Shown one piece after another: positions 1-64,000 of a DNA stretch of 64,000 bases. This DNA is from a bacterium OL-1. GTDB lineage: Bacteria; Actinomycetota; Coriobacteriia; Coriobacteriales; Atopobiaceae. Location: the NCBI GenBank assembly GCA_000752675.2, contig LM994627.1, positions 368,429 to 432,428 of the forward strand, given 5' to 3'. Positions within the stretch are counted from its first letter, which is position 1. Each line of letters begins with the position of its first letter. Position numbers and translations under genes: made by a program. A model generated the notes under the pieces. That model did no database searches. It worked only from the letters and a program-made list of their open reading frames with translations, and had not been told where the DNA came from.

Positions 1-375
1 GATCAGCGTGGGGATGGCGGGGGAGACCTCGATGTTGGGGAAGATTTCTCTCCAGATGAAGTACAGCAGCACGTAGAACACCGTCATGGTTACCGATGTG
101 ATGGCGGTTCCCAGGCCAAGCTTTCGCTGGGTGTCCTCGCGTACCCCAAAGAGGTGCATCTGGACCCTGGGGATGAGGTGGAAGGCGTCGCCGCCACCAA
201 GGCACAGCGTGAGCCAGCCATAGAGTACAAACACCAGGCGCCCATTGGCGTTTGCAAAGAAAATGATGGCTGCGACCAGGTCGAATACCAGGTACGCAAT
301 ATCAAAGACGCTCTCGCCGATGCGCATGCCGCGCGGCATGCCCTCCTGCTTTGGCGTCACTGCTTCCTGACCCAT
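1..375 (-). CDS. Integral membrane protein, 3' end outside the window
   Basis: The first 125 codons of a minus-strand gene are visible; it begins with ATG at 375 behind a strong AAGGAGGAGAG ribosome site and runs off the window at base 1 without a stop. After a short polar N-terminus (MGQEAVTPKQEG) there are hydrophobic segments near residues 24-40, 46-60 and 93-112, so at least three membrane helices are likely. I do not recognise the family. It is divergent from the hydrolase gene at 536 and shares with it an intergenic region holding a perfect dyad (426-446), which suggests a common local regulator. The reading frame is clear; the function is unknown. Confidence 0.75.
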   Translation of the reverse strand, partial: MGQEAVTPKQEGMPRGMRIGESVFDIAYLVFDLVAAIIFFANANGRLVFVLYGWLTLCLGGGDAFHLIPRVQMHLFGVREDTQRKLGLGTAITSVTMTVFYVLLYFIWREIFPNIEVSPAIPTLI

Positions 376-425
376 GAGTCTCTCCTCCTTGGCCCGCGAA
401 GTACTTCCGCCGGACCATTTGACGC

Positions 426-446
426 AACATGAACAGTGTTCATGTT
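426..446. promoter_or_regulatory. Operator-like dyad between divergent genes
   Basis: A 21-bp inverted repeat with arms AACATGAACA and TGTTCATGTT around one central base lies between the divergent starts at 375 and 536. Length, symmetry and position are typical of TetR- or MarR-family operators. A loose TTGACG at 419-424 lies just upstream on the plus strand, so a bound repressor could cover a promoter. The cognate regulator is not in the window. Confidence 0.6.
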
Positions 447-535
447 TACGCTTGGCGCACGCCCCGTCAAGCCGGCATGCGAGATGACTACACTTTCCCT
501 ATGGCTGTCTGATGCCAGCAGGAAGGAGCTTCAAT

Positions 536-1417
536 ATGAGTGAGGTTCGCGAAGGCTACATTCCGTTTAAGGGCTACAAGACCTACTACCGCATAGTGGG
601 GCACAACGAGAAGGGCCACCTTCCGCTTCTTGTCCTCAACGGTGGGCCGGGCATGTCGCACGACTACATGACCACGTTGGATGCGCTTGCGGACTGCGGC
701 CGCGAGGTCATCTACTACGACCAGATTGGATGCGGCCGCTCCGCCGTGCCGGAGGGCACCTTCCACTACAACGCGCAGCTCTTCGTCGACGAGCTTGTGG
801 TTGTTCGCAAGGCCCTTGGCCTTGAGCACTTCCACCTGCTCGGCCAGTCTTGGGGCACCATCCTCATGCTTCTGTATCTGCTGCAGGAGAAGCCCGAGGG
901 CATTGCGTCCATTGTTGTCTCGTCGGGCCTTCCCTCTACCAAGCTTTGGGTCAAGGAGGTCGGCAAGCTCAAGTCCTTCATGCCAAAGGAGATGCAGGAG
1001 GCCCTCGACGAGGCGGATCGCACGGGCAACTACGACACCCCCGAGGCAAAAGCCGCAGCAGACGAGTTCTATCGCCGTCACGTGTGCTCGCTTCCCGAGT
1101 ACCCGGACTTTGTGATGAAGAGCTTTGCCGAGCCCGGCCCCGCCTACGTGGAGATGCAGGGCGTGAGCGAGTTTGTCTTTACGGGCAACCTCCTGTCCTA
1201 CGACGTGGAAGACCAGCTCAAGGACGTGAAGCAGCCCGCCCTCGTGATCTCTGGCGAGTTCGACGAGTGCACGCCGCTTGTGGCAAAGACCTTCTACGAC
1301 AAGCTGGCAAACGCGGAGGGCTGGCTGCTCATCGAGAACGGCACGCACCTCTGCAACGTCGAGTTCCCGGAGATTTACAACAAGGCGGTCGAGGAGTTCA
1401 TCGAGCGCCACGAGTAG
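536..1417 (+). CDS. pip: Proline iminopeptidase-family alpha/beta hydrolase
   Basis: Predicted 293-residue cytoplasmic serine hydrolase of peptidase family S33, expected to release N-terminal proline or another residue from short peptides. The family oxyanion motif appears as NGGPG (35-39), the nucleophile elbow as GQSWG (Ser105), and Asp243 and His271 complete a plausible triad, with a lid region between about 130 and 215. I chose ATG 536 because AGGAAGGAG precedes it; an in-frame ATG at 512 has no ribosome site. The gene stands alone and ends before a strong hairpin at 1438. Exact substrate is uncertain, because S33 members include general aminopeptidases and lactonases. Confidence 0.88.
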   Translation: MSEVREGYIPFKGYKTYYRIVGHNEKGHLPLLVLNGGPGMSHDYMTTLDALADCGREVIYYDQIGCGRSAVPEGTFHYNAQLFVDELVVVRKALGLEHFHLLGQSWGTILMLLYLLQEKPEGIASIVVSSGLPSTKLWVKEVGKLKSFMPKEMQEALDEADRTGNYDTPEAKAAADEFYRRHVCSLPEYPDFVMKSFAEPGPAYVEMQGVSEFVFTGNLLSYDVEDQLKDVKQPALVISGEFDECTPLVAKTFYDKLANAEGWLLIENGTHLCNVEFPEIYNKAVEEFIERHE

Positions 1418-1437
1418 GACATTTCAAAATCATTGGG

Positions 1438-1479
1438 CGGCGGCCCTCCGGCTTAAGCTGGGGCCGCCGTCGTTCTTTT
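1438..1479 (+). terminator. Intrinsic terminator after pip
   Basis: A 9-bp stem CGGCGGCCC (1438-1446) with GGGCCGCCG (1461-1469), itself holding an inner GCTTAAGC palindrome, is followed by TCGTTCTTTT. It lies between the convergent pip and folP genes and could also help end folP transcription. Confidence 0.75.
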
Positions 1480-1507
1480 GGGGGCGGGACCTGCATCCGC
1501 CCGTAGA

Positions 1508-2704
1508 CTAGGCTCTTGGGGACGAAGTTCCGCACCTCTCGAATATCGGTGAGCTGATCTGGGTTGCAACGCCCCGTATCGCCGCGTCAAGCGCGTGCTG
1601 GAAGGGAATGCGGTCCAGGCCGGTCTCTATCTCAAGGCGAAGCTTGTCACCTGCTGCCTGCGTGGCTCTTACCCGTGTGAGGGGCATCGCGTCGACTACC
1701 TTAATGACCTGGCGGTCGTTGTTAGCGACAGGGGAGAGAAGGAGCGAGACGTGCGCCGTCCACGCCTCGGACGCGGCCCAGAAGCCGTCAAGCGCCTGCG
1801 CCATGCCAGCCACGTTGTGGACTCGAAGGACACGGGCGCCACGAGCCACTGCCGCAAGAGAGACGCCAATCGTCGCGTCGTCGCGCGCCGCGGCATCTGC
1901 GACACCGCTCACGGTTCCCACAAAGCGCTTGCGCGACACTGCGCACATGAGGGGGTATCCCAGGTCAGAGAGCCGCTGCGTGCCACGTAAGATTACGATG
2001 TTGTCCTCGGGACTCTTGCCAAACCCCACGCCCGGGTCCAGGCAGATGCGCGAGGCATCGACACCCTGCACTTCGAGGTCCTTCGCGCGTTCGAGAAGGT
2101 AGCCCTCGAGCAGCCCCATCACATGGTCAACCTGCGGCAGAAGCGGCTGGTCCTGCTCGTTCTCCCATGCACGGTCGCCCGCGGATGCGACGTTCATGAG
2201 CGTGGAGAGGTCGTCTCGGCCGGAGCTAGCCATAACGGCGGAGCTGCGCGTGGCCGCGCCAGATACGGGACCGGAGTGCATGACCACGCATCCGCAGGTT
2301 GAGTTTGCTGCTACCTGCACCATTTGGGGATTCGAGAAGCCCGTCACGTCGTTAATGATCTGCGCCCCAAGCTCAATGCATCGCTGCGCGACCGTGGGGT
2401 GGCGCGTGTCGATCGAGACGAGCGCTCCTTCCTTTACGAGCCAGCGAACCACCGGCTCGAGGTGGTGGTACTCCTCGTCTGGCTCGACGGGGGTGAAGCC
2501 GGGGCGCGTGGACTCACCGCCCACGTCGATGAGGTCGGCGCCATCGGTGAGCATTTGCGCAGCAGTTGCAATGGCTGCCTTGGGGGCGTTGTGGGCGCCG
2601 CCGTCCGAGAAGGAGTCTGGCGTGACGTTGAGCACGCCCATTACGCGAGGATGTGACAGGTCGAGTGCGACGTTCGAGCAGTTCCATGTGGATGCGATTG
2701 GCAT
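1508..2704 (-). CDS. folP: Dihydropteroate synthase with insertion and C-terminal extension
   Basis: Condenses 6-hydroxymethyl-7,8-dihydropterin pyrophosphate with p-aminobenzoate in folate synthesis. Signature motifs are MGVLNVTPDSFSDGG near the N-terminus, LIDVGGESTRPG, the LDPGVGFGK loop and a final SRKRFVG. At 398 residues it is far longer than the usual 260-290: about 40 extra residues sit between the MHSG strand and the HVMGLLEGYLLER helix, and about 75 residues follow the end of the TIM barrel. I chose ATG 2704 because AGGGAG precedes it; an upstream in-frame ATG at 2824 would add an arginine-rich segment without a ribosome site. No other folate gene is adjacent. Confidence 0.9.
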   Translation of the reverse strand: MPIASTWNCSNVALDLSHPRVMGVLNVTPDSFSDGGAHNAPKAAIATAAQMLTDGADLIDVGGESTRPGFTPVEPDEEYHHLEPVVRWLVKEGALVSIDTRHPTVAQRCIELGAQIINDVTGFSNPQMVQVAANSTCGCVVMHSGPVSGAATRSSAVMASSGRDDLSTLMNVASAGDRAWENEQDQPLLPQVDHVMGLLEGYLLERAKDLEVQGVDASRICLDPGVGFGKSPEDNIVILRGTQRLSDLGYPLMCAVSRKRFVGTVSGVADAAARDDATIGVSLAAVARGARVLRVHNVAGMAQALDGFWAASEAWTAHVSLLLSPVANNDRQVIKVVDAMPLTRVRATQAAGDKLRLEIETGLDRIPFQHALDAAIRGVATQISSPIFERCGTSSPRA

Positions 2705-2823
2705 AGCGGTCTCCCTGGGCGCGCGGCCGGACCGCCCCAGCCAGGCTGTTCGGCATGCGTGTGCCGGCCGGGCGCGGTTGGCCCAGCGGTGCAGATGATA
2801 CAAGATGCGCGAGTGTGGGCGCA

Positions 2824-3021
2824 ATGGAAGTCCTGAGACCGCGTGCCCTAAATGTCCTGGACAGCCTGCGATTCAGTCCAGATAAGCGCGCTAAGGCGGC
2901 TCCCAAGGTCCCCGAGACGGGAGACTCCGACCTTGGCAGCATTGCAGCTGCTCTTGCGGTTCTCGGTGCTGCAGCCCTGGCTGGCGTAACCGGCATTCGC
3001 TTCTCGTCTGATCGACGCTAG
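2824..3021 (+). pseudogene. Orphan VPETG cell-wall sorting signal, remnant or tiny gene
   Basis: This 65-codon ORF starts at ATG 2824 without a clear ribosome site. Its C-terminal half has the layout of a sortase signal: VPETGD, a hydrophobic stretch rich in alanine, leucine and valine, and a basic SSDRR tail. There is no signal peptide, so it cannot be a functional sortase substrate as read. The best explanation is the 3' stump of a deleted surface-protein gene, followed by that gene's own strong terminator at 3053. An expressed small membrane protein is the alternative. Confidence 0.5.
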
Positions 3022-3052
3022 CCAAGCGTAAACGTCCTTAGCGCGTCTTTGT

Positions 3053-3084
3053 GGGGGATGCCCTTAGGGGCATCCCCCTTTTTT
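3053..3084 (+). terminator. Strong intrinsic terminator
   Basis: An 11-bp perfect stem GGGGGATGCCC (3053-3063) pairs with GGGCATCCCCC (3068-3078) over a 4-base loop, followed by six T. It ends the orphan VPETG reading frame. Confidence 0.92.
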
Positions 3085-3130
3085 GTGCAAAGGGGAGCCA
3101 ACCGGGTTCTGCTGATCTCTGCGCACATAA

Positions 3131-3166
3131 CAAAGCAGGCCACATGGCAAATAACATGTGGCCTGC
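3131..3166 (-). terminator. Hairpin downstream of tRNA-Asn
   Basis: A 12-bp perfect stem GCAGGCCACATG (3135-3146) with CATGTGGCCTGC (3155-3166) lies just 3' of the tRNA on the minus strand. On that strand it is followed by TTTGTTATG, a modest U-rich tail. Confidence 0.7.
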
Positions 3167-3174
3167 GAAGTCTC

Positions 3175-3249
3175 TGGCTCCCCGGGCAGGGTTCGAACCT
3201 GCGACACGCTGATTAACAGTCAGCTGCGCTACCACTGCGCCACCGGGGA
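3175..3249 (-). tRNA. tRNA-Asn (GTT)
   Basis: A minus-strand cloverleaf can be folded directly: acceptor TCCCCGG with CCGGGGA, discriminator G and encoded CCA (3175-3177). The D arm contains GCGCAGTGGTAGCGC, the anticodon loop CTGTTAATC has anticodon GTT complementary to plus-strand bases 3215-3217, and the T arm contains GGTTCGAACC. Length is 75 bases including CCA. Confidence 0.97.
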
Positions 3250-3352
3250 ATGTTCAACGCGAGAAATAAGTATACGAATCGGCTCGAAGGATGCAAGTCT
3301 CATTTTGAAATTTTTCTCGTAAGTTGGATGAGCCGGGCTTGCCCGAACCCGC

Positions 3353-3394
3353 GGGATTCATTTACCGGGTAACGGGATTCCACTACCGGGTAAC
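3353..3394 (+). repeat. Two tandem 21-bp repeats upstream of the ABC exporter
   Basis: Two head-to-tail 21-bp units (3353-3373 and 3374-3394) start with GGGATT and end with TACCGGGTAAC; they differ only at unit positions 8-10. Each TACCGGGTAA is nearly palindromic, and 21 bp is two helical turns, so two regulator dimers could sit on one DNA face. CCCGCGGGATT (3348-3358) and its inverse AATCCCGCGGG (3397-3407) flank the pair. An extended -10-like TGCTAGCAT follows at 3442-3450, then the exporter start at 3513. Confidence 0.6.
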
Positions 3395-3512
3395 TTAATC
3401 CCGCGGGGCCCTCTGCCGTTTGTGTGAGAGCGTAAGCCCTGTGCTAGCATCTTGAGGATATTCAACACAGGCGGGCGCCGCATGCCCGCACACTCCTTCG
3501 ACAGGAGGAACC

Positions 3513-4397
3513 TTGGCATCAGACATTGAGCCTGCGGAGAAGGACACGGCTCCGGCTGCACAGGAAGCATCGGCTCCCGCGACCCCCGCGCACACCACTT
3601 CGGCGCGCGACGCGTGGTATCCCGCCGGCAAGCGAGACCTCTTCATCCTCCGCGAGCTTGTCACGAAGGACTTCAAGCTCAAGTACCGTCGCAGCGTCCT
3701 CGGTGTCATCTGGAGCGTGCTCAACCCGCTCCTCATGATGATCGTCATGTCCTTTGTCTTCTCGTTCTTCCTCCGCTATGCGGATATCCAGCACTACCCT
3801 CTCTACCTCATCGTGGCCAATATCACCTGGCAGGTTTTCTCGGACTCCACCAACGCTGGCATGATGTCGATCATCGAGGCCGCGCCCCTGCTCAAGAAGG
3901 TACGGGTTAAGAAGTCCGTGTTCCCCATCGAGAAGGTCCTGTTCTCGCTGGTGAACTTCCTCTTCTCGCTCATTGCCGTCTTCATCGTGATGCTGTGGGA
4001 GGGCGTGGCGCCTACCCCCATGATGTTGCTCGCGCCCATCTGCATCGTGCTCCTCATGGTCTTTTGCGTGGGGCTCTCGCTGCTCCTCTCGGCGCTTGCC
4101 GTGTTTTTCCGCGACCTCGTGCACCTGTGGAGCGTGCTCCTCATGGCGTGGATGTACGCCACCCCGCTCTTCTGGCCCGTCTCGATGATCGAGCAGGTGC
4201 CCTACCATGCCGTTCGCGCCCTCATGTACGTCAACCCCATGTACAACTACGTCACCTTCATGCGCGACACCGTCATCTACGCGATGATGCCCCCCGTCGA
4301 GGTGATTGTGAGCTGCGTCGTGTGGGCGCTCATCTCGCTTGCCCTGGGCTATGCGGTCTTCCGCTCCCATGAGCGTCGCTTCATCCTCTTCATCTAG
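3513..4397 (+). CDS. Polysaccharide ABC exporter, permease subunit (TagG/Wzm type)
   Basis: Predicted 294-residue ABC-2 permease that moves a lipid-linked wall polysaccharide or teichoic-acid-like polymer across the membrane with the ATPase encoded next. An alanine- and proline-rich cytoplasmic N-terminus (1-38) leads into the family motif FKLKYRRSVLGVIWSVLNPL, followed by about six hydrophobic segments and a short basic tail (RSHERRFILFI) typical of this class. The start is a TTG at 3513, supported by AGGAGG just upstream. A 56-base gap separates it from its ATPase partner, so one operon is likely. The exported sugar cannot be read from the sequence. Confidence 0.88.
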   Translation: MASDIEPAEKDTAPAAQEASAPATPAHTTSARDAWYPAGKRDLFILRELVTKDFKLKYRRSVLGVIWSVLNPLLMMIVMSFVFSFFLRYADIQHYPLYLIVANITWQVFSDSTNAGMMSIIEAAPLLKKVRVKKSVFPIEKVLFSLVNFLFSLIAVFIVMLWEGVAPTPMMLLAPICIVLLMVFCVGLSLLLSALAVFFRDLVHLWSVLLMAWMYATPLFWPVSMIEQVPYHAVRALMYVNPMYNYVTFMRDTVIYAMMPPVEVIVSCVVWALISLALGYAVFRSHERRFILFI

Positions 4398-4453
4398 CAT
4401 CTTGGCCGCTGGCCGCCTCGCGCGGCCGTCCGCGACCCAAACCGTAAGGTCAG

Positions 4454-5569
4454 GTGGCACACGTGCAGGACACCCTCAATCTGGACAACGGCGGCAGCGT
4501 CTTTCTCGGCCTCTCGTCTACTTCCCTCCGTGTGGGTGACAAGCTCCAGGTCACGCCTCACTTTCGTGGCGTCGAGAAGGAAGACTACCTCTGCAACTAC
4601 GTCTGGAACCTCAACGGCAGCTGGGAGAAGGGCGACTTCGACTCCACCATCGAGCACGTGGGTCACAACATCGCAAAGTACAGCTGGGAGTTTGTGCCCG
4701 ACAGGCCCGGCCGCTACCGCATTGCCGTTGACATCGAGGACTCGCAGGGCCGTTTCAAGGGCAACGTTGAGCGCTGGATCATCGTTGCCGGTCAGAACGG
4801 CTTCCTGCGTCCGCCCGTGCCGCCGGCGGATGCCTCCACGGCGGTTCTCGCCGACGACGTCTCGATGATCTTCAACATCGCGTCCGAGCAGTTCAACTCC
4901 CTGAAGGAGTACTTCATCGCCGCGGCCAAGCACGAGCTCACCTTCAAGGAGTTCCGCGCCCTCGACCACATCTCGTTTGAGGTCAAGTGCGGCGAGGCCT
5001 TTGGCCTTGTGGGCACCAACGGCTCCGGCAAGTCCACCATGCTTAAGATCATCGCGGGCGTGCTCGAGCCCTCCACGGGCGAGGTTCGCGTCGAGGGCAC
5101 CATCGCCCCGCTCATCGAGCTTGGCGCGGGCTTTGACATGGAGCTCACGGCAAAGGAGAACATCTACCTCAACGGCGCCCTGCTGGGCTACCGCAAGGAC
5201 TTCATCGACGAGCACTTCCAGGACATCGTCGACTTCGCCGAGCTCGACGGCTTCATGGACATGCCCCTCAAGAACTACTCCTCCGGCATGGTCGCGCGCA
5301 TTGCCTTTGCCATTGCCACGGTGACCGAGCCCGACATCCTCATCGTGGACGAGACGCTCTCGGTTGGCGACTTCCTCTTCCAGCAGAAGTGCGAGCGCCG
5401 CATCAAGGAGCTCGTTGAGTCCGACAACGTGACCGTGCTTCTCGTGAGCCACGACATCAGCCTGGTGGAGCGCATCTGCGACCGCGTGTGCTGGATTGAG
5501 AAGGGCCATATGCGCATGATCGGCGAGACGGACGAGGTCTGCGAGGCGTACCGCTCCCTCCAGCGATGA
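4454..5569 (+). CDS. Polysaccharide ABC exporter ATPase with N-terminal beta domain
   Basis: The 371-residue partner of the upstream permease. The ATPase part starts near residue 135 and has Walker A GTNGSGKST (187-195), signature YSSGM (275-279), and Walker B ILIVDE (295-300) followed by TLSVGD as in Wzt/TagH proteins. Residues 13-112 form a separate domain rich in beta-like patterns (KLQVTPHFRG, WEFVPDRPGRYRIAV) resembling an Ig-like sandwich. In Wzt the sugar-binding sandwich is C-terminal, whereas this protein ends right after the ATPase. Start GTG 4454 has only AAGGT close upstream, so the exact start is less sure. Its TGA stop lies inside the palindromic repeat at 5566. Confidence 0.88.
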   Translation: MAHVQDTLNLDNGGSVFLGLSSTSLRVGDKLQVTPHFRGVEKEDYLCNYVWNLNGSWEKGDFDSTIEHVGHNIAKYSWEFVPDRPGRYRIAVDIEDSQGRFKGNVERWIIVAGQNGFLRPPVPPADASTAVLADDVSMIFNIASEQFNSLKEYFIAAAKHELTFKEFRALDHISFEVKCGEAFGLVGTNGSGKSTMLKIIAGVLEPSTGEVRVEGTIAPLIELGAGFDMELTAKENIYLNGALLGYRKDFIDEHFQDIVDFAELDGFMDMPLKNYSSGMVARIAFAIATVTEPDILIVDETLSVGDFLFQQKCERRIKELVESDNVTVLLVSHDISLVERICDRVCWIEKGHMRMIGETDEVCEAYRSLQR

Positions 5570-5596
5570 GACAAAGGGAAACTCCCTTTGTCTCAT
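5566..5596. repeat. Dispersed palindromic repeat, copy A
   Basis: A perfect 14-bp stem ATGAGACAAAGGGA (5566-5579) pairs with TCCCTTTGTCTCAT (5583-5596) over a 3-base loop. The preceding gene's TGA stop (5567-5569) is inside the left arm. Two more copies occur at 25405 and 31441. There is no T tract, so it is not a standard terminator, although the RNA hairpin could stabilise the upstream message 3' end. Confidence 0.9.
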
Positions 5597-5649
5597 CTGT
5601 GAATCGCGCGACGGGCATCAAAGTTGTCGCGCATACCAGAAGTTCGTGG

Positions 5650-6368
<719 letters not shown>

Positions 6369-6369
<1 letters not shown>

Positions 6370-7304
6370 TGCTCTCGGTCAAGCACCTCATTGACACCTA
6401 CAGCCTCACGGCGGACGACATCACCCAGATCCTGGACACCGCCGCGTCGTTCGAGTCGGTGAACAACCGCGCCATCAAGAAGGTGCCGGCGCTGCGCGGC
6501 CGCACCATCGTTAATCTGTTCCTGGAGCCTTCCACGCGCACCAAGAGCTCCTTCGAGCTGGCCGAGAAGCGTCTCTCCGCAGACTCGCTCTCCATGGGTG
6601 GCAGCACCTCCTCGGTGGTCAAGGGCGAGAGCCTCGCCGACACCATCCAGACCATCTCCGCCATGAACGTAGACATGTTCGTGTGCCGCGCCAAGCTCGC
6701 TGGTACGCCGCAGCGCATCACCGAGAACACCGACGCCGTGGTCATCAATGCCGGTGACGGCAAGCACCAGCACCCCACGCAGGCAATGCTCGACCTCTAC
6801 ACCATCCGAAAGAACTTCGGTCACCTCGACGGCCTCAAGGTTGCCATCGTGGGCGACCTGGCGCACAGCCGCGTGTGCGGCTCGCTTGCCCCCGCGCTCA
6901 AGACCATGGGTGCCGAGGTCACGCTCGTTGGCCCTCCCACCTTCCAGGTGGACGACCCTGACTGGTTTGGCTGCCCCCAGACGGCGAGCCTCGACGACGT
7001 GATCGAGGACATGGACGTCGTCTACATGCTCCGCGTGCAGCTCGAGCGCATGGAGGGCGCGGCAATCCCGTCCCGCCGCGAGTACAACCGCCTCTACGGC
7101 CTTGACATGACGCGCGTGAACCGCATGAAGCCTGGTGCCATCATCTGCCACCCGGGCCCCATGAACCGCGGCATGGAGATCAACGCCGACGTGGCCGACT
7201 GCGCGCGCTCGCGCATTCTTAACCAGGTCAACGCTGGCGTCCTAACGCGTATGGCCGAGATGTACCTGCTTCTGGGAGGAGAGAACAATGGCCTTTCTGC
7301 TTAG
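6369..7304 (+). CDS. pyrB: Aspartate carbamoyltransferase, catalytic subunit
   Basis: 311-residue enzyme joining carbamoyl phosphate and aspartate, the committed step of UMP synthesis. The carbamoyl-phosphate loop STRTKSSFE is at residues 55-63, the HPTQ motif is in DGKHQHPTQAMLD, and a C-terminal HPGPMNRG completes the active site. No pyrI regulatory gene follows, which fits the Gram-positive type of trimeric enzyme controlled at transcription. The start ATG overlaps the pyrR stop, and the 3' end overlaps pyrC by 17 bases. Confidence 0.97.
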
Positions 7305-8580
7305 GGGTGCGCACGCGGTCGATCCGCAGGTCGACCTCGATAGCGTCTGCGACGTGCTCATCGACGACGGCAAAGTCGCTGCCGTGGGGGAGGGCCTCGA
7401 GCCTCCCGAGGGCTGCGAGGTCATCGACGCCCGCGGCAAGTACCTGGTGCCCGGCCTTGTCGACATGCACGTGCACTTCCGTGACCCCGGCTTCGAGTAC
7501 AAGGAGACCATCGAGACCGGCGCCCGCGCGGCAACGCACGGCGGATTCACCGACGTGGCGACCATGCCCAACACCGACCCGGTGACCGACACCGGCGCCG
7601 AGATCCGCTACCAGCTCGACCACGCCCGCCAGGCGGGCCTGTGCCACGTGCGCCCCATCGGTGCGCTTACGGCTGGCGAGAAGGGCGAGCAGCTCGCCGA
7701 GATTGGCGACATGGTCATGGAGGGCGCCTGCGCCTTCTCCGATGACGGCCACGGCGTGCAGAGCGCAGGCATGATGCGCACCTGCATGGAGTACGTCTCG
7801 CAGTTCGACCGTGTTGTCTCTGCCCACTGCGAGATTGAGACGCTCACCACGCACGGCGTGATCAACGAGGGCAAGGCCTCCACGCGCCTGGGCATGTTCG
7901 GCTGGCCCGCGCTTGGCGAGGAGCTCGAGATCTACCGCGACATCGAGCTGTGCCGCCTCACCGGCTGCCCGCTTCACATTGCGCACATCTCCACGGCCAA
8001 GGGCCTTGACCTCGTGCGCAAGGCAAAGGCAGAGGGCCTGCCCGTGACCTGCGAGGTCACGCCGCACCACCTGTTCCTGAACGAGGACGACATCACACCC
8101 GCCTACGACACCAACCTCAAGATGAACCCACCGCTGCGCACCCCCGAGGACATGGCGGCGCTCGACGAGGGCATTCTCGACGGATCCATCGACTGCGTGG
8201 TGACCGACCATGCGCCGCACGCGCCGCACGAGAAGGACTGCGAGTGGGAGATCGCCTTCTTTGGCACCGTGGGCCTCGAGACCTCGCTGCCGCTCATGCT
8301 CACCAAGCTCGTGAACCCGGGCCGCATGAGCTGGAAGCGTCTCGTGGAGGTCATGGCCGTGAACCCCAGGCAGATTCTACGCCTTGCCCCCGTGCGCATC
8401 GAGCGCGGCTCTGCGGCAGACCTCACGCTCATCGACCCTGCGGCCGAGTTCGAGGTCACGCCGGACTACCTGGTGGGCAAGTCCAAGAACTCTGCCTTCA
8501 TGGGCTGGCACCTTACAGGCCAGGCGACCGACGTCTTCGTGGACGGTCGTCGCACGCTGGCCAACGGCGTGGTGGCCTAG
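7288..8580 (+). CDS. pyrC: Dihydroorotase
   Basis: 430-residue type I dihydroorotase that cyclises carbamoyl aspartate. The metal-binding HVHFRDPG motif is at residues 61-68, the downstream metal histidines are in the SAHCEIE and HIAHIST segments, and the catalytic aspartate is in TDHAPH (Asp307). Length and motif set match the class found in B. subtilis. Its GGAGGAG ribosome site lies inside the end of pyrB. The TAG stop touches the GTG of pyrK. Confidence 0.97.
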   Translation: MAFLLRGAHAVDPQVDLDSVCDVLIDDGKVAAVGEGLEPPEGCEVIDARGKYLVPGLVDMHVHFRDPGFEYKETIETGARAATHGGFTDVATMPNTDPVTDTGAEIRYQLDHARQAGLCHVRPIGALTAGEKGEQLAEIGDMVMEGACAFSDDGHGVQSAGMMRTCMEYVSQFDRVVSAHCEIETLTTHGVINEGKASTRLGMFGWPALGEELEIYRDIELCRLTGCPLHIAHISTAKGLDLVRKAKAEGLPVTCEVTPHHLFLNEDDITPAYDTNLKMNPPLRTPEDMAALDEGILDGSIDCVVTDHAPHAPHEKDCEWEIAFFGTVGLETSLPLMLTKLVNPGRMSWKRLVEVMAVNPRQILRLAPVRIERGSAADLTLIDPAAEFEVTPDYLVGKSKNSAFMGWHLTGQATDVFVDGRRTLANGVVA

Positions 8581-9399
8581 GTGAAGGCGACAAGGGACAG
8601 CGCCCGCGCCCGTCTCTTCGACTTTGCCGTTGTCTCCAACGAGCAGGTCGCGGAGGGCGCGTGGTGCATGGTCTTTAGGAGCGAAGTGGCTGCCCTTCTC
8701 GCGCCGGGCGAGTTCGTCGAGGTCTCGGTGCCGGGCGACCACTCGCAGGTGCTGAGGGTGCCCCTCTCGTTCTCCCGCGCAGACGCTACGGAGGGAACCG
8801 TGCGCATCGAGTACGCCGTTGTTGGTGACGGCACGCGCCGGCTCTCGCTCATGCAACCGGGCGACACCTCCACGCTGGTTGGCCCCTGCGGACACGGCTG
8901 GAGGATTCCTGGCGGAGAGGGGCGCGCGCTTCTCGTCGCCGGTGGCATTGGGCTTCCGCCCGTGCTTGCGGCGGCAGAGATGCTGGCGGCGGCGGGACGC
9001 TCTTTCGACGCGGTCGTTGGCGCGCAGCGCGGCTCCAAGCTGGTGGGCGTTGACGTGGACCTGCTGAAAAAGGCCGCCTCGGCAGACCCCGCGAGCCGCG
9101 TGGTTGTGTGCACCGACGACGGCAGCCTTGGGCGCGCCGGCTTCACCACAGATGCAATGGCGGAGCTTCTCGCCGAGCGCAGCTATGATGCCGTGCTCAC
9201 CTGCGGCCCTACCGTCATGATGGCGGGGGTGGCACGTCTCGCCGAGGGTGCGGGCATTGCCTGCCAGGCCTCGCTCGAGCGCGTGATGGGCTGCGGGTTT
9301 GGTGCTTGCAGCTGCTGCAACGTGGCCATGCGCGACGGCACGAGCCGCTCGTGCTGCATGGACGGACCCGTCTTTGACGCCGGGGAGGTGGCGTGGTGA
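8581..9399 (+). CDS. pyrK: Dihydroorotate dehydrogenase electron-transfer subunit
   Basis: 272-residue iron-sulfur flavoprotein that passes electrons from PyrD to NAD. An FAD-binding barrel (about 10-105, with RVPLSFSRAD) is followed by an NAD-binding region (LLVAGGIGLPPVLA). The C-terminal [2Fe-2S] cluster cysteines are visible as C238, C243, C245/C246 and C258/C259. The first codon is GTG directly after the pyrC stop. The gene ends with TGA overlapping the pyrD start, as expected for subunits of one complex. Confidence 0.95.
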   Translation: MKATRDSARARLFDFAVVSNEQVAEGAWCMVFRSEVAALLAPGEFVEVSVPGDHSQVLRVPLSFSRADATEGTVRIEYAVVGDGTRRLSLMQPGDTSTLVGPCGHGWRIPGGEGRALLVAGGIGLPPVLAAAEMLAAAGRSFDAVVGAQRGSKLVGVDVDLLKKAASADPASRVVVCTDDGSLGRAGFTTDAMAELLAERSYDAVLTCGPTVMMAGVARLAEGAGIACQASLERVMGCGFGACSCCNVAMRDGTSRSCCMDGPVFDAGEVAW

Positions 9400-10319
9400 G
9401 CAAGGTGAGTATGGCCGTTAACCTGGGCGGCATTCGCATGAAGAACCCCGTGAACACCGCCTCTGGAACCTTTGGGCACGCCTGGCAGTTCGAGGGGTTC
9501 TACGACGTGGCGCGCCTTGGCGCCGTTACCTGCAAGGGGGTGGCGGCCGAGCCCTGGCCCGGTAACCCCGCGCCCCGCGTATGCGAGGTCTCCTCGGGGA
9601 TCCTGAACTCGGTGGGCCTCGAGAACCCTGGCGCCCGCGCCTTTGCCGAGCAGTACGGAGACTACCTGGGCGGGCTTGCTTCGCGTGGGTGCGCCGTGAT
9701 CGTGCAGGCTGTGGGCCACTCGGTGGACGAGTGCTGCCGTTCGGTGGAGCTTCTCGACGAGGTGGCACCGTGGGCGGCGGGCATCGAGGTCAACATCTCT
9801 TGTCCCAACCTCGCGCGCGGCGGCCGCCTGCTTGGCGGCACGCCCGAGGACGCTTCAGAAGTTGTCTCTGCCGTGCGACCTCTCACAAAGAAGCCGCTAC
9901 TCGTGAAGCTGGCTCCCGCCCGCGTTGGCGAGATCGCCCGCGCCTGCGAGGCCGCTGGTGCGAACGCGCTCTCGCTGGTCAACACCGTGAATGCCATGTC
10001 CATTAACGTCCACACGCGCCGCTCAAGGCTCTCGAGGCCTACGGGCGGCCTCTCCGGCCCTGCCATCCACCCCATTGCCGTACGCATGGTGTGGGAAGCC
10101 GCGCAGGCCGTGAGCATCCCCATCAACGGCATTGGCGGCGTGGCCTCGGGTGAGGACGCAGCGGAGATGATCCTTGCCGGCGCCACCAGCGTCTCTGTGG
10201 GCACCGCGAACCTCTACGATTCGGCCGCGGCTTCCCGCGTCCTCGACGAGCTTGAGGCCTGGGCTGCCGAGCAGGGCGTATCCGACATCAACGAGCTGAT
10301 TGGAGCCTTCGAATGCTAA
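9393..10319 (+). CDS. pyrD: Dihydroorotate dehydrogenase, class 1B catalytic subunit
   Basis: About 308-residue FMN enzyme oxidising dihydroorotate to orotate, using NAD through PyrK. It carries the substrate and FMN motifs NTASGTFG, LNSVGLENPG and EVNISCPN, the last containing the catalytic cysteine of class 1 enzymes, plus GGLSGPAI and NGIGGV near the C-terminus. Two adjacent GTG codons (9393, 9396) follow GGGGAGG; 9396 has the better spacing and would shorten the protein by one residue. It overlaps pyrK by 7 bases and pyrF by 7 bases. Confidence 0.96.
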   Translation: MVSKVSMAVNLGGIRMKNPVNTASGTFGHAWQFEGFYDVARLGAVTCKGVAAEPWPGNPAPRVCEVSSGILNSVGLENPGARAFAEQYGDYLGGLASRGCAVIVQAVGHSVDECCRSVELLDEVAPWAAGIEVNISCPNLARGGRLLGGTPEDASEVVSAVRPLTKKPLLVKLAPARVGEIARACEAAGANALSLVNTVNAMSINVHTRRSRLSRPTGGLSGPAIHPIAVRMVWEAAQAVSIPINGIGGVASGEDAAEMILAGATSVSVGTANLYDSAAASRVLDELEAWAAEQGVSDINELIGAFEC

Positions 10320-11035
10320 GCGAGAACGAGGCACGCGACGCCGTCATCGTCGCACTGGACTGCGACCGCGACCGCGCCATCGAGCTTGCCGACACCCTTT
10401 CCGGCGTCGCCTCGTGGGTCAAGGTGGGTATGACGCTCTTCTTCCGCGAGGGTCCCTCCATCGTGCGCGCCATGCAGGACCGCGGGCTCTCGGTCTTTCT
10501 CGACCTCAAGGTCTTTGACATCCCGTTCCAGGTGAGGGGTGCGGTGGAGTCCGCATCGCTCTCTGGTGCCGACATCCTCTCCATCCACGCGCTGGGCTCC
10601 TCTGCCATGGTCGCGGCTGCGCGCGAGGGCGCCGAGGCCGCCGCCAAGGAGCGCGGCGGCAAGCGTACGCAGCTTGTATCGATTTCCGTCCTTACGAGCA
10701 TGGACCAGTCCTCGCTTGAGGAGATTGGCATCGAGCGCCCGCTCAAGGAGGAGGTTGCCCGCCTTGCGAGCCTGGCCGTGGGTGCCGGTTCGGACGGCAT
10801 CGTGTGCTCGCCGCAGGAGGCGGCAGAGATGCGCGCGCTTCTCGGGCCCGGCGCCCTCATCGTGACACCCGGCGTGCGCCCAGCCGGTGCCGCCGTGGGT
10901 GACCAGCGTCGCGTGGCCACGCCCGCAGCAGCCATCGCCGCCGGCGCCTCAAAGCTTGTGGTTGGTCGCCCGATCACGCAGGCAGAAGACCCTGCTGCCG
11001 CCATGCGGGCCATCGTGGACGAGCTTTGCCACTAG
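10313..11035 (+). CDS. pyrF: Orotidine 5'-phosphate decarboxylase
   Basis: 240-residue enzyme producing UMP, the end product of the de novo route. The catalytic motif is DLKVFDIP, keeping the essential Asp-x-Lys-x-x-Asp pattern although the common histidine before the last aspartate is phenylalanine. TPGVRP and the C-terminal VVGRPIT phosphate-binding segment are present. It is the last gene of the operon; pyrE and carAB are not in the window, so orotate phosphoribosyltransferase and carbamoyl phosphate synthetase must be encoded elsewhere. Confidence 0.95.
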   Translation: MLSENEARDAVIVALDCDRDRAIELADTLSGVASWVKVGMTLFFREGPSIVRAMQDRGLSVFLDLKVFDIPFQVRGAVESASLSGADILSIHALGSSAMVAAAREGAEAAAKERGGKRTQLVSISVLTSMDQSSLEEIGIERPLKEEVARLASLAVGAGSDGIVCSPQEAAEMRALLGPGALIVTPGVRPAGAAVGDQRRVATPAAAIAAGASKLVVGRPITQAEDPAAAMRAIVDELCH

Positions 11036-11254
11036 GTAGCTCCCGTGCGGCTTGCCGCGAGGCGTCGTTTGTGTTGCCCAAGCCGCCCTTTGTGTCGCTC
11101 TGATTGTGTGTAGGCTGCATTCCTGCTGCTAGTAGTCACAAAGGGCTTGTAAACTGTTCGAGGAATTGGCAAACTAGCTAGTTGTGTCGCTGGGGCGGCC
11201 CGTAGGTTCCCTCCCAGCCCCTCACAACAGTTTGTCTCGATGTTTGGAGGAACA
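11036..11254 (+). other. Intergenic region before mihF
   Basis: About 220 bases without a gene. It holds a perfect 10-bp inverted repeat GCCCTTTGTG (11085-11094) and CACAAAGGGC (11137-11146) with a 42-base spacer, which is too far apart for a terminator but possible as a regulator site or long hairpin. The strong GGAGGAAC ribosome site of mihF is at the end. I see no obvious terminator for the pyr operon. Confidence 0.5.
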
Positions 11255-11563
11255 ATGGCTCTACCCCAGCTTACCGATGAGCAGCGCAAGGAAGCCCTCG
11301 AGAAGGCCGCCCAGGCTCGCCACGAGCGCGCCGAGCTTCGCGAGAAGATCAAGAGCGGCAAGGTCACCCTCGAGGAGGTCCTTGACTCCGACGACCCCAT
11401 TGCCAACCGCATGAAGGTCTCTGCGCTCATCGAGTCCCTCCCTGGCTACGGTAAGGCCAAGGCCGCCAAGATTATGGACGAGCTTGGCATCTCCGCTAGC
11501 CGTCGCGTCAAGGGCCTTGGCGCCCGTCAGCGCGAGCAGCTCATCGAGGCGCTCTCCAAGTAG
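11255..11563 (+). CDS. mihF: Actinobacterial integration host factor
   Basis: 102-residue basic DNA-binding protein of the mIHF family, a nucleoid protein of actinobacteria that bends DNA and is needed in some species for phage integration and replication control. The N-terminal charged helix (QLTDEQRKEALEKAAQARHE) and the helix-two-turn-helix end (SLPGYGKAKAAKIMDELGIS) are clear. ATG 11255 sits 5 bases after GGAGGAAC; an in-frame ATG at 11240 lies before that site and is rejected. The mihF-gmk-rpoZ order is conserved across actinobacteria. Confidence 0.93.
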   Translation: MALPQLTDEQRKEALEKAAQARHERAELREKIKSGKVTLEEVLDSDDPIANRMKVSALIESLPGYGKAKAAKIMDELGISASRRVKGLGARQREQLIEALSK

Positions 11564-12156
11564 TGGAGCGTTCCGCTAGGCTCTTCGTTGTATCTGGGCC
11601 GTCAGGCGTGGGCAAGGGAACGCTGGTCGCGAAGGTTCGCGGCGACCGTCCCTCGCTTGGCCTGACGGTTTCCGCTACGACAAGGCTCCCCAGGCCCGGG
11701 GAGGCCGATGGCGTCTCGTACTACTTCATGGATGACGCCGAGTTCTCTCGCCGGGTGAGCCAGGGCGAGTTCCTTGAGTGGGCCAACGTGCACGGGCATC
11801 GCTACGGCACGCTTCTTTCCGAGGTGAGGAGGAACCTCTCCGAGGGGAGGTCGCTCATCCTGGAGATTGATGTCCAGGGTGGCCTCAACGTACGCCGTAT
11901 CCATCCGGATGCCGTGCTCGTCTTTATCGAGCCACCGTCGATGGACGAGCTTGAGCACCGCCTTCGCGGTCGTGGCACCGAGGACGAGGCATCCATCGAG
12001 TGCCGCCTGGAGAATGCGCGGCGCGAGATGGAGATGGGCGAGTCCTACGACGTGAGGATCGTGAACGACGACCTCGAGCGCGCCGCACAAGAGCTGGAGC
12101 GCACCATCGACCTGTACGAGTCAAATGGAGGATCTACCAAAGATGTCAGTGATTAA
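11563..12156 (+). CDS. gmk: Guanylate kinase
   Basis: 197-residue kinase converting GMP to GDP. The P-loop SGPSGVGKGT is at residues 11-20, the GMP-binding segment SATTRLPRPGE and the YYF/EFLEW pattern follow, and the lid arginines are in RLRGRGTE. The first codon is GTG, overlapping the mihF stop by one base, with no separate ribosome site, so coupling to mihF is likely. Its 3' end overlaps rpoZ by 14 bases. Confidence 0.96.
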   Translation: MERSARLFVVSGPSGVGKGTLVAKVRGDRPSLGLTVSATTRLPRPGEADGVSYYFMDDAEFSRRVSQGEFLEWANVHGHRYGTLLSEVRRNLSEGRSLILEIDVQGGLNVRRIHPDAVLVFIEPPSMDELEHRLRGRGTEDEASIECRLENARREMEMGESYDVRIVNDDLERAAQELERTIDLYESNGGSTKDVSD

Positions 12157-12427
12157 GCCCGAGATCGACACCCTGCTCGAGAGGACCGAGCACAACCCGT
12201 TCCTGCTCTGCTCCGTTGCGTCCAAGCGCGCCTGCGACATCAACAACATGCTGCGTGGCCAGCACCTTCGCGTGACGGCCATCCAGGACTTCGATGACAT
12301 CACCACCGTAGCGTCCGGCAAGGACTCGGTCTCCATTGCCATGGGCGAGATCGCCGACGGCACCCTGGGCTTTGTCCAGGATGACTTCGACGAGGCTATT
12401 CGCGGCGAGAACGCGGGCATTCAGTAG
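12143..12427 (+). CDS. rpoZ: RNA polymerase omega subunit
   Basis: 94-residue assembly subunit of RNA polymerase. The omega core is visible as PEIDTLLERTEHNPFLLCSV, KRACDINNMLRG and a run ending FDEAIRG. ATG 12143 is preferred because GGAGG lies 11 bases upstream; an in-frame ATG at 12125 precedes that site. It starts inside the end of gmk and is followed three bases later by thiI, so the four genes probably form one transcript. Confidence 0.92.
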   Translation: MSVIKPEIDTLLERTEHNPFLLCSVASKRACDINNMLRGQHLRVTAIQDFDDITTVASGKDSVSIAMGEIADGTLGFVQDDFDEAIRGENAGIQ

Positions 12428-12430
12428 GCC

Positions 12431-13681
12431 ATGACCGAGAGACTCTGCCTGGTCCACTACCACGAGATTGGCCTCAAGGGAAAGAACCGCTCCACCTTCG
12501 AGAACCAGCTCGTGACCAACCTGCATCGTGCGCTCAAGGCGTTTCCCATCGCTAATATCCAGCGCATCTCCGGCTACATTGTGGTCGAGTCCGAGGACCG
12601 CATGGCTACGCCGGAGATGGCGCATGCCATTGCCAAGGTGCCTGGCGTCGCGCGCGTCTCGCTCGCCTACAAGTGTGGGCTTGACGAGGGCGAGTACAAC
12701 GCCGCCGCCATTCGTGCGCTTCGCGAGGCTGGGGATTTCTCCACCTTCAAGGTGCACGCGCGCCGCAGCTCGACCACGTATCCGGTGCACAGCATCGACA
12801 TGAACCACATCGTGGGGTCCGCGCTGTGCGAGGCATTCCCTGACAAGCTCGTGCAGATGCACGACCCCGACGTCACCGTGGTGGTGCACGTGGTGCAGGG
12901 GTCGACTTTCGTCTACGCCGCGTCTATGCCGGGCGTGGGCGGGCTGCCGGTGGGGACGGCCGGCAAGGTCGTGACGCTCCTATCGAGCGGCTTTGACTCG
13001 CCGGTGGCCACGTGGATGGTGGGCCGTCGTGGCGCCACCTGCATCCCTGTGCACTTCTCGGGCAGGCCCATGACGTCTGATACCAGCGAGTACCTGTGCC
13101 GCGACATTGTTGACTCACTTGCGCCTTCTGGCGTGGTGGGCCGCATGTACGTGGTGCCCTTTGGCGAATATCAGCGGGAGATCTCCCTGGTGGTGCCTCA
13201 GAGCCTGCGTATCATCATGTACCGCCGCGTCATGTACCAGGTATCCGAGAGGATCGCGCAGCTCGAGGGTGCAAAGGCCATCGTGACTGGTGAGTCCTTG
13301 GGTCAGGTGGCGTCTCAGACGCTCGACAACATTGCGGCGGTGAACCAGGCCGTCACCATTCCCGTGCTTCGTCCGCTCATTGGCTCTGACAAGCAGGAGA
13401 TTATCCGTCGCGCGCAGGAGCTTGGGACCTACGACATTTCTTCCCAGACGGCGCCCGACTGCTGCACGCTGTTCATGCCGCGCCGCCCGGAGACGCATGC
13501 GCGCATGCGCGAGGTTCTCGACGCCTGGGAGCTCTTTGACCACGAGGCCATGGTGAACGCCCTGGTGGCTTCCGTCGAGTACGAGGACTTCCCGCAGTGC
13601 CCGAGCTACCATGCGCCAAAGGGGCCGCTGCGCGAGCACCACTCATCGCTTGCGCCGAGGGATGACGCACCGGCTGAGTGA
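12431..13681 (+). CDS. thiI: tRNA 4-thiouridine synthase ThiI
   Basis: 416-residue enzyme that adenylates tRNA uridine 8 for sulfur insertion and also supplies sulfur for thiazole in many bacteria. An NFLD-THUMP region (about 20-165) recognises tRNA, and a PP-loop pyrophosphatase motif SSGFDSP begins at residue 185 (usual form SGGxDS). There is no C-terminal rhodanese domain, as in most Gram-positive ThiI. A CC pair in DCCTLFMP lies near the C-terminal end of the adenylase domain. The cysteine desulfurase partner is not adjacent. Confidence 0.93.
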   Translation: MTERLCLVHYHEIGLKGKNRSTFENQLVTNLHRALKAFPIANIQRISGYIVVESEDRMATPEMAHAIAKVPGVARVSLAYKCGLDEGEYNAAAIRALREAGDFSTFKVHARRSSTTYPVHSIDMNHIVGSALCEAFPDKLVQMHDPDVTVVVHVVQGSTFVYAASMPGVGGLPVGTAGKVVTLLSSGFDSPVATWMVGRRGATCIPVHFSGRPMTSDTSEYLCRDIVDSLAPSGVVGRMYVVPFGEYQREISLVVPQSLRIIMYRRVMYQVSERIAQLEGAKAIVTGESLGQVASQTLDNIAAVNQAVTIPVLRPLIGSDKQEIIRRAQELGTYDISSQTAPDCCTLFMPRRPETHARMREVLDAWELFDHEAMVNALVASVEYEDFPQCPSYHAPKGPLREHHSSLAPRDDAPAE

Positions 13682-13719
13682 TGGTGTGCCTCCTCTCTGC
13701 GTGTAGACGCTGCAAGAAC

Positions 13720-13894
13720 GGGCCTTCGGACGTCATCTTGGCGCCCGAAGGCCCTTCTCGTACGGAATCTCGTCCAAACCCCTGCTCGGGCGCCAACGTG
13801 GTACCCGAGGGTCCTTCTCGTACAGAATCCCGTCGTAAACCTCCCTTGGGGCGCCAGATTCTCGCCCAAGGTGAGATTTCTGCACGGGCGCGCC
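13720..13894 (+). repeat. Array of about 60-bp repeats forming covarying hairpins
   Basis: Two clear 60-bp units (13744-13803, 13804-13863) share CCTTCTCGTAC and a later GGGCGCCA or GGGGCGCCA. Hairpins recur across unit borders: CCTTCGG/CCGAAGG (13723-13729/13745-13751), CTCGGG/CCCGAG (13785-13790/13804-13809) and CCTTGGG/CCCAAGG (13844-13850/13865-13871), then a GGGCGCGCCC palindrome (13885-13894). Stem bases change in pairs while pairing is kept, a sign of selection on RNA structure. The first hairpin extends to 10 bp (13720-13729/13745-13754) and may terminate thiI. No plausible protein is encoded. Confidence 0.65.
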
Positions 13895-14169
13895 CAGTGA
13901 CGCTTGGTTACAGGCGGTGACGCTCGGTGACACACCGGAACGCCCATCTTGCGACAGTGCGAATACCTACCATTCGCACCTGCGAAAACGCTGCGAATGG
14001 CGCGTTGGGATACCGTGAATTGGACTTCTTGCATGGCGGTATTCCGGCAATAACAACAAAATGTGACAGATGCCTGCCTGCAGGCTGTCGGCTTCGTGTC
14101 GGACTTTCTCAAAAGCTGTAGGAAGCACCTTCCAGCCGCCCTCATCATCGATGTGGGGAGGTGGTCGGC
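13895..14169 (+). other. Intergenic region before comEA
   Basis: No gene is supported here. It contains GTGACGCTTGGT and GTGACGCTCGGTG in tandem (13898-13932 region) and a 9-bp inverted repeat CCATTCGCA (13970-13978) and TGCGAATGG (13992-14000), which could be an operator or weak hairpin. The AT-richer stretch around 14030-14065 may hold the comEA promoter, but no clear -35/-10 pair stands out. Confidence 0.45.
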
Positions 14170-14934
14170 ATGGCGCAGGAATCAAGAGCAGGCAAAAGAA
14201 TTGGCTCTCGCGTTCATCGCAAGGCGCGATCGCTAGCGAGAAGGGCTGGACTCTCGCCTGCCATGAAGGCTGGGGTGGCAGGGATTGCGCTTGTGGCTGT
14301 GCTTGCGATGGTTGCGGGTATTCACCTTGCCCGGGGTTCTCAGGGAGCCTCCTTCTCCATTGAGCGCGACGAGAGTGCCGTGGCAGCCGAGGTGGCCGAG
14401 TCCGCCTCAGCGGAGACGCCATCGCAGGACAAAGACGCTGCCTCTGCAAGCGATGGCACGAGTGAGGACCCACCAACTGTGGTGGTTCACGTTGACGGCA
14501 TGGTGGCGTCCCCCGGCGTCTATCAGCTCCAAGGCGCTACGCTGCGCATTAATGACGCCGTAGAGGCTGCGGGCGGGCTCGTTGAGGGCGCGGACACCTC
14601 GCGCCTAAACCTCGCCGAGCCAATCTCGGATGGCGAGAAGGTTCATGTGCCCGCCGTAGGGGAGGGGGACGCCACTGCGGGGGAGGCTGCGGTATCGACA
14701 TCTGGGGAATCCTCTGGTAGCGGGCCCAGTGCGTCAACAGACGGCATCGTGAACATCAACACCGCCACAGCTACCGAGCTTACGACGCTTCCCGGCGTTG
14801 GGGATGCAACTGCCGCGGAGATAGTTCGCGACCGCGAGGCAAACGGAGCGTTCACGAGCGTTGAGGACCTCATGCGCGTCTCGGGTATTGGCGAGAAGAA
14901 GTTCGCCAAGCTCAAGGACAAGATCCGTGTCTGA
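14170..14934 (+). CDS. comEA: Competence DNA receptor ComEA
   Basis: 254-residue membrane-anchored DNA-binding protein that captures double-stranded DNA outside the membrane for uptake. A basic cytoplasmic tail is followed by one membrane helix (about 33-54), an acidic/serine linker, an SLBB domain beginning VVHVDGMVASPGVYQL, a second linker and a C-terminal helix-hairpin-helix DNA-binding pair (NINTATATELTTLPGVG and VSGIGEKKFAKLK). ATG 14170 has GGGGAGG upstream; a GTG at 14161 overlaps that site. The next gene is its partner comEC. Confidence 0.93.
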   Translation: MAQESRAGKRIGSRVHRKARSLARRAGLSPAMKAGVAGIALVAVLAMVAGIHLARGSQGASFSIERDESAVAAEVAESASAETPSQDKDAASASDGTSEDPPTVVVHVDGMVASPGVYQLQGATLRINDAVEAAGGLVEGADTSRLNLAEPISDGEKVHVPAVGEGDATAGEAAVSTSGESSGSGPSASTDGIVNINTATATELTTLPGVGDATAAEIVRDREANGAFTSVEDLMRVSGIGEKKFAKLKDKIRV

Positions 14935-14944
14935 GGGAGGAGAG

Positions 14945-17389
14945 GTGATCGCGCCTGTTGCAGAGCCGTCCTGCGCGGCCGATGCTCGCATGCCCGTACG
15001 CCCTGCCATTCCCATGACGCTCTGGGGGCTTGTGGCGGTCATCCTGGCAGAACGGGCCGTCTTGCGTTTTGGGATGCAGCTCTCGCTTGTCTTGCTTGTG
15101 GTGACAGCGGTGGCCGGAGTTTGTCTCTGCCTGCTTGCTACTTTTGCCATCAGGCGAAAGGCCCGAGGCCGTGACACGGCCCACGTGCCGGCCGTCCTTC
15201 CGTTTGCCCTTGCTGCGACACTTTCCGGTGCGCTCCTGGGGCGCCTTGCGCTTGCCCGCGTGGTCGCTGCTGTGGCGGCGCTTTCGACGTCATCCGTCTC
15301 GGCGTGGAGCCTCGAGGTCGAGGGCGACATGGCCGAGGGCGGACGTGGCTGGTGGGGTCGCGCTCGCGTGCTCGACGAGAGTGGCGGCAAGGTGGGGGCG
15401 GTCTGGCTTAGCTCGCCTGCCCGGCTCGAATGCGGCTCTGCGGTCTCGTGCGTGGGGCGCTTCAAGCCAATCGACGATGACGAGTGGGGCGTCTCATCGC
15501 GCATGCAGGGGCTTGCGGGCACGGTTTCGGTCGTGCATGTGACGGCTGTGCGCGAGGCGGGTGGGCCCCTCGGCGCCGTGCTGCGCATGAGACAGGCAGT
15601 GCTCGCGTCCTTCTCGCCAGACGAGTCCGATGGGGCGGCGGTACTTGCCGGCAGCGTCTGCGGTGACCGTGCCCCCATACGCTCGCGCGGGCTGGATGAC
15701 GCATTCGCGACTTGCGGTGTCTCCCACCTGGTGGCGGTCTCCGGAGGTCATCTGGCGATTCTTGCAGGAACGCTGGCGGCACTACTTGGTAAGACGAGGC
15801 TGGGACCAGGCTTGCGAGGCTTTCTCGCCCTGGGTGTGATTGCGCTCTTCATCGTCTTCTGCGGGGCACCTGCGTCTGCCGTGCGCGCCGGCATCATGAG
15901 CTGTGTCTCGTTTGGAGGGTCCCTTGTGGGGAGAAGGTCCCATGCCCTCTCCTCCACATGCGCAGCCGCACTTGTCATGGCACTTCTCGACCCCTACGTC
16001 TCGGGACAGCTGGGGTTTCTCCTCTCCGTTGCCTCCGTGGTGGGAATCTGCCTCTTTGGGAGCTATGCGAGTCATGCACTTGACGTACTCACGCGCATGC
16101 CAAGGCATCCCGGCAGGCACAAGCCGGCGTTAGCCCACGCCCTGGGGCGCCTGCGCTCAAATGCCTGCGACGCCCTGGGGGTATCCGTCGTCGCCCAGAT
16201 CTTCACGCTGCCGCTGACCTGCCCCGCTTTTGGCGAGGTGTCGCTCATCGCGCCACTTGCGAACCTGGTGCTGGCGCCGCTCTTTGCAGGCCTTGTCTCT
16301 CTGGGCTTGGTGGCAGCTGCGCTCACGCCCCTTTCGGCGTTGCAGTCCCCGGTCCTTGCCGCCGCCGAAGGCGTCTCCCAGGCGTTCTGCGTGGTGCTCT
16401 GTGCCCTGGCGAGGCTCCCCCTGGCATGCTTGCCCATGGAGGCAAGCGTGGTCCCCATGCTCGCGATTCTCTGCGCCGCAAGCGTGGCGCTCTACGGGGC
16501 TTGGCCCACTCCTCGCAAACGCATCCTCCTGCGTGGCGCTGCGGTTCTGGCAGGGGGAGCCATTGCCTTTCTGCTGGGCATGCGCCTCTTGCAGCCCGCA
16601 AGGGTTTGCGTGCTGGACGTGGGGCAGGGTGACGCCATTCTCGTGGCCGATGGCAGCACCGCAGTGCTTGTGGACACGGGGCCAGACGAAAAGGTATCGC
16701 AGGCGCTCGCGCGGCAGGGGATAATCCACCTGGACGCGATTGTCCTCACGCACCTCCATGACGACCACGTAGGAGGCGTGGACGACCTGGTGGGACGCGT
16801 GGAATGCAATCGCGTCCTTGTGGCTGGGGGAGTCTCAGAGCAGATTCCCGAAGACCTCTCGGCCAGCATTACGAAGCTCTCGAGACACGCGGCGGAGGAG
16901 ATTTCCTACGGGGACACCATTCGCGCTGGCTCGTTCTCGCTGCGCGTTGTCTCGCCAACCGAGCCCGTCGATGGCAGCGAGAACGCAGACTCGCTGGAGC
17001 TTGCGCTTACCTACGAGCACAACGGCAACGGTCTATCTGCTCTTCTCACCGGAGATGCCGAGAAGGACGAGACGGGCGCCTGTCTTGCCCGGGGAGACGT
17101 TAGTGACATCGATTTTCTCAAGGTGGGCCATCACGGCTCCGAGGTTTCTCTCACGCCAGATGAGGCGGCGGCTCTCGACCCAGAGGTCTCCGTTGCAAGC
17201 GCTGGAGAGGGCAACAAGTACGGTCACCCGCGCAAGGAGTGCATGGATGTGCTATCGGGCGCCGGTTCGGTTTTTCTCTGCACCAAGGACGTGGGGACAG
17301 TCACGGTGAAGCCCGGTGCCAGGGGGCCCATGGTCTTCACGGAGCGTACTCCCGGCGGGGGCGCGGCGGCTCTGGCATCTGGCCTGTGA
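14945..17389 (+). CDS. comEC: Competence channel ComEC/Rec2
   Basis: 814-residue polytopic protein that carries single-stranded DNA across the membrane. It shows an N-terminal hydrophobic block with an extracytoplasmic OB-like domain, a central competence domain beginning near AVLAGSVCGDRAPIR with many membrane helices, and a C-terminal metallo-beta-lactamase domain with HLHDDH (603-608) and GHHGS that is thought to degrade the non-transported strand. The GTG start at 14945 follows GGAGGAGAG; the longer ATG frame from 14861 runs inside comEA. Full length suggests competence may be functional. Confidence 0.93.
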   Translation: MIAPVAEPSCAADARMPVRPAIPMTLWGLVAVILAERAVLRFGMQLSLVLLVVTAVAGVCLCLLATFAIRRKARGRDTAHVPAVLPFALAATLSGALLGRLALARVVAAVAALSTSSVSAWSLEVEGDMAEGGRGWWGRARVLDESGGKVGAVWLSSPARLECGSAVSCVGRFKPIDDDEWGVSSRMQGLAGTVSVVHVTAVREAGGPLGAVLRMRQAVLASFSPDESDGAAVLAGSVCGDRAPIRSRGLDDAFATCGVSHLVAVSGGHLAILAGTLAALLGKTRLGPGLRGFLALGVIALFIVFCGAPASAVRAGIMSCVSFGGSLVGRRSHALSSTCAAALVMALLDPYVSGQLGFLLSVASVVGICLFGSYASHALDVLTRMPRHPGRHKPALAHALGRLRSNACDALGVSVVAQIFTLPLTCPAFGEVSLIAPLANLVLAPLFAGLVSLGLVAAALTPLSALQSPVLAAAEGVSQAFCVVLCALARLPLACLPMEASVVPMLAILCAASVALYGAWPTPRKRILLRGAAVLAGGAIAFLLGMRLLQPARVCVLDVGQGDAILVADGSTAVLVDTGPDEKVSQALARQGIIHLDAIVLTHLHDDHVGGVDDLVGRVECNRVLVAGGVSEQIPEDLSASITKLSRHAAEEISYGDTIRAGSFSLRVVSPTEPVDGSENADSLELALTYEHNGNGLSALLTGDAEKDETGACLARGDVSDIDFLKVGHHGSEVSLTPDEAAALDPEVSVASAGEGNKYGHPRKECMDVLSGAGSVFLCTKDVGTVTVKPGARGPMVFTERTPGGGAAALASGL

Positions 17390-17440
17390 GGTGGTCCGGT
17401 TTGTGGCAAAGTAGGGAGGTCAACATGATGGAGGGAATGC

Positions 17441-18409
17441 ATGGCAAAGACGGCAAAGCTGCTGCCAGCATATCTGGTGGTTGGAGCCGACGAGCTCAAG
17501 CGCAAGAGCGCAATCACGCGCCTCAAGGGCTACCTGGACGAGGGGCTGGCTGCCTTCAACTTGGACGAGATTGTCCCCACGGCAGACACCGACCCAACCA
17601 GCGTCATCTCGTCTCTCAACACGCTGCCTGTGGGCAACTCCCCCCGTATCGTGATCATCGAACCCGCCGACAAGCTCCCCAAGCCCGTCTCGGAAGCCCT
17701 CGTCGCGTACCTGAAGGACCCCAACCCTGCCTGCACACTGCTTCTCTCGGCAACCACGCTGGCAAAGTCGACGCGTCTCTACAAGGCGGTTGCGAAGGTT
17801 GGCCCCAAGGCGGTCATCGACTGTACGCCGGCAACGAGAAGGGACCTCCCCGGTTACGTGCAGAAGCTTGCCCGCTCCCATGGTCTGACCATCGACCAGG
17901 ATGCTGCCCGCGCGCTCGTGGATCGCGTGGGAGAGTCGACCACCATGCTCGACACGCAGCTCCGTACGCTCTCGGCGCTCAAGGGAGGGCAGGGCCAGGT
18001 GACCCTTGTGGATGTCGAGGCTAGCGTTGCTCGCGTGGCAGAGGTCAAGCCGTGGGAGTTCCTCGATCGCCTGAGCGAGAAGGATGCCCGCCGTTCCTTG
18101 GAGCTCTACGCGCTTCTCAGGGGATCTTCGCAGGTGGGGCTCCTCACCCTGGTGACTATTCGTATCCGCGAACTCATCTGCGCGCGGGCGCTTGACGCCC
18201 GTGGCGAGGGAGCGGGTGTCGCTCGGGCTCTTGGCAAGCAGGACTGGCAGGTGAGGAACTACGCGCGGTGGGCTCGTCGCTTTGCGCCTGGCGAGCTGGA
18301 GCGCGACCTTGCTGCCTGCGCATCGTGCGAGCGAGCACTAAAGGGGTCGGCAAACTCGGATTCCGCGTTCCTCTCGCTTATCGCGACTATCTGTGGAGCT
18401 GCCCAGTAG
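17441..18409 (+). CDS. holA: DNA polymerase III delta subunit
   Basis: 322-residue clamp-loader subunit that opens the beta sliding clamp. The sequence follows the HolA family from the opening PAYLVVGADELKRK, through the middle TLLLSATTLAKSTRLYKAV, to a C-terminal collar domain with PWEFLDRLSEKD. The Walker motif is degenerate, as is normal for delta. ATG 17441 is preceded by GAGGGA. The comEC-holA-(rpsT) neighbourhood is widespread in Gram-positive bacteria. Confidence 0.93.
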   Translation: MAKTAKLLPAYLVVGADELKRKSAITRLKGYLDEGLAAFNLDEIVPTADTDPTSVISSLNTLPVGNSPRIVIIEPADKLPKPVSEALVAYLKDPNPACTLLLSATTLAKSTRLYKAVAKVGPKAVIDCTPATRRDLPGYVQKLARSHGLTIDQDAARALVDRVGESTTMLDTQLRTLSALKGGQGQVTLVDVEASVARVAEVKPWEFLDRLSEKDARRSLELYALLRGSSQVGLLTLVTIRIRELICARALDARGEGAGVARALGKQDWQVRNYARWARRFAPGELERDLAACASCERALKGSANSDSAFLSLIATICGAAQ

Positions 18410-18450
18410 AGAGCTCGTGGTTCCCGCCAGGGCGCCCGGCCCCTTGTCGG

Positions 18451-18482
18451 CAAAAGAAAGAGCCCGGCGCATGGCCGGGCTC
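18451..18482 (-). terminator. Intrinsic terminator of rpsT
   Basis: Stem GAGCCCGGC (18460-18468) with GCCGGGCTC (18474-18482), 9 bp with a 5-base loop; read on the minus strand it is followed by TTTCTTTTG. It also separates the convergent holA. Confidence 0.88.
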
Positions 18483-18513
18483 CCAAAGTTCAGTTCATCT
18501 CAGAGAAGCAGCT

Positions 18514-18777
18514 CTACTTCATGGAGTTGACGAGCTTCTGGACGCCGGACTTGCGGTCGGCGGCCTGGTTCTTGTGGATGATGCCCTTGGCGGCAGCCCT
18601 GTCGAGCTTCTTGCAAGCGGCATTGGCAGCAGCCTGAGCGGCCTCGACGTCACCGGCCTCGACGGCGGCGTGAACCTTCTTGACGTAGGTCTTCAGCTCG
18701 GAGCGGACAGCCCTGTTACGCATACGGGCCTTCTCGGCGGTGATGATGCGCTTCTTCTGAGACTTGATGTTTGCCAC
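18514..18777 (-). CDS. rpsT: 30S ribosomal protein S20
   Basis: 87-residue primary 16S rRNA-binding protein. The sequence begins MANIKSQKKRIITAEKARMRN as in the family and continues as helical, lysine- and alanine-rich segments ending AADRKSGVQKLVNSMK. GAAAGGATCC precedes the ATG at 18777. The leader of about 95 bases contains the palindrome AGAGGCCTCT, a possible autoregulatory hairpin. Confidence 0.97.
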   Translation of the reverse strand: MANIKSQKKRIITAEKARMRNRAVRSELKTYVKKVHAAVEAGDVEAAQAAANAACKKLDRAAAKGIIHKNQAADRKSGVQKLVNSMK

Positions 18778-18886
18778 GGTGCGGATCCTTTCAAAATCTT
18801 GTTCCTAGAGGCCTCTTAAGAACTAGGTAGGTGGGAAGTGGGGGTTCCGCACCAGACACGGCGAGGTCAACTAGAGAAGTATAGCA
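18778..18886 (-). promoter_or_regulatory. rpsT promoter and leader
   Basis: On the minus strand an extended -10 element TGCTATACT reads from 18886 to 18878; no good -35 is seen. The predicted transcript starts near 18871, leaving a leader of about 95 bases that holds GTTC...GAAC arms around AGAGGCCTCT, suitable for feedback control by S20. The feedback role is inference. Confidence 0.5.
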
Positions 18887-19008
18887 GAGCAAACGCTCAT
18901 GGAACCCTCTATTTGCCACGTTGTGCTGGCTTCGAGTGTTCATCGAGTAATTTTCACATGTTCTTGCGAGAAGAGCACGTATCTACTCAGGGTTTTAGTT
19001 GCTCGGGA
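18887..19008. other. AT-richer spacer
   Basis: No gene is supported. Base composition drops compared with flanking core genes and stays low to about 19750, marking the edge of the accessory cassette. Confidence 0.5.
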
Positions 19009-19134
19009 TCAGGGGCGTTTATTCCTTCGCAACAATACAATTGCTATGACAGCAATAACAATGCAAATAAGCACCGGTGCATAGGTTACGAGATAAGTGA
19101 CGAGAAGCTCAGGAACTCCAAGCCCGTATAGCAT
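19009..19134 (-). CDS. 41-residue single-helix membrane peptide
   Basis: A short minus-strand ORF starts with ATG at 19134 behind GAGGTGG and ends with TGA at 19009. The 41 residues begin MLYGLGVPELLVTYL, continue as one hydrophobic helix (VLICIVIAVIAIVLL) and end with a basic tail RRNKRP, so an N-out, C-in orientation is expected. It follows the secreted protein gene by 21 bases and is probably cotranscribed. Codon use is AT-rich like its neighbour. I know no family; a small toxin, an anchor or a partner of the secreted protein are all possible. Confidence 0.6.
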   Translation of the reverse strand: MLYGLGVPELLVTYLVTYAPVLICIVIAVIAIVLLRRNKRP

Positions 19135-19155
19135 AGACGCCCACCTCGATTGTTG

Positions 19156-19725
19156 TTAGTAAAAATGCCCGGTGAACGAAGCGTAAGACTCACAGTAGAA
19201 ATCGCCAACATAGGTTGAGATATCAGCGACGTCGCGTATTTCTGCGTGATAATAAATGGCGTTCGTTTTTCCGCCATCAAGTATTGCGCGATTATAGTTT
19301 GAACTGATAATTCTGCCAGCCGAGATATAGATGGCAGCCCAGTTAAATGGCGATATCTTCCCTGCTGAAGTCACCCCATAGTTTGCTGAGATAATAATGG
19401 TATTAGGTAAACCTGCGATTATCAGATTCTTCGAAGCGCTTACGGTACGCTGGGATCCAATTGCTCGAGATACATCTGGAAATACTCGATGCGCCCCATT
19501 ATCGAGCCCGTAATATACAGGCTCACCTTGAAGTGCCGCTTGCCTGACTGCCTCGTCCCATCGACAACGAGCTCCCTCACTTCCTGGAATCATAATCGCA
19601 TCTGAGACAATGGCCTCTTCTGCTTTTGCTACTATTGGCGAAATGGTCGCTAGCGCAAATGTACTCGCCGCGATAGTGATTAGCTCTCTTCTTGACACAT
19701 TATTAGTAGGATTGAAGTTAAACAT
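19156..19725 (-). CDS. Secreted protein of unknown function with Tat-like signal
   Basis: 189-residue protein with an N-terminal signal containing SRRELI followed by a hydrophobic segment and a cleavage-like AKAEE near residue 37; the twin arginine suggests Tat export, but Sec export cannot be excluded. The mature part has no family motif I recognise. It includes GLDNGAHRVFPDVSRA and several isoleucine-rich beta-like stretches. ATG 19725 follows GAGGTGAG; an upstream ATG at 19746 lacks a site. AT-rich composition compared with the core genes suggests acquisition. It lies between a LuxR-PASTA regulator gene and a small membrane peptide gene on the same strand. Confidence 0.7.
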   Translation of the reverse strand: MFNFNPTNNVSRRELITIAASTFALATISPIVAKAEEAIVSDAIMIPGSEGARCRWDEAVRQAALQGEPVYYGLDNGAHRVFPDVSRAIGSQRTVSASKNLIIAGLPNTIIISANYGVTSAGKISPFNWAAIYISAGRIISSNYNRAILDGGKTNAIYYHAEIRDVADISTYVGDFYCESYASFTGHFY

Positions 19726-19876
19726 AGGCTCACCTCTTCGTAGCAATCATTGCTGTTGCACGACACGTTGTGGCTACAAGGTAGCGAAATGGCCTGTGGC
19801 AAATCTGTCATTAGCGAAAGATGCTACATAGGTTGACCCGCAGGAGGGGCATTTGATGGGGTGAGCGGCTATGTCG
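19726..19876 (-). other. Spacer with a zinc-ribbon-like ORF fragment
   Basis: Between the regulator and the secreted-protein gene, one minus-strand frame reads HPIKCPSCGSTYVASF and ends ATGHFATL, a half zinc ribbon. The frame has no credible start after the regulator's stop. It could be a remnant, or the frameshifted end of the regulator. The AT-richer downstream half may hold a promoter for the secreted-protein gene. Confidence 0.35.
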
Positions 19877-20599
19877 CTACCACCAAAACCACGCTTGCCT
19901 TCCAGTTGCCCCCAAGTTATAGCCGGAAGTGCAGCCCTCGCCCCAGGAGAAGACGGAAACACCCGCTCCAAGCGCCTCCGCGCTTTTCACCTCTTTGAGC
20001 CCCAAGACCTTGCCCGAAGGCAGCTCGGATGCCTGCGACTCAAATAGGGGGCAGAAGCCGGACTGAGCGACCTCAGAGGCTGCTGCGTCCGCGCGCATGC
20101 CAATCACATTCGGGAGTTCGCCATAGTCTGTGGAGATGATTCCAGAGGGGGAATCTAGGAAGCGTTTGTCCTCGTAAAAATGTACTGGCAAAAGTCGTGG
20201 CATGACAAATGCAGCCATTAAGCATGCAATCGCTATGAGGGCAACCCTCCTTGCTGCGTTTGCGCGCTTCTCGCCACAAGGGGTTGCTGCACTTGGGCGA
20301 TCAGGCATTGGTGCGTTGTTGGCAGTATTTGCCGCATCGGCATTCCGCGCGGCCGAGGCAGCCTCTGCCCTCGCCTGTGGAATACTCAAGAATTCTGATC
20401 GCGTGGAGACACCAAGTTTCTTGTATCCGCGCTGTCGGTAGGTGCCAACGGTCGAGGGGGTCACACCCATGAGCTGTCCCGCCTCCTCAGCAGTCAGTCC
20501 TTGGGCAACTGTACGTAAAGCTTCTGCCTCACGATCGGATAGACCTGCCTCAGACAATAGCCGCTCGAAATCAGGAGTACACTTCTCACTTACGTCCAA
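19877..20599 (-). CDS. Membrane-anchored LuxR-type regulator with extracellular PASTA-like domain
   Basis: 240 residues starting with TTG at 20599 behind AGGAGG. Residues 19-72 form a LuxR/GerE helix-turn-helix ([20 protein letters not shown], then [20 protein letters not shown]). An alanine-rich linker leads to one membrane helix (116-134), placing the C-terminus outside. Residues 160-219 resemble a PASTA domain: [19 protein letters not shown], a gap, then [19 protein letters not shown] and a beta strand. PASTA modules in Ser/Thr kinases bind peptidoglycan fragments or beta-lactams, so this may be a one-component wall sensor. It is divergent from lepA. The C-terminal WFWW is unusual. Confidence 0.75.
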
Positions 20600-20675
20600 A
20601 GTTGCCTCCTCTCATACCGCGGGATTTAGCTTTCATGATACGCGCCGACGAAGGCAAGACGCACGGCCCATGCGC

Positions 20676-20691
20676 TATGATGTCTCGCATG
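20676..20691 (+). promoter_or_regulatory. Probable lepA -10 element giving a leaderless message
   Basis: TATGAT at 20676-20681 would place the transcript start at 20687-20690, exactly at the ATG at 20689 from which LepA similarity begins. No ribosome site precedes any candidate ATG. The -35 is weak. Confidence 0.5.
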
Positions 20692-22500
20692 AAGACAACA
20701 GACACCTCCCACATCCGCAACTTCTCGATTGTTGCGCACATAGACCACGGCAAGTCGACCATCTCGGACCGCATCCTAGAGCTCACCCACACGGTGGACG
20801 AGCGAGACATGGCCGATCAGCTCCTCGATACCATGGACATCGAGCGCGAGCGCGGCATTACTATCAAGTCGAACGCCGTGCGCGTGGTTTACGATGCCGA
20901 CGATGGGGAGTCTTACCAGTTCAACCTCATCGACACCCCGGGTCACGTGGACTTCACGTACGAGGTCTCGCGTTCGCTTGCCGCCTGCGAGGGCGCTGTG
21001 CTCGTGGTTGACGCCACGCAGGGCGTGGAGGCGCAGACGGTCTCAAATGCCACGCTGGCCATGAACGCCAACCTGGACATTGTGCCTGCCATCAACAAGA
21101 TCGACCTTCCCTCCGCTCACCCCGAGGAGGTTAAGAAGGAGATCGAGGAGGACCTTGCCATCCCGGCCGATGACGCAGTGCTTGTCTCGGGCAAGACCGG
21201 CGAGGGGATTCATGACCTTCTCGAGGCCATCGTCTATCTTGTCTCGCCGCCAAGGGGGGATGCCAAGGCACCGCTCAAGGCCCTCATCCTGGACTCCTAC
21301 TTTGACGAGTACCGCGGCGTAGTGGCCACGGTGCGCGTCTTTGACGGCTCCATCAAAAAGGGCGACCACCTGCGCATGATGGCGCTCGGTGACACCTTCC
21401 TCTGCGATGGCGTGGGCTGCAAGCGCCCGCTGGAGACCCCGCTTGACGAGCTTGGCGTGGGTGAGGTTGGCTACGTGGTCACGGGCCTCAAGGACCCGGC
21501 CCTCGTAAAGACCGGCGACACCATCACTTACGAGGAACGTCCCTGCGCAGAGGCCTGCCCCGGCTACCACGAGGCTAAGCCCATGGTCTTCACCGGGTTG
21601 TTCCCCATCGACAACAAGCAGTACGAGAACCTGCGTGACGCCCTCGAGAAGCTCAAGGTGAACGACCCGTCGCTCATCTGGACGCCCGAGACGAGCGTGG
21701 CTCTGGGCTTTGGCTTTCGCGTGGGCTTCCTCGGCCTTCTCCACATGGAGGTCGTCAAGGAGCGCCTCGAGCGCGAGTTTGGCCTCGACCTCATTGCCAC
21801 ATCGCCCTCGGTTGACTACCACGTGTACAAGACCGACGGCGAGATGGTCGACATCACAAGCCCACAGGACCTGCCCGACGTCACTCGCATCGACCACATC
21901 GAGGAGCCCTACCTCAAGGCCAAGGTCATCGTGCCGCCAGACTTCATGGGCGCCGTGATGCAGCTGGTAATTGATCACCGCGGCGAGACCAGCGACATGG
22001 TCTACCTCTCGGAGAAGTCCGTAGAGATTCACTTTGACATCCCGCTGGCAGAGCTCATTCTCGACTTCTTTGACCAGCTCAAGAGCCGTACCAAGGGTTA
22101 CGCCTCGCTTGACTACGAGATTGGCGACTACCGCACGAGCGACCTCGTGAAGCTGGACATCCTTCTTGCTGGCGAGGAGGTGGACGCACTCTCGTTCATC
22201 GTTCCGCGCGACCGTGCCTACGACATGGCCCGAAGCCTCTGCGACAAGCTCAAGGAGATCATCCCGCGCCAGCAGTTTGAGGTTCCCATCCAGGGGGCAA
22301 TCGGCAACAAGATCATTGCCCGCTCCACGGTGAAGGCGGTGCGCAAGGATGTTCTCGCCAAGTGCTACGGCGGTGACATCTCGCGCAAGCGCAAGCTCCT
22401 CGAGAAGCAGAAGGAGGGCAAGAAGCGCATGAAGTCCATCGGCTCCGTCGAGGTGCCTCAGGAGGCCTTCCTTGCCGTTCTCAAGGTGGACGACGAATGA
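20689..22500 (+). CDS. lepA: Elongation factor 4 (LepA)
   Basis: 603-residue translational GTPase that acts on stalled or initiating ribosomes. The GTPase motifs are AHIDHGKST (G1), RGITIKS (G2), DTPGH (G3) and NKID (G4). Domain II, the EF-G-like domains and the LepA-specific C-terminal domain ([24 protein letters not shown]...) are complete. ATG 20689 gives the usual short start before [14 protein letters not shown]; ATGs at 20677 and 20680 are alternatives. The TGA overlaps dusB as ATGA. Confidence 0.96.
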
Positions 22501-23561
22501 CGCCTTCCCAGGTTCTGGCCGAGTGGGGGCCAGCAGCGGGGCTGCTTGCCGGCCCAGAGGCTTTATCTGCGAAAACGGATAGACATAATCTCAAGTCGAG
22601 GTTTAAGGTTGAGCCTTTCCTCATGGCTCCCATGGCGGGCGTCTCTGACGCCGCGTATCGCACCATGGCCCGTGCTGGCGGTGCTGGCCTTGCCTACACC
22701 GAGATGGTCTCCTGCGCAGGGCTTCACTACGGTGGCGAGAAGACCTGGGAACTCGTCGAGCCGGCAGAGACGGAGCCGGACATTGCCGTGCAGCTGTTTG
22801 GCTCCAAGCCCGAGTTCTTCCGAGAGGCGGCGACAAGCGTTCTGGAGCGCCTGGGAAACCGTCTTGCCCTTATCGACATCAACATGGCCTGCCCCGTCCC
22901 CAAGGTGACCAAGAAGGGGGAGGGGTCTGCGCTGCTCGACAACCCAGAGCTTGCGGCTGCGATTGTGCAGGCGTGCATCGAGGGCGCTGGTGCGCAGGTG
23001 CCGGTTACGGCGAAGATCCGTCGCGGCCGCCTTATGGGCGAGGAGGTTGCGCCGGAGTTTGCCCGAGCCATGGAGGCAGCGGGCGCCTCGGCAATCGCCG
23101 TACATGGGCGCTTTGCCAACCAGCTCTATCACGGCGAGGCGGACTGGGGGTGCGTAAGCCGCGTAGCCAAGGCGGTGAGCGTGCCGGTCATTGGGTCTGG
23201 CGATGTCTCGTCTGCCCAGGCGGCGGCACGCATGCTTGCGGAGACCGGTGCCTCCGCTGTCATGGTTGCCCGCGGGAGCTATGGTAACCCCTGGATCTTC
23301 CGGGACGCGGCTGCCCTGCGCTTGGGGGAGAAGCCCGAGCCGCATGACGCGCGCGAGAAGATCGCCGCGTTTCGGTGCCACGTGCGACTGCTTGCCGCAA
23401 CGGGTGCCAACCTTAAACGAGCCCGGAGCCTTGCCGGATGGTATCTGCGCGGCATGCCGGAGGCGGCCCGCTTGCGCGGCATGGCTGTTACCTGCCTTAC
23501 CCTTGAGGATTACCTTGCCGTGGCCGACGAGGCAGAGCGAATGCTTTGCGATGCCGAGTAG
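22497..23561 (+). CDS. dusB: tRNA-dihydrouridine synthase
   Basis: 354-residue flavoenzyme reducing uridines in tRNA. An FMN-binding TIM barrel starts at [15 protein letters not shown] (about residue 41). The catalytic cysteine is in INMACPVPK, and IAVHGR and SGDVSSAQ form the phosphate-binding part. The first 37 residues have no match to the family, so a later start is possible, but ATG 22497 overlaps the lepA stop as ATGA. The 3' end overlaps hemW by 11 bases. Confidence 0.92.
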
Positions 23562-24831
23562 CGTTTCGGGTGGCATTGGGTCCGAGTGGCGGGCTCGCCT
23601 TTCTGCAAGCGGCGCAGACGCCCTGTATCTGCACATCCCCTTCTGTGCAAGGAAGTGTGCGTACTGCGACTTTGCCTCCTGGGCCACAGCGCGCGGGGAT
23701 GCGTTGTCTAGGCGCTATGCCGAGGCACTGGAGAGGCAGGTTGAGGAGGTCTCGTGCCTTGGGCTTCTCACCGAGTGCGAGACTGCCTACATAGGCGGCG
23801 GTACGCCCACGTTTCTGGGAGAGGCGCTAGGCGGGCTCGTCCGCTGCGTTACGAGATGCGCGCCGAGGGTTTGTGAGCTCACCTGCGAGGCTAATCCGGA
23901 TTCGCTGTCGGACGCTGTGCTAAGCGATGTCGCGGCGGCTGGTTGCACGAGGCTCTCAATCGGGGTGCAGAGCCTGTGCGATGCCGAGCTATCCGAGCTG
24001 GGCAGGCTTCATGACGCGGCGCGCGCACGCGAGCGTGTCTCTGTGGCAGTCGCGAGCGGGCTGGACGTCTCGTGCGACCTTATGTGCGCCGTTCCTCTTC
24101 AGACGGCCGACTCATGGCAGGCAACGCTTGAGGGTGTGGCGTCTCTGGGAGTGGGACACGTGAGCGTCTACCCCCTCCAGATCGAAGACGGCACGGCGCT
24201 TGCGCGGAGGATTGGAGACGAGCAACCCTCATGGAACTCTCCAGATACGCAAGCGTCGCGGATGGAACAGGCTCAATCGGTACTTGAGAGTTATGGGTTC
24301 CGCAGGTACGAGGTGGCGAGCTACGCTAGCTTGCCCGAGAAGGAATGCACCCATAACAAGATGTACTGGACCGGCCGACCATATCTAGGATTGGGAACCG
24401 GTGCTGCTTCTATGCTTACGGTAGAGGGTTACAAGAGGCTTCTTGAGGCTTGCCCTCAGCTTGGACCTATACCAGAGGGTATGACTCGTGCGCGTCTCAA
24501 GGTCGTCTCTGGTCGAGAAGAGATTGCAAGGGGTGCCAGCCTTTCGTCTCTGGCGTTAGAGGAGGAGTTCCTGACTGAGCGGCAGGCTGTCGCCGAGGAC
24601 CTCATGCTGGGTGCTCGCCTCGCCTGTGGGCTTGACGCTGGGCTTGTTGCCTATGCGCGCGAGCTTCTCGGCCCATGTGTTGACGAGACGCTCGACCGAC
24701 TGGTGCGTGAGGGCTTCCTCAGCGATGCGCTTGCTCCTACCCAGCGGGGATGGCTCCTTGGCAACGAGCTGTACGGAGAACTGTGGGACCTCGCTGGCGA
24801 CACCGAGACGCTCTCAAGGCGCAGCGCATAA
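23551..24831 (+). CDS. hemW: Radical SAM heme chaperone HemW-like protein
   Basis: 426-residue radical SAM protein. The cluster motif CARKCAYC (C32, C36, C39) is preceded by LYLHIPF as in HemN/HemW, followed by YIGGGTPTFL and the NPDSLS segment. HemW binds and transfers heme and is not an oxygen-independent coproporphyrinogen oxidase, although it is often misannotated as HemN. ATG 23551 lies within the end of dusB. The lepA-dusB-hemW order supports HemW. No heme biosynthesis gene is nearby. Confidence 0.9.
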   Translation: MPSSVSGGIGSEWRARLSASGADALYLHIPFCARKCAYCDFASWATARGDALSRRYAEALERQVEEVSCLGLLTECETAYIGGGTPTFLGEALGGLVRCVTRCAPRVCELTCEANPDSLSDAVLSDVAAAGCTRLSIGVQSLCDAELSELGRLHDAARARERVSVAVASGLDVSCDLMCAVPLQTADSWQATLEGVASLGVGHVSVYPLQIEDGTALARRIGDEQPSWNSPDTQASRMEQAQSVLESYGFRRYEVASYASLPEKECTHNKMYWTGRPYLGLGTGAASMLTVEGYKRLLEACPQLGPIPEGMTRARLKVVSGREEIARGASLSSLALEEEFLTERQAVAEDLMLGARLACGLDAGLVAYARELLGPCVDETLDRLVREGFLSDALAPTQRGWLLGNELYGELWDLAGDTETLSRRSA

Positions 24832-24919
24832 CCCTTGATTTGTTGCGGCGCGCGCGGCATGCTAGCTGCTGCTGCGCAGACATGCGCCTCAGCGGGAGAC
24901 GGGTCAGGAAGGGGAGAAC

Positions 24920-25408
24920 ATGGCTGGTGAGCGTACCAATGTCATCTCGTGGGACGAGTTCTTCATGCGCGTTGCCATCGCGGCAAGCCTGAGGAGCAAG
25001 GACCCAAACACGCAGGTGGGAGCCTGTATCGCTGACACTAACCATAGGATCCTCTCCGTGGGCTACAACGGCACGCCCTCGGCTCTTGCCGACGCGGACT
25101 TCCCATGGGGGACCTCGAACGACCCGCTTCACGACAAGCACAGCTATGTAATTCACGCCGAGGCAAACGCCATCCTCAACTACCGCGGCTCGCTCAAGGA
25201 CATGGCGCACGCCACCGTCTACGTGACGCTCTTCCCGTGCCACGAGTGCGCGAAGACTCTCGTTCAGGCGGGCATCGGCGAGGTCGTCTACCTTGACGAC
25301 AAGTACGATGGCACCGAGGACAACCTCATCTCCAAGCATGTCCTCGACGAGTGCGGCGTGACGTACCGTCCCATCGGCATCGACCTCTCGGCCGCGTCGC
25401 AGCGATGA
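24920..25408 (+). CDS. Deoxycytidylate deaminase
   Basis: 162-residue zinc enzyme turning dCMP into dUMP for thymidylate synthesis (ComEB family). Zinc ligands are visible as HAE (His79, Glu81) and PCHEC (Cys107, Cys110). N-terminal SWDEFFMRVA and VGYNGTPS are family motifs. ATG 24920 follows AGGAAGGGGAG. The last codons CAG CGA TGA run directly into the palindromic repeat copy B, so the stop lies inside the repeat, exactly as in the ABC ATPase gene at 5566. Confidence 0.92.
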   Translation: MAGERTNVISWDEFFMRVAIAASLRSKDPNTQVGACIADTNHRILSVGYNGTPSALADADFPWGTSNDPLHDKHSYVIHAEANAILNYRGSLKDMAHATVYVTLFPCHECAKTLVQAGIGEVVYLDDKYDGTEDNLISKHVLDECGVTYRPIGIDLSAASQR

Positions 25409-25445
25409 GACAAAGGGACAGTCCCTTTGTCTCCTTTTGTCTCAC
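25405..25445. repeat. Dispersed palindromic repeat, copy B
   Basis: GAGACAAAGGGAC (25407-25419) pairs with GTCCCTTTGTCTC (25421-25433) and is followed by a second partial TTTTGTCTCAC (25435-25445). The preceding gene's TGA stop at 25406-25408 is inside it. The context CAGCGATGAGACAAAGGG is identical to copy A. Confidence 0.88.
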
Positions 25446-25560
25446 GTGGTAAATGCGTTGGGCTGGCAGGCACCAGGTATAGAATCGCTGGCTTCCGGCT
25501 ACAATCGTGCGAAGTCGGACCCACGGAGGGCCCGCCCCTAGCATCGGCAGGAGACTTCGC

Positions 25561-26676
25561 ATGGCTTCGATGAACGACAAGGACTACTACGCCATTCTCG
25601 GCGTCGACAAGGACGCCTCCGCAGAGGATATCCGCAAGGCCTTCCAGCAGAAGGCCCGCAAGCTTCACCCCGACGTCAACAAGGCGCCGGACGCAGAGGA
25701 GAAGTTCAAGGAGGTCTCGGAGGCCTACGCCGTCCTCTCTGACCCCGAGAAGCGCTCCCGCTACGACACCATGCATTCTGGCTCTCCGTTTGCCGGCGCA
25801 ACTGGCTCGGCCGGCTCTCCGTATGCCGGCGGCTACGGCGGCGGAGACCCCTTTGGCTGGGGCTTCCCCTTTGGCTCCAATGGCTATACGCGACGCACCT
25901 CGACCCGTGGCCGCTCTCGCTCGTACAACCCGCGCGTTGGCGCGGACGTTGTCTTTGACCTCACACTCGACGCCGCCACGGCTGAGAAGGGCGTCAAGCG
26001 GGGCGTCACTTACCAGCGCTACGCCGCATGCGAGGTGTGTCACGGCAAGGGTTCCGTCCAGGCGGAGCACTCTGAGACCTGCCCGACCTGCCACGGAACG
26101 GGTCGCATCTCCGTTGACCTTACCGGTCTCTTTGGCTTTGGCGTCATGGACATGGAGTGCCCCGAGTGCGAGGGAACCGGTCGCGTGGTGGTAGACCCCT
26201 GCGACGCATGTGGCGGCTCGGGGCGCGTGCTCACGGCGAGCGAGGTTGTGGTCAACGTTCCCGCAGGCACTCACGACGGCGACCTTATTCGCGTGAAGGG
26301 CATGGGCAACGCTGGAACCAACGGCTCGGCTGCCGGAGACTTTGTCTGCAGGGTCGTGGTCCCTGAGGAGCGCCTCAACCCCTACCAAGCCACTGGCTTC
26401 CAGATCCTTGGCTTTGACCTTCCGTTCCTAGTCTTTGGTGCGCTCTCTAACTCGCTTGCGGGGCTTCTCGTCTTCATCTTCGTTATTGCTGCGGTTGGCG
26501 TCGCGTTCATTGTGCGTGGCGGTGGGCTCAAGACCAACTCCCACTGGTGGAGAAACGCCCTGGCCTCTCTGGGTAACGGCGCCGCAAACGGACTCCTTAT
26601 CGCCCTGCTCATGGTCTCTATGTTCTCATGCACGGCTGCTGGTCCCGGAGTCCGGTACTACGGCTTCCTCTGGTAG
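25561..26676 (+). CDS. DnaJ-like cochaperone with C-terminal membrane segments
   Basis: 371 residues. A canonical J domain (about 7-70) has the Hsp70-activating HPD at 36-38, followed by a glycine-rich linker and four zinc-binding CxxCxGxG repeats beginning at 157, 174, 200 and 214. Only the first part of the substrate-binding domain is kept ([17 protein letters not shown]); from residue 286 the sequence becomes hydrophobic (about 286-318 and 340-360), so the second barrel and dimerisation region are replaced by membrane helices. Start ATG 25561 follows GCAGGAGACTT. A full DnaJ gene lies next door, so this is probably a membrane-targeted paralogue. I know of no named family with this layout. 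Confidence 0.85.
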
Positions 26677-26678
26677 CC

Positions 26679-26721
26679 CGCGCATTGCGCGGCGCCCGGT
26701 GCTTCTCGCGTTCGCCGGGCG
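26679..26721 (+). terminator. Paired hairpins after the membrane DnaJ gene
   Basis: Two adjacent stems, CCGCGC/GCGCGG (26679-26692 region) and CGCCCGG (26693-26699) with CCGGGCG (26715-26721), followed only by TGCCTTTGGG. Weak tail, so partial termination at best. Confidence 0.5.
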
Positions 26722-26820
26722 TGCCTTTGGGTAGACAAGACCCTTGTACGCGTCGCTATGGCGGCGCCATGTCTGCAGGTTGGCCCCGGGGGTCGGGGCG
26801 GTTTTGGGAGTTTGGTGAGA

Positions 26821-28083
26821 GTGGAATCGAAGAGGGACTACTACGAGGTCCTTGGCGTGCCTCGTGACGCGGACGCAAAGACGATTAAGCGGGCATTTCT
26901 CAAGAAAGCACGGGTGCTCCACCCCGACGTCTCAGACGACCCCAACGCCGAGGAGAAGTTCAAGGAGGTCAACCAGGCCTACTCGGTCCTCTCCGACGAG
27001 CGCAAGCGTGCGAACTATGATCGCTATGGCGACGAGAACGGCCCTGCCGGCTTTGGCTCTGACTACGTCGACATGTCCGACATCTTCAATGGCTCGGGCT
27101 TTGGCATCAACGACATCTTCGACTCGTTCTTTGGTGGCGGCGCCTCTGGTGGCGCGGGCGCTCGCGCCGCTCGTACGCGCGGCCGTGACATGGGCATTCG
27201 CCTCACGGTCACCCTCGCCGAGGCTGCGGCTGGCGTCACCAAGACGCTCGCCTACGACCGCCTTGCCCCCTGTGACGACTGCGGCGGCACCGGCGTAGCC
27301 GAGGGTGGCCACGAGCGCACCTGCGACCGCTGCCACGGCACCGGTCGCGTCATCGAGGTCCAGCGCACCATCTTTGGCCAGATGCAGACCCAGACCACCT
27401 GCCCCGTGTGCCATGGCTCGGGCAAGGTCGTCGACAAGCCTTGCGAGACCTGCGAGGGCCAGGGTCGCACTCCCTCGCGTGAGACCGTCGAGGTCAAGGT
27501 GCCTGCCGGCGTCCACTCGGGCCAGACCATCCGCATAGCCGGCAAGGGCGAGGCGGGCGTGCGGGGCGATACCTCTGGTGACCTCGTTGTGAGCATCGAA
27601 GTCGCGCAGGACGAACGCTTCGAGCGCCAGGGCGACGACCTCTACACCACCGTGCGCGTGGACGCGCTCCAGGCAATCGTGGGCACTACGGTGACGGTCG
27701 ACGGCATCATGAAGGGCGAGCGCGTCAAGGTCGAGATTCCCGCGGGCTGCCAGTACGGCCAGCAGATCAAGGTGGAGCGCCGCGGCATGCCGCGCCAGGG
27801 CATGATCTCTCGCGGCAGCCTGATTGCCGTGGTGCAGGTGGTTGTCCCCACCGACCTCGACAAGCGCCAGCTGCTCGACATCGCAGGCATCGTCGCGGAG
27901 CGCACGCTTGGCGAGGAGGGCAACGCCCCCGAGGGCGAGACGCGCGCCGAGGAGGAGGGCGACTCTCCCGCCAAGGACGAGGAGGCCGAGCACCTTGCCG
28001 GCGAGCGCTGGACCGCACCCAAGAACCCCTTCAAGGACGCCAAGCGCAAGCCGCGCTCCCGCGGCAAAGGCGGTCGCAGGTGA
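26821..28083 (+). CDS. dnaJ: Chaperone protein DnaJ
   Basis: About 420-residue Hsp40. J domain with HPD at 34-36, glycine- and phenylalanine-rich linker, four zinc-binding repeats (CDDCGGTG, CDRCHGTG, CPVCHGSG, CETCEGQG), two substrate-binding barrels (VPAGVHSGQTIRIAGKGEAG, then DDLYTTVRVDALQAIVG) and an acidic/basic tail ending RGKGGRR. Two GTG codons, 26815 and 26821, fit the GGGAG at 26806; I use 26821, which gives the usual MxxKRDYYEVLGV start. Its TGA overlaps the next gene by four bases. No hrcA, grpE or dnaK is nearby. Confidence 0.92.
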   Translation: MESKRDYYEVLGVPRDADAKTIKRAFLKKARVLHPDVSDDPNAEEKFKEVNQAYSVLSDERKRANYDRYGDENGPAGFGSDYVDMSDIFNGSGFGINDIFDSFFGGGASGGAGARAARTRGRDMGIRLTVTLAEAAAGVTKTLAYDRLAPCDDCGGTGVAEGGHERTCDRCHGTGRVIEVQRTIFGQMQTQTTCPVCHGSGKVVDKPCETCEGQGRTPSRETVEVKVPAGVHSGQTIRIAGKGEAGVRGDTSGDLVVSIEVAQDERFERQGDDLYTTVRVDALQAIVGTTVTVDGIMKGERVKVEIPAGCQYGQQIKVERRGMPRQGMISRGSLIAVVQVVVPTDLDKRQLLDIAGIVAERTLGEEGNAPEGETRAEEEGDSPAKDEEAEHLAGERWTAPKNPFKDAKRKPRSRGKGGRR

Positions 28084-29465
28084 GCGCCGGGCACTCTCAC
28101 TCCATGCGGCGTGGAGCTGCGGGCGCTGCCGGTGAGCAGAGCGCCCACGCTGGCCTCCCCTCCGTTGCCTACGTGAACCTTGGCTGCCGCGTCAATCGCG
28201 TCGAGACGGACCTCATTGCCGACGAGCTCACCCGCACCGGCCTTGCGGTCTCGCCCGAGGAAGAGGCCCAGGCGGTGGTCATCAACACCTGCGCCGTGAC
28301 GGCTGAGGCTGAGGCAAAGGCCAGGAAGGCCGTGCGCCATGCAGCATCATTGCCCCAGGCCCCGCTCGTGGTGGCCACCGGATGCGTGGCAAACCTCTTT
28401 GCCGACGAGCTTGCCGCCCTTGCGCCCAACGTGACGGTCGAACGGGACAAGTCGCGCGTGCCCGCCGCGGTTCTCGAGGGACTGGGTGCAGGAGCGCTGG
28501 CGGTGGGGGATGATGGCGAGCTTCTCAGCGGTGCCTCAGTAGTCTCGGCCTCAACCCCCACGCCCACCGGCCGTACGCGCCCCGGCATCAAGATCCAGGA
28601 CGGCTGCGACAACCGCTGCACCTATTGCATCGTGTGGAAGGCGAGAGGGGCTTCCCGCTCCGTGGACGCCGCTCGAGTGCGTGAGCTTGTGCTCCGCTCG
28701 CTCGAGCGAGGAGCCAGCGAGGTTGTGCTCACGGGCATCAACCTGGGCGTCTACCGCTCCCAGCTGCCGGATGGCCGCGAGGTGGCGCTCCCTGGACTTC
28801 TCGCCTGGCTGCTTGAGACCACGCCCGTGGGGCGCATCAGGCTCTCCTCCATCGAGCCGCCTGACGTTACGGATGACCTCCTCTCTACGATGGCCGCCTC
28901 CAACGGCCGTATTGCCCCCTTCCTGCACATCTGTTTGCAGTCCGGCTGTGACGCCACGCTTAAGCGCATGGCGCGCGCCTATGACACGGCGTACTTCCGC
29001 TCCGCCGTCGTGCGTGCCCACGAGTTTCTTCCCCAGGCTTCCCTGGGGACGGACCTCATCGTGGGGTTCCCGGGCGAGACGGACGAGGAGTTTGAGCAGT
29101 CGCTCTCGTTCTGCCGAGAAATGGGCTTCTCGCGCATGCACGTCTTTAGGTACTCCAAGCGCCCGGGTACGCCGGCCGCCACCGAAGAGGGCCAGGTGGA
29201 CCCCCATGTGATGGCTGAGAGGAGCGCCCGTGCGCGCAACCTTGCGCACGAGCTGCGCACACGCGAGGCGGCCCGTCTGGTTGGCATGGACGACTTCGTC
29301 TGCGTGCAGGCGCCCTTCCGCGGCGTCTCTGGTGGTCTTTTTGATGTCACGCTGGATGCCGAGGCCCCTATCGATGCCGTGGTCCCGGTGCACCTGACGG
29401 GTGTCTCCCCGGATGGCACCACGCTTCTGGGCCACGTGTGCCCGCAGGGGGAGCACGCCCTGTGA
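28080..29465 (+). CDS. mtaB: tRNA N6-threonylcarbamoyladenosine methylthiotransferase MtaB
   Basis: 461-residue radical SAM enzyme converting t6A37 of tRNA to ms2t6A. An N-terminal methylthiotransferase domain starts YVNLGCRVNRVETD and holds cluster cysteines in NTCAVT and TGCVAN. The radical SAM motif CDNRCTYC has C176, C180 and C183, and GFPGETDEEF follows. A C-terminal TRAM-like region binds tRNA. The short CRVN motif and TYCIVW context favour MtaB over RimO or MiaB; RimO is separately encoded at 56546. GTG 28080 overlaps the dnaJ stop. Confidence 0.9.
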   Translation: MSAGHSHSMRRGAAGAAGEQSAHAGLPSVAYVNLGCRVNRVETDLIADELTRTGLAVSPEEEAQAVVINTCAVTAEAEAKARKAVRHAASLPQAPLVVATGCVANLFADELAALAPNVTVERDKSRVPAAVLEGLGAGALAVGDDGELLSGASVVSASTPTPTGRTRPGIKIQDGCDNRCTYCIVWKARGASRSVDAARVRELVLRSLERGASEVVLTGINLGVYRSQLPDGREVALPGLLAWLLETTPVGRIRLSSIEPPDVTDDLLSTMAASNGRIAPFLHICLQSGCDATLKRMARAYDTAYFRSAVVRAHEFLPQASLGTDLIVGFPGETDEEFEQSLSFCREMGFSRMHVFRYSKRPGTPAATEEGQVDPHVMAERSARARNLAHELRTREAARLVGMDDFVCVQAPFRGVSGGLFDVTLDAEAPIDAVVPVHLTGVSPDGTTLLGHVCPQGEHAL

Positions 29466-29576
29466 CATGCCCTGTGCCACCCGTTTGGCTATGATTGATT
29501 TCTGCGGCGGCGCGCCCCCGGGGTGCGTGCCGCATGAGGTTTTCTGTACGTTCGCCCGCGACTAGCCCGGAGGAGC

Positions 29577-30558
<982 letters not shown>

Positions 30559-30575
<17 letters not shown>

Positions 30576-31068
30576 CATCACGGCTGAGGAGGGCATGGCC
30601 GCTCCCATCAGCGATGACGAGATTCGCGCTGACCTTGATCGCGTGCTTGCCGAGGAAGGTGTCTCCCGCGACTGCCTGGTCTCCATTTCCATCGTGGGAG
30701 ACGAGCGCATCCGCGAGCTCAACGCCGAGTGGCGCGGGCGCGACGTGGCAACCGACGTCATCTCGCTCGAATGCGAGCGTCCTGACGACCCGGACCTGGC
30801 TCCCGGCGAACCCTGCGAACTCGGCGACATTGTCCTCGCGCCGGACTACATCGCCCGCCAGGCAGCTCGCTTTGGGACTACGGCGGCAGACGAGTTTCGC
30901 CTGCTTCTCGTTCACGGGACCCTGCACCTCCTTGGCTACGACCACCTTGAGGACGATGAGGCTGAGGTCATGGAGGCACGCGAGGATGCCCTGCTCGCCC
31001 TGCTCCCGCATGATTGCGCAACGCGGCCCGTCACGCTCACCAGGCACCGCGAGGGGGTAGACGAGTGA
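30559..31068 (+). CDS. ybeY: Endoribonuclease YbeY
   Basis: 169-residue metal-dependent RNase for 16S rRNA 3' processing and ribosome quality control. The three zinc histidines are in HGTLHLLGYDH (His119, His123, His129), and an upstream RxLNxxWRGRDVATDVISL is typical. ATG 30559 follows GGGAAGGGGG and overlaps phoH by 17 bases. About 20 residues at the N-terminus precede the conserved core. The TGA overlaps dgkA as GTGA. Confidence 0.93.
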
Positions 31069-31439
31069 TTCCCGGGTCGAACAACGACCACCCGTCGTTT
31101 CGCAAGAGCTTCCTCTTTGCCATCCAGGGCTTTAGGACGGCGGTGCGCACCGAGCGAAACATCAAGGTGATGATTGGTGGCGGCATTGGCGCCATCGTTG
31201 CTGGCTTTGTGGTGGGCCTTGACCCCCTGAGCTGGGCGATCGTGCTCGTGTGCTGTGGGGTGGTCATCTCGGCGGAGCTTCTCAACACCGCCGTCGAGAC
31301 TGTGGTCGACCTGGTGTCGCCCGAGTTCCACCCGCTTGCGGGCCGGGCAAAGGACATTGCGGCGGCGGCAGTGTGGGTGCTCTCGGTACTCGTCGCTTTG
31401 GTGGGCATCATCGTCTTTGCAAACGCAATCTTTTTCTAG
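31065..31439 (+). CDS. dgkA: Diacylglycerol / undecaprenol kinase
   Basis: 124-residue membrane kinase of the DgkA family. In Gram-positive bacteria the substrate is usually undecaprenol, linking it to wall precursor recycling. Three membrane helices surround the family motif ELLNTAVETVVDL, and N-terminal SFLFAIQGFRTAVRTERNIKVM is typical. The GTG start at 31065 overlaps the ybeY stop. The phoH-ybeY-dgkA-era order is conserved. Repeat copy C begins two bases after its stop. Confidence 0.92.
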   Translation: MIPGSNNDHPSFRKSFLFAIQGFRTAVRTERNIKVMIGGGIGAIVAGFVVGLDPLSWAIVLVCCGVVISAELLNTAVETVVDLVSPEFHPLAGRAKDIAAAAVWVLSVLVALVGIIVFANAIFF

Positions 31440-31440
31440 A

Positions 31441-31471
31441 ATGAGACAAAGGGAAACTCCCTTTGTCTCAT
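31441..31471. repeat. Dispersed palindromic repeat, copy C
   Basis: Same 14-bp arms and AAC loop as copy A: ATGAGACAAAGGGA (31441-31454) and TCCCTTTGTCTCAT (31458-31471). It occupies almost all of the 45-base gap between dgkA and era, 13 bases before the era start codon. Confidence 0.92.
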
Positions 31472-31484
31472 TGAGGAGCAGCAC

Positions 31485-32405
31485 GTGGAAAACAACAACG
31501 ACAGCAACACGCCCTTCAGGAGCGGCTTCGTGGCACTTGTCGGCAGGCCCAACGTGGGCAAGTCGACGCTGGTCAACGCCTGCATGGGCGAGAAGGTTGC
31601 CATCACGAGCCCCGTGGCGCAGACCACGCGCAAGCGTCTGCGTGCCGTGGTGAACACGCCCAACTCGCAGCTCGTTATCATCGACACGCCGGGTCTCCAC
31701 AAGCCCAAGGACAGCCTTGGCAAGGAGCTCAACCAGGCTGCCCTGGCCGAGCTCGCCGATGCTGACGTGGTTGCCTTTCTCGTCGACGCGACCAAGCCGG
31801 TTGGCACGGGTGACGCCTGGGTTGCGCGCCACGTCGACGGCTCCGAGGCAGACTTCAAGCTCCTGGTGATCACCAAGGCGGACAAGGCGACGCCCGAGCA
31901 GGTCACCTCCCAGCTTGCCGCTGCGCGCGAGCTTGCCCACTTCGATGACGAGTTGGTCATCTCGGCGCGCGAGGGCTTCAACGTCGACGCATTCGTGAAG
32001 CTTGTCTCGGCTCACCTGCCCGAAGGGCCCAAGTGGTTCCCTGACGACATGGACACGGACGCCACACCCGAGGACCTTGTGGCAGAGTTCGTGCGCGAGA
32101 AGCTCTTCCTCAACCTGCGCCAGGAGGTCCCGCACTCGATTGGCGTCATCTGCGACGACATCGAGTACGCCAAGGACGGCCATGCCTCCGTCACCGCGAC
32201 GGTGCTCGTCGAGCGAGAAGGACAGAAGGGCATCGTGGTGGGCAAGGGTGGCTCCATGATCAAGCTGGTGGGCACCGAGGCGCGCCGCGACATCGAGCGC
32301 CTGCTCGGCTGCAAGGTCTACCTGGACCTCTCCGTTCGCGTCCAGCCCCAGTGGCGCCGGGATGCCAATGAGATTCGCCGCCTTGGCTACAGTGCCGAGG
32401 ACTAG
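31485..32405 (+). CDS. era: GTPase Era
   Basis: 306-residue GTPase for 16S rRNA maturation and 30S assembly. G motifs are GRPNVGKST, TTRKR, DTPGLH and TKAD. The C-terminal KH domain contains GIVVGKGGSMIKLVG and RRDIERLLG. The GTG start at 31485 has GAGGAG upstream. The repeat hairpin just ahead could affect translation coupling with dgkA. Confidence 0.95.
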   Translation: MENNNDSNTPFRSGFVALVGRPNVGKSTLVNACMGEKVAITSPVAQTTRKRLRAVVNTPNSQLVIIDTPGLHKPKDSLGKELNQAALAELADADVVAFLVDATKPVGTGDAWVARHVDGSEADFKLLVITKADKATPEQVTSQLAAARELAHFDDELVISAREGFNVDAFVKLVSAHLPEGPKWFPDDMDTDATPEDLVAEFVREKLFLNLRQEVPHSIGVICDDIEYAKDGHASVTATVLVEREGQKGIVVGKGGSMIKLVGTEARRDIERLLGCKVYLDLSVRVQPQWRRDANEIRRLGYSAED

Positions 32406-32420
32406 GGGAGCGGTGCATCT

Positions 32421-33170
32421 TTGGCCGGCCGGCGCACACACCGCACGCGCGGAATCGTGCTCGACCACGTCAAGCTGGGCGAGCAGGACCTCATAGTGAC
32501 CCTGCTCACGGCCAACGGTGCCCAGGCGCGGGCCGTCGCGAAGGGCGCCCGCAAGCCCGGCGGTCGCCTGGCGGCGCGCGTGGAGCTCTTCTCCGAGACG
32601 GACTTCCTTCTGGCCTCGGGCAGGAACCTCGACATCGTCTCCGAGGCCACCCTTGTCGACCCGCACGAGCGGCTGCGCGGTGACCTCGAACGCGTGAGCG
32701 CCGCCTCGGCATCTTGCGAGGTGGCACGTCTCACCTCTTTTGAAGACGCCGAGGATTCCTTTGTCTACCCTCTGCTGTCGCGTGCGCTTAGGGCCTTCGA
32801 AGAGGCCGTCGACCAGCCTCACCTCGACCTTACGGTTGCCGCATACGTCTTCAAGGTGCTTGCACACGAGGGGTGGCGCCCGGAGCTTGACCACTGCATT
32901 GCCTGCGGGGACCCGTCACCGATGTGGTTCTCCTCGGCCGCCGGTGGCGCCCTCTGCGAGAGCTGTGCGCGTGAGATCCCTGGTGCAGAGCCCATCTCGC
33001 CGTCTCAGCTTGCCTGGATGCGCGCGCTTATCGGGTCCACGTTCGACCAGCTCCTTGCCGCGGACGTCACCTCCGAGTGCGCGCTCTGGCTTGTGGGGTG
33101 TGCCCACAGGTGGGCGGCAACGCACCTTGACGCGCGCCTGAGGGCTTTCGAGTTCATGCTCGCGCTCTAA
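32421..33170 (+). CDS. recO: DNA repair protein RecO
   Basis: 249-residue recombination mediator that helps load RecA in the RecFOR pathway. An N-terminal OB fold (RGIVLDHVKLGEQDLIVTLLT) is followed by a helical domain and a four-cysteine zinc site (CIACG and CESC). The start is TTG at 32421 with GGGGAG 11 bases upstream; this is the least certain point. It follows era by 15 bases, a common pair. Confidence 0.93.
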   Translation: MAGRRTHRTRGIVLDHVKLGEQDLIVTLLTANGAQARAVAKGARKPGGRLAARVELFSETDFLLASGRNLDIVSEATLVDPHERLRGDLERVSAASASCEVARLTSFEDAEDSFVYPLLSRALRAFEEAVDQPHLDLTVAAYVFKVLAHEGWRPELDHCIACGDPSPMWFSSAAGGALCESCAREIPGAEPISPSQLAWMRALIGSTFDQLLAADVTSECALWLVGCAHRWAATHLDARLRAFEFMLAL

Positions 33171-33191
33171 GGATGGCGTCGGGCTCACGTA

Positions 33192-33221
33192 TTACAGCGA
33201 ATTAAGCTTGTTAAATAATAC
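33192..33221 (+). promoter_or_regulatory. Putative promoter of the subtilase gene
   Basis: In a short AT-rich stretch TTACAG (33192-33197) and TAATAC (33216-33221) are separated by 18 bases. The coding start is about 50 bases downstream. Confidence 0.45.
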
Positions 33222-33273
33222 AATTGGTTTAGTTGTTGATTGTTTTTGACCGACGGTGGCGAGAGGTGGATTT

Positions 33274-35562
33274 GTGGGCATACAAGGAGACGGCGGCAAG
33301 CGGCCTGGATACGGGCGGCACCACTCCTGGAAGAGGGTCGTTCCCGGCCTGCTCGCTGTAGTCATCGCGCTTGTGGTCGCAGTCGTTGCGACGGGCATCG
33401 TGGGCGGCGGTGGAGCTGGCGAGGCTGCATCTGCCACCTCCGCGTCCGCGGAACAAGATGCAACGGATACCGCCGCTGACTCTACCGCCGCAGACTCGTA
33501 CGGCGCTGATCAGGACACCCAAGACACCGGGCAAGGCGGTTCGACTGGCTCCTCGCAGGGCGAGGGCGACGGTGACGAAAGCTCCTCCTCTAGTGGCGAC
33601 GATGGCGCAAGCTACGAGGATGGCGTAGTCCTTCTCCGCGTGGCAGAGGGGCAAAGCGCGGAGGACATCGACGCTGCGCTTGCACAGCTCGATTGCGTAA
33701 ACACCAAGTCCGTGGATGACCAGGACCTCTCCAATGGCCTTGTGCGTGTGGCAACCTCCGAGGGCATCTCGGTCGAGGATGCGGTTTCGCAACTTGAGGG
33801 CGTCGGCTTGGACTCGCAGCCCAACTACGCCTACGCGTTGGCGGATGACGAGAAAGACGCGCTGAGCCTCGCTAAGCTCACGAACGATCCGTATTTGAGC
33901 GCCTCTGGCTCTGGTGCTGCCAACTACGAGGGGCTCAACGACACAGAGGTCACGGAAGCGTGGGACCTTGTGCAAACGGATAAGACCGTCTCCTTGGCTG
34001 TGTTGGACACGGGAATCCGGTCGTCTCATGAGGACCTCAAGGACAATGTCGTGGCCACCTATGATGCCACGGTGGCCAACTCGGCTAACGGACTCGATGG
34101 TGATGTTACCGACGCCACGGACGTCGAGGGGCATGGCACCCACGTGGCCGGCATCGTAGCCGCAGAGGCGAACAACGCGAAGGGCGTTGCCGGCACGTCC
34201 TACAACGCGGGCATTGTGGGCGTGAAGGTGTTCCCCACAAGTACGTTCACTACCCCCGCCGGCACCAAGAAGCTCGAGGGCAATTGCTACACCGATGACC
34301 TGGTGTGCGCGTACAATTACGTGATCCAGAACGCCTCGGCGTACAACATCCGTGTGGTCAACATGAGTGTTGGTGGGGCTCTTTCGAGCTTGGACGCGGC
34401 TCTCTCGGAGTCCATAGAGAAGGCCTATGAGCAGGGCATTGTTACCGTGTGCGCCGCAGGCAACCAGAACTCGGCGCTGGGGCTTACGGTTCCCTACCTG
34501 TCTGCCCCCGCAGACCTCTCCGCCCACCTCGTTGCCGTCATGAACGTGGCCTACACGAACGGTGCCTGGACCCTCTCGTCCTCCTCCAACTACAACACTA
34601 CGTCCCAGGCGAGCAGCACCTCGAACAAGAACATCTGTGCCCCAGGCACATCCATCCTGAGCACGTTGAGGACGGGTGACAGCAGCTATGGCCAGCTGAG
34701 CGGCACATCGATGGCGTCTCCGTGGGTTGCCGGAGTGCTCGCCATGGAGTTTGCCGCCAACAGCAGCCTGAGTGCCGAGCAGGCCATTGACTACCTCTAC
34801 GAGTCCGCAGAGGATTTGGGGACAGCGGGATGGGACAGGCAGACGGGGTATGGCCTGGTCAACGCCTACAAGGCTGTCTCGCTTGCGAAGGGCACCCAAG
34901 TCGTATCCCTTAAGGACATCTCCTTGGCGAGCGTAGCCACCATCCCGTCCCAGGTCTACACGGGCTCAGCCATTGCCCCCGCCGTAACCGTCACGTTTGA
35001 GGGGTTCACGCTCACGGAAGGCACAGACTACACGGTGGCATACTCCAACAATGTGGATCCGGGTACCGCGACAGTCACGATTACCGGCATTGGAGGTTAT
35101 ACGGGCTCCACGTCGCTGACCTTCATGATAGTTGAGCCCCCCGTTGCCACCGTCCCCATGTACCGCCTCTACAACCGGTGGTCCGGCGAGCACCTCTTCA
35201 CCACGGACTACTCCGAGTACTCCTACCTCGGCTCCATTGGCTGGTCGCAGGAGGGCGTCGCCTGGTACGCCCCGGCCTCGGGCGGCACCCCGGTGTGGCG
35301 CCTCTACAACCCCTACTCGGGCGACCACCTCTACACCGGCAGCGCCTCCGAGTACGCCTACCTGGGCTCGATCGGGTGGCGGCAGGAGGGCGAGTCCTTC
35401 CGCTCCGCGGACGCCTCCTCGGGCGGCGCGCCCATCTACCGCCTCTACAACCGCTGGCTCACGGCGGGCACCCACCTCTTCACCACGGACTACTCCGAGT
35501 ACTCCTATCTGGGGCCCCTCGGATGGAGCCAGGAGGGCGAGGCCTTCTACGCGGCGAAGTAG
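33274..35562 (+). CDS. Secreted or surface subtilisin-like protease with DUF5648 repeats
   Basis: 762 residues. A basic N-terminus and one hydrophobic segment (about 23-45) serve as signal or anchor, followed by a Ser/Asp/Gly-rich linker and an S8 propeptide-like region. The catalytic triad is Asp245 (LDTGI), His287 (GHGTHVAG) and Ser479 (GTSMASP), with oxyanion Asn in AAGNQNS. An Ig-like domain (about 545-625) leads to three C-terminal DUF5648-type repeats (GEHLFTTD, GDHLYTGS, AGTHLFTTD). GTG 33274 is chosen over 33256 because GAGAGGTGG precedes it. Probably acts at the cell surface; substrate unknown. Confidence 0.88.
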   Translation: MGIQGDGGKRPGYGRHHSWKRVVPGLLAVVIALVVAVVATGIVGGGGAGEAASATSASAEQDATDTAADSTAADSYGADQDTQDTGQGGSTGSSQGEGDGDESSSSSGDDGASYEDGVVLLRVAEGQSAEDIDAALAQLDCVNTKSVDDQDLSNGLVRVATSEGISVEDAVSQLEGVGLDSQPNYAYALADDEKDALSLAKLTNDPYLSASGSGAANYEGLNDTEVTEAWDLVQTDKTVSLAVLDTGIRSSHEDLKDNVVATYDATVANSANGLDGDVTDATDVEGHGTHVAGIVAAEANNAKGVAGTSYNAGIVGVKVFPTSTFTTPAGTKKLEGNCYTDDLVCAYNYVIQNASAYNIRVVNMSVGGALSSLDAALSESIEKAYEQGIVTVCAAGNQNSALGLTVPYLSAPADLSAHLVAVMNVAYTNGAWTLSSSSNYNTTSQASSTSNKNICAPGTSILSTLRTGDSSYGQLSGTSMASPWVAGVLAMEFAANSSLSAEQAIDYLYESAEDLGTAGWDRQTGYGLVNAYKAVSLAKGTQVVSLKDISLASVATIPSQVYTGSAIAPAVTVTFEGFTLTEGTDYTVAYSNNVDPGTATVTITGIGGYTGSTSLTFMIVEPPVATVPMYRLYNRWSGEHLFTTDYSEYSYLGSIGWSQEGVAWYAPASGGTPVWRLYNPYSGDHLYTGSASEYAYLGSIGWRQEGESFRSADASSGGAPIYRLYNRWLTAGTHLFTTDYSEYSYLGPLGWSQEGEAFYAAK

Positions 35563-35718
35563 GTGAAGGCGTGCTGTATGCGGCGATTGTGTGGGTACCG
35601 CCGCAGCTCCAAGGCGCGTGCTATCATACCAAGGTCATTACCCCGCACCTAGCGGCTCGCCAACTGCCTGGCGACCGTCCCGGTCCGGGGCGCATCCAAA
35701 GAACGAAAGGGGTTCCAC

Positions 35719-35997
35719 ATGGCAGTCACCAAGGAGCGCAAGGCCGAGCTCATTAAGCAGTATGGCAAGGACGAGAAGGACTCTGGCTCCGCAGCCGTCC
35801 AGGTTGCTCTGCTCACCGAGCGCATCAAGGGCCTCACCGAGCACATGAAGAGCCACAAGAAGGACTTCCACACCCGCCGCGGCCTGCTCATGCTCGTCGG
35901 TAAGCGTCGTCGCCTGCTCTCCTACATCAAGGCCCAGGACATCGAGGAGTATCGTTCCCTCATCAAGAGCCTCGGCATCCGCGACAACATCCAGTAA
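35719..35997 (+). CDS. rpsO: 30S ribosomal protein S15
   Basis: 92-residue S15, binding 16S rRNA and a bridge to 50S. The sequence starts [12 protein letters not shown] and contains [19 protein letters not shown], typical of the family. GAAAGGGG precedes the ATG. A likely -10 TATCAT (about 35622-35627) leaves a GC-rich leader of about 90 bases that can fold; S15 represses its own leader in several bacteria, so similar control is possible. The rpsO-pnp order is conserved. Confidence 0.97.
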
Positions 35998-36003
35998 GTG
36001 TTT

Positions 36004-36037
36004 CAAGGGGGCGCCTGCGGGCGCCCCTTGCTTGTGC
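36004..36037 (+). terminator. Hairpin after rpsO
   Basis: CAAGGGG-CGCC pairs with GGCG-CCCCTTG (36004-36030) with a one-base bulge, followed by CTTGTG. Weak T tail; partial read-through into pnp is likely. Confidence 0.6.
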
Positions 36038-36167
36038 GCCCGAGAGAAGCGAGGGCGCGCCGCGGGCGTGCGATGCGTCGCACACGCTATTCTCGTCCCC
36101 GCGCGTGGTGCGGGGGCCCGCAAGACGGCCCGCCTGCAATGGGGCAGGCGGAGATAAGAGGAAACGT
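36038..36167 (+). promoter_or_regulatory. pnp leader with several hairpins
   Basis: The 130-base leader contains GTGCGA/TCGCAC around 36067-36083, a CCCGCGCG stretch, and CCGCCTGC/GCAGGCGG close to the start codon. Structured pnp leaders are targets of RNase III and PNPase autoregulation in other bacteria; here the role is inferred. Confidence 0.4.
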
Positions 36168-38447
36168 ATGACAAAGGTTACATACGAGTTCGACCTCTAC
36201 GGAAAGCACTACGCTCTCGAGGCGGGCGAGCTCGCAAAGCAGGCCACGGGCGCCTGCCTGGTGAAGTGCGGGGACTCTACCGTCCTCGTGACCGCCGTGG
36301 TTTCGAAGGAGCGCAAGGATTACGACTTCTTCCCCCTGACGGTCGACTTCATCGAGAAGATGTACGCCGTGGGCCGCATCCCCGGCGGATACCTCAAGCG
36401 TGAGGCCAGGCCCTCTGAGAAGGCCACCCTCACGGCCCGCATGATCGACCGCCCGCTGCGCCCGTCCTTCCCCGACGGCTTCCGCAACGAGGTGCAGGTC
36501 GTCGCCACTCCGCTCGTGGCAGACCAGATCCACTCCGTTGACACCATCTGCGTGATGGGTGCCTCTGCCGCCCTCACCGTCGGTGGCGTGCCCTTCGAGG
36601 GCCCGCTTGCCTGCGTGCGCATTGGCCGCAACCCCGAGACGGGCGAGTTCCTCGTGAACCCCACCTACGAGGAGCGCGACACCTCCGACCTCGACCTCGA
36701 GCTGGCTGGCTCGTCCACGTTCATCTCCATGCTCGAGGCTGGCGCCAAGGAGATCAGCGAGGAGGACATGCTGGCCGCCATGGCGTTTGGCCAGGAGGCC
36801 ATTGCCGCCTTCTGCGAGGAGGAGAAGAAGTTCTTCGCCAAGTGGGAGGAGGCCAACGGCCCCATCGTCAAGAAGGAGTACGTCCTCGACGAGCCCACCC
36901 CCGAGGTTCACGACCGCATCTTCGCGCACTTTGACGAGATGAGCGCCGCCCTCAAGGACGCCGACAAGCTCTCCCGCATGGGCAAGGTCGAGGCCCTCAA
37001 GGAGTCCATCAAGGCCGAGTTCACCGAGGACGAGCAGGCTCAGTGGAGCCGCGCCATCGCCGTCGAGCTCAAGGGCCTCGAGAAGCACGCCATGCGCAAG
37101 ATGGTCGTTGAGACCGGCGAGCGCGTCGACGGCCGTACCCCCACCGAGATTCGCCCGATCATGGTCAAGCCCGACTACCTGCCCCTGGTCCACGGCTCTG
37201 GCCTCTTCCAGCGTGGCCAGACCCAGGTGCTCTCCATCTGCACCCTGGGCATGCTCAACGAGTGGCAGCGCCTTGACACCATCGAGCCTGTCGACGGCAA
37301 GCGCTACATCCACCACTACAACTTCCCGCCCTACTGCACCGGTGAGACCGGTCGCATGGGCAGCCCCAAGCGCCGCGAGATTGGCCACGGTGCGCTGGCC
37401 GAGCGCGCGCTGCTTCCCGTGATTCCTTCTGAGGAGGAGTTCCCCTACGCCATCCGCGTGGTCTCCGAGGTCATGGAGTCCAACGGCTCCAGCTCGATGG
37501 CTTCCACCTGCGGTTCCACGCTGGCGCTCATGGATGCCGGCGTGCCCATCAAGCGCCCGGTCTCCGGCGTTGCCATGGGCCTCATCCAGGAGGAGGGCAA
37601 GACCGTCGTCCTCACCGACATCCAGGGTCTCGAGGACTTCCTCGGCGACATGGACTTCAAGGTGACGGGCACCACCAAGGGCATCACCGCCATGCAGATG
37701 GACAACAAGGCCACCGGCCTCACGCCCGAGATCCTGCGCAAGGCACTCATGCAGGCGCACGAGGGCCGCATGTTCATCCTGGACAAGATGCTCGAGCAGA
37801 TCCCCGCACCTCGCGAGCACGCCAAGGACACCGCTCCCCAGATTATCAGCCTCCAGATCCCCACGGACAAGATCCGCGACGTCATCGGCTCCGGCGGCAA
37901 GGTCATCCGTGGCATCCAGGAGGACACTGGCGCCACCGTCGACATCCAGGAGGACGGTACCGTCTTCATCGCTGGCACCAACGGTGCGGGCGAGGCTGCT
38001 GCCGAGCGCATCAAGGCCATCGTCAAGGTCCCCGAGGTGGGGGAGGAGTACACCGGTCGCGTCGTGGGCATCCAGCCCTTCGGCGCCTTCGTCGAGCTGC
38101 TGCCCGGCAAAGACGGCCTGCTCCACATCTCCCGCGTTGCCAAGGGTCGCGTCGATAAGGTCGAGGACGTGCTCAACATTGGTGACGAGGTCCGCGTTAA
38201 GGTCCTCGAGGTCGATGAGAAGGGCAAGATTTCCCTCGACCGCCTCGACAAGCCCGAGGCTCCTGCCGGCTCCGGCCACAATGGCCACGACGAGGGCAAC
38301 GGTCATGAGCGTTCCGAGCGCTCCGGCGAGCGTCGTCCCCGCGTTCGTCGTCATCCCGGCGACCGTGGCGAGGGTTCCTCTCGCACCAACAACGGCGGCG
38401 AGAATGGCGAGAAGCGCCAGCCGCGCCGTCACCACGAGGCTCAGTAG
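36168..38447 (+). CDS. pnp: Polyribonucleotide nucleotidyltransferase
   Basis: 759-residue 3'-5' phosphorolytic exoribonuclease. Two RNase PH domains are present, the second with the phosphate-binding and catalytic region GSSSMASTCGSTLALMDAG and DFLGDMDFKVTGT. They are followed by a KH domain (IRDVIGSGGKVIRGIQ), an S1 domain (GEEYTGRVVGIQPFGAFVE) and a basic Arg/His/Gly tail of about 55 residues that may add RNA binding. ATG 36168 has AAGAGGAAA upstream; the frame from 36105 lacks a site. Confidence 0.96.
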   Translation: MTKVTYEFDLYGKHYALEAGELAKQATGACLVKCGDSTVLVTAVVSKERKDYDFFPLTVDFIEKMYAVGRIPGGYLKREARPSEKATLTARMIDRPLRPSFPDGFRNEVQVVATPLVADQIHSVDTICVMGASAALTVGGVPFEGPLACVRIGRNPETGEFLVNPTYEERDTSDLDLELAGSSTFISMLEAGAKEISEEDMLAAMAFGQEAIAAFCEEEKKFFAKWEEANGPIVKKEYVLDEPTPEVHDRIFAHFDEMSAALKDADKLSRMGKVEALKESIKAEFTEDEQAQWSRAIAVELKGLEKHAMRKMVVETGERVDGRTPTEIRPIMVKPDYLPLVHGSGLFQRGQTQVLSICTLGMLNEWQRLDTIEPVDGKRYIHHYNFPPYCTGETGRMGSPKRREIGHGALAERALLPVIPSEEEFPYAIRVVSEVMESNGSSSMASTCGSTLALMDAGVPIKRPVSGVAMGLIQEEGKTVVLTDIQGLEDFLGDMDFKVTGTTKGITAMQMDNKATGLTPEILRKALMQAHEGRMFILDKMLEQIPAPREHAKDTAPQIISLQIPTDKIRDVIGSGGKVIRGIQEDTGATVDIQEDGTVFIAGTNGAGEAAAERIKAIVKVPEVGEEYTGRVVGIQPFGAFVELLPGKDGLLHISRVAKGRVDKVEDVLNIGDEVRVKVLEVDEKGKISLDRLDKPEAPAGSGHNGHDEGNGHERSERSGERRPRVRRHPGDRGEGSSRTNNGGENGEKRQPRRHHEAQ

Positions 38448-38477
38448 GATTACTTGCTACCAGCTTCTCATTGGCAG

Positions 38478-38512
38478 GGGGCGCCGTTCGTTATCGAGCG
38501 GCGCCCCTTTTC
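38478..38512 (+). terminator. Intrinsic terminator after pnp
   Basis: GGGGCGCCG (38478-38486) pairs with CGGCGCCCC (38499-38507) with a 12-base loop, followed by TTTTC. Confidence 0.88.
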
Positions 38513-38592
38513 GGTGGACTTCTCGCTGAAATTACCCTGAGCGTGCTTTACCATCTTCCCTAGCTGTCTATGACTTGAGGGAGAGTGTTTTG

Positions 38593-40602
38593 ATGAGCCC
38601 AAAGGTGAGAAGTGCATTCTTCTGCGGTGTCCTTGCTGCCGCGCTTGCGGCCGTGCCTCTGTCTGCCGTTGCGGAGGAGGTCAACGCCATGGGAGCGCAG
38701 CAGACTGAGGTCGTGGCTTCGGACACTTTCACTAGGGCTGGGGACGCTCCCCAGGCAGCGGTAGCCGAGAATGAGGCTCAGGCCGTCACGGAGAACGGTG
38801 ACCACACGCAGGCCACGCAAGAGGTGGAACAAAGCGCCGCGCCCCAGGATCCAGCTGCCGACAAGGACGAGACGGCCCCTGTAGACACCGGCTCCACCTC
38901 TACAGAGAGCATCTCGGAAGCCAACTCCACCGAGGCAACCTCCGCAGAAACTGACGCGCCCGCCTCGACAGGCTCTGAGTCCAGTGCGGCGGAGCAAGCA
39001 TCTGAGCCTGCCCCGACGCCCGTGGCACCTCAGCCCGAGGATTCTTCTACTACGGCTGCCGCCGCCACCTCTGGTGACACCGCTGCTGCAGCTCCTGCCT
39101 CTGACGACAGCGACTCCCTCCAGAACATCTACCGCCTCTACAACCCCTACTCGGGCGAGCACCTCTACACTGCGGACCTTGCCGAGGCCAAGGGCCTTGT
39201 AGGCTACGGCTGGGCCTGGGAGGGCGTGGGCTGGGTCTCCTCGACCTCCTCGGGCGATGCCGTCATCAGGCTCTATAACCCTTACAACGGCGAGCACCTC
39301 TATACTCTCTCAGAGTCCGAGGCGTCTTTTTTGGCCTCGATCGGCTGGAGGCGTGAGGGTAGGGCGTGGCTCTCGAGCGGCACGAGGGGTGTGCTGCGTG
39401 AGTTCAACCCGTATGAAACCGTCGGCACCCACAACTACACCCTGAGTACAGCCGAGGACGAGTGGCTGGGTGCTCTCGGCTGGAAGCGCGAGGGCGTCGC
39501 ATGGTACTCGCTCGACCACGCATCGCTTCCTGTGGAGCCCTTCTGGGCCACGGGTCCTTCGGGACGCTGGTGGGTCCAGCGTGACGGATCATTTGCTTCC
39601 GGACGCGTCATCGAGCCCAACGAGGACGGCAATCCGGGTATTCGTGCGTATGCAACCTCCTCCAATGGCCATGTGGTGAGGGGCGCCGAAGTCGTTGATG
39701 GCCGTACCGTTGTTGCTAACGCCTCGACGGGTGAGCTCCCCGAGTCCACTGGTTGGTGGGAGAGTTCTGCTCCCACGGGTTCTGCTCACCGATACATGAT
39801 AGAGATGGGCTCCGATGGCCTGCCCTACGCAAAGACAGGCAGGTTCGTTGACGGTGGCTCCGCCTATTACGGCGTTCCCGGCGCGGGCTACATTGCGGTT
39901 GGTCGCGCGCGCGTTGGCAACATCTTTGTGCTCACCGATGGTAACGGAAGGCTCAACGAGTCCACCGGGTTCATCTGGTTCCAGGCTGCCGACGACTCTT
40001 CCACCTGCCTCTACCGCATGGGTGCCTATGGCCCCAACGGCCTTGTCGGTGCGCGCGCCGATGGCTTCTTTGGCGAGGATGGCAATACGTTCTATGCCAA
40101 TCCCTCCAGTGGGCGTCTCAACCGCAGCGGCGTCTTCTACGCCAATGGTGCATGGTGGCGCGCTGTTGACTGGGGTGGTTGCTTCTCGTGTGGAAGCTGG
40201 CAGGACATGGCAGCGAAGGCTCAGAACTACCGCAGCTCGACCAACTACCTCATCCTCGTTGATTGTTGGAGCAACAGGACGGCCGTTTATCAGTGGGACA
40301 ACGGTTGGTATGCGGTGAAGGAATGGGCATGCACGACGGGTGCCAACAACTGCACCGTTAAGGGGGAGTTTGCCACCAACCTCAAGGGCTACTCCTTTGG
40401 TCGCGGCTTCACCTGCTACTACTTCACCCAGTTCTACGGTGACTACCTCTTCCACTCCGTGCTCTACTACCAGAACAGCAATCGCGTCATGGATGGCAGG
40501 CTTGGCATCAACGCGTCCCACGGCTGTGTGCGTCTTGCCATCGAGAACGCAAAGTGGATCTACGACACCATTCCGCGTGGGACCAAGGTTGTCACGTACT
40601 AG
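38593..40602 (+). CDS. Secreted L,D-transpeptidase with DUF5648 repeats
   Basis: 669 residues. A signal peptide (about 1-28) is followed by a Ser/Thr/Glu/Ala-rich linker to about 175 and three DUF5648-type repeats (GEHLYTAD, GEHLYTLS, VGTHNYTLS; about 178-315). A middle region (about 320-515) with repeated tryptophan, tyrosine and glycine patterns resembles glucan-binding repeats. A YkuD L,D-transpeptidase domain ends the protein, with HGCVRLAIENA (His643, Cys645). Such enzymes make 3-3 peptidoglycan cross-links or anchor proteins. ATG 38593 follows GGGAGAG. TTTACC (38547-38552) and TATGAC (38569-38574), 16 bases apart, may be its promoter. Confidence 0.88.
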   Translation: MSPKVRSAFFCGVLAAALAAVPLSAVAEEVNAMGAQQTEVVASDTFTRAGDAPQAAVAENEAQAVTENGDHTQATQEVEQSAAPQDPAADKDETAPVDTGSTSTESISEANSTEATSAETDAPASTGSESSAAEQASEPAPTPVAPQPEDSSTTAAAATSGDTAAAAPASDDSDSLQNIYRLYNPYSGEHLYTADLAEAKGLVGYGWAWEGVGWVSSTSSGDAVIRLYNPYNGEHLYTLSESEASFLASIGWRREGRAWLSSGTRGVLREFNPYETVGTHNYTLSTAEDEWLGALGWKREGVAWYSLDHASLPVEPFWATGPSGRWWVQRDGSFASGRVIEPNEDGNPGIRAYATSSNGHVVRGAEVVDGRTVVANASTGELPESTGWWESSAPTGSAHRYMIEMGSDGLPYAKTGRFVDGGSAYYGVPGAGYIAVGRARVGNIFVLTDGNGRLNESTGFIWFQAADDSSTCLYRMGAYGPNGLVGARADGFFGEDGNTFYANPSSGRLNRSGVFYANGAWWRAVDWGGCFSCGSWQDMAAKAQNYRSSTNYLILVDCWSNRTAVYQWDNGWYAVKEWACTTGANNCTVKGEFATNLKGYSFGRGFTCYYFTQFYGDYLFHSVLYYQNSNRVMDGRLGINASHGCVRLAIENAKWIYDTIPRGTKVVTY

Positions 40603-40629
40603 GTTATTGAGAGCGCTCTGTATCTAAGA

Positions 40630-40664
40630 AGCGGCCTCGTCTATACCGACGAGGCCGCTTTATT
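40630..40664 (+). terminator. Intrinsic terminator after the L,D-transpeptidase gene
   Basis: A perfect 12-bp stem AGCGGCCTCGTC (40630-40641) with GACGAGGCCGCT (40648-40659), 6-base loop, followed by TTATTC. Confidence 0.9.
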
Positions 40665-40807
40665 CAATCAACAAGTTTGTATTGCTTGAAGAACACAGAA
40701 GCTCAGAATTTTTTTCTATGCATTCGTGCCAAGTATGGCGCAGGGGGTGCCATTCTTCGTAGACTACGTGTGGACTGGTAAGTATTGACTGACTTCGGGA
40801 GGCTCCC

Positions 40808-42072
40808 GTGCCCCACGTATCCAGACGAACTTTTATTGGGATTGCCGGTTCTGTCCCGTTGCTTCTGCTTCCCCATGTTGCCCGTGCAGAGCAGTCTTCC
40901 TTGGCGTCATCTGGCGCCACCTCTGACTTGCAGTATCGCATGCAGAACGATTTTGCCGAGAGCTTCCGCTACACAGCGGGGGCGTATCCGGCCTTTCCGT
41001 TGCTTCGAGTGATGCGTGGACCAAGACCGATGGTGGGTATCTTTCAAGCGACGGGAGCATCATCAAGGGCGCCGTTGCCAAAGGCATCGATGTTTCTGAG
41101 CATCAAGGAGAGATTGACTGGGATTCCGTCAAGGAGGCGGGAATCGACTTTGCCATTCTCCGCTGCAGCTACGGCTGGCCGGATGACGTAACCTCGACGA
41201 AGCAGCATGACAAGAGGTTTGCGTTTAACGCCTCGGAGTGCGAGCGCGTGGGCATCCCGTATGGCATCTACCACTACTCCTACGCAGTCGATGCTTCCTC
41301 GGCGGCGCAGGAGGCACGTTATCTCCTTGCCTCGATGGGCGATGCCTCTCCATCGCTTCCTGTCTACTACGACCTTGAAGACGTTACGTTGCCGTATGGC
41401 GATGCCACGCTGCTTGGAGACATGGCTACGCGGTTCTGTGAAGCCGTTGAGGCCGCTGGGTACACCCCTGGGGTCTATGCGAACCTCAACTGGTGGAATA
41501 ACTGCCTCACGGATTCCCGCTTTGAGAATTGGTCGCGCTGGGTTGCGCAGTACAACTCATCCTGTAGCTATGCGGGCTCCTACGAGTACTGGCAATGCAG
41601 CTCGACGGGCCGCGTGAACGGCATCTCCGGCAACGTGGACATCGACTTCCGCATCGCTCTGGACTCCTACGTGTCCATGTATCGTCTCTACAACCCATAC
41701 TCGGGCGAGCACCTCTACACCGAGAGCGCAAGTGAGCGAGACAACCTCGTGAGCCTGGGCTGGAACTACGAGGGGCTTGGCTGGAACGCCCCAACCTCGG
41801 GAAGCGAGGTCTATCGCCTCTACAATCCGTATTCGAGCGACCACCACTACATGATGAGCCGCGACGAGTACAATTCGCTCGTCTCGATTGGGTGGGTGGG
41901 CGAGAACGTCTGCTGGCATTCTGCCCCCAAGAGTACGGGAGTTCCCATCTACCGGCAGTTCAACCCCTATGCCTGGATAGGTACGCACAACTACACCACC
42001 AGCACCGCGGAACGAGACCACCTCGTCTCACTTGGCTGGGTTGACGAAGGGGTCGCCTGGTACGGTGTGTAG
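40808..42072 (+). pseudogene. GH25 lysozyme with DUF5648 repeats, frameshifted
   Basis: The 5' frame starts with GTG at 40808 (GGGAGG upstream) and encodes SRRTFIGIAGSVPLLLLPHV, a Tat-like or Sec signal, and about 57 residues in all before a G5 run at 40978-40982. The matching continuation GVSGLSVASSDAWTKTDGG lies in the frame one base off, and the rest is an uninterrupted GH25 muramidase: KGIDVSEHQGEIDW and PVYYDLED hold the catalytic acids. Three DUF5648-type repeats follow (GEHLYTES, SDHHYMMS, IGTHNYTTS). One added G restores the whole product. A real mutation, phase variation, ribosomal slippage or a sequencing error are all possible. Confidence 0.82.
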
Positions 42073-42098
42073 GCCTAACGGATAACGTGACGTAGTTA

Positions 42099-42128
42099 TT
42101 ACTTGGCGAATTCTCAGGCGTGTATACT
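42099..42128 (+). promoter_or_regulatory. Putative promoter of the glucosaminidase gene
   Basis: TTACTT (42099-42104) and TATACT (42123-42128) are 18 bases apart, about 30 bases before the start codon, so this gene is probably transcribed on its own. Confidence 0.5.
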
Positions 42129-42158
42129 ATTCCTTTAGTTGCAATTTGGGAGGACGTC

Positions 42159-43214
42159 ATGACGCGTCACAATGCTTTCCAGAAGCTGCTACCCCTGGTG
42201 GCTGGACTTGTCGCTGCGGCTGTGCTGTCTTTTGGCGTTGCCCCTGCATTCGCACAGGGCAACGTTCAGGCTGTGGCAATGTACCGGCTCTATAACCCGT
42301 ATACCGGTGAGCATCTGTATACCTCAAGCGCAAGCGAGCTTTCGAGCCTCGACCGCGCCGGGTGGAGATACGAGGGCATTGGCTGGTATGCTCCGCTTGA
42401 ATCGAGCGCTCCGGTTTACCGGCTGTACAACCCCTACAGCGGAGACCACCACTACACAACGAGCCTGGACGAGTACAACTCGCTCGTCTCCCTTGGGTGG
42501 AGCGGTGAGGGCGTGGGCTGGTACTCCGATGACGCTCAAGGCGTTCCGCTCTACAGGCAGTTCAACCCCTATGAGAAAATTGGCACGCACAACTACACAA
42601 CATCCAGTGCCGAGAATGACTACCTTGTGTCCCTGGGATGGCATGCGGAGGGCACCGCATGGTACGGCCTTGACCCTTCTTCTGTTGGTAGCGTTGTGAA
42701 CGGCACCCCCTTCATGGGCACCAGCGAGCACTCGAGGGAGCAGGTCAAGGCAAACCTCACTGCCGCTCTCAAGGCGCGCGGGAGGGATTTTCCGTCCGAC
42801 GTGTATGCGCAGTACGGCGCGAGCAACGTTGACGAGTTTGTCGACAGGCTTTTCGAAGCCGCCGAGGCCGAGGGCGTGCGGGCTGACGTCATCTACGCGC
42901 AATCCATGGTCGAGACGGGCTACCTTGGCTTTGGCGGCGCCGTCAAGCCTGAGTACTGCAACTTCAGCGGCCTTGGTGCCACTGACAGCGGCGGCGAACC
43001 CAACAGGTTCTCGAACGTCTACGAGGGATTCCTAGCTCAAGCCCAGCACCTGCGCGCTTACGCTGGGTACGCACCACTCTCGTCGACCATCGTTGACCAG
43101 CGCTATGGCACCTGGCTCTTTGGACGTGCGACCACGGTGGAGGGACTCTCGGGCACGTGGGCCAGCGGAACTGGCTATGGCGCAAGCATTCTCGCCATTC
43201 TCTACGGCATCTAG
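42159..43214 (+). CDS. Secreted N-acetylglucosaminidase with DUF5648 repeats
   Basis: 351 residues. Signal peptide (about 1-30, cleavage near APAFAQ), three DUF5648-type repeats (GEHLYTSS, GDHHYTTS, IGTHNYTTS; about 37-165), and a C-terminal glucosaminidase domain of the LytG/FlgJ type: VIYAQSMVETGYLGFGG with likely catalytic Glu252, then CNFSGLGATDSG and a conserved final DQRYGTW. It should cut glycan strands between N-acetylglucosamine and muramic acid. ATG 42159 follows GGGAGGAC. Repeat order, repeats before catalytic domain, matches the amidase gene downstream. Confidence 0.88.
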   Translation: MTRHNAFQKLLPLVAGLVAAAVLSFGVAPAFAQGNVQAVAMYRLYNPYTGEHLYTSSASELSSLDRAGWRYEGIGWYAPLESSAPVYRLYNPYSGDHHYTTSLDEYNSLVSLGWSGEGVGWYSDDAQGVPLYRQFNPYEKIGTHNYTTSSAENDYLVSLGWHAEGTAWYGLDPSSVGSVVNGTPFMGTSEHSREQVKANLTAALKARGRDFPSDVYAQYGASNVDEFVDRLFEAAEAEGVRADVIYAQSMVETGYLGFGGAVKPEYCNFSGLGATDSGGEPNRFSNVYEGFLAQAQHLRAYAGYAPLSSTIVDQRYGTWLFGRATTVEGLSGTWASGTGYGASILAILYGI

Positions 43215-43261
43215 ATTTGGCTGGGCATTGATGCCCGGAATATTAAGGGAGTTTTTGTATC

Positions 43262-45001
43262 GTGCAACAAGAGAACCGCTCGTACTGGCTGCCTAATCGC
43301 GTAGCACTGGTGACTACGCTGGGGCTTGCTCTGCTTGGGACTCCTGCCATAGTTTTTGCTGCCGAGAATGGCGTGGCAACCACCGCTGAAACCGACTCTG
43401 TTGCAGCTATCGTGCAAGCGCAGGACGCCTTGGCAAGCGCTCAACCCATCTCTTCACGAACGGCCAATTCGGTCATCACGGATGAGGGTGCTCCCCAGGA
43501 TGCGCCCCAAACGTCTGCTGGCAGCAATGATAACGAGCCTTCCAGCGTGCCCAGCACCGGCGGCGAGACGACCGCGGGCACGGAGCAGCTGCCGACAGTC
43601 GAGATGCCCGCTTCTTCTCAGCAGCAGGAGGCTCAAGAGGAGAAGACTCCGGGGGCCGGTCAGACCCAGACGTCCGTCACGTCTTCCGATGCTGACGAGG
43701 CGTCATCCCATGCGGAGGAAACTACCGAGGCAAGCTCGTCGCCTCAGACGACAGCTGTCGCAGAGAGCGTTTCTGCTGCAGCTACGACTTCTTCAGTCAC
43801 GACTGCAGAGGAGAGCATCTCTCAGCTTCCCATGTACCGCCTCTATAACAGGTACAACGGCGAGCACCTCTTTACTTCGTCCTCCTCTGAGGCGCAGAGC
43901 CTCATCTCTCTTGGGTGGACCGGCGAGTCCGTTGCCTGGTTTACTCCCAATTCCGGTAATGCCGTCTTCCGCCTCTACAACAGGTATTCGGGAGACCACC
44001 ACTACACGACGAGCCGTGACGAGTACAACTCGCTTGTTTCCCTTGGCTGGAGTGGCGAAGGCGTTGGCTTTTACTCTGACTCCTCGCAGACAACCATGGT
44101 GTACCGTCTCTTCAACCCATATGTCACTGTGGCCACGCACCACTACACCACGGCTCAGAGCGAGTATGACTACCTTGGCTCCATTGGGTGGCGTAAGGAG
44201 GGTGCGGGCTGGTATGGTGCCGCTATGCCTGCTGATGGCTGGTACGTAACCTCCTCGGGAGACGAGCTTCTTGTGTCTGGTGGCGCGGTGAAGTCCGATG
44301 CCGTTGTTACGAACGAGAGCGGCCAGTCTCGCTACCTCACTCCTGTGGGATTTGTGGCCAAGGGCTCCACCTGGGTTTCTCCCTCAAGCGGATACACCTA
44401 TGCCACCGCAAGTGACGGCACCATCACACAGACGATTGCCCCCAATGCCGGCGAGAGCTACTGCTGGCTCAAGAGCTCTCCCTACTGGTCCGGGGCTGGC
44501 GCAGTCAAGGAACTGCTCATGAACGTCCACTACTCCACTGGGCGTTTTGGCCAGTCAATCTCGAAGATCGTGATTCACCACAACGTTGGCAACCTTACGA
44601 CAGAGACCATCTACAGCACCTGGCAGACGCGTGCCGCGTCAGCCCACTATCAGGTGGAGGCCAACGGCACGGTGGGACAGCTCGTCCTGGACTCCAACAC
44701 GGCATGGCATGCGGGCAACTGGACCATCAACACCCAGTCCATAGGCATCGAGCACGCGGATTACAAAGACGGGAACGGCCAGTGGCGCATGACGGAAGCC
44801 ACCATCAACTCGGGAGCTCGCCTGGTTGCGGCGCTCTGCCTTCAGTACAGTCTTGGCAGGCCGCAGTGGGGCGTCAATGTGGTGGGCCACAACGAGTGCG
44901 TTTCAACGGAGTGCCCAGCATCGCTTGCAGTTGGCGGTTCTCAGCACGACGAGTACATCACTAAGGCCCAGGAGTGGTACGACAAGCTCTCCAAAATCTA
45001 A
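43262..45001 (+). CDS. Secreted N-acetylmuramoyl-L-alanine amidase with DUF5648 repeats
   Basis: 579 residues. Signal peptide (about 1-34), a Ser/Thr/Glu/Ala-rich linker to about 190, three DUF5648-type repeats (GEHLFTSS, GDHHYTTS, VATHHYTTA), a spacer with glucan-binding-like character, and an Amidase_2 zinc domain: VIHHNVG (His439, His440), GIEHAD, and GHNECVSTECP (His543). It should cleave the bond between muramic acid and the stem peptide. The GTG start at 43262 has AAGGGAG ten bases upstream. Confidence 0.88.
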   Translation: MQQENRSYWLPNRVALVTTLGLALLGTPAIVFAAENGVATTAETDSVAAIVQAQDALASAQPISSRTANSVITDEGAPQDAPQTSAGSNDNEPSSVPSTGGETTAGTEQLPTVEMPASSQQQEAQEEKTPGAGQTQTSVTSSDADEASSHAEETTEASSSPQTTAVAESVSAAATTSSVTTAEESISQLPMYRLYNRYNGEHLFTSSSSEAQSLISLGWTGESVAWFTPNSGNAVFRLYNRYSGDHHYTTSRDEYNSLVSLGWSGEGVGFYSDSSQTTMVYRLFNPYVTVATHHYTTAQSEYDYLGSIGWRKEGAGWYGAAMPADGWYVTSSGDELLVSGGAVKSDAVVTNESGQSRYLTPVGFVAKGSTWVSPSSGYTYATASDGTITQTIAPNAGESYCWLKSSPYWSGAGAVKELLMNVHYSTGRFGQSISKIVIHHNVGNLTTETIYSTWQTRAASAHYQVEANGTVGQLVLDSNTAWHAGNWTINTQSIGIEHADYKDGNGQWRMTEATINSGARLVAALCLQYSLGRPQWGVNVVGHNECVSTECPASLAVGGSQHDEYITKAQEWYDKLSKI

Positions 45002-45035
45002 GGGGAGTCAAAGACTCGAATCTCATCTCGCAGGA

Positions 45036-45080
45036 AAAAATGAGCGCCCAACGGAAAAACCGCTGGGCGCTCTCTCTTTT
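45036..45080. terminator. Bidirectional terminator between convergent genes
   Basis: GAGCGCCCA (45042-45050) pairs with TGGGCGCTC (45064-45072). On the plus strand TCTCTTTT follows; on the minus strand the A run at 45036-45041 gives a T tract. It serves both the amidase gene and the convergent glycosyltransferase gene, whose stop is at 45079. Confidence 0.88.
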
Positions 45081-47556
45081 AGAAGCTCCAGTAGGTGTCG
45101 AGCGGCTCGTAGGAGCGGAGGAGGGGGCTGTAGTAGGGGTCGCCAAGTCCGTAGTAGTCAGACCAGCGCTCCCTCATGATGCCAACCTCATGGGCAAAGC
45201 GCTTGACTCTGTCTGTTGAGTAATCAGAGCCTCTTGAGACGGACTCAAAGTGCGTGAGCACAACCTGTGGAGTGTAGACAACGAGGAGCCCCTGCTCTCT
45301 TAGCTTGAGGCAAAAGTCGACGTCGTTGAAGGCAACGGCAAGATCCCTGTCGAGGCCGCCAACCTCTTGGAAGTTCTCTCTGCTCACCATGAGACATGCG
45401 CCGGTCACCGCCGAGAGGTCTTGCTCGTCCTCAATGAGGTTGCAGTACCCATGGTTGCTCTCCGGAAGATCGATGCCAAAGTGGTTGGCGCAGCTACCGC
45501 TCACAATGACGCCAGCATGCTGGACGGTGTTGTCGGGATAGAGGAGAAGCGCACCAACGGCACCAACGTCCTTGCGCGACGCCAGTCCAACCATGCGCTC
45601 GAGCCAGTCCGGTGTCCTCAGCTCCATGTCGTTGTTCAGGAGCAACAGGTAGTCGCCACTGGATTCCTTGGCCCCAAAGTTAATGAGGCTCGAGTAGTTA
45701 AAGCCTCCCTTGCCATCCCAGGTAACCACTCGTACGAGTCCCTTGTTCTCGCGCTGCACCTGCTGGTAGTACGAGAAGGTCTCCGTGCGCTCGCTGTTGT
45801 TCTCGATAACAAGAACCTCGTAGCTGTCATAGGTAGTCTTGCCAATGATGGAGTCTATGCAGCGCTGGAGAAGTTCTGCGTGGTCTCGAGAGGGGATGAG
45901 GATGGAGACACGCGGGTGCTCGACGGGCGGCCTGTTGAACACATGATACGAGAAGGGCCTCTCGCCCTCTGTGACCTCGGCGTCCACGCCAATGCGCTTG
46001 AAGTGCGCACGCACGGCGTTCATGCCCGCCTCCTGCGCGTAGCCTTTGGCGTCTCCGCTGGTTGCCGTGGAGGTCTCCCACATGCGCCAGTGGTAGAGGA
46101 CGCGAGGCACGTGGGTCACGCGACGGGCCTTCTCCACGGCCTGCAGCGTGAGGTGATGGTCCTGGGCACCCTCGAATGCGGGGTTGTCAAACTCTAGGCT
46201 CATGAGGAGGCTGCGGCGCACGGCAAGCATGTGGCAGATGTAGTTCTTGCAGGTAAGAAGGTCAATCTCAAGCTGCGGCTTGAGGAAGGGCCAGACATGC
46301 GTGCCACTGGGGTCGATCTTGTCCTCGTCGCAGTAGAGCACGTCCGTCTCGGGCTCCTTGTTCACGGCCTCGGTATAGTGGAAGAAGAGGTCGGGCTCGA
46401 TTGTGTCGTCATGGTCGACAAAGCCCACGAAGTCACCGGTTGCCTCACGGATTCCCGCCGCAGTGTTGAGCGTGATGCCCAGGTTCTTGTGGAGCGTGAT
46501 GCTGCGGATCCTCTCGTCAGATGCAACGGCGGCAGCAACCTCTTCGGCAAGCTCCCCGTCCTCAGGGGAGGCGTTTACCAGGACAAGCTCCCAGTGCGTG
46601 TAGGACTGCGCCCTAAAGCTGGCCACAAGGTCCGTAAACTGCTGGTGGGTGGTGTGGAAGAGCGGTACAACAACGCTCCAGGTGACCTCGTTGTCAAAGC
46701 TAACCTCGCTCTGAAGCCTCAGTTCCCATGGCTGTGCCTGCTGCTTGTGGAACCACTCGTTGTAGTAGGGATCGCGATCGGCAGACCTCGTAAGGACCTC
46801 ATTCTCGTAAATCAGGTGGTCGAGGTCGGGCTTTGGCAGCTCGAAGAAGGTGTGCTGGTGGGGGTCAGCTTTGTCCCAGGCGTCAAAGATTACGGTGCGC
46901 TCGTCTCTGGGCAGCCGGACCGAGAAGACTGTCTCGCGGAACTTGACTGTGCCTGAGAAACGGGCGTCGAACTTCTGGGAGCCCATGAAGATGGGCGCGG
47001 AGTCTATGGGCGCCAGCGCCTGGTCGCGCACGCGAAGTGCTACCTCGCCATCCTCACGCCATGGGACGCGGACTGCCACGCGCACGATGGCGGAGCCCCT
47101 GTCGGGAATGGCCTTCTTGATGAAGATGGTCGAGAAGAGGAACTGGCGGCCATTGTCGTAGTCGCGAATCCTGCTTGTGAGGTCCTTGTGGACGCGGTAG
47201 TTCATGCGGGACTGCAGCTTGGCGTCGCGAAGGCTCACAGTTGCCGCGCCAACCTCAAGCCATGCGCTGGCATCCTGGACGGCCCCGTCAGATGCATAGA
47301 TGGTGTAGGAGATGTTGGAGGTGTTGGAGTGCGCGTCGATAAGAACGACTACGGCTTCGGTAGGCGTGTCACGGAAGACCTTGGCGGGCACATCCTCTCC
47401 GTTGTCGTCCTGGGCGCTAATATCGAGGAGCGCGTCTGGAGAGACGCCTTCGAGAGAAACGAGCTGGTAGATCTTCTCGGCATTCCTGCAGATGCCCATG
47501 GTAGTGATGTCCAAGTTGACCGCCTTGTGTTGTCCCTGTGGCTTTGTCCTGCGCAT
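45079..47556 (-). CDS. Tandem family 2 glycosyltransferase
   Basis: About 825 residues. An N-terminal beta-rich region of about 270 residues has no family I recognise. A first GT2 domain begins near 295 ([13 protein letters not shown]) with FVDHDD as metal site and CDEDK; a second begins near 550 ([13 protein letters not shown]) with LLLNNDME and a TGACLMVSR segment. Two-domain enzymes of this kind often add rhamnose or other sugars to wall polysaccharides. ATG 47556 lies just after a -10-like TATACT (47574-47569), so a leaderless message is possible; ATG 47499 is the alternative. Divergent from rfbA. Confidence 0.85.
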
Positions 47557-47716
47557 TCGCAGTGCCCAAGTATACGATTTGCTCGTTGGGGAGTGGTGTG
47601 GCAGGGGTCGAGGCCTGCAATTTACATGGCGAGGGGGAACGTCTAGGCTGGTACCTGGGCTGGGCCCTCTACAATTTTCGCATTGCGTCACACACATCCG
47701 ATGGGAGAGACTTCAC

Positions 47717-48619
47717 ATGAAGGGCATCATCCTTGCCGGCGGTTCCGGCACGCGGCTCTACCCGCTCACCACGGTCACCAGCAAGCAGCTCCTTCCGGTC
47801 TACGACAAGCCCATGGTCTACTACCCGCTCTCCACGCTCATGCTGGCGGGCATCCGCGACATCCTCATCATCTCGACCCCGCGCGACCTGCCCAACTTCG
47901 AGCGACTCCTGGGCGATGGGTCAGACTTCGGCATCTCGCTCTCCTACGCTGAGCAGCCCGAGCCAAACGGCCTCGCACAGGCCTTCGTCATAGGCGCGCC
48001 CTTCATCGACGGCGGCCCGTGCGCGCTTGTGCTGGGCGACAACATCTTCTACGGCAACGGCCTCTCGCGCCACCTGCGCCGCGCCGCGGCAAACGCCGAG
48101 GCGGGCCGCGCGACGGTCTTTGGCTACCGCGTGGACGATCCCGAGCGCTTTGGCGTCGTCGAGTTCGACGAGAACTACAACGCGGTCTCCATCGAGGAGA
48201 AGCCCGCGCACCCCAAGAGCAACTACGCCGTGACCGGCCTCTACTTCTATGACTCCCGCGTGACCGGACTCGCCGCCGCCGTGAGGCCCTCGGCTCGCGG
48301 CGAGTACGAGATCACCGACCTCAACCGCATGTACCTCGAGGACGGCTTGCTCGACGTGGTGACGCTCGGCCGCGGCTACGCGTGGCTGGACACGGGCACC
48401 ATGGCCTCCCTCTTCGAGGCCTCTCAGTTCGTGCGCACGGTCGAGACGGCGCAGGACCTTCCCGTCTCCGTGCCCGAGGAGATCGCCTACGACAACGGCT
48501 GGGTCTCCCGCGAGCGGCTGCTCGAGTGCGCCGAGCGCTACGGCAAGAGCGACTACGGCAAGCACCTGCGGATGGTTGCCGAGGGCGGCATAGTTCCCAC
48601 GAGGCCCTACGATGACTAG
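47717..48619 (+). CDS. rfbA: Glucose-1-phosphate thymidylyltransferase
   Basis: 300-residue RmlA enzyme making dTDP-glucose, first step to dTDP-rhamnose. The nucleotide-binding start [18 protein letters not shown], then [23 protein letters not shown] and WLDTGT are all diagnostic. ATG 47717 follows GGGAGAG. rfbB, rfbC and rfbD are not in the window. Neighbouring glycosyltransferases suggest the sugar goes into a surface polymer. The end overlaps the next gene by 8 bases. Confidence 0.96.
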
Positions 48620-49865
48620 TCAGGCTTCTCCGCGGCTCTCGGTGGTAATCCCCGCGCACAACGGAGAGCGCTACCTCGAGGAGTGCGCGGCCAGCGTGCT
48701 GGGGCAGGACTTCACAGATCTTGAACTCATCCTCGTGGATGACGCATCCTCCGACGCCACGCGAGACGTGATCGGACGCCTTGCGGCTGCCGACCCCCGC
48801 GTAAGGCCGGTCCTTCTCGACGAGAACCAGGGTACGCTAGGAGCCCGACAGGCAGGTGTTGCCGCAAGCAGGGGAGCGTACGTGACGCTTGTCGACCAGG
48901 ATGACGAGCTTGCCCCAGGGGCGCTTGCCAAGGTGATGGCGCATGCGGGTGAGGCTGACATCGTGCACTTTGGGGTGTGCGTGGAGCCTGAGGGCGAGGC
49001 TGCCCAGAGTGCTGCTGCCGGCATGGAGGGCTTTCTCACGCCTGTGGCCCGCCGCCTCGAGGGCAAAGAAATTCTCCGCGTGCAATTCTCCGAGCAGGGA
49101 AACTTCGACTGGCACGTGCATCACAAGCTCTACGATGGCGACCTCGCCCGCCGTGCATGGGGGATGTCTGCCAAGACCCGCCTGCTCCTCTCGGATGACA
49201 TCTACCTCTGTATGATTCTTGACTCGCTGGCGGGCTCCTACGTGGGCCTTGGCGATGCACCGTGGTACGTCTACCACTTGGGCAGGGGAGAGACGCTTGG
49301 CGCGCGAGAGACGCTCGACGCCCTGCGTAGGACCTCCGAGCGCGAGCTCAAGGGCTGGCACCTCATGCGCGACTTCGCGCGTGACCATGCCTCCGACCTG
49401 CCGCGCGACGACTGGTCGGAGCGCGTTGCCGACGCGCGCGATCGCATCTACGAGAACGTCTCGAACGAGATGATTGACGGGCTGCCTGCAGCCGAGCTTC
49501 CTCAGGCCGTCGACATGCTGCTCTCGCAGTGGCCGGCCGACGCGGTGGCGGGCGAGCTCTGGCGCTATGTGCGCGACCGCGCCTACGAGCGTTTTGACCG
49601 CCATGTCGAGCCCACGCGAGGCGACTCTCTCGACCAGGTGCTGACGCTCGCACGCCGCGCCGACGCCCTTGTCGCTCCCGGGGAGAGCTCCGAGCGCTAC
49701 CGCCAGATGAAAGGCGTTGCCCAGACGCACCTTCGAGAGCTAGCCGAGCGCCATCCAGACCAGGCGGAATGGCTCGCTAACGCACCAGCTGGAAGTGGCA
49801 GCCCCTCTCGTGCCGGCGGCGCCTCCGGCATGCTGCGCAGGCTTCTCGGCAGACTCTCGCGATAG
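48612..49865 (+). CDS. Family 2 glycosyltransferase
   Basis: 417 residues. The N-terminal GT-A domain has [27 protein letters not shown] and the metal motif LVDQDD, followed by a helical, charged C-terminal region of about 200 residues without recognised domains. No membrane helix is seen, so it should work at the inner face of the membrane on a lipid-linked sugar. Coupled to rfbA by an 8-base overlap. Donor and acceptor sugars cannot be inferred. Confidence 0.85.
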
Positions 49866-49919
49866 CACTTTCGAACGGCAGGGGTGGTGCCCCCACTTCT
49901 CCGCAATCATCGTGGAGCC

Positions 49920-49949
49920 TTACCACGTCTGCTACGTCTTGGCTACAAT
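49920..49949 (+). promoter_or_regulatory. Putative rnj promoter
   Basis: TTACCA (49920-49925) and TACAAT (49944-49949) are 18 bases apart. The message would carry a leader of about 145 bases before the rnj start; the leader holds no clear terminator. Confidence 0.5.
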
Positions 49950-50099
49950 AGATTGGCTAGAGCACCAATGCGTTCGCCCAGCGGCCATTGGAACACGAAC
50001 CGTAGCTGTTGCGGCTGGTGGCACACGGCCATCAGGACCGCTCACTAGATAACGGCGTATGCCGTACGTATTGACCACGAGGAAAGGATTCCCCCAGCA

Positions 50100-51764
50100 A
50101 TGCCAAAGAAAGAAACCGCCCTCAAGATCATCCCGCTTGGTGGTCTTGACGGGATCGGCAAGAACATGACCGTGTTCGAGTACGGAAACGACATGGTCAT
50201 GATCGATGCCGGCCTCATGTTCCCCGATGACGAGCAGCCTGGCATCGACCTCATCCTGCCCGACTACACCTATGTCCTGGAGAACGAGGACAAGCTGCGC
50301 GGCATTATCATCACCCACGGCCACGAGGACCACACGGGCGCCCTTCCGTACCTGCTGCAGGACCTCACGCACAAGGTGCCCATCTACTCCAGTAAGCTCA
50401 CCCTTGGCATCATCGAGGGCAAGCTCGCCGAGCACAACATCAAGAGCCCCAAGTTTCGCGAGGTCCAGGACGGCTCGACCATAACCCTGGGTGCTTTCAA
50501 CATCACGTTCTTTGCCATGACGCACTCCATTCCAGCTGCGTTTGGCGTCTTCATGAACACGCCTGCGGGCAACGTCATGCACACCGGCGACTTCAAGCTT
50601 GACCAGACCCCCATCGACGGCGTGCGTCCCAACTACGCTGCCATCAACCGCTTCGCTGCCGAGGGCGTCGACGTCCTGCTCTCCGACTCCACCAACGCCA
50701 CGCGCCCTGGCTTCACGCCGTCCGAGGCGGCCGTTGGCCCTGCGCTGCGCCATATCATCAAGAACGCCCCAGGCCGCGTCTTTGTGGCCTCGTTCTCGAG
50801 CCACATCCACCGCCTGCAGCAGATCTGCGACGCCTCCGTGGCGGTTGGCCGCAAGGTTGTGGTGACGGGCCGCTCTATGGTCACCAACACCAAGGTGGCC
50901 CGGGAGCTTGGCTACCTGCGCATTTCCGACGAGAACATCATCGATGCATATGACCTCGAGAAGCTCCCGGACGAGCAGATCGTGGTCCTCTGCACGGGCA
51001 GCCAGGGCGAGCCCCTCTCGGCGCTTGCCCGCATGGCCAACGGCGAGCACAAGAGCCTCTCGATCCACGAGGGCGACACGGTCATCATCTCGGCCAACCC
51101 CATCCCGGGCAACGAGAAGAGCGTCCAGGGCATCATCAACTCGCTCTCAAAGCTGGGCTGCGACATTTACGACAAGAGCCAGGCCCTGGTTCACGTCTCT
51201 GGCCACGGCTCGCAGGAGGAGCTCAAGCTCATGCTCGCCATGGTCAAGCCGCGCAACTTCATGCCGGTCCACGGCGAGGCCCAGCACCTGCGCGCCCACG
51301 CCAAGCTCGCGCAGCAGGTTGGCATTCCCGAGAAGAACATCTTCATCCTCGACAACGGTGATTCGCTCGAGGTTCGTCACGGCAAGGCCCGTCGCGGACC
51401 CTCGGTCGACTCCGGCGTGGTCTACGTTGACGGTCTGTCCATCACCGATGCCAACCCCGTGGTCCTGCGGGATCGCCAGCGTCTTGCGCAGGATGGCGTC
51501 ATCACCTGCGTGGTTGCCATCCGCTCGAGGAACCACTCCGTCGACACCATCGACCTCTCTGGGCGAGGCGTCTCCTTCGCCACGGACGAGGTGCTCATGG
51601 ACGATGCCCGAGCGCTCGTTCGCTCCCAGGTCGAGCGTCTCGAGAAGGGCAACGGTGCGAGCATTGACACCGTACGCAAGGGCGTGAGAAACTCGCTTTC
51701 CAACTTCCTCTGGAGCAAGACGCACACGCGACCGATGGTGATACCGGTCGTGATGGAGGTCTAG
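50100..51764 (+). CDS. rnj: Ribonuclease J
   Basis: 554-residue metallo-beta-lactamase/beta-CASP RNase with 5'-3' exonuclease and endonuclease activity. The metal site HGHEDH is at residues 73-78, with later motifs HTGDFKLD, SDSTNA and the beta-CASP residues in SGHGSQEE and VHGEAQH. ATG 50100 follows GAGGAAAGG. It is the first gene of a probable rnj-ftsK-rodZ unit. Confidence 0.96.
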   Translation: MPKKETALKIIPLGGLDGIGKNMTVFEYGNDMVMIDAGLMFPDDEQPGIDLILPDYTYVLENEDKLRGIIITHGHEDHTGALPYLLQDLTHKVPIYSSKLTLGIIEGKLAEHNIKSPKFREVQDGSTITLGAFNITFFAMTHSIPAAFGVFMNTPAGNVMHTGDFKLDQTPIDGVRPNYAAINRFAAEGVDVLLSDSTNATRPGFTPSEAAVGPALRHIIKNAPGRVFVASFSSHIHRLQQICDASVAVGRKVVVTGRSMVTNTKVARELGYLRISDENIIDAYDLEKLPDEQIVVLCTGSQGEPLSALARMANGEHKSLSIHEGDTVIISANPIPGNEKSVQGIINSLSKLGCDIYDKSQALVHVSGHGSQEELKLMLAMVKPRNFMPVHGEAQHLRAHAKLAQQVGIPEKNIFILDNGDSLEVRHGKARRGPSVDSGVVYVDGLSITDANPVVLRDRQRLAQDGVITCVVAIRSRNHSVDTIDLSGRGVSFATDEVLMDDARALVRSQVERLEKGNGASIDTVRKGVRNSLSNFLWSKTHTRPMVIPVVMEV

Positions 51765-51768
51765 GCAC

Positions 51769-54285
51769 ATGCCCTCAAATCGCAGATCAAACGCAGCAGG
51801 CAAGGCAGCAAAGAAGGGGTCAAACTCGCGGGGTGCCGGCTCGCGCCAAGCGGCGCGTGGCCGGGGCTCGGCCGAGAAGGCCTCGCAGGGCCTCTCGTCA
51901 ACGCAGAACGACATCTTCGGCGTGATTCTGGCAGTGGTGGCCGTCGCCATGTTCGTCTCGCTGGTTGCCCCGTCCTCGGCTATCGTGACGAGTGCAGTTG
52001 GACACCTGCTCACGCAGGGCTTTGGCGCTGGCGCGATCCTCGTGCCTATAGCGCTCTTCATCTTTGCGTGCACATTCTTCATGGATGAGGACGGGCCAAT
52101 CTCCGCGCATGTGGCGGGTGGCCTCGTGCTCATTGTGCTTGCCGTCCTCGCCCAGCTCTCGCTTAACCAGCCTGGCGTTGCCGAGAATCCCGCCGCTGCC
52201 CTTGCCGAGCCCGCGCTCGAGTCTGCCGGCGGATACGTGGGAGGGTTCGTTGCCTTCCTGCTCGTCCAGCTCGTGGGCGTGATCGTGGGCAACGTGGTCC
52301 TGGTGGGCGTCATCATTGCTGGTGCTGTGGTCTGCGGGTTCTCGATCTCCGGAGCTGTGTCAAAGATTCACCTGCGCGCGCAGGAGGCGTCCGAGAATCG
52401 CCGCATCGCTCGTGAAGAGCGCGCGGCCGAGCGTGACGCGGCTCGCGAGGCCGCCCTTCCCGTGGCGCAGGCTGCAGGCGCTGCCTCCGGCCGCACTCAG
52501 GGATCTCTCTTTGACGAGACCGGCGAGGGAGAGACATCGTTCATCGGCACGCGCAAGACGAGCGTCCTGCGACGCGGCCGTGCTAAGAAGGCGGATGCCG
52601 CTGTTGCCACCGCCGACGGGGGAGAGAAGGACGTCGGCGCCACAACGCTTCTCGATGCGGCGCCTACTACGCTGCTTGACAAGCCTGGGAAGGCGACAAA
52701 GACCTCCAAGGCACGCGCTTCTCGCAGCACCAAGGACAAGGAGGCAACTCCCGCGTTTCTCGCCGGCCACACCTCTGCAGTAAAGCCCGCACCTGCGCCC
52801 GCGCCGTCCAACAGCGAGGACGGTAAGGAGCTCCCACCCGCAGACATGCTCAAGGTGAATCCCAACTCCGGCGTGAGCGCCGAGTCGGACGAGGAGCTCT
52901 CCTCTGTTGCGGCTAAGCTCCAGGGCACGCTCGAGGAGTTTGGCCTCACTTCGCGCGTGGTCGGGTGGGTTGCCGGCCCCTCCGTCACCACTTTTAAGAT
53001 CGAGATGGGCGAGGGCGAGCGCGTGAGCAAGATCACAAACCTCCAGGACGACATCGCGCTCTCGCTGGCCTCGCGCTCGGTGCGCATCTTTGCGCCCATT
53101 CCGGGCACCTCACTTGTGGGTATCGAGATTCCTAACAAGACAACGCAGCCTGTCTACCTGGGAGACGTCCTTCCCTACGTCAAGGGAGGTCCGCTCGAGG
53201 CGGCGTTTGGCCGCGATTCCGAGGGCAACCCCGTGGTGGTAGACATTGCCGGACTTCCGCACCTTCTGGTAGCGGGAACCACGGGCTCTGGTAAGTCTGT
53301 GCTGCTCAACAGTATTGTCATGACCATCCTCATGCGCTCCACGCCCGAGGAGGTCCGTCTCATCATGGTGGACCCCAAGCGCGTCGAGTTCACGTACTAC
53401 GCCGGTTTGCCGCACCTCTACGTTCCCGTGGTGACCGAGCCCAACAAGGCTGCGAGCGCGCTGTCCTGGGGTGTCACCGAGATGGAGCGCCGTCTCAAGG
53501 TCTTCGAGCACTACAAAGTCCGCGACATCAAGTCCTACAACCGTGACGTCGATGGTGGCAAGTATGCCGACATGGAGAACCCTCCCAAGCACATGCCGTA
53601 CTTCGTCATTGTTATCGACGAGCTCTCTGACCTTATGATGGTCGCCGGCAAGGATGTCGAGGCCTCAATCGTGCGCATTGCCCAGCTGGGGCGCGCTGCT
53701 GGCATCCACCTCATCGTTGCCACGCAGCGCCCCTCGGCAGACGTTGTGACGGGCCTCATCAAGGCTAACATCGACAACCGCGTGGCACTCTCGGTCGATA
53801 ACGGCATGAACTCTCGCATCATCCTCGACCAGACAGGCGCCGAGCGCCTTCTCGGCCATGGTGACATGCTCTACAAGCTCCGCGGCTCTCGTCCCAGGCG
53901 TGCCCAGGGTTGCTTTGTCTCGGAGGAGGAGGTCGAGCACGTGGTGGACTTCATCAAGGAGCACCACGACACCGACTATCACGACGACATCCTTACTGCC
54001 GTCTCGCCCGTCACCCCTGGTGGTCCGAGCGAGGCATCTGCTCCTGCTGATGACCCCCTTCTCTGGGAGGCTGCTGACATCGTTGTGAACTCTCAGCTGG
54101 GTTCTACCTCCAGCCTTCAGCGAGCCCTCTCGGTGGGGTACGCTAGGGCGGGAAGAATCATGGACATGCTCGAGAACAAGGGCGTCGTGGGGCCCGCCAA
54201 CGGCTCGAAGCCGCGTGACGTCCTTCTCGACAAGGAGAGCCTCGAAGACCTCAAGGCCGCCGAGCAGGATTTTGAGGAGGTGTAG
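51769..54285 (+). CDS. ftsK: DNA translocase FtsK/SpoIIIE
   Basis: 838-residue motor that clears chromosomal DNA from the septum. A basic N-terminus is followed by four hydrophobic segments (about 48-205), a proline/alanine-rich linker, the RecA-like motor with Walker A GTTGSGKSV (near 503) and FVIVIDELSDL, and a C-terminal winged-helix gamma domain (SLQRALSVGYARAGRIMDMLENKGVVGPANG) for KOPS recognition. It follows rnj by four bases and precedes rodZ by six. Confidence 0.95.
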   Translation: MPSNRRSNAAGKAAKKGSNSRGAGSRQAARGRGSAEKASQGLSSTQNDIFGVILAVVAVAMFVSLVAPSSAIVTSAVGHLLTQGFGAGAILVPIALFIFACTFFMDEDGPISAHVAGGLVLIVLAVLAQLSLNQPGVAENPAAALAEPALESAGGYVGGFVAFLLVQLVGVIVGNVVLVGVIIAGAVVCGFSISGAVSKIHLRAQEASENRRIAREERAAERDAAREAALPVAQAAGAASGRTQGSLFDETGEGETSFIGTRKTSVLRRGRAKKADAAVATADGGEKDVGATTLLDAAPTTLLDKPGKATKTSKARASRSTKDKEATPAFLAGHTSAVKPAPAPAPSNSEDGKELPPADMLKVNPNSGVSAESDEELSSVAAKLQGTLEEFGLTSRVVGWVAGPSVTTFKIEMGEGERVSKITNLQDDIALSLASRSVRIFAPIPGTSLVGIEIPNKTTQPVYLGDVLPYVKGGPLEAAFGRDSEGNPVVVDIAGLPHLLVAGTTGSGKSVLLNSIVMTILMRSTPEEVRLIMVDPKRVEFTYYAGLPHLYVPVVTEPNKAASALSWGVTEMERRLKVFEHYKVRDIKSYNRDVDGGKYADMENPPKHMPYFVIVIDELSDLMMVAGKDVEASIVRIAQLGRAAGIHLIVATQRPSADVVTGLIKANIDNRVALSVDNGMNSRIILDQTGAERLLGHGDMLYKLRGSRPRRAQGCFVSEEEVEHVVDFIKEHHDTDYHDDILTAVSPVTPGGPSEASAPADDPLLWEAADIVVNSQLGSTSSLQRALSVGYARAGRIMDMLENKGVVGPANGSKPRDVLLDKESLEDLKAAEQDFEEV

Positions 54286-54291
54286 CCCGCC

Positions 54292-55953
54292 ATGCCGTCG
54301 CGTCCGCGCTTCAGCGAGATGCTTCTCGACCGCCGTCGCCAGCTAGGCCTCACGGTGGGCCAGGCCTCGCAGGTCCTGAAGCTCAAGGAGCAGGTCCTCA
54401 TTGCCTTTGAGGAGGGGGACTTCGATAACATCCCCCAGAGCGGCTACGCCCAGGGTATGCTTTCCTCGTATGCGCGTTACCTGGGCCTCAATCCGCGCGA
54501 GATCGTGGACCTCTTCCAGGAGGAGCTCTACGAGCACGTGCACGGTACCTCCTCGCATGAGCTGCGCCGCCGCACGCGCGATACCCAGTCTGGCCGTGGC
54601 GTTCAGGGCTACGACGTCGTGAACGAGGCAGAGTCCCGCCCCAAGGCATACGTGCAGTACCGTGGGCTCCTTCCCACCTCCGGAGGACCTGCGGGTGACA
54701 TGGGGGCTTTTGCCACCACCTCGGGTCCCAGGCCGCGCACCCCGTCCTCGGTTCCCCTTGCCGGGTCGAGCTACCCCACATCATCCCGGAGCCAGTCCCC
54801 CGCGTACTCGCATGCCGAGTATGTCTACGGAAGGCCGTACAACGCCACCTCGGAGCGCGACGAAGACCGCGAGCGCGAGAGGGACCGCTATGCCACACGG
54901 CAGCGTGGAAGATATGCGCAGCAGAGGCGTCGCGTTGACGACCCCGCAAACCGGCTCCTTCGCGAGGGGCAGAACGGCGTCGAGGAGCGACGCGAGACCG
55001 CCCGTGCCTATCGGCGTGACTCCTCTCGGGCCCAGCGTCTCTACGAGCGCGACAATGTGAGCACCAGGAGCGTCCGTGCCGGAGAGTATACCGATGACCT
55101 CCGCTACGACGATGGGGCCAGGCCCTATGACCGCGCGTCTACCATCTCGGGAAGGCGCTCGTCGAGAAACATCGCCAGCGTTGACAGGCCAAATGTGCGC
55201 CGCCGCTCTGAGGGGCAACGCGGCAGGATTCCCGGTAGTTCTCGCGGCCATGGTGGGCAGGACCGTCGCACCACGCTGCTCGTGATCTGCGCGCTTGCGC
55301 TGGCGCTCACGCTCATCCTGGTTTTCTCGATTCGCTCGTGCGTGAGCAGCAGGTCGACTACCTCACAGGAGTCGAAGACCACCGTGCCCGTAAGCACGAC
55401 CTCCACGGACTCGTCCTCGAGCGACACGGGCTCGACCGATTCCTCGTCGACGCAGACAACAACGACTACCACGGATACCACTACGTCGACGGATGGCTCT
55501 TCTACCACCGACGCGTCTTCTTCCGACTCCTCGGCCTCCACCGAGACCGTGGTCACGGTTTCTGTTGCCAGTGGGGAGACCTCATGGCTCGAGATCACCA
55601 ACGACGACACAAGCGAGGAGGCGAGTACGGTTACGGGGCCCTGGGAGCAGAGCTACACCGTGACCGACTCCATCACCATTCGCGCAGGCAATCCCGGCGT
55701 GGTCACCGTCACCGAGAACGGCACCCAGAAGAGCTTCGACTCTAGGGTCTCTGGCATCGGGTCCCTCACCATCCAGGGGACGCCAGCCACCACCGACGGA
55801 AGCTCGACGGATACCACGACGGGTACTACAACGGGGACCTCGAGCACCAGCACCACGGGCAGCTCGAGCACGTCTGGCTCGCAGACGTCGACTGGTAGCA
55901 CCACGACGTCATCCACGTCGTCTGGTACTACCGGCACTACCAAGAGCAACTAG
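54292..55953 (+). CDS. rodZ: RodZ-like membrane protein with helix-turn-helix
   Basis: 553 residues. An N-terminal HTH_25-type domain (about 8-78: LTVGQASQVLKLKEQVLIAFEEGDF) is followed by a long, arginine/tyrosine-rich cytoplasmic linker (80-320), one membrane helix (about 327-350), and an extracytoplasmic part: Ser/Thr-rich, a DUF4115-like beta domain (TVVTVSVASGETSWLEITND...), then another Ser/Thr/Gly tail. RodZ links MreB to the membrane in rods; here mreB is not seen. The low-complexity segments are unusually long. Confidence 0.82.
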   Translation: MPSRPRFSEMLLDRRRQLGLTVGQASQVLKLKEQVLIAFEEGDFDNIPQSGYAQGMLSSYARYLGLNPREIVDLFQEELYEHVHGTSSHELRRRTRDTQSGRGVQGYDVVNEAESRPKAYVQYRGLLPTSGGPAGDMGAFATTSGPRPRTPSSVPLAGSSYPTSSRSQSPAYSHAEYVYGRPYNATSERDEDRERERDRYATRQRGRYAQQRRRVDDPANRLLREGQNGVEERRETARAYRRDSSRAQRLYERDNVSTRSVRAGEYTDDLRYDDGARPYDRASTISGRRSSRNIASVDRPNVRRRSEGQRGRIPGSSRGHGGQDRRTTLLVICALALALTLILVFSIRSCVSSRSTTSQESKTTVPVSTTSTDSSSSDTGSTDSSSTQTTTTTTDTTTSTDGSSTTDASSSDSSASTETVVTVSVASGETSWLEITNDDTSEEASTVTGPWEQSYTVTDSITIRAGNPGVVTVTENGTQKSFDSRVSGIGSLTIQGTPATTDGSSTDTTTGTTTGTSSTSTTGSSSTSGSQTSTGSTTTSSTSSGTTGTTKSN

Positions 55954-56038
55954 GTAAAGGGGCCTCGAACGGTCCCATGGTTGAGAAATGCCTTGGCGCG
56001 ACCGGGAGGGACGCGCGGCGGGCAGGGGAGGATGACGC

Positions 56039-56536
56039 ATGGCCAAGGATTCCAGCTTCGACGTGGTCTCTACCGTCGACATGCAGGAGGTCGACAACGC
56101 ATACCAGCAGGCAACCCGAGAGATTGCCCAACGCTACGACCTCAAGGGCACCGGGGCGTCTCTTACCCTCGCCAAGGGCGAGGGTGTGTTCACGGTGGAG
56201 GCCCCGTCAGAGTTCGTCGCGGGTCAGGTGCGTGACATCCTCGGATCCAAGCTCGTTAAGCGCGGCGTTGACCTTACTGCCCTGCGCTGGGACAAGGTGC
56301 AGGCTGCCTCGGGCATGAGCGTGCGTCAGCAGGGGCACCTTGTCCAGGGCATCGACGCCGAGCTGGCCAAGAGGATTTCCAAGGATATCCGTGACTCTAA
56401 GCTCAAGGCAAAGGCTACCATCGAGGGCGACAAGCTTCGCGTAAGCTCTCCTTCCAAAGACGCGCTGCAGCAGGTCATCGCCCTGCTTCGCGGCAACGAC
56501 TACGGCCAGCCCCTCCAGTACGTCAACTACCGATAA
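56039..56536 (+). CDS. yajQ: YajQ family nucleotide-binding protein
   Basis: 165-residue two-domain protein of the UPF0234/YajQ family, reported in some bacteria to bind cyclic di-GMP or RNA. It starts AKDSSFDVVSTVDMQEVDNAYQQ and ends LLRGNDYGQPLQYVNYR, matching the family over its full length. A GGGGAGG site lies upstream of ATG 56039. The role in this organism is unknown. Confidence 0.93.
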   Translation: MAKDSSFDVVSTVDMQEVDNAYQQATREIAQRYDLKGTGASLTLAKGEGVFTVEAPSEFVAGQVRDILGSKLVKRGVDLTALRWDKVQAASGMSVRQQGHLVQGIDAELAKRISKDIRDSKLKAKATIEGDKLRVSSPSKDALQQVIALLRGNDYGQPLQYVNYR

Positions 56537-56545
56537 GGTCAACTT

Positions 56546-57883
56546 ATGCCAAGCATTCTCTTCATCACCCGTGGGTGCGCCAAGAACGAGGTAGACACCG
56601 ACCGCATGCGCGCCCTGCTCCTCGGCGCCGGCTACGACGAGACGGACGATCCCGATAAGGCCGACCTCGCGCTTATCAACACCTGCTCCTTTCTCGTCTC
56701 GGCCACGCAGGAGTCGCTCGATACCACCCTCGAGATTGCGCAGCAGGAGGAGGACGAGGGTCGCACCCTCCCCATCGTGATGTGCGGCTGCGTGCCGTCC
56801 CGCTACGGTGCCCCCCTTGCGGATGAGCTTCCGGAGGTTTCGGCCTTCGTGAACGCTGATGACGAGGATGGGATTGTTAGCGTTGTGGATGACGTGCTGG
56901 GCCTTGAGCGTGACGTTGCACCCGGCGTTCCCCAGGGCGTCCTGCGTACCGTGGACGGCGCGAGTGCGTATGTGAAGATCTCCGAGGGCTGCGACAGGTT
57001 CTGCGCGTTCTGCGCCATCCCGTACATTCGCGGGCGCTACCACTCCCGTGATACCCGCGAGATCTGCGACGAGGTTCGCTCGCTCATGGAGGGCGGCGTG
57101 CGCGAGGTCGTGCTCATTGGGCAAGACACCGGCATCTGGGGCTCAGACCTTGATGAGCCCCGGACCCTGGCTTCTCTCCTTCGCCAGGTCGCCGAGGTCG
57201 TGCATCCCTACGGTGGCTGGGTGCGCGTTCTCTACCTGCAGCCGGAAGGCATGACCGAGGAGCTCGTCTCCACAATTCGTGACGTCCCCGAGGTGCTGCC
57301 CTACATCGACATCCCCATCCAGCACTGCTCGGCTACCGTGCTCGAGCGCATGGGCCGCAAGGGGTCGGCAGAGGAGTTCTCCGCCCTCTTTGCGCACCTG
57401 CGCAAGGAGATTCCCGGCATGGTACTCCGCACGACAGCCATGGCTGGGTTCCCGGGCGAGACGGATGAGGAGGCGCAGGAGCTGCTCGACTTCCTTCAGG
57501 ATGAGGAGTTCGACTACTGCTCCGTGTTTACCTACTCGCCCGAGGAGGGCACGCGTGGCGCTGCCATGCCCGACCAGGTGCCCGAAGAGGTCAAGCTCGA
57601 GCGTACGCAGCGCCTCATCGACCTCACGGAGCAGCTTGGCTTTGCGGCGGCCGAGAGGCACGTTGGCGAGCGCGTGCGCGTCATCATCGACGGCGTTGAG
57701 GAGGGCCCCGACGGCGCGGAGTTCATTGGCCACGCGTGGTTCCAGGCACCCGATTCCGATGGTGTTGTTCACATAGAGAGCGGGGATCTTGCCGTTGGTG
57801 ACGTTGTGACCTGCAATCTTGTCGACTCCTTCACCTATGACCTCGTGGGCGAGCTTGTCGATGACGAGGAGGGCACCCGATGA
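56546..57883 (+). CDS. rimO: Ribosomal protein S12 methylthiotransferase RimO
   Basis: 445-residue radical SAM enzyme that methylthiolates an aspartate of S12. Start ITRGCAKNEVDTDRM, cluster cysteines in NTCSFLVSA and CGCVPSR, radical SAM motif CDRFCAFC (C149, C153, C156) followed by AIPYIRGRY as in RimO, and a C-terminal TRAM domain. ATG 56546 comes ten bases after yajQ. The TGA overlaps pgsA as ATGA. Confidence 0.94.
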   Translation: MPSILFITRGCAKNEVDTDRMRALLLGAGYDETDDPDKADLALINTCSFLVSATQESLDTTLEIAQQEEDEGRTLPIVMCGCVPSRYGAPLADELPEVSAFVNADDEDGIVSVVDDVLGLERDVAPGVPQGVLRTVDGASAYVKISEGCDRFCAFCAIPYIRGRYHSRDTREICDEVRSLMEGGVREVVLIGQDTGIWGSDLDEPRTLASLLRQVAEVVHPYGGWVRVLYLQPEGMTEELVSTIRDVPEVLPYIDIPIQHCSATVLERMGRKGSAEEFSALFAHLRKEIPGMVLRTTAMAGFPGETDEEAQELLDFLQDEEFDYCSVFTYSPEEGTRGAAMPDQVPEEVKLERTQRLIDLTEQLGFAAAERHVGERVRVIIDGVEEGPDGAEFIGHAWFQAPDSDGVVHIESGDLAVGDVVTCNLVDSFTYDLVGELVDDEEGTR

Positions 57884-58497
57884 GCCCAGCTGCGTCCAAG
57901 GGCGGTGGCGGCACGACGTCTTCCATTTGGACTCCTGCCAACGTTGTTACCTGCGTCCGCGTGGTGGCCGTGCCTCTGTGGCTCCTTGTTGCTGAGTTCT
58001 CTCCCGCGGCTGGCACGGGCTCTGCGTGGTCTCTCGGCGTCTTTCTCTTCTTTGTGGTGCTCTCTCTCACAGATAAGCTTGACGGTTATCTTGCGCGGAG
58101 CAGGAACGAGGTCACAACATTTGGTAAGTTCCTGGACCCCATCGCTGACAAGCTCGTTGTGGTGGTTGCCCTGTGCTTCCTCCTCGAGCGCGGTGAGGCA
58201 TCCTCATGGGTGCTTCTCGTGATTGTCGCGCGCGAGTTCCTTGTGTCGGGCCTTCGCATGGTCGTGGCGTCGGCTGGCACTGTGATCGCGGCATCGCCTC
58301 TGGGCAAGGGTAAGACGGCTGTCACGATGGTTGCCATCTCAGCTTTGCTTCTGGCCATGGCGCTTCCCGCGGGCAGCGTCTCGGGCGGGTTCGAGCTCTT
58401 GGGACAGGTCCTCATGGTCGTTGCCGTGGTGCTCACGGCTTGGTCGGGCATCGATTACTTCGCGAAGTCATGGTCCTACATCGTTGGGAAGCGATAG
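57880..58497 (+). CDS. pgsA: CDP-diacylglycerol-glycerol-3-phosphate 3-phosphatidyltransferase
   Basis: 205-residue membrane enzyme for phosphatidylglycerol synthesis. The CDP-alcohol phosphotransferase motif is complete: Asp65, Asp68-Gly, Ala-Arg, then G and two Asp in FGKFLDPIADK. About six hydrophobic segments are present. The rimO-pgsA-cinA-recA order is common in Gram-positive bacteria and supports PgsA over related family members. Confidence 0.93.
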   Translation: MSPAASKGGGGTTSSIWTPANVVTCVRVVAVPLWLLVAEFSPAAGTGSAWSLGVFLFFVVLSLTDKLDGYLARSRNEVTTFGKFLDPIADKLVVVVALCFLLERGEASSWVLLVIVAREFLVSGLRMVVASAGTVIAASPLGKGKTAVTMVAISALLLAMALPAGSVSGGFELLGQVLMVVAVVLTAWSGIDYFAKSWSYIVGKR

Positions 58498-58499
58498 GC

Positions 58500-59024
58500 T
58501 TGGTTCCTTCAATCATCTTTGATGGCGAGACGCTTGACCTCTGCGAGGCACTCGTTGCTGCGTGCAGGGCGTTGGGCGTGACGGTTGGTACTGCAGAGTC
58601 TTGCACGGGAGGCCTGGTGGCGTCGGCCGTCACGGCGATTCCGGGATCCTCTGAGGCCATACGTGGTGGCGTCGTGAGCTATGCCATCCCGGTCAAGCAT
58701 GAGGTACTGGGCGTCTCGAACAGCATTCTCGACGCCCCGGGTGTGGGAGCGGTTTCGAGCGAGTGTGCCGCTGCCATGGCCAAGGGGGCTAGAAGGGTTC
58801 TGGGGTGCGATGTCGCCGTTTCGGTTACGGGAATTGCGGGTCCCGGTGGTGAAGAGCCAGGTAAGCCCGTGGGCACGGTATGGATGGGGCTTGCAACCCC
58901 GTACTCAACCAGCACCTTCCCCAACCTCTTCGAGGGAGATCGCTCCGAGGTGCGTGCTCGCGCCGTGAAGCGTGCCGTTGAACTTCTCGTGCAGGGCGTC
59001 AGGGAGACAGCCGAGAAGAACTAA
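58500..59024 (+). CDS. cinA: CinA-family nicotinamide-nucleotide amidase (PncC domain)
   Basis: 174 residues forming only the C-terminal domain of CinA: GTAESCTGGLVAS and VTGIAGPGG are the hallmark motifs. Such stand-alone proteins deamidate NMN for NAD recycling. The N-terminal MoeA-like domain of long CinA is absent. The start is uncertain: TTG 58500 with GGGAAG upstream fits best, while ATG 58470 lies inside pgsA. recA follows, as often. Confidence 0.88.
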   Translation: MVPSIIFDGETLDLCEALVAACRALGVTVGTAESCTGGLVASAVTAIPGSSEAIRGGVVSYAIPVKHEVLGVSNSILDAPGVGAVSSECAAAMAKGARRVLGCDVAVSVTGIAGPGGEEPGKPVGTVWMGLATPYSTSTFPNLFEGDRSEVRARAVKRAVELLVQGVRETAEKN

Positions 59025-59059
59025 GTTTTTTCTCGTTCTCGCCACGGGTTTTTGTTGAG

Positions 59060-59087
59060 CGCGGCCTCGTTTGCGAGGCCGCGTTTG
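59060..59087 (+). terminator. Terminator after cinA
   Basis: GCGGCCTCG (59061-59069) pairs with CGAGGCCGC (59074-59082) over a 4-base loop, followed by GTTTGTG. Modest T tail; a T5 run also precedes it. Confidence 0.72.
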
Positions 59088-59197
59088 TGCAGGTGAGGAA
59101 CTATGCGTGACAGAATCGTGACGGCGCTGTGCCAGCTGGATGCACGCCCGGCGTCAAATTGGTGCAAGGCCTCCCGTGTACGCTGTGCGCAGCGATG

Positions 59198-59226
59198 TTG
59201 ACTACGAACGGGTGTTCGTATATCAT
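59198..59226 (+). promoter_or_regulatory. recA promoter with embedded LexA box
   Basis: TTGACT (59198-59203) and TATCAT (59221-59226) are 17 bases apart, near consensus. The spacer contains CGAAC-GGGT-GTTCG (59205-59218), a perfect Gram-positive/actinobacterial SOS box, so LexA would block polymerase directly. Confidence 0.93.
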
Positions 59227-59255
59227 CGACGGCAGCCAACAGATGAGGAGCAAGC

Positions 59256-60359
59256 ATGGCCAAGAGCAAGGGAACGGTCAAAGAGGTCAACCACCCCGAG
59301 ACAACTGAAGAGCGTGACAAGGCGCTCGAGGTCACCACCCAAGAGATAGAGAAGAAGTTTGGCAAGGGCGCCATCATGCGCTACGGCGATGACAGCGCCA
59401 GCTTGGAGGTCGAGGCTATCCCCACAGGCTCTCTGGCGCTCGATGCGGCCCTGGGAATCGGTGGCGTGCCTCGTGGGCGCATCGTTGAGATTTACGGCCC
59501 CGAGTCATCGGGCAAGACCACGCTCTCGCTGGAGATTCTGGCAGAGGCTCAGGCCATGGGCGGGGTCGTTGCCTTTATCGATGCCGAGCACGCGCTCGAT
59601 CCTGGCTATGCGGCCCGCATCGGCGTGGATATTGACGAGGTGCTCATCTCCCAGCCAGATACGGGCGAGCAAGCGCTTGAGATCTGCGACATGCTGGTGC
59701 GCTCCGGTGCCATCGACGTTGTGGTCATCGACTCCGTAGCGGCCCTTGTCCCGCGCGCTGAGATTGAGGGGGAGATTGGCGACACTACGGTAGGCCTCCA
59801 GGCGCGCCTTATGAGCCAGGCCCTTCGCAAGCTCGCTGGATCGCTCTCCAAGTCAAACACCACCTGCATCTTCATCAACCAGTTGCGCGAGAAGATCGGC
59901 GTCATGTTTGGTAACCCCGAGACCACGCCCGGTGGCCGCGCGCTCAAGTTCTTCTCGTCCGTGCGCATGGACATCAGGCGCGTGGACAGCATCAAGGTCA
60001 ATGGCGAGGTCGTTGGCAACCGTGTGAGGGTCAAGGTCGTCAAGAACAAGGTAGCTCCGCCGTTCAAGTCTGCTGAGTTCGACATCATGTACGGCACGGG
60101 CATTTCCAAGGAGGGCTCGGTGCTCGACATGGCGGTCGAGTACCAGATTGTCGACAAGTCCGGATCCTGGTTCACATACGAGGGCGAGCGGCTTGGCCAG
60201 GGCCGTGAGGCGGCCAAGGCCTTCCTGGCTTCCAACCCAGATCTCATGGAGGAGATTGATCACAAGGTTCGCGTTGCTTGTGGCCTCGTGCTTGGCGACG
60301 AGCGCGTTGGCGAGCCTGTCGAGGGCGCAGACCCCAACGCCGAGGGCACTGAGAAGTGA
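59256..60359 (+). CDS. recA: Recombinase RecA
   Basis: 367-residue strand-exchange protein and SOS coprotease. Walker [10 protein letters not shown] is near residues 83-91, with [10 protein letters not shown], the L2 loop segment [10 protein letters not shown] and the acidic C-terminal tail present. ATG 59256 lies about 25 bases after the predicted transcript start, with GAGGAG upstream. The last bases overlap the GTG start of recX. Confidence 0.98.
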
Positions 60360-61066
60360 CGCGTGCCGTAAAGGGCGAGTGGCCCAAGACGGATCTTGAC
60401 TGGGAGATTCGCCTGCCCCAACGCGCTTCTCGCGGGTTGGGGCAGGCGGCTCCTCGGGCCGAGGTCGTGATAAGGACACCCCAGCGTGGCGAGGAGCACA
60501 TTCGTGTGCCACTTGCAGTTGCCCGCTCTCTTGACTCTAAGGCCAGGGGCAAGGAGCTTCTACCATCCTCACGGGCAGAGCTCATGTTTGCGATGGGGGA
60601 GGTCTCTCGCAAGTGCGCCATGGAGCGCGTCGCTGCGCTCATCGACCGCAGGGACTACTCCGAGGATGAGCTCGCTTCGCGACTCGCGAGGGATGGCTAT
60701 GCATCCCAAACGGTCGAGAGCACGGTCCGGAGGTCGGTCGAGTGCGGGCTGGTCGATAACTCCCGCTTTGCGGATACCTTTATTCGCTCCAAGCTCTCGC
60801 AGGGATGGGGCAGGGTCCGTATCGAGCGCGAGCTCTCTCGCCGTGGCATCGAGGCGAGTGACGTTCCTGGCTGGCCGGAGCTCTATCTCTCGGAGGAGTC
60901 TGAGGAGGAGACTGCCTACGAGCTCGCTTCGCGTCGCCGTATCACGGGCAAGAACGATTACGAGAAGATAGTCCGCTTTCTTTCCTCAAGGGGTTACCCG
61001 TTGGGGCTTGCCACACGTACGGCTCGTCGCTTGCTCGATGAGTCCAAAGAGGAAGACGAATCCTAA
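60356..61066 (+). CDS. recX: Regulatory protein RecX
   Basis: 236 residues. RecX modulates RecA filaments. The C-terminal half shows the three-helix repeats of the family: [56 protein letters not shown] and the last [20 protein letters not shown]. The N-terminal 85 residues, with WEIRLPQR and [12 protein letters not shown], are an extension. GTG 60356 overlaps the recA stop as GTGA. Confidence 0.88.
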
Positions 61067-61187
61067 CGCGTGTCGCGTCCTTGAGGTGGGCTCGACCTTG
61101 TACGTATGGCCCTGGCGCCACCCTCTTACCACGCCCGTATATTCCGTGAAGCGTGGCTTGTTTGGGCGCAGACGGTACCCTAACAGT
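61067..61187. other. Intergenic spacer after recX
   Basis: No gene, clear terminator or RNA is recognised in these 120 bases. Confidence 0.4.
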
Positions 61188-61216
61188 TTGACAGGTATCA
61201 AATGCGAACATATGAT
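61188..61216 (+). promoter_or_regulatory. Consensus promoter of rny
   Basis: TTGACA (61188-61193) and TATGAT (61211-61216) are separated by exactly 17 bases, the best vegetative promoter in the window. The transcript would start near 61223 and carry a leader of about 180 bases before rny. Confidence 0.85.
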
Positions 61217-61402
61217 TGAAAGGCCTGAGAGCGTATCTTCCGCTGGTTTACCAGCTGTGCATTGTATTTGTTTCACCGCGTCAGCATCATGGAACGTCAT
61301 GTTTTTGGCATCTGCGGCCGGATACCCCGATGGCGGGTTCCCTAGCGCTATGCGCTTGGGTCTCCTGAACAATCTCGTGAACTTGTCACCTGAGGAGCGG
61401 CC

Positions 61403-62953
61403 ATGGAAATCATCATAGGAATCATCTGTCTAGCGGTTGGAGCTGGGTTGGCGTACTTCTTCCTTGCTGGGAAGAGCAACTCTAAGCTCAAGTCTGCCAA
61501 CGAACAAATCGAAAGCGCGCGCGGCGAGGCGGAACGCATCACGTCTGAGGCGCGTCGCCAGGCTGACACGGCTAAGAAGGAGGCCGTGCTCGAGGCCAAG
61601 GAGGAGATTCTGCAGCTCAGGCAGAACTCCGAGGCCGAGGAGAAGAAGCGTAAGGGCGAGCTGCAGTCCATGGAGGGTCGCATCATGCAGCGCGAGGAGT
61701 CCCTCGACCGCCGCAATGATGCCCTTGACAAGCGTGAGCGTCAGCTCTCTGGCCTCCAGAGCCAGCTGGACCGCCGCAAGAACGACCTTGACGCCCTCGA
61801 AGGAAAGCAGACCACCGAGCTCGAGCGCATCGCAGGCCTCTCTAAGGACGAGGCGCATGATGAGCTCATCGCCCGTGTTCGCGCCGAGAGCGTACGCGAC
61901 GAGGCCCAGATTCTGCGCGAGTCCGAGCAGAACGTGCGCGCAAAGGCGGATAAGACCGCCCGCGAGATCATCTCAACTGCTATTCAGCGCTGTGCCGCAG
62001 ACCAGGCCGGCGAAATCACGGTTACCACCGTCCACATCCCGTCCGACGACCTCAAGGGCCGCATCATCGGTCGAGAAGGTAGGAACATCCGCACGTTCGA
62101 GCAGGTCTCCGGTGTCTCCCTCGTCATTGATGACACGCCCGAGACCGTTGTCCTCTCCAGCTTTGACCCCGTCCGTCGCGAGACTGCGCGTGTGGCGCTC
62201 GAGAACCTCATCGCTGACGGCCGCATTCACCCCGCCCGCATCGAGGAGCTCTACAAGAAGGCCGAGGACCTGGTCAACGAGCGCGTTCGCGAGGCCGGTG
62301 AGCAGGCGGCCTTCGACGCGGGCATCCATGACCTCCACCCAGAGATCGTTAAGACCCTCGGTGCCCTCAAGTACCGCACCTCCTTCGGCCAGAACGTCCT
62401 CTCTCACTCCATACAGGTTTCCGCGCTCTGCGGAATCATGGCCTCCGAGCTGGGCTTGGATCCTGCTCCCGCCAAGCGTGCCGGCCTTCTCCACGACATT
62501 GGCAAGGCTATCGACCACGAGGTCGAGGGCCCGCATGCCGTCATTGGCGCCGACCTCGCCCGTCGCTACGGCGAGCGCTCCGAGATCGTGCACGCCATCG
62601 AGGCACACCATGCCGACGTCGATCCGGACACTGTCCTCGACGTCCTCGTGCAGGCGGCCGATGCCATCTCTGCCGCCCGTCCTGGTGCCCGTCGTGAGTC
62701 TGCAGAGACCTACATCAAGCGCCTTGAGAAGCTCGAGGAGATCTCTAACGCCCATGAGGGAGTCGAGCGCACCTACGCCATGCAGGCTGGTCGCGAGCTC
62801 CATGTGATGGTCGAGCCCGAGAAGATCTCCGATGCGCAGGCTACCGTCCTCGCCCATGACATTGCCAAGCAGATCGAGGACGAGATGGAGTATCCCGGCC
62901 AGGTCCGCGTGGTGGTCATCCGCGAGTCTCGCGCGGTCGACGTCGCTAAGTAA
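61403..62953 (+). CDS. rny: Ribonuclease Y
   Basis: 516-residue membrane-anchored endoribonuclease that starts mRNA decay. One N-terminal helix (MEIIIGIICLAVGAGLAYFF), a long charged coiled coil (about 25-190), a KH domain (IIGREGRNIRTFEQVSGV), and an HD domain with HDIGKA near residue 366 match the family length of about 520. ATG 61403 follows GAGGAGC. Confidence 0.97.
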   Translation: MEIIIGIICLAVGAGLAYFFLAGKSNSKLKSANEQIESARGEAERITSEARRQADTAKKEAVLEAKEEILQLRQNSEAEEKKRKGELQSMEGRIMQREESLDRRNDALDKRERQLSGLQSQLDRRKNDLDALEGKQTTELERIAGLSKDEAHDELIARVRAESVRDEAQILRESEQNVRAKADKTAREIISTAIQRCAADQAGEITVTTVHIPSDDLKGRIIGREGRNIRTFEQVSGVSLVIDDTPETVVLSSFDPVRRETARVALENLIADGRIHPARIEELYKKAEDLVNERVREAGEQAAFDAGIHDLHPEIVKTLGALKYRTSFGQNVLSHSIQVSALCGIMASELGLDPAPAKRAGLLHDIGKAIDHEVEGPHAVIGADLARRYGERSEIVHAIEAHHADVDPDTVLDVLVQAADAISAARPGARRESAETYIKRLEKLEEISNAHEGVERTYAMQAGRELHVMVEPEKISDAQATVLAHDIAKQIEDEMEYPGQVRVVVIRESRAVDVAK

Positions 62954-62968
62954 GCGAGGGTCGTCACT

Positions 62969-64000
62969 GTGGCAGAGGAGCAGGCCCCCAGCGCGGCTGG
63001 TCTGGCTGATTTCGTTGCCCGCATGGGCGGGGAGCGTTCGCTTCGCGTGGAGGAGAACCTTGGCGAGGGCTATGTCCGCCTCCGCGTTGCGGAGGCGGAG
63101 CGTCGCCAAGCCAAGCACGACATTCGTTGTGTCGAGGATATGGTCATTGAGCTTCTCCGCAACTCCCGCGACGCTGGGGCAAAGCGCATCTACCTTGCCA
63201 CCTCACGTGAGGGAGACCTGCGCACCACGACTATCCTGGACGATGGCTCCGGCGTACCCCCGGATATGCAGGAGCGCATCTTCGAGGCGCGCGTGACCTC
63301 CAAGCTCGAGAGCATCCACGTGGACAGGTGGGGCGTCCACGGGCGAGGCATGGCGCTCTACTCGGTGAGGGAGAACGCCGAGTCTGCGCGTGTGGCGTCC
63401 TCGGCCCCCGGGAAGGGCACCTCCATCACGGTTGTCACTAATGCAACCAAGCTCGCCGAGCGTACTGACCAGTCAACCTGGCCTTCGCTCGGCGAGGGTG
63501 AGGACGGCAAGCGCACCTGCGCCCGTGGCCCTCACAACATCGTTCGCACTTGCTGCGAGTTCGCCCTCGAGGAGTACGGGACCTGTGAGGTGTACGTGGG
63601 CTCGCCGGCAGAGATTGCGGCAACCGCCCGCGCTCGCATTACCCCTTCGGTGGATGGCTCTGACCTGCTTTTCATCGACGACCTATCTGCGCTTCCGGTT
63701 TTGGAGCGTCTTCGTGCTGCCGCAGACGCCAGGGAGCTTCTCTCGGTCTGCAAGGGGCTTGGTCTTGAGATGAGCGAGCGCACTGCTCATCGCGTGGTGT
63801 CGGGACAGATTCGACCCCTAAAGAGCGTCGCTTCCCGCATGCTCCGCAAAGCTGATGCCCCAACCGCTCCAAAGCCTGTCGACCTCTATCGGGATAGGCG
63901 GGGCCTCAAGCTTTCCAAGCCAGATGCCGAGGAGTTCTCACGGGTCCTTGCCAAGGACTTCTCGTTCATCGAGGACCGCTACTACGTGTCGCTTGTGCAT
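62969..64000 (+). CDS. GHKL-type ATP-binding protein, 3' end outside the window
   Basis: 344 codons from GTG 62969 (GAGGG upstream) to the window edge with no stop. Residues 55-155 form a GHKL ATPase core: N box ELLRNSRDAGA (61-71), DDGSGVP (91-97), GVHGRGMAL (122-130) and GKGTSITVV. No membrane helix or phospho-histidine domain is seen, so it is not an ordinary sensor kinase; the fold may resemble MutL/Hsp90-type ATPases. A basic, helical region follows from about 270. It starts 15 bases after rny and is probably cotranscribed. Specific function unknown. Confidence 0.78.
   Translation, partial: MAEEQAPSAAGLADFVARMGGERSLRVEENLGEGYVRLRVAEAERRQAKHDIRCVEDMVIELLRNSRDAGAKRIYLATSREGDLRTTTILDDGSGVPPDMQERIFEARVTSKLESIHVDRWGVHGRGMALYSVRENAESARVASSAPGKGTSITVVTNATKLAERTDQSTWPSLGEGEDGKRTCARGPHNIVRTCCEFALEEYGTCEVYVGSPAEIAATARARITPSVDGSDLLFIDDLSALPVLERLRAAADARELLSVCKGLGLEMSERTAHRVVSGQIRPLKSVASRMLRKADAPTAPKPVDLYRDRRGLKLSKPDAEEFSRVLAKDFSFIEDRYYVSLVH

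Follow-up and report, generated by a model that had tools for sequence, protein, structure and literature searches.

If a protein begins as a zinc-finger DnaJ and ends in hydrophobic segments, is its gene damaged, or does it encode a chaperone held at the membrane? The question is raised by an open frame at 25561..26676 of the window, the 64,000-nucleotide stretch of DNA analysed here. The frame has 371 codons plus a stop and lies on the forward strand, as do all the window's genes and domains located below. Its product of 371 residues, here called JM, is a zinc-finger J protein with a predicted membrane anchor and has 46 full-length relatives. The J domain (aa 8–69, 25582..25767; Pfam PF00226, E 1e-25) carries HPD at aa 36–38. 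It is followed by a linker rich in Gly, Phe and Trp (aa 76–124, 25786..25932). This linker is disordered in the AlphaFold model, for which 38 proteins from the window and the loci were aligned; it lacks the DIF motifs present in the paired DnaJ and becomes basic toward its end (aa 106–124, 4.0 K/R versus 0.1 D/E). Next comes the CTD-I beta-sandwich with its inserted zinc domain (aa 125–270, 25933..26370; Pfam, AlphaFold and PDB matches), the zinc domain itself, with four CxxCxGxG motifs, occupying aa 157–221 (26029..26223; Pfam PF00684 DnaJ_CXXCXGXG, E 6e-14). HPD is kept in all 86 relatives that cover the site, while seven of the eight zinc cysteines are found in 88 of 88 relatives and C200 in 87. 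The sequence-only reading, that the J domain and all four zinc motifs are intact, was therefore right.

Where does the likeness to DnaJ end? The Pfam family DnaJ_C is matched by JM over positions 3–76 of 152, and by the downstream DnaJ up to position 152. Against NCBIfam TIGR02349 (DnaJ_bact, cut-off 377.2 bits) JM scores 244.9 bits and the adjoining DnaJ 383.8. The second substrate barrel is thus gone, as had been proposed from the sequence, but the accompanying suggestion that only the first part of the C-terminal domain survives does not hold: the CTD-I strands run from aa 130 to 266 in the AlphaFold model and match solved CTD-I structures in the PDB comparison, so that this domain is whole. 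After aa 271 the model contains helices and no strands. The hydrophobic segments earlier placed at 286–318 and 340–360 do correspond to predicted membrane helices; their number, however, is three. Helix 1 (aa 274–295, 26380..26445) and helix 2 (aa 299–319, 26455..26517) are supported by AlphaFold and hydropathy, and the 286–318 stretch is modelled as a tight helical hairpin. A further AlphaFold helix (aa 327–359, 26539..26637) begins with an interfacial WWR part and continues as predicted transmembrane helix 3 up to the conserved C357. The mean pLDDT is 80–91 across most of the stretch from CTD-I to helix 3; the overall pTM is 0.48, because the disordered linker joins the domains. The absence from JM of CTD-II, the dimerization region with its helix and the soluble tail, with three predicted transmembrane helices instead, is well supported by these models.

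Could the unusual C-terminus be an artefact? The DnaJ similarity does end abruptly near aa 271, as a frameshift near 26400, an assembly error or a decaying dnaJ duplicate might cause, and the sequence-only reading had named a normal C-terminal domain in another frame as the sign of such a fault. Neither of the other forward frames contains a CTD-II between 26250 and 26830. Only 138 bases separate the JM stop from the likely start of the standard DnaJ, which lies directly downstream, as had been noticed (26815..28083 if it begins at the second of two possible start codons, 26758 and 26815; Pfam and NCBIfam find it canonical, CTD-II included beside CTD-I and the zinc domain). The same C-terminus recurs in 46 of 46 other loci and in 88 relatives. 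Measured against seven close relatives, dN/dS is 0.11–0.17 for the membrane part and 0.02–0.09 for CTD-I; the membrane part is under purifying selection. Over the 88 relatives E270, G284 and G340 are invariant, with G279 kept in 87, W329 in 86 and C357 in 85. The best 19-residue Kyte–Doolittle window reaches 2.3–2.9 in eight sampled JM proteins, versus at most 1.55 in some 58 canonical zinc DnaJ proteins, a contrast that, together with the selection on the membrane part, excludes chance or noise. Since frame and C-terminus are conserved, and no CTD-II lies in another frame or would fit the short interval before dnaJ, we rule the artefact out.

How might the three helices be arranged? Modelled by itself, the module forms the same three helices (mean pLDDT 84). 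Across the family the mean hydropathy of helix 2 is 2.45, while that of helices 1 and 3 is a moderate 1.6. A short turn without charged residues links helix 1 to helix 2, and the loop that leads on to helix 3 carries 3.9 K/R versus 0.9 D/E. This charge pattern agrees with the positive-inside rule if the J domain is cytoplasmic, as predicted. Membrane insertion and topology are predicted from the models: given the uncharged first turn, the basic second loop and the short tail, the chain would cross three times and leave its tail outside. The tail is mildly basic (average 1.3 K/R), a charge that suits an outside position imperfectly. The conserved Ser-Cys with which helix 3 ends might be read as lipobox-like; some members have K, T, N or A in place of the Ser, and one genus has no Cys. 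In genus g13 (L172, L173 and L196) JM is without C357 and has an extra hydrophobic segment with a basic end, so that its C-terminus may turn back toward the cytoplasm.

Does the module resemble anything known? With 24 members, the Pfam search for relatives gave no convincing match (best E 0.014, the window's own match falling below its cut-off); the PDB gave none by sequence, and Foldseek none at E ≤ 0.001. VIA-align returned weak aquaporin rows only (Z 5.4, rmsd 4.3–4.7, 94–95 aligned), which we read as a common helix arrangement and not as kinship.

How widely is JM distributed? The close-relative scan of 84,980 species genomes, by which alone the phyla beyond Actinomycetota were covered, gave 46 loci, all with the full architecture. 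A transmembrane-profile search of 396 genomes of the class found JM in 111 of 111 genomes of the window's family, Atopobiaceae. The profile also matched 61 genomes of a sister family, f3 (Coriobacteriaceae-type, Collinsella included), and two of a third family, f5, these figures being genomes matched and not shares of all f3 or f5 genomes. The remaining 19 matches were weak, and those opened were unrelated membrane proteins. The same was true of the candidate copies in f2, which we take to be the Eggerthellaceae-type family, where the profile matched at E about 0.003. In f2, 39 of 40 genomes have one zinc DnaJ above the cut-off, and the thirty read as loci are all canonical, with CTD-II complete and no hydrophobic segment. 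Among 396 genomes drawn across Actinomycetota, no JM was found outside the known families at E ≤ 0.001. The search across Coriobacteriia that the earlier reading had proposed thus shows the architecture and its dnaJ linkage to be conserved over whole families and absent from the Eggerthellaceae-type genomes sampled.

In all 46 loci JM precedes dnaJ in the same orientation, within about 300 bases of it in 43. Its neighbours, much alike across relatives, are lepA, dus, hemW, dnaJ, mtaB, phoH, ybeY, era and, in some genomes, hrcA. These are housekeeping genes, similar in every relative, and no tie was seen to the window's secreted hydrolases, which had been offered as possible clients. Between a deaminase gene and JM a pattern scan, the only evidence here, finds a terminator-like hairpin (25407..25433, +). 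It holds one copy (25409–25431) of the inverted repeat GACAAAGGGANNNTCCCTTTGTC, which is dispersed, with further window copies at 5570–5592 and 31445–31467 and 57 copies in the 2.46-Mb genome (the reversed control pattern gave 0).

What does the gene order say about the origin of JM? An hrcA-like gene stands between JM and dnaJ in L021 and L039, two of the three loci with a longer interval, and also in L198, and genome G098 has the order hemW–JM–hrcA–dnaJ–mtaB; JM is linked to hrcA–dnaJ in early-branching members. In f2 genomes hrcA–dnaJ and mtaB lie close together. HrcA is found in f2 and in other orders, and among the listed f1 genomes in only two, both of genus g6; it was not found in the window's own genome. 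These arrangements suggest an ancestral cluster hemW–JM–hrcA–dnaJ–mtaB. Most simply, JM would have come to lie ahead of an hrcA–dnaJ unit, and most lines would have lost hrcA afterwards. In L021, L039 and L198 hrcA stands between the two genes, while HrcA was not found in most of the genomes listed for the family; lines with JM seem to have altered their control of the heat-shock response. Even with 3 or 4 mismatches allowed, no HAIR or CIRCE heat-shock operator was found in the vicinity of JM or of the dnaK operon. In a tree of the part from the J domain to CTD-I, JM forms one clade (100/100) inside a Coriobacteriia group (97/92). The best tree, weakly supported at this point (92/74), has it outside a group of DnaJ and Eggerthellaceae, and the alternative clade of JM with the paired DnaJ, a simple sister-pair duplication, is not rejected (p-AU 0.23). 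In genome G297 (L076 and L085) JM is followed by a second JM bearing a DnaJ N-terminus and then by DnaJ, the product either of unequal recombination at a shared 17-residue stretch or of an assembly fault.

To which class of J protein, then, does JM belong? Class A is defined by a J domain with HPD, a Gly/Phe region, a zinc finger in CTD-I, CTD-II and a dimerization domain (PMC8215388, PMC12799103, PMC13254874). JM has the N-terminal HPD J domain and the zinc-finger domain inserted in CTD-I, and its linker is Gly/Phe-rich, the DIF motifs missing. It lacks CTD-II and the C-terminal dimerization domain, and falls below the TIGR02349 cut-off. Because these two missing domains are both defining, we do not file JM as class A. 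By descent it nevertheless belongs there: it has the J domain, the linker, CTD-I and the four CxxCxGxG motifs in common with DnaJ of TIGR02349, and common descent is clear, whereas it differs from DnaJ in having neither CTD-II, dimerization domain, soluble tail nor DIF motifs and in its three predicted transmembrane helices. Class B, which has no zinc finger, is excluded by the zinc domain, and class C, whose members have the J domain alone in common with DnaJ, by the shared linker, CTD-I and zinc domain.

A duplication of class A gave actinobacteria a second DnaJ, DnaJ2 or DnaJ2B, of which DnaJ2B lost the zinc finger (PMC12799103). JM retains the zinc finger and has lost CTD-II instead, and among the actinobacterial DnaJ sampled it groups in the tree with those of Coriobacteriia. 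The type III J protein DjlA of E. coli corresponds to class C (PMC8215388). Against the NCBIfam cut-off of 162 for DjlA, JM scores 14.6 bits, in a match confined to part of the J domain. DjlA is membrane-anchored and works with DnaK; it has an N-terminal transmembrane segment and a C-terminal J domain, and neither zinc domain nor CTD. The likeness is one of working, a J domain tethered to the membrane, and the domain order of JM is the reverse. Yeast Ydj1 and human DNAJA1/2 are farnesylated class A zinc-finger proteins held to the membrane by the C-terminus; their anchor is a lipid, and they retain both the dimer and CTD-II, whereas JM has helices in the place of CTD-II. Sec63, a class C J protein of the ER translocon with several transmembrane helices, brings Hsp70 to a membrane site; it offers a working model only, its domains and their order being unrelated to those of JM, with no zinc finger or CTD. 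The literature searched holds no bacterial protein of the order J–G/F–CTD-I(Zn)–TM, although an earlier mention is possible outside that search, for example in the J-protein survey of Barriot et al. 2020. JM fits none of the classes A, B and C, and is a lineage-conserved DnaJ variant apparently undescribed in the literature searched.

With which Hsp70 might JM work? The genome encodes one full-length DnaK, in a cluster of dnaK, grpE, a CbpA-like gene and a MerR/HspR-like regulator, and three J proteins in all, so that this DnaK has only three candidate J partners, JM among them. A second, weak match to the HSP70 family (38 bits) lies in a 413-residue open frame outside the window (contig C10:563338-563637, minus strand). 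The literature lends indirect support to a role at the membrane: J proteins determine where Hsp70 acts and target it to clients (PMC8215388), and DnaK/DnaJ of E. coli limits the aggregation of membrane proteins mislocalized to the cytosol (PMC6794478). From sequence and models we consider it probable, at somewhat better than even odds, that JM derives from class A and is a membrane-tethered J protein that recruits DnaK to membrane or exported clients. Such recruitment, which the sequence-only reading had proposed, would be the most natural role for the protein; the partnership with DnaK, the dependence of recruitment on location and the clients are what we infer.

On this account a zinc-finger class A DnaJ would have lost CTD-II and the dimerization region and gained a three-helix anchor. 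The J domain, the flexible linker and the zinc-bearing CTD-I would lie on the cytoplasmic side, since DnaK must be reached, with the helices crossing three times, the basic loop inside and the short tail outside. In this way the inner face of the membrane would hold both a site that binds clients and a J domain that activates DnaK, and DnaK would be loaded there onto membrane proteins, nascent or mis-inserted, or onto precursors of exported proteins. Client capture, through CTD-I and the zinc domain and without the dimer clamp of DnaJ, would be weak, with hand-over to DnaK at the membrane; the cytosol would be left to the soluble adjoining DnaJ and to the CbpA-like protein encoded in the dnaK operon. 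The missing DIF motifs suggest an altered DnaK-control step. Because JM lacks both these motifs and the dimer clamp, its chaperone activity cannot be assumed.

Might the helices do something other than anchor? They could bind one partner, SecYEG, YidC or FtsH, much as Sec63 binds the translocon of eukaryotes, and JM serve that machine only. The conserved residues G279, G284, P288, F289, WW329–330, G340 and C357, which are not simply hydrophobic, resemble a binding surface rather than a plain anchor, but the same residues could serve helix packing, and JM is not linked to any sec, yidC or ftsH gene; we regard such docking as unlikely. By analogy JM might also be a bacterial counterpart of Sec63, its conserved three-helix module docking on the Sec translocon or YidC and loading DnaK onto inserting or exported polypeptides. 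We think this unlikely as well; if true, DnaK would belong permanently to the pathway of membrane proteins in JM-bearing Coriobacteriia.

Nor need the main output be folding. J proteins can act in heat-shock control, and the order JM–hrcA–dnaJ in L021, L039 and G098 would suit a membrane stress sensor, one that acts by titration of DnaK or that, while the ancestral cluster was intact, had an influence on HrcA. Yet JM is conserved though hrcA has gone from most JM genomes, the window's included, and regulation as the main role seems distinctly improbable. Very improbable, in our judgement, is that the C-terminal helices stay out of the membrane and pack instead into a soluble helical domain, or serve CTD-I as an internal mimic of its substrates. 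The Gly- and Ala-rich helices 1 and 3, of moderate hydropathy, would allow it; the strongly hydrophobic helix 2, the uncharged first turn and the clustering of charge between helices 2 and 3 are instead like those of membrane proteins.

What does the membrane-tethered reading of JM mean for these bacteria? Bacterial class A DnaJ is described as highly conserved and of uniform size (PMC7609799), and CTD1, CTD2 and the dimerization domain are its standard parts (PMC12799103). Two gut families, relatives of Collinsella and Olsenella among them, keep a second zinc DnaJ with a predicted membrane module in place of the CTD-II and dimerization part. Automatic annotation may well label it plain DnaJ and so hide it. 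JM makes it possible to see, in a natural variant, which parts of DnaJ client capture needs, and is a lead to what may be a membrane branch of the bacterial DnaK system.
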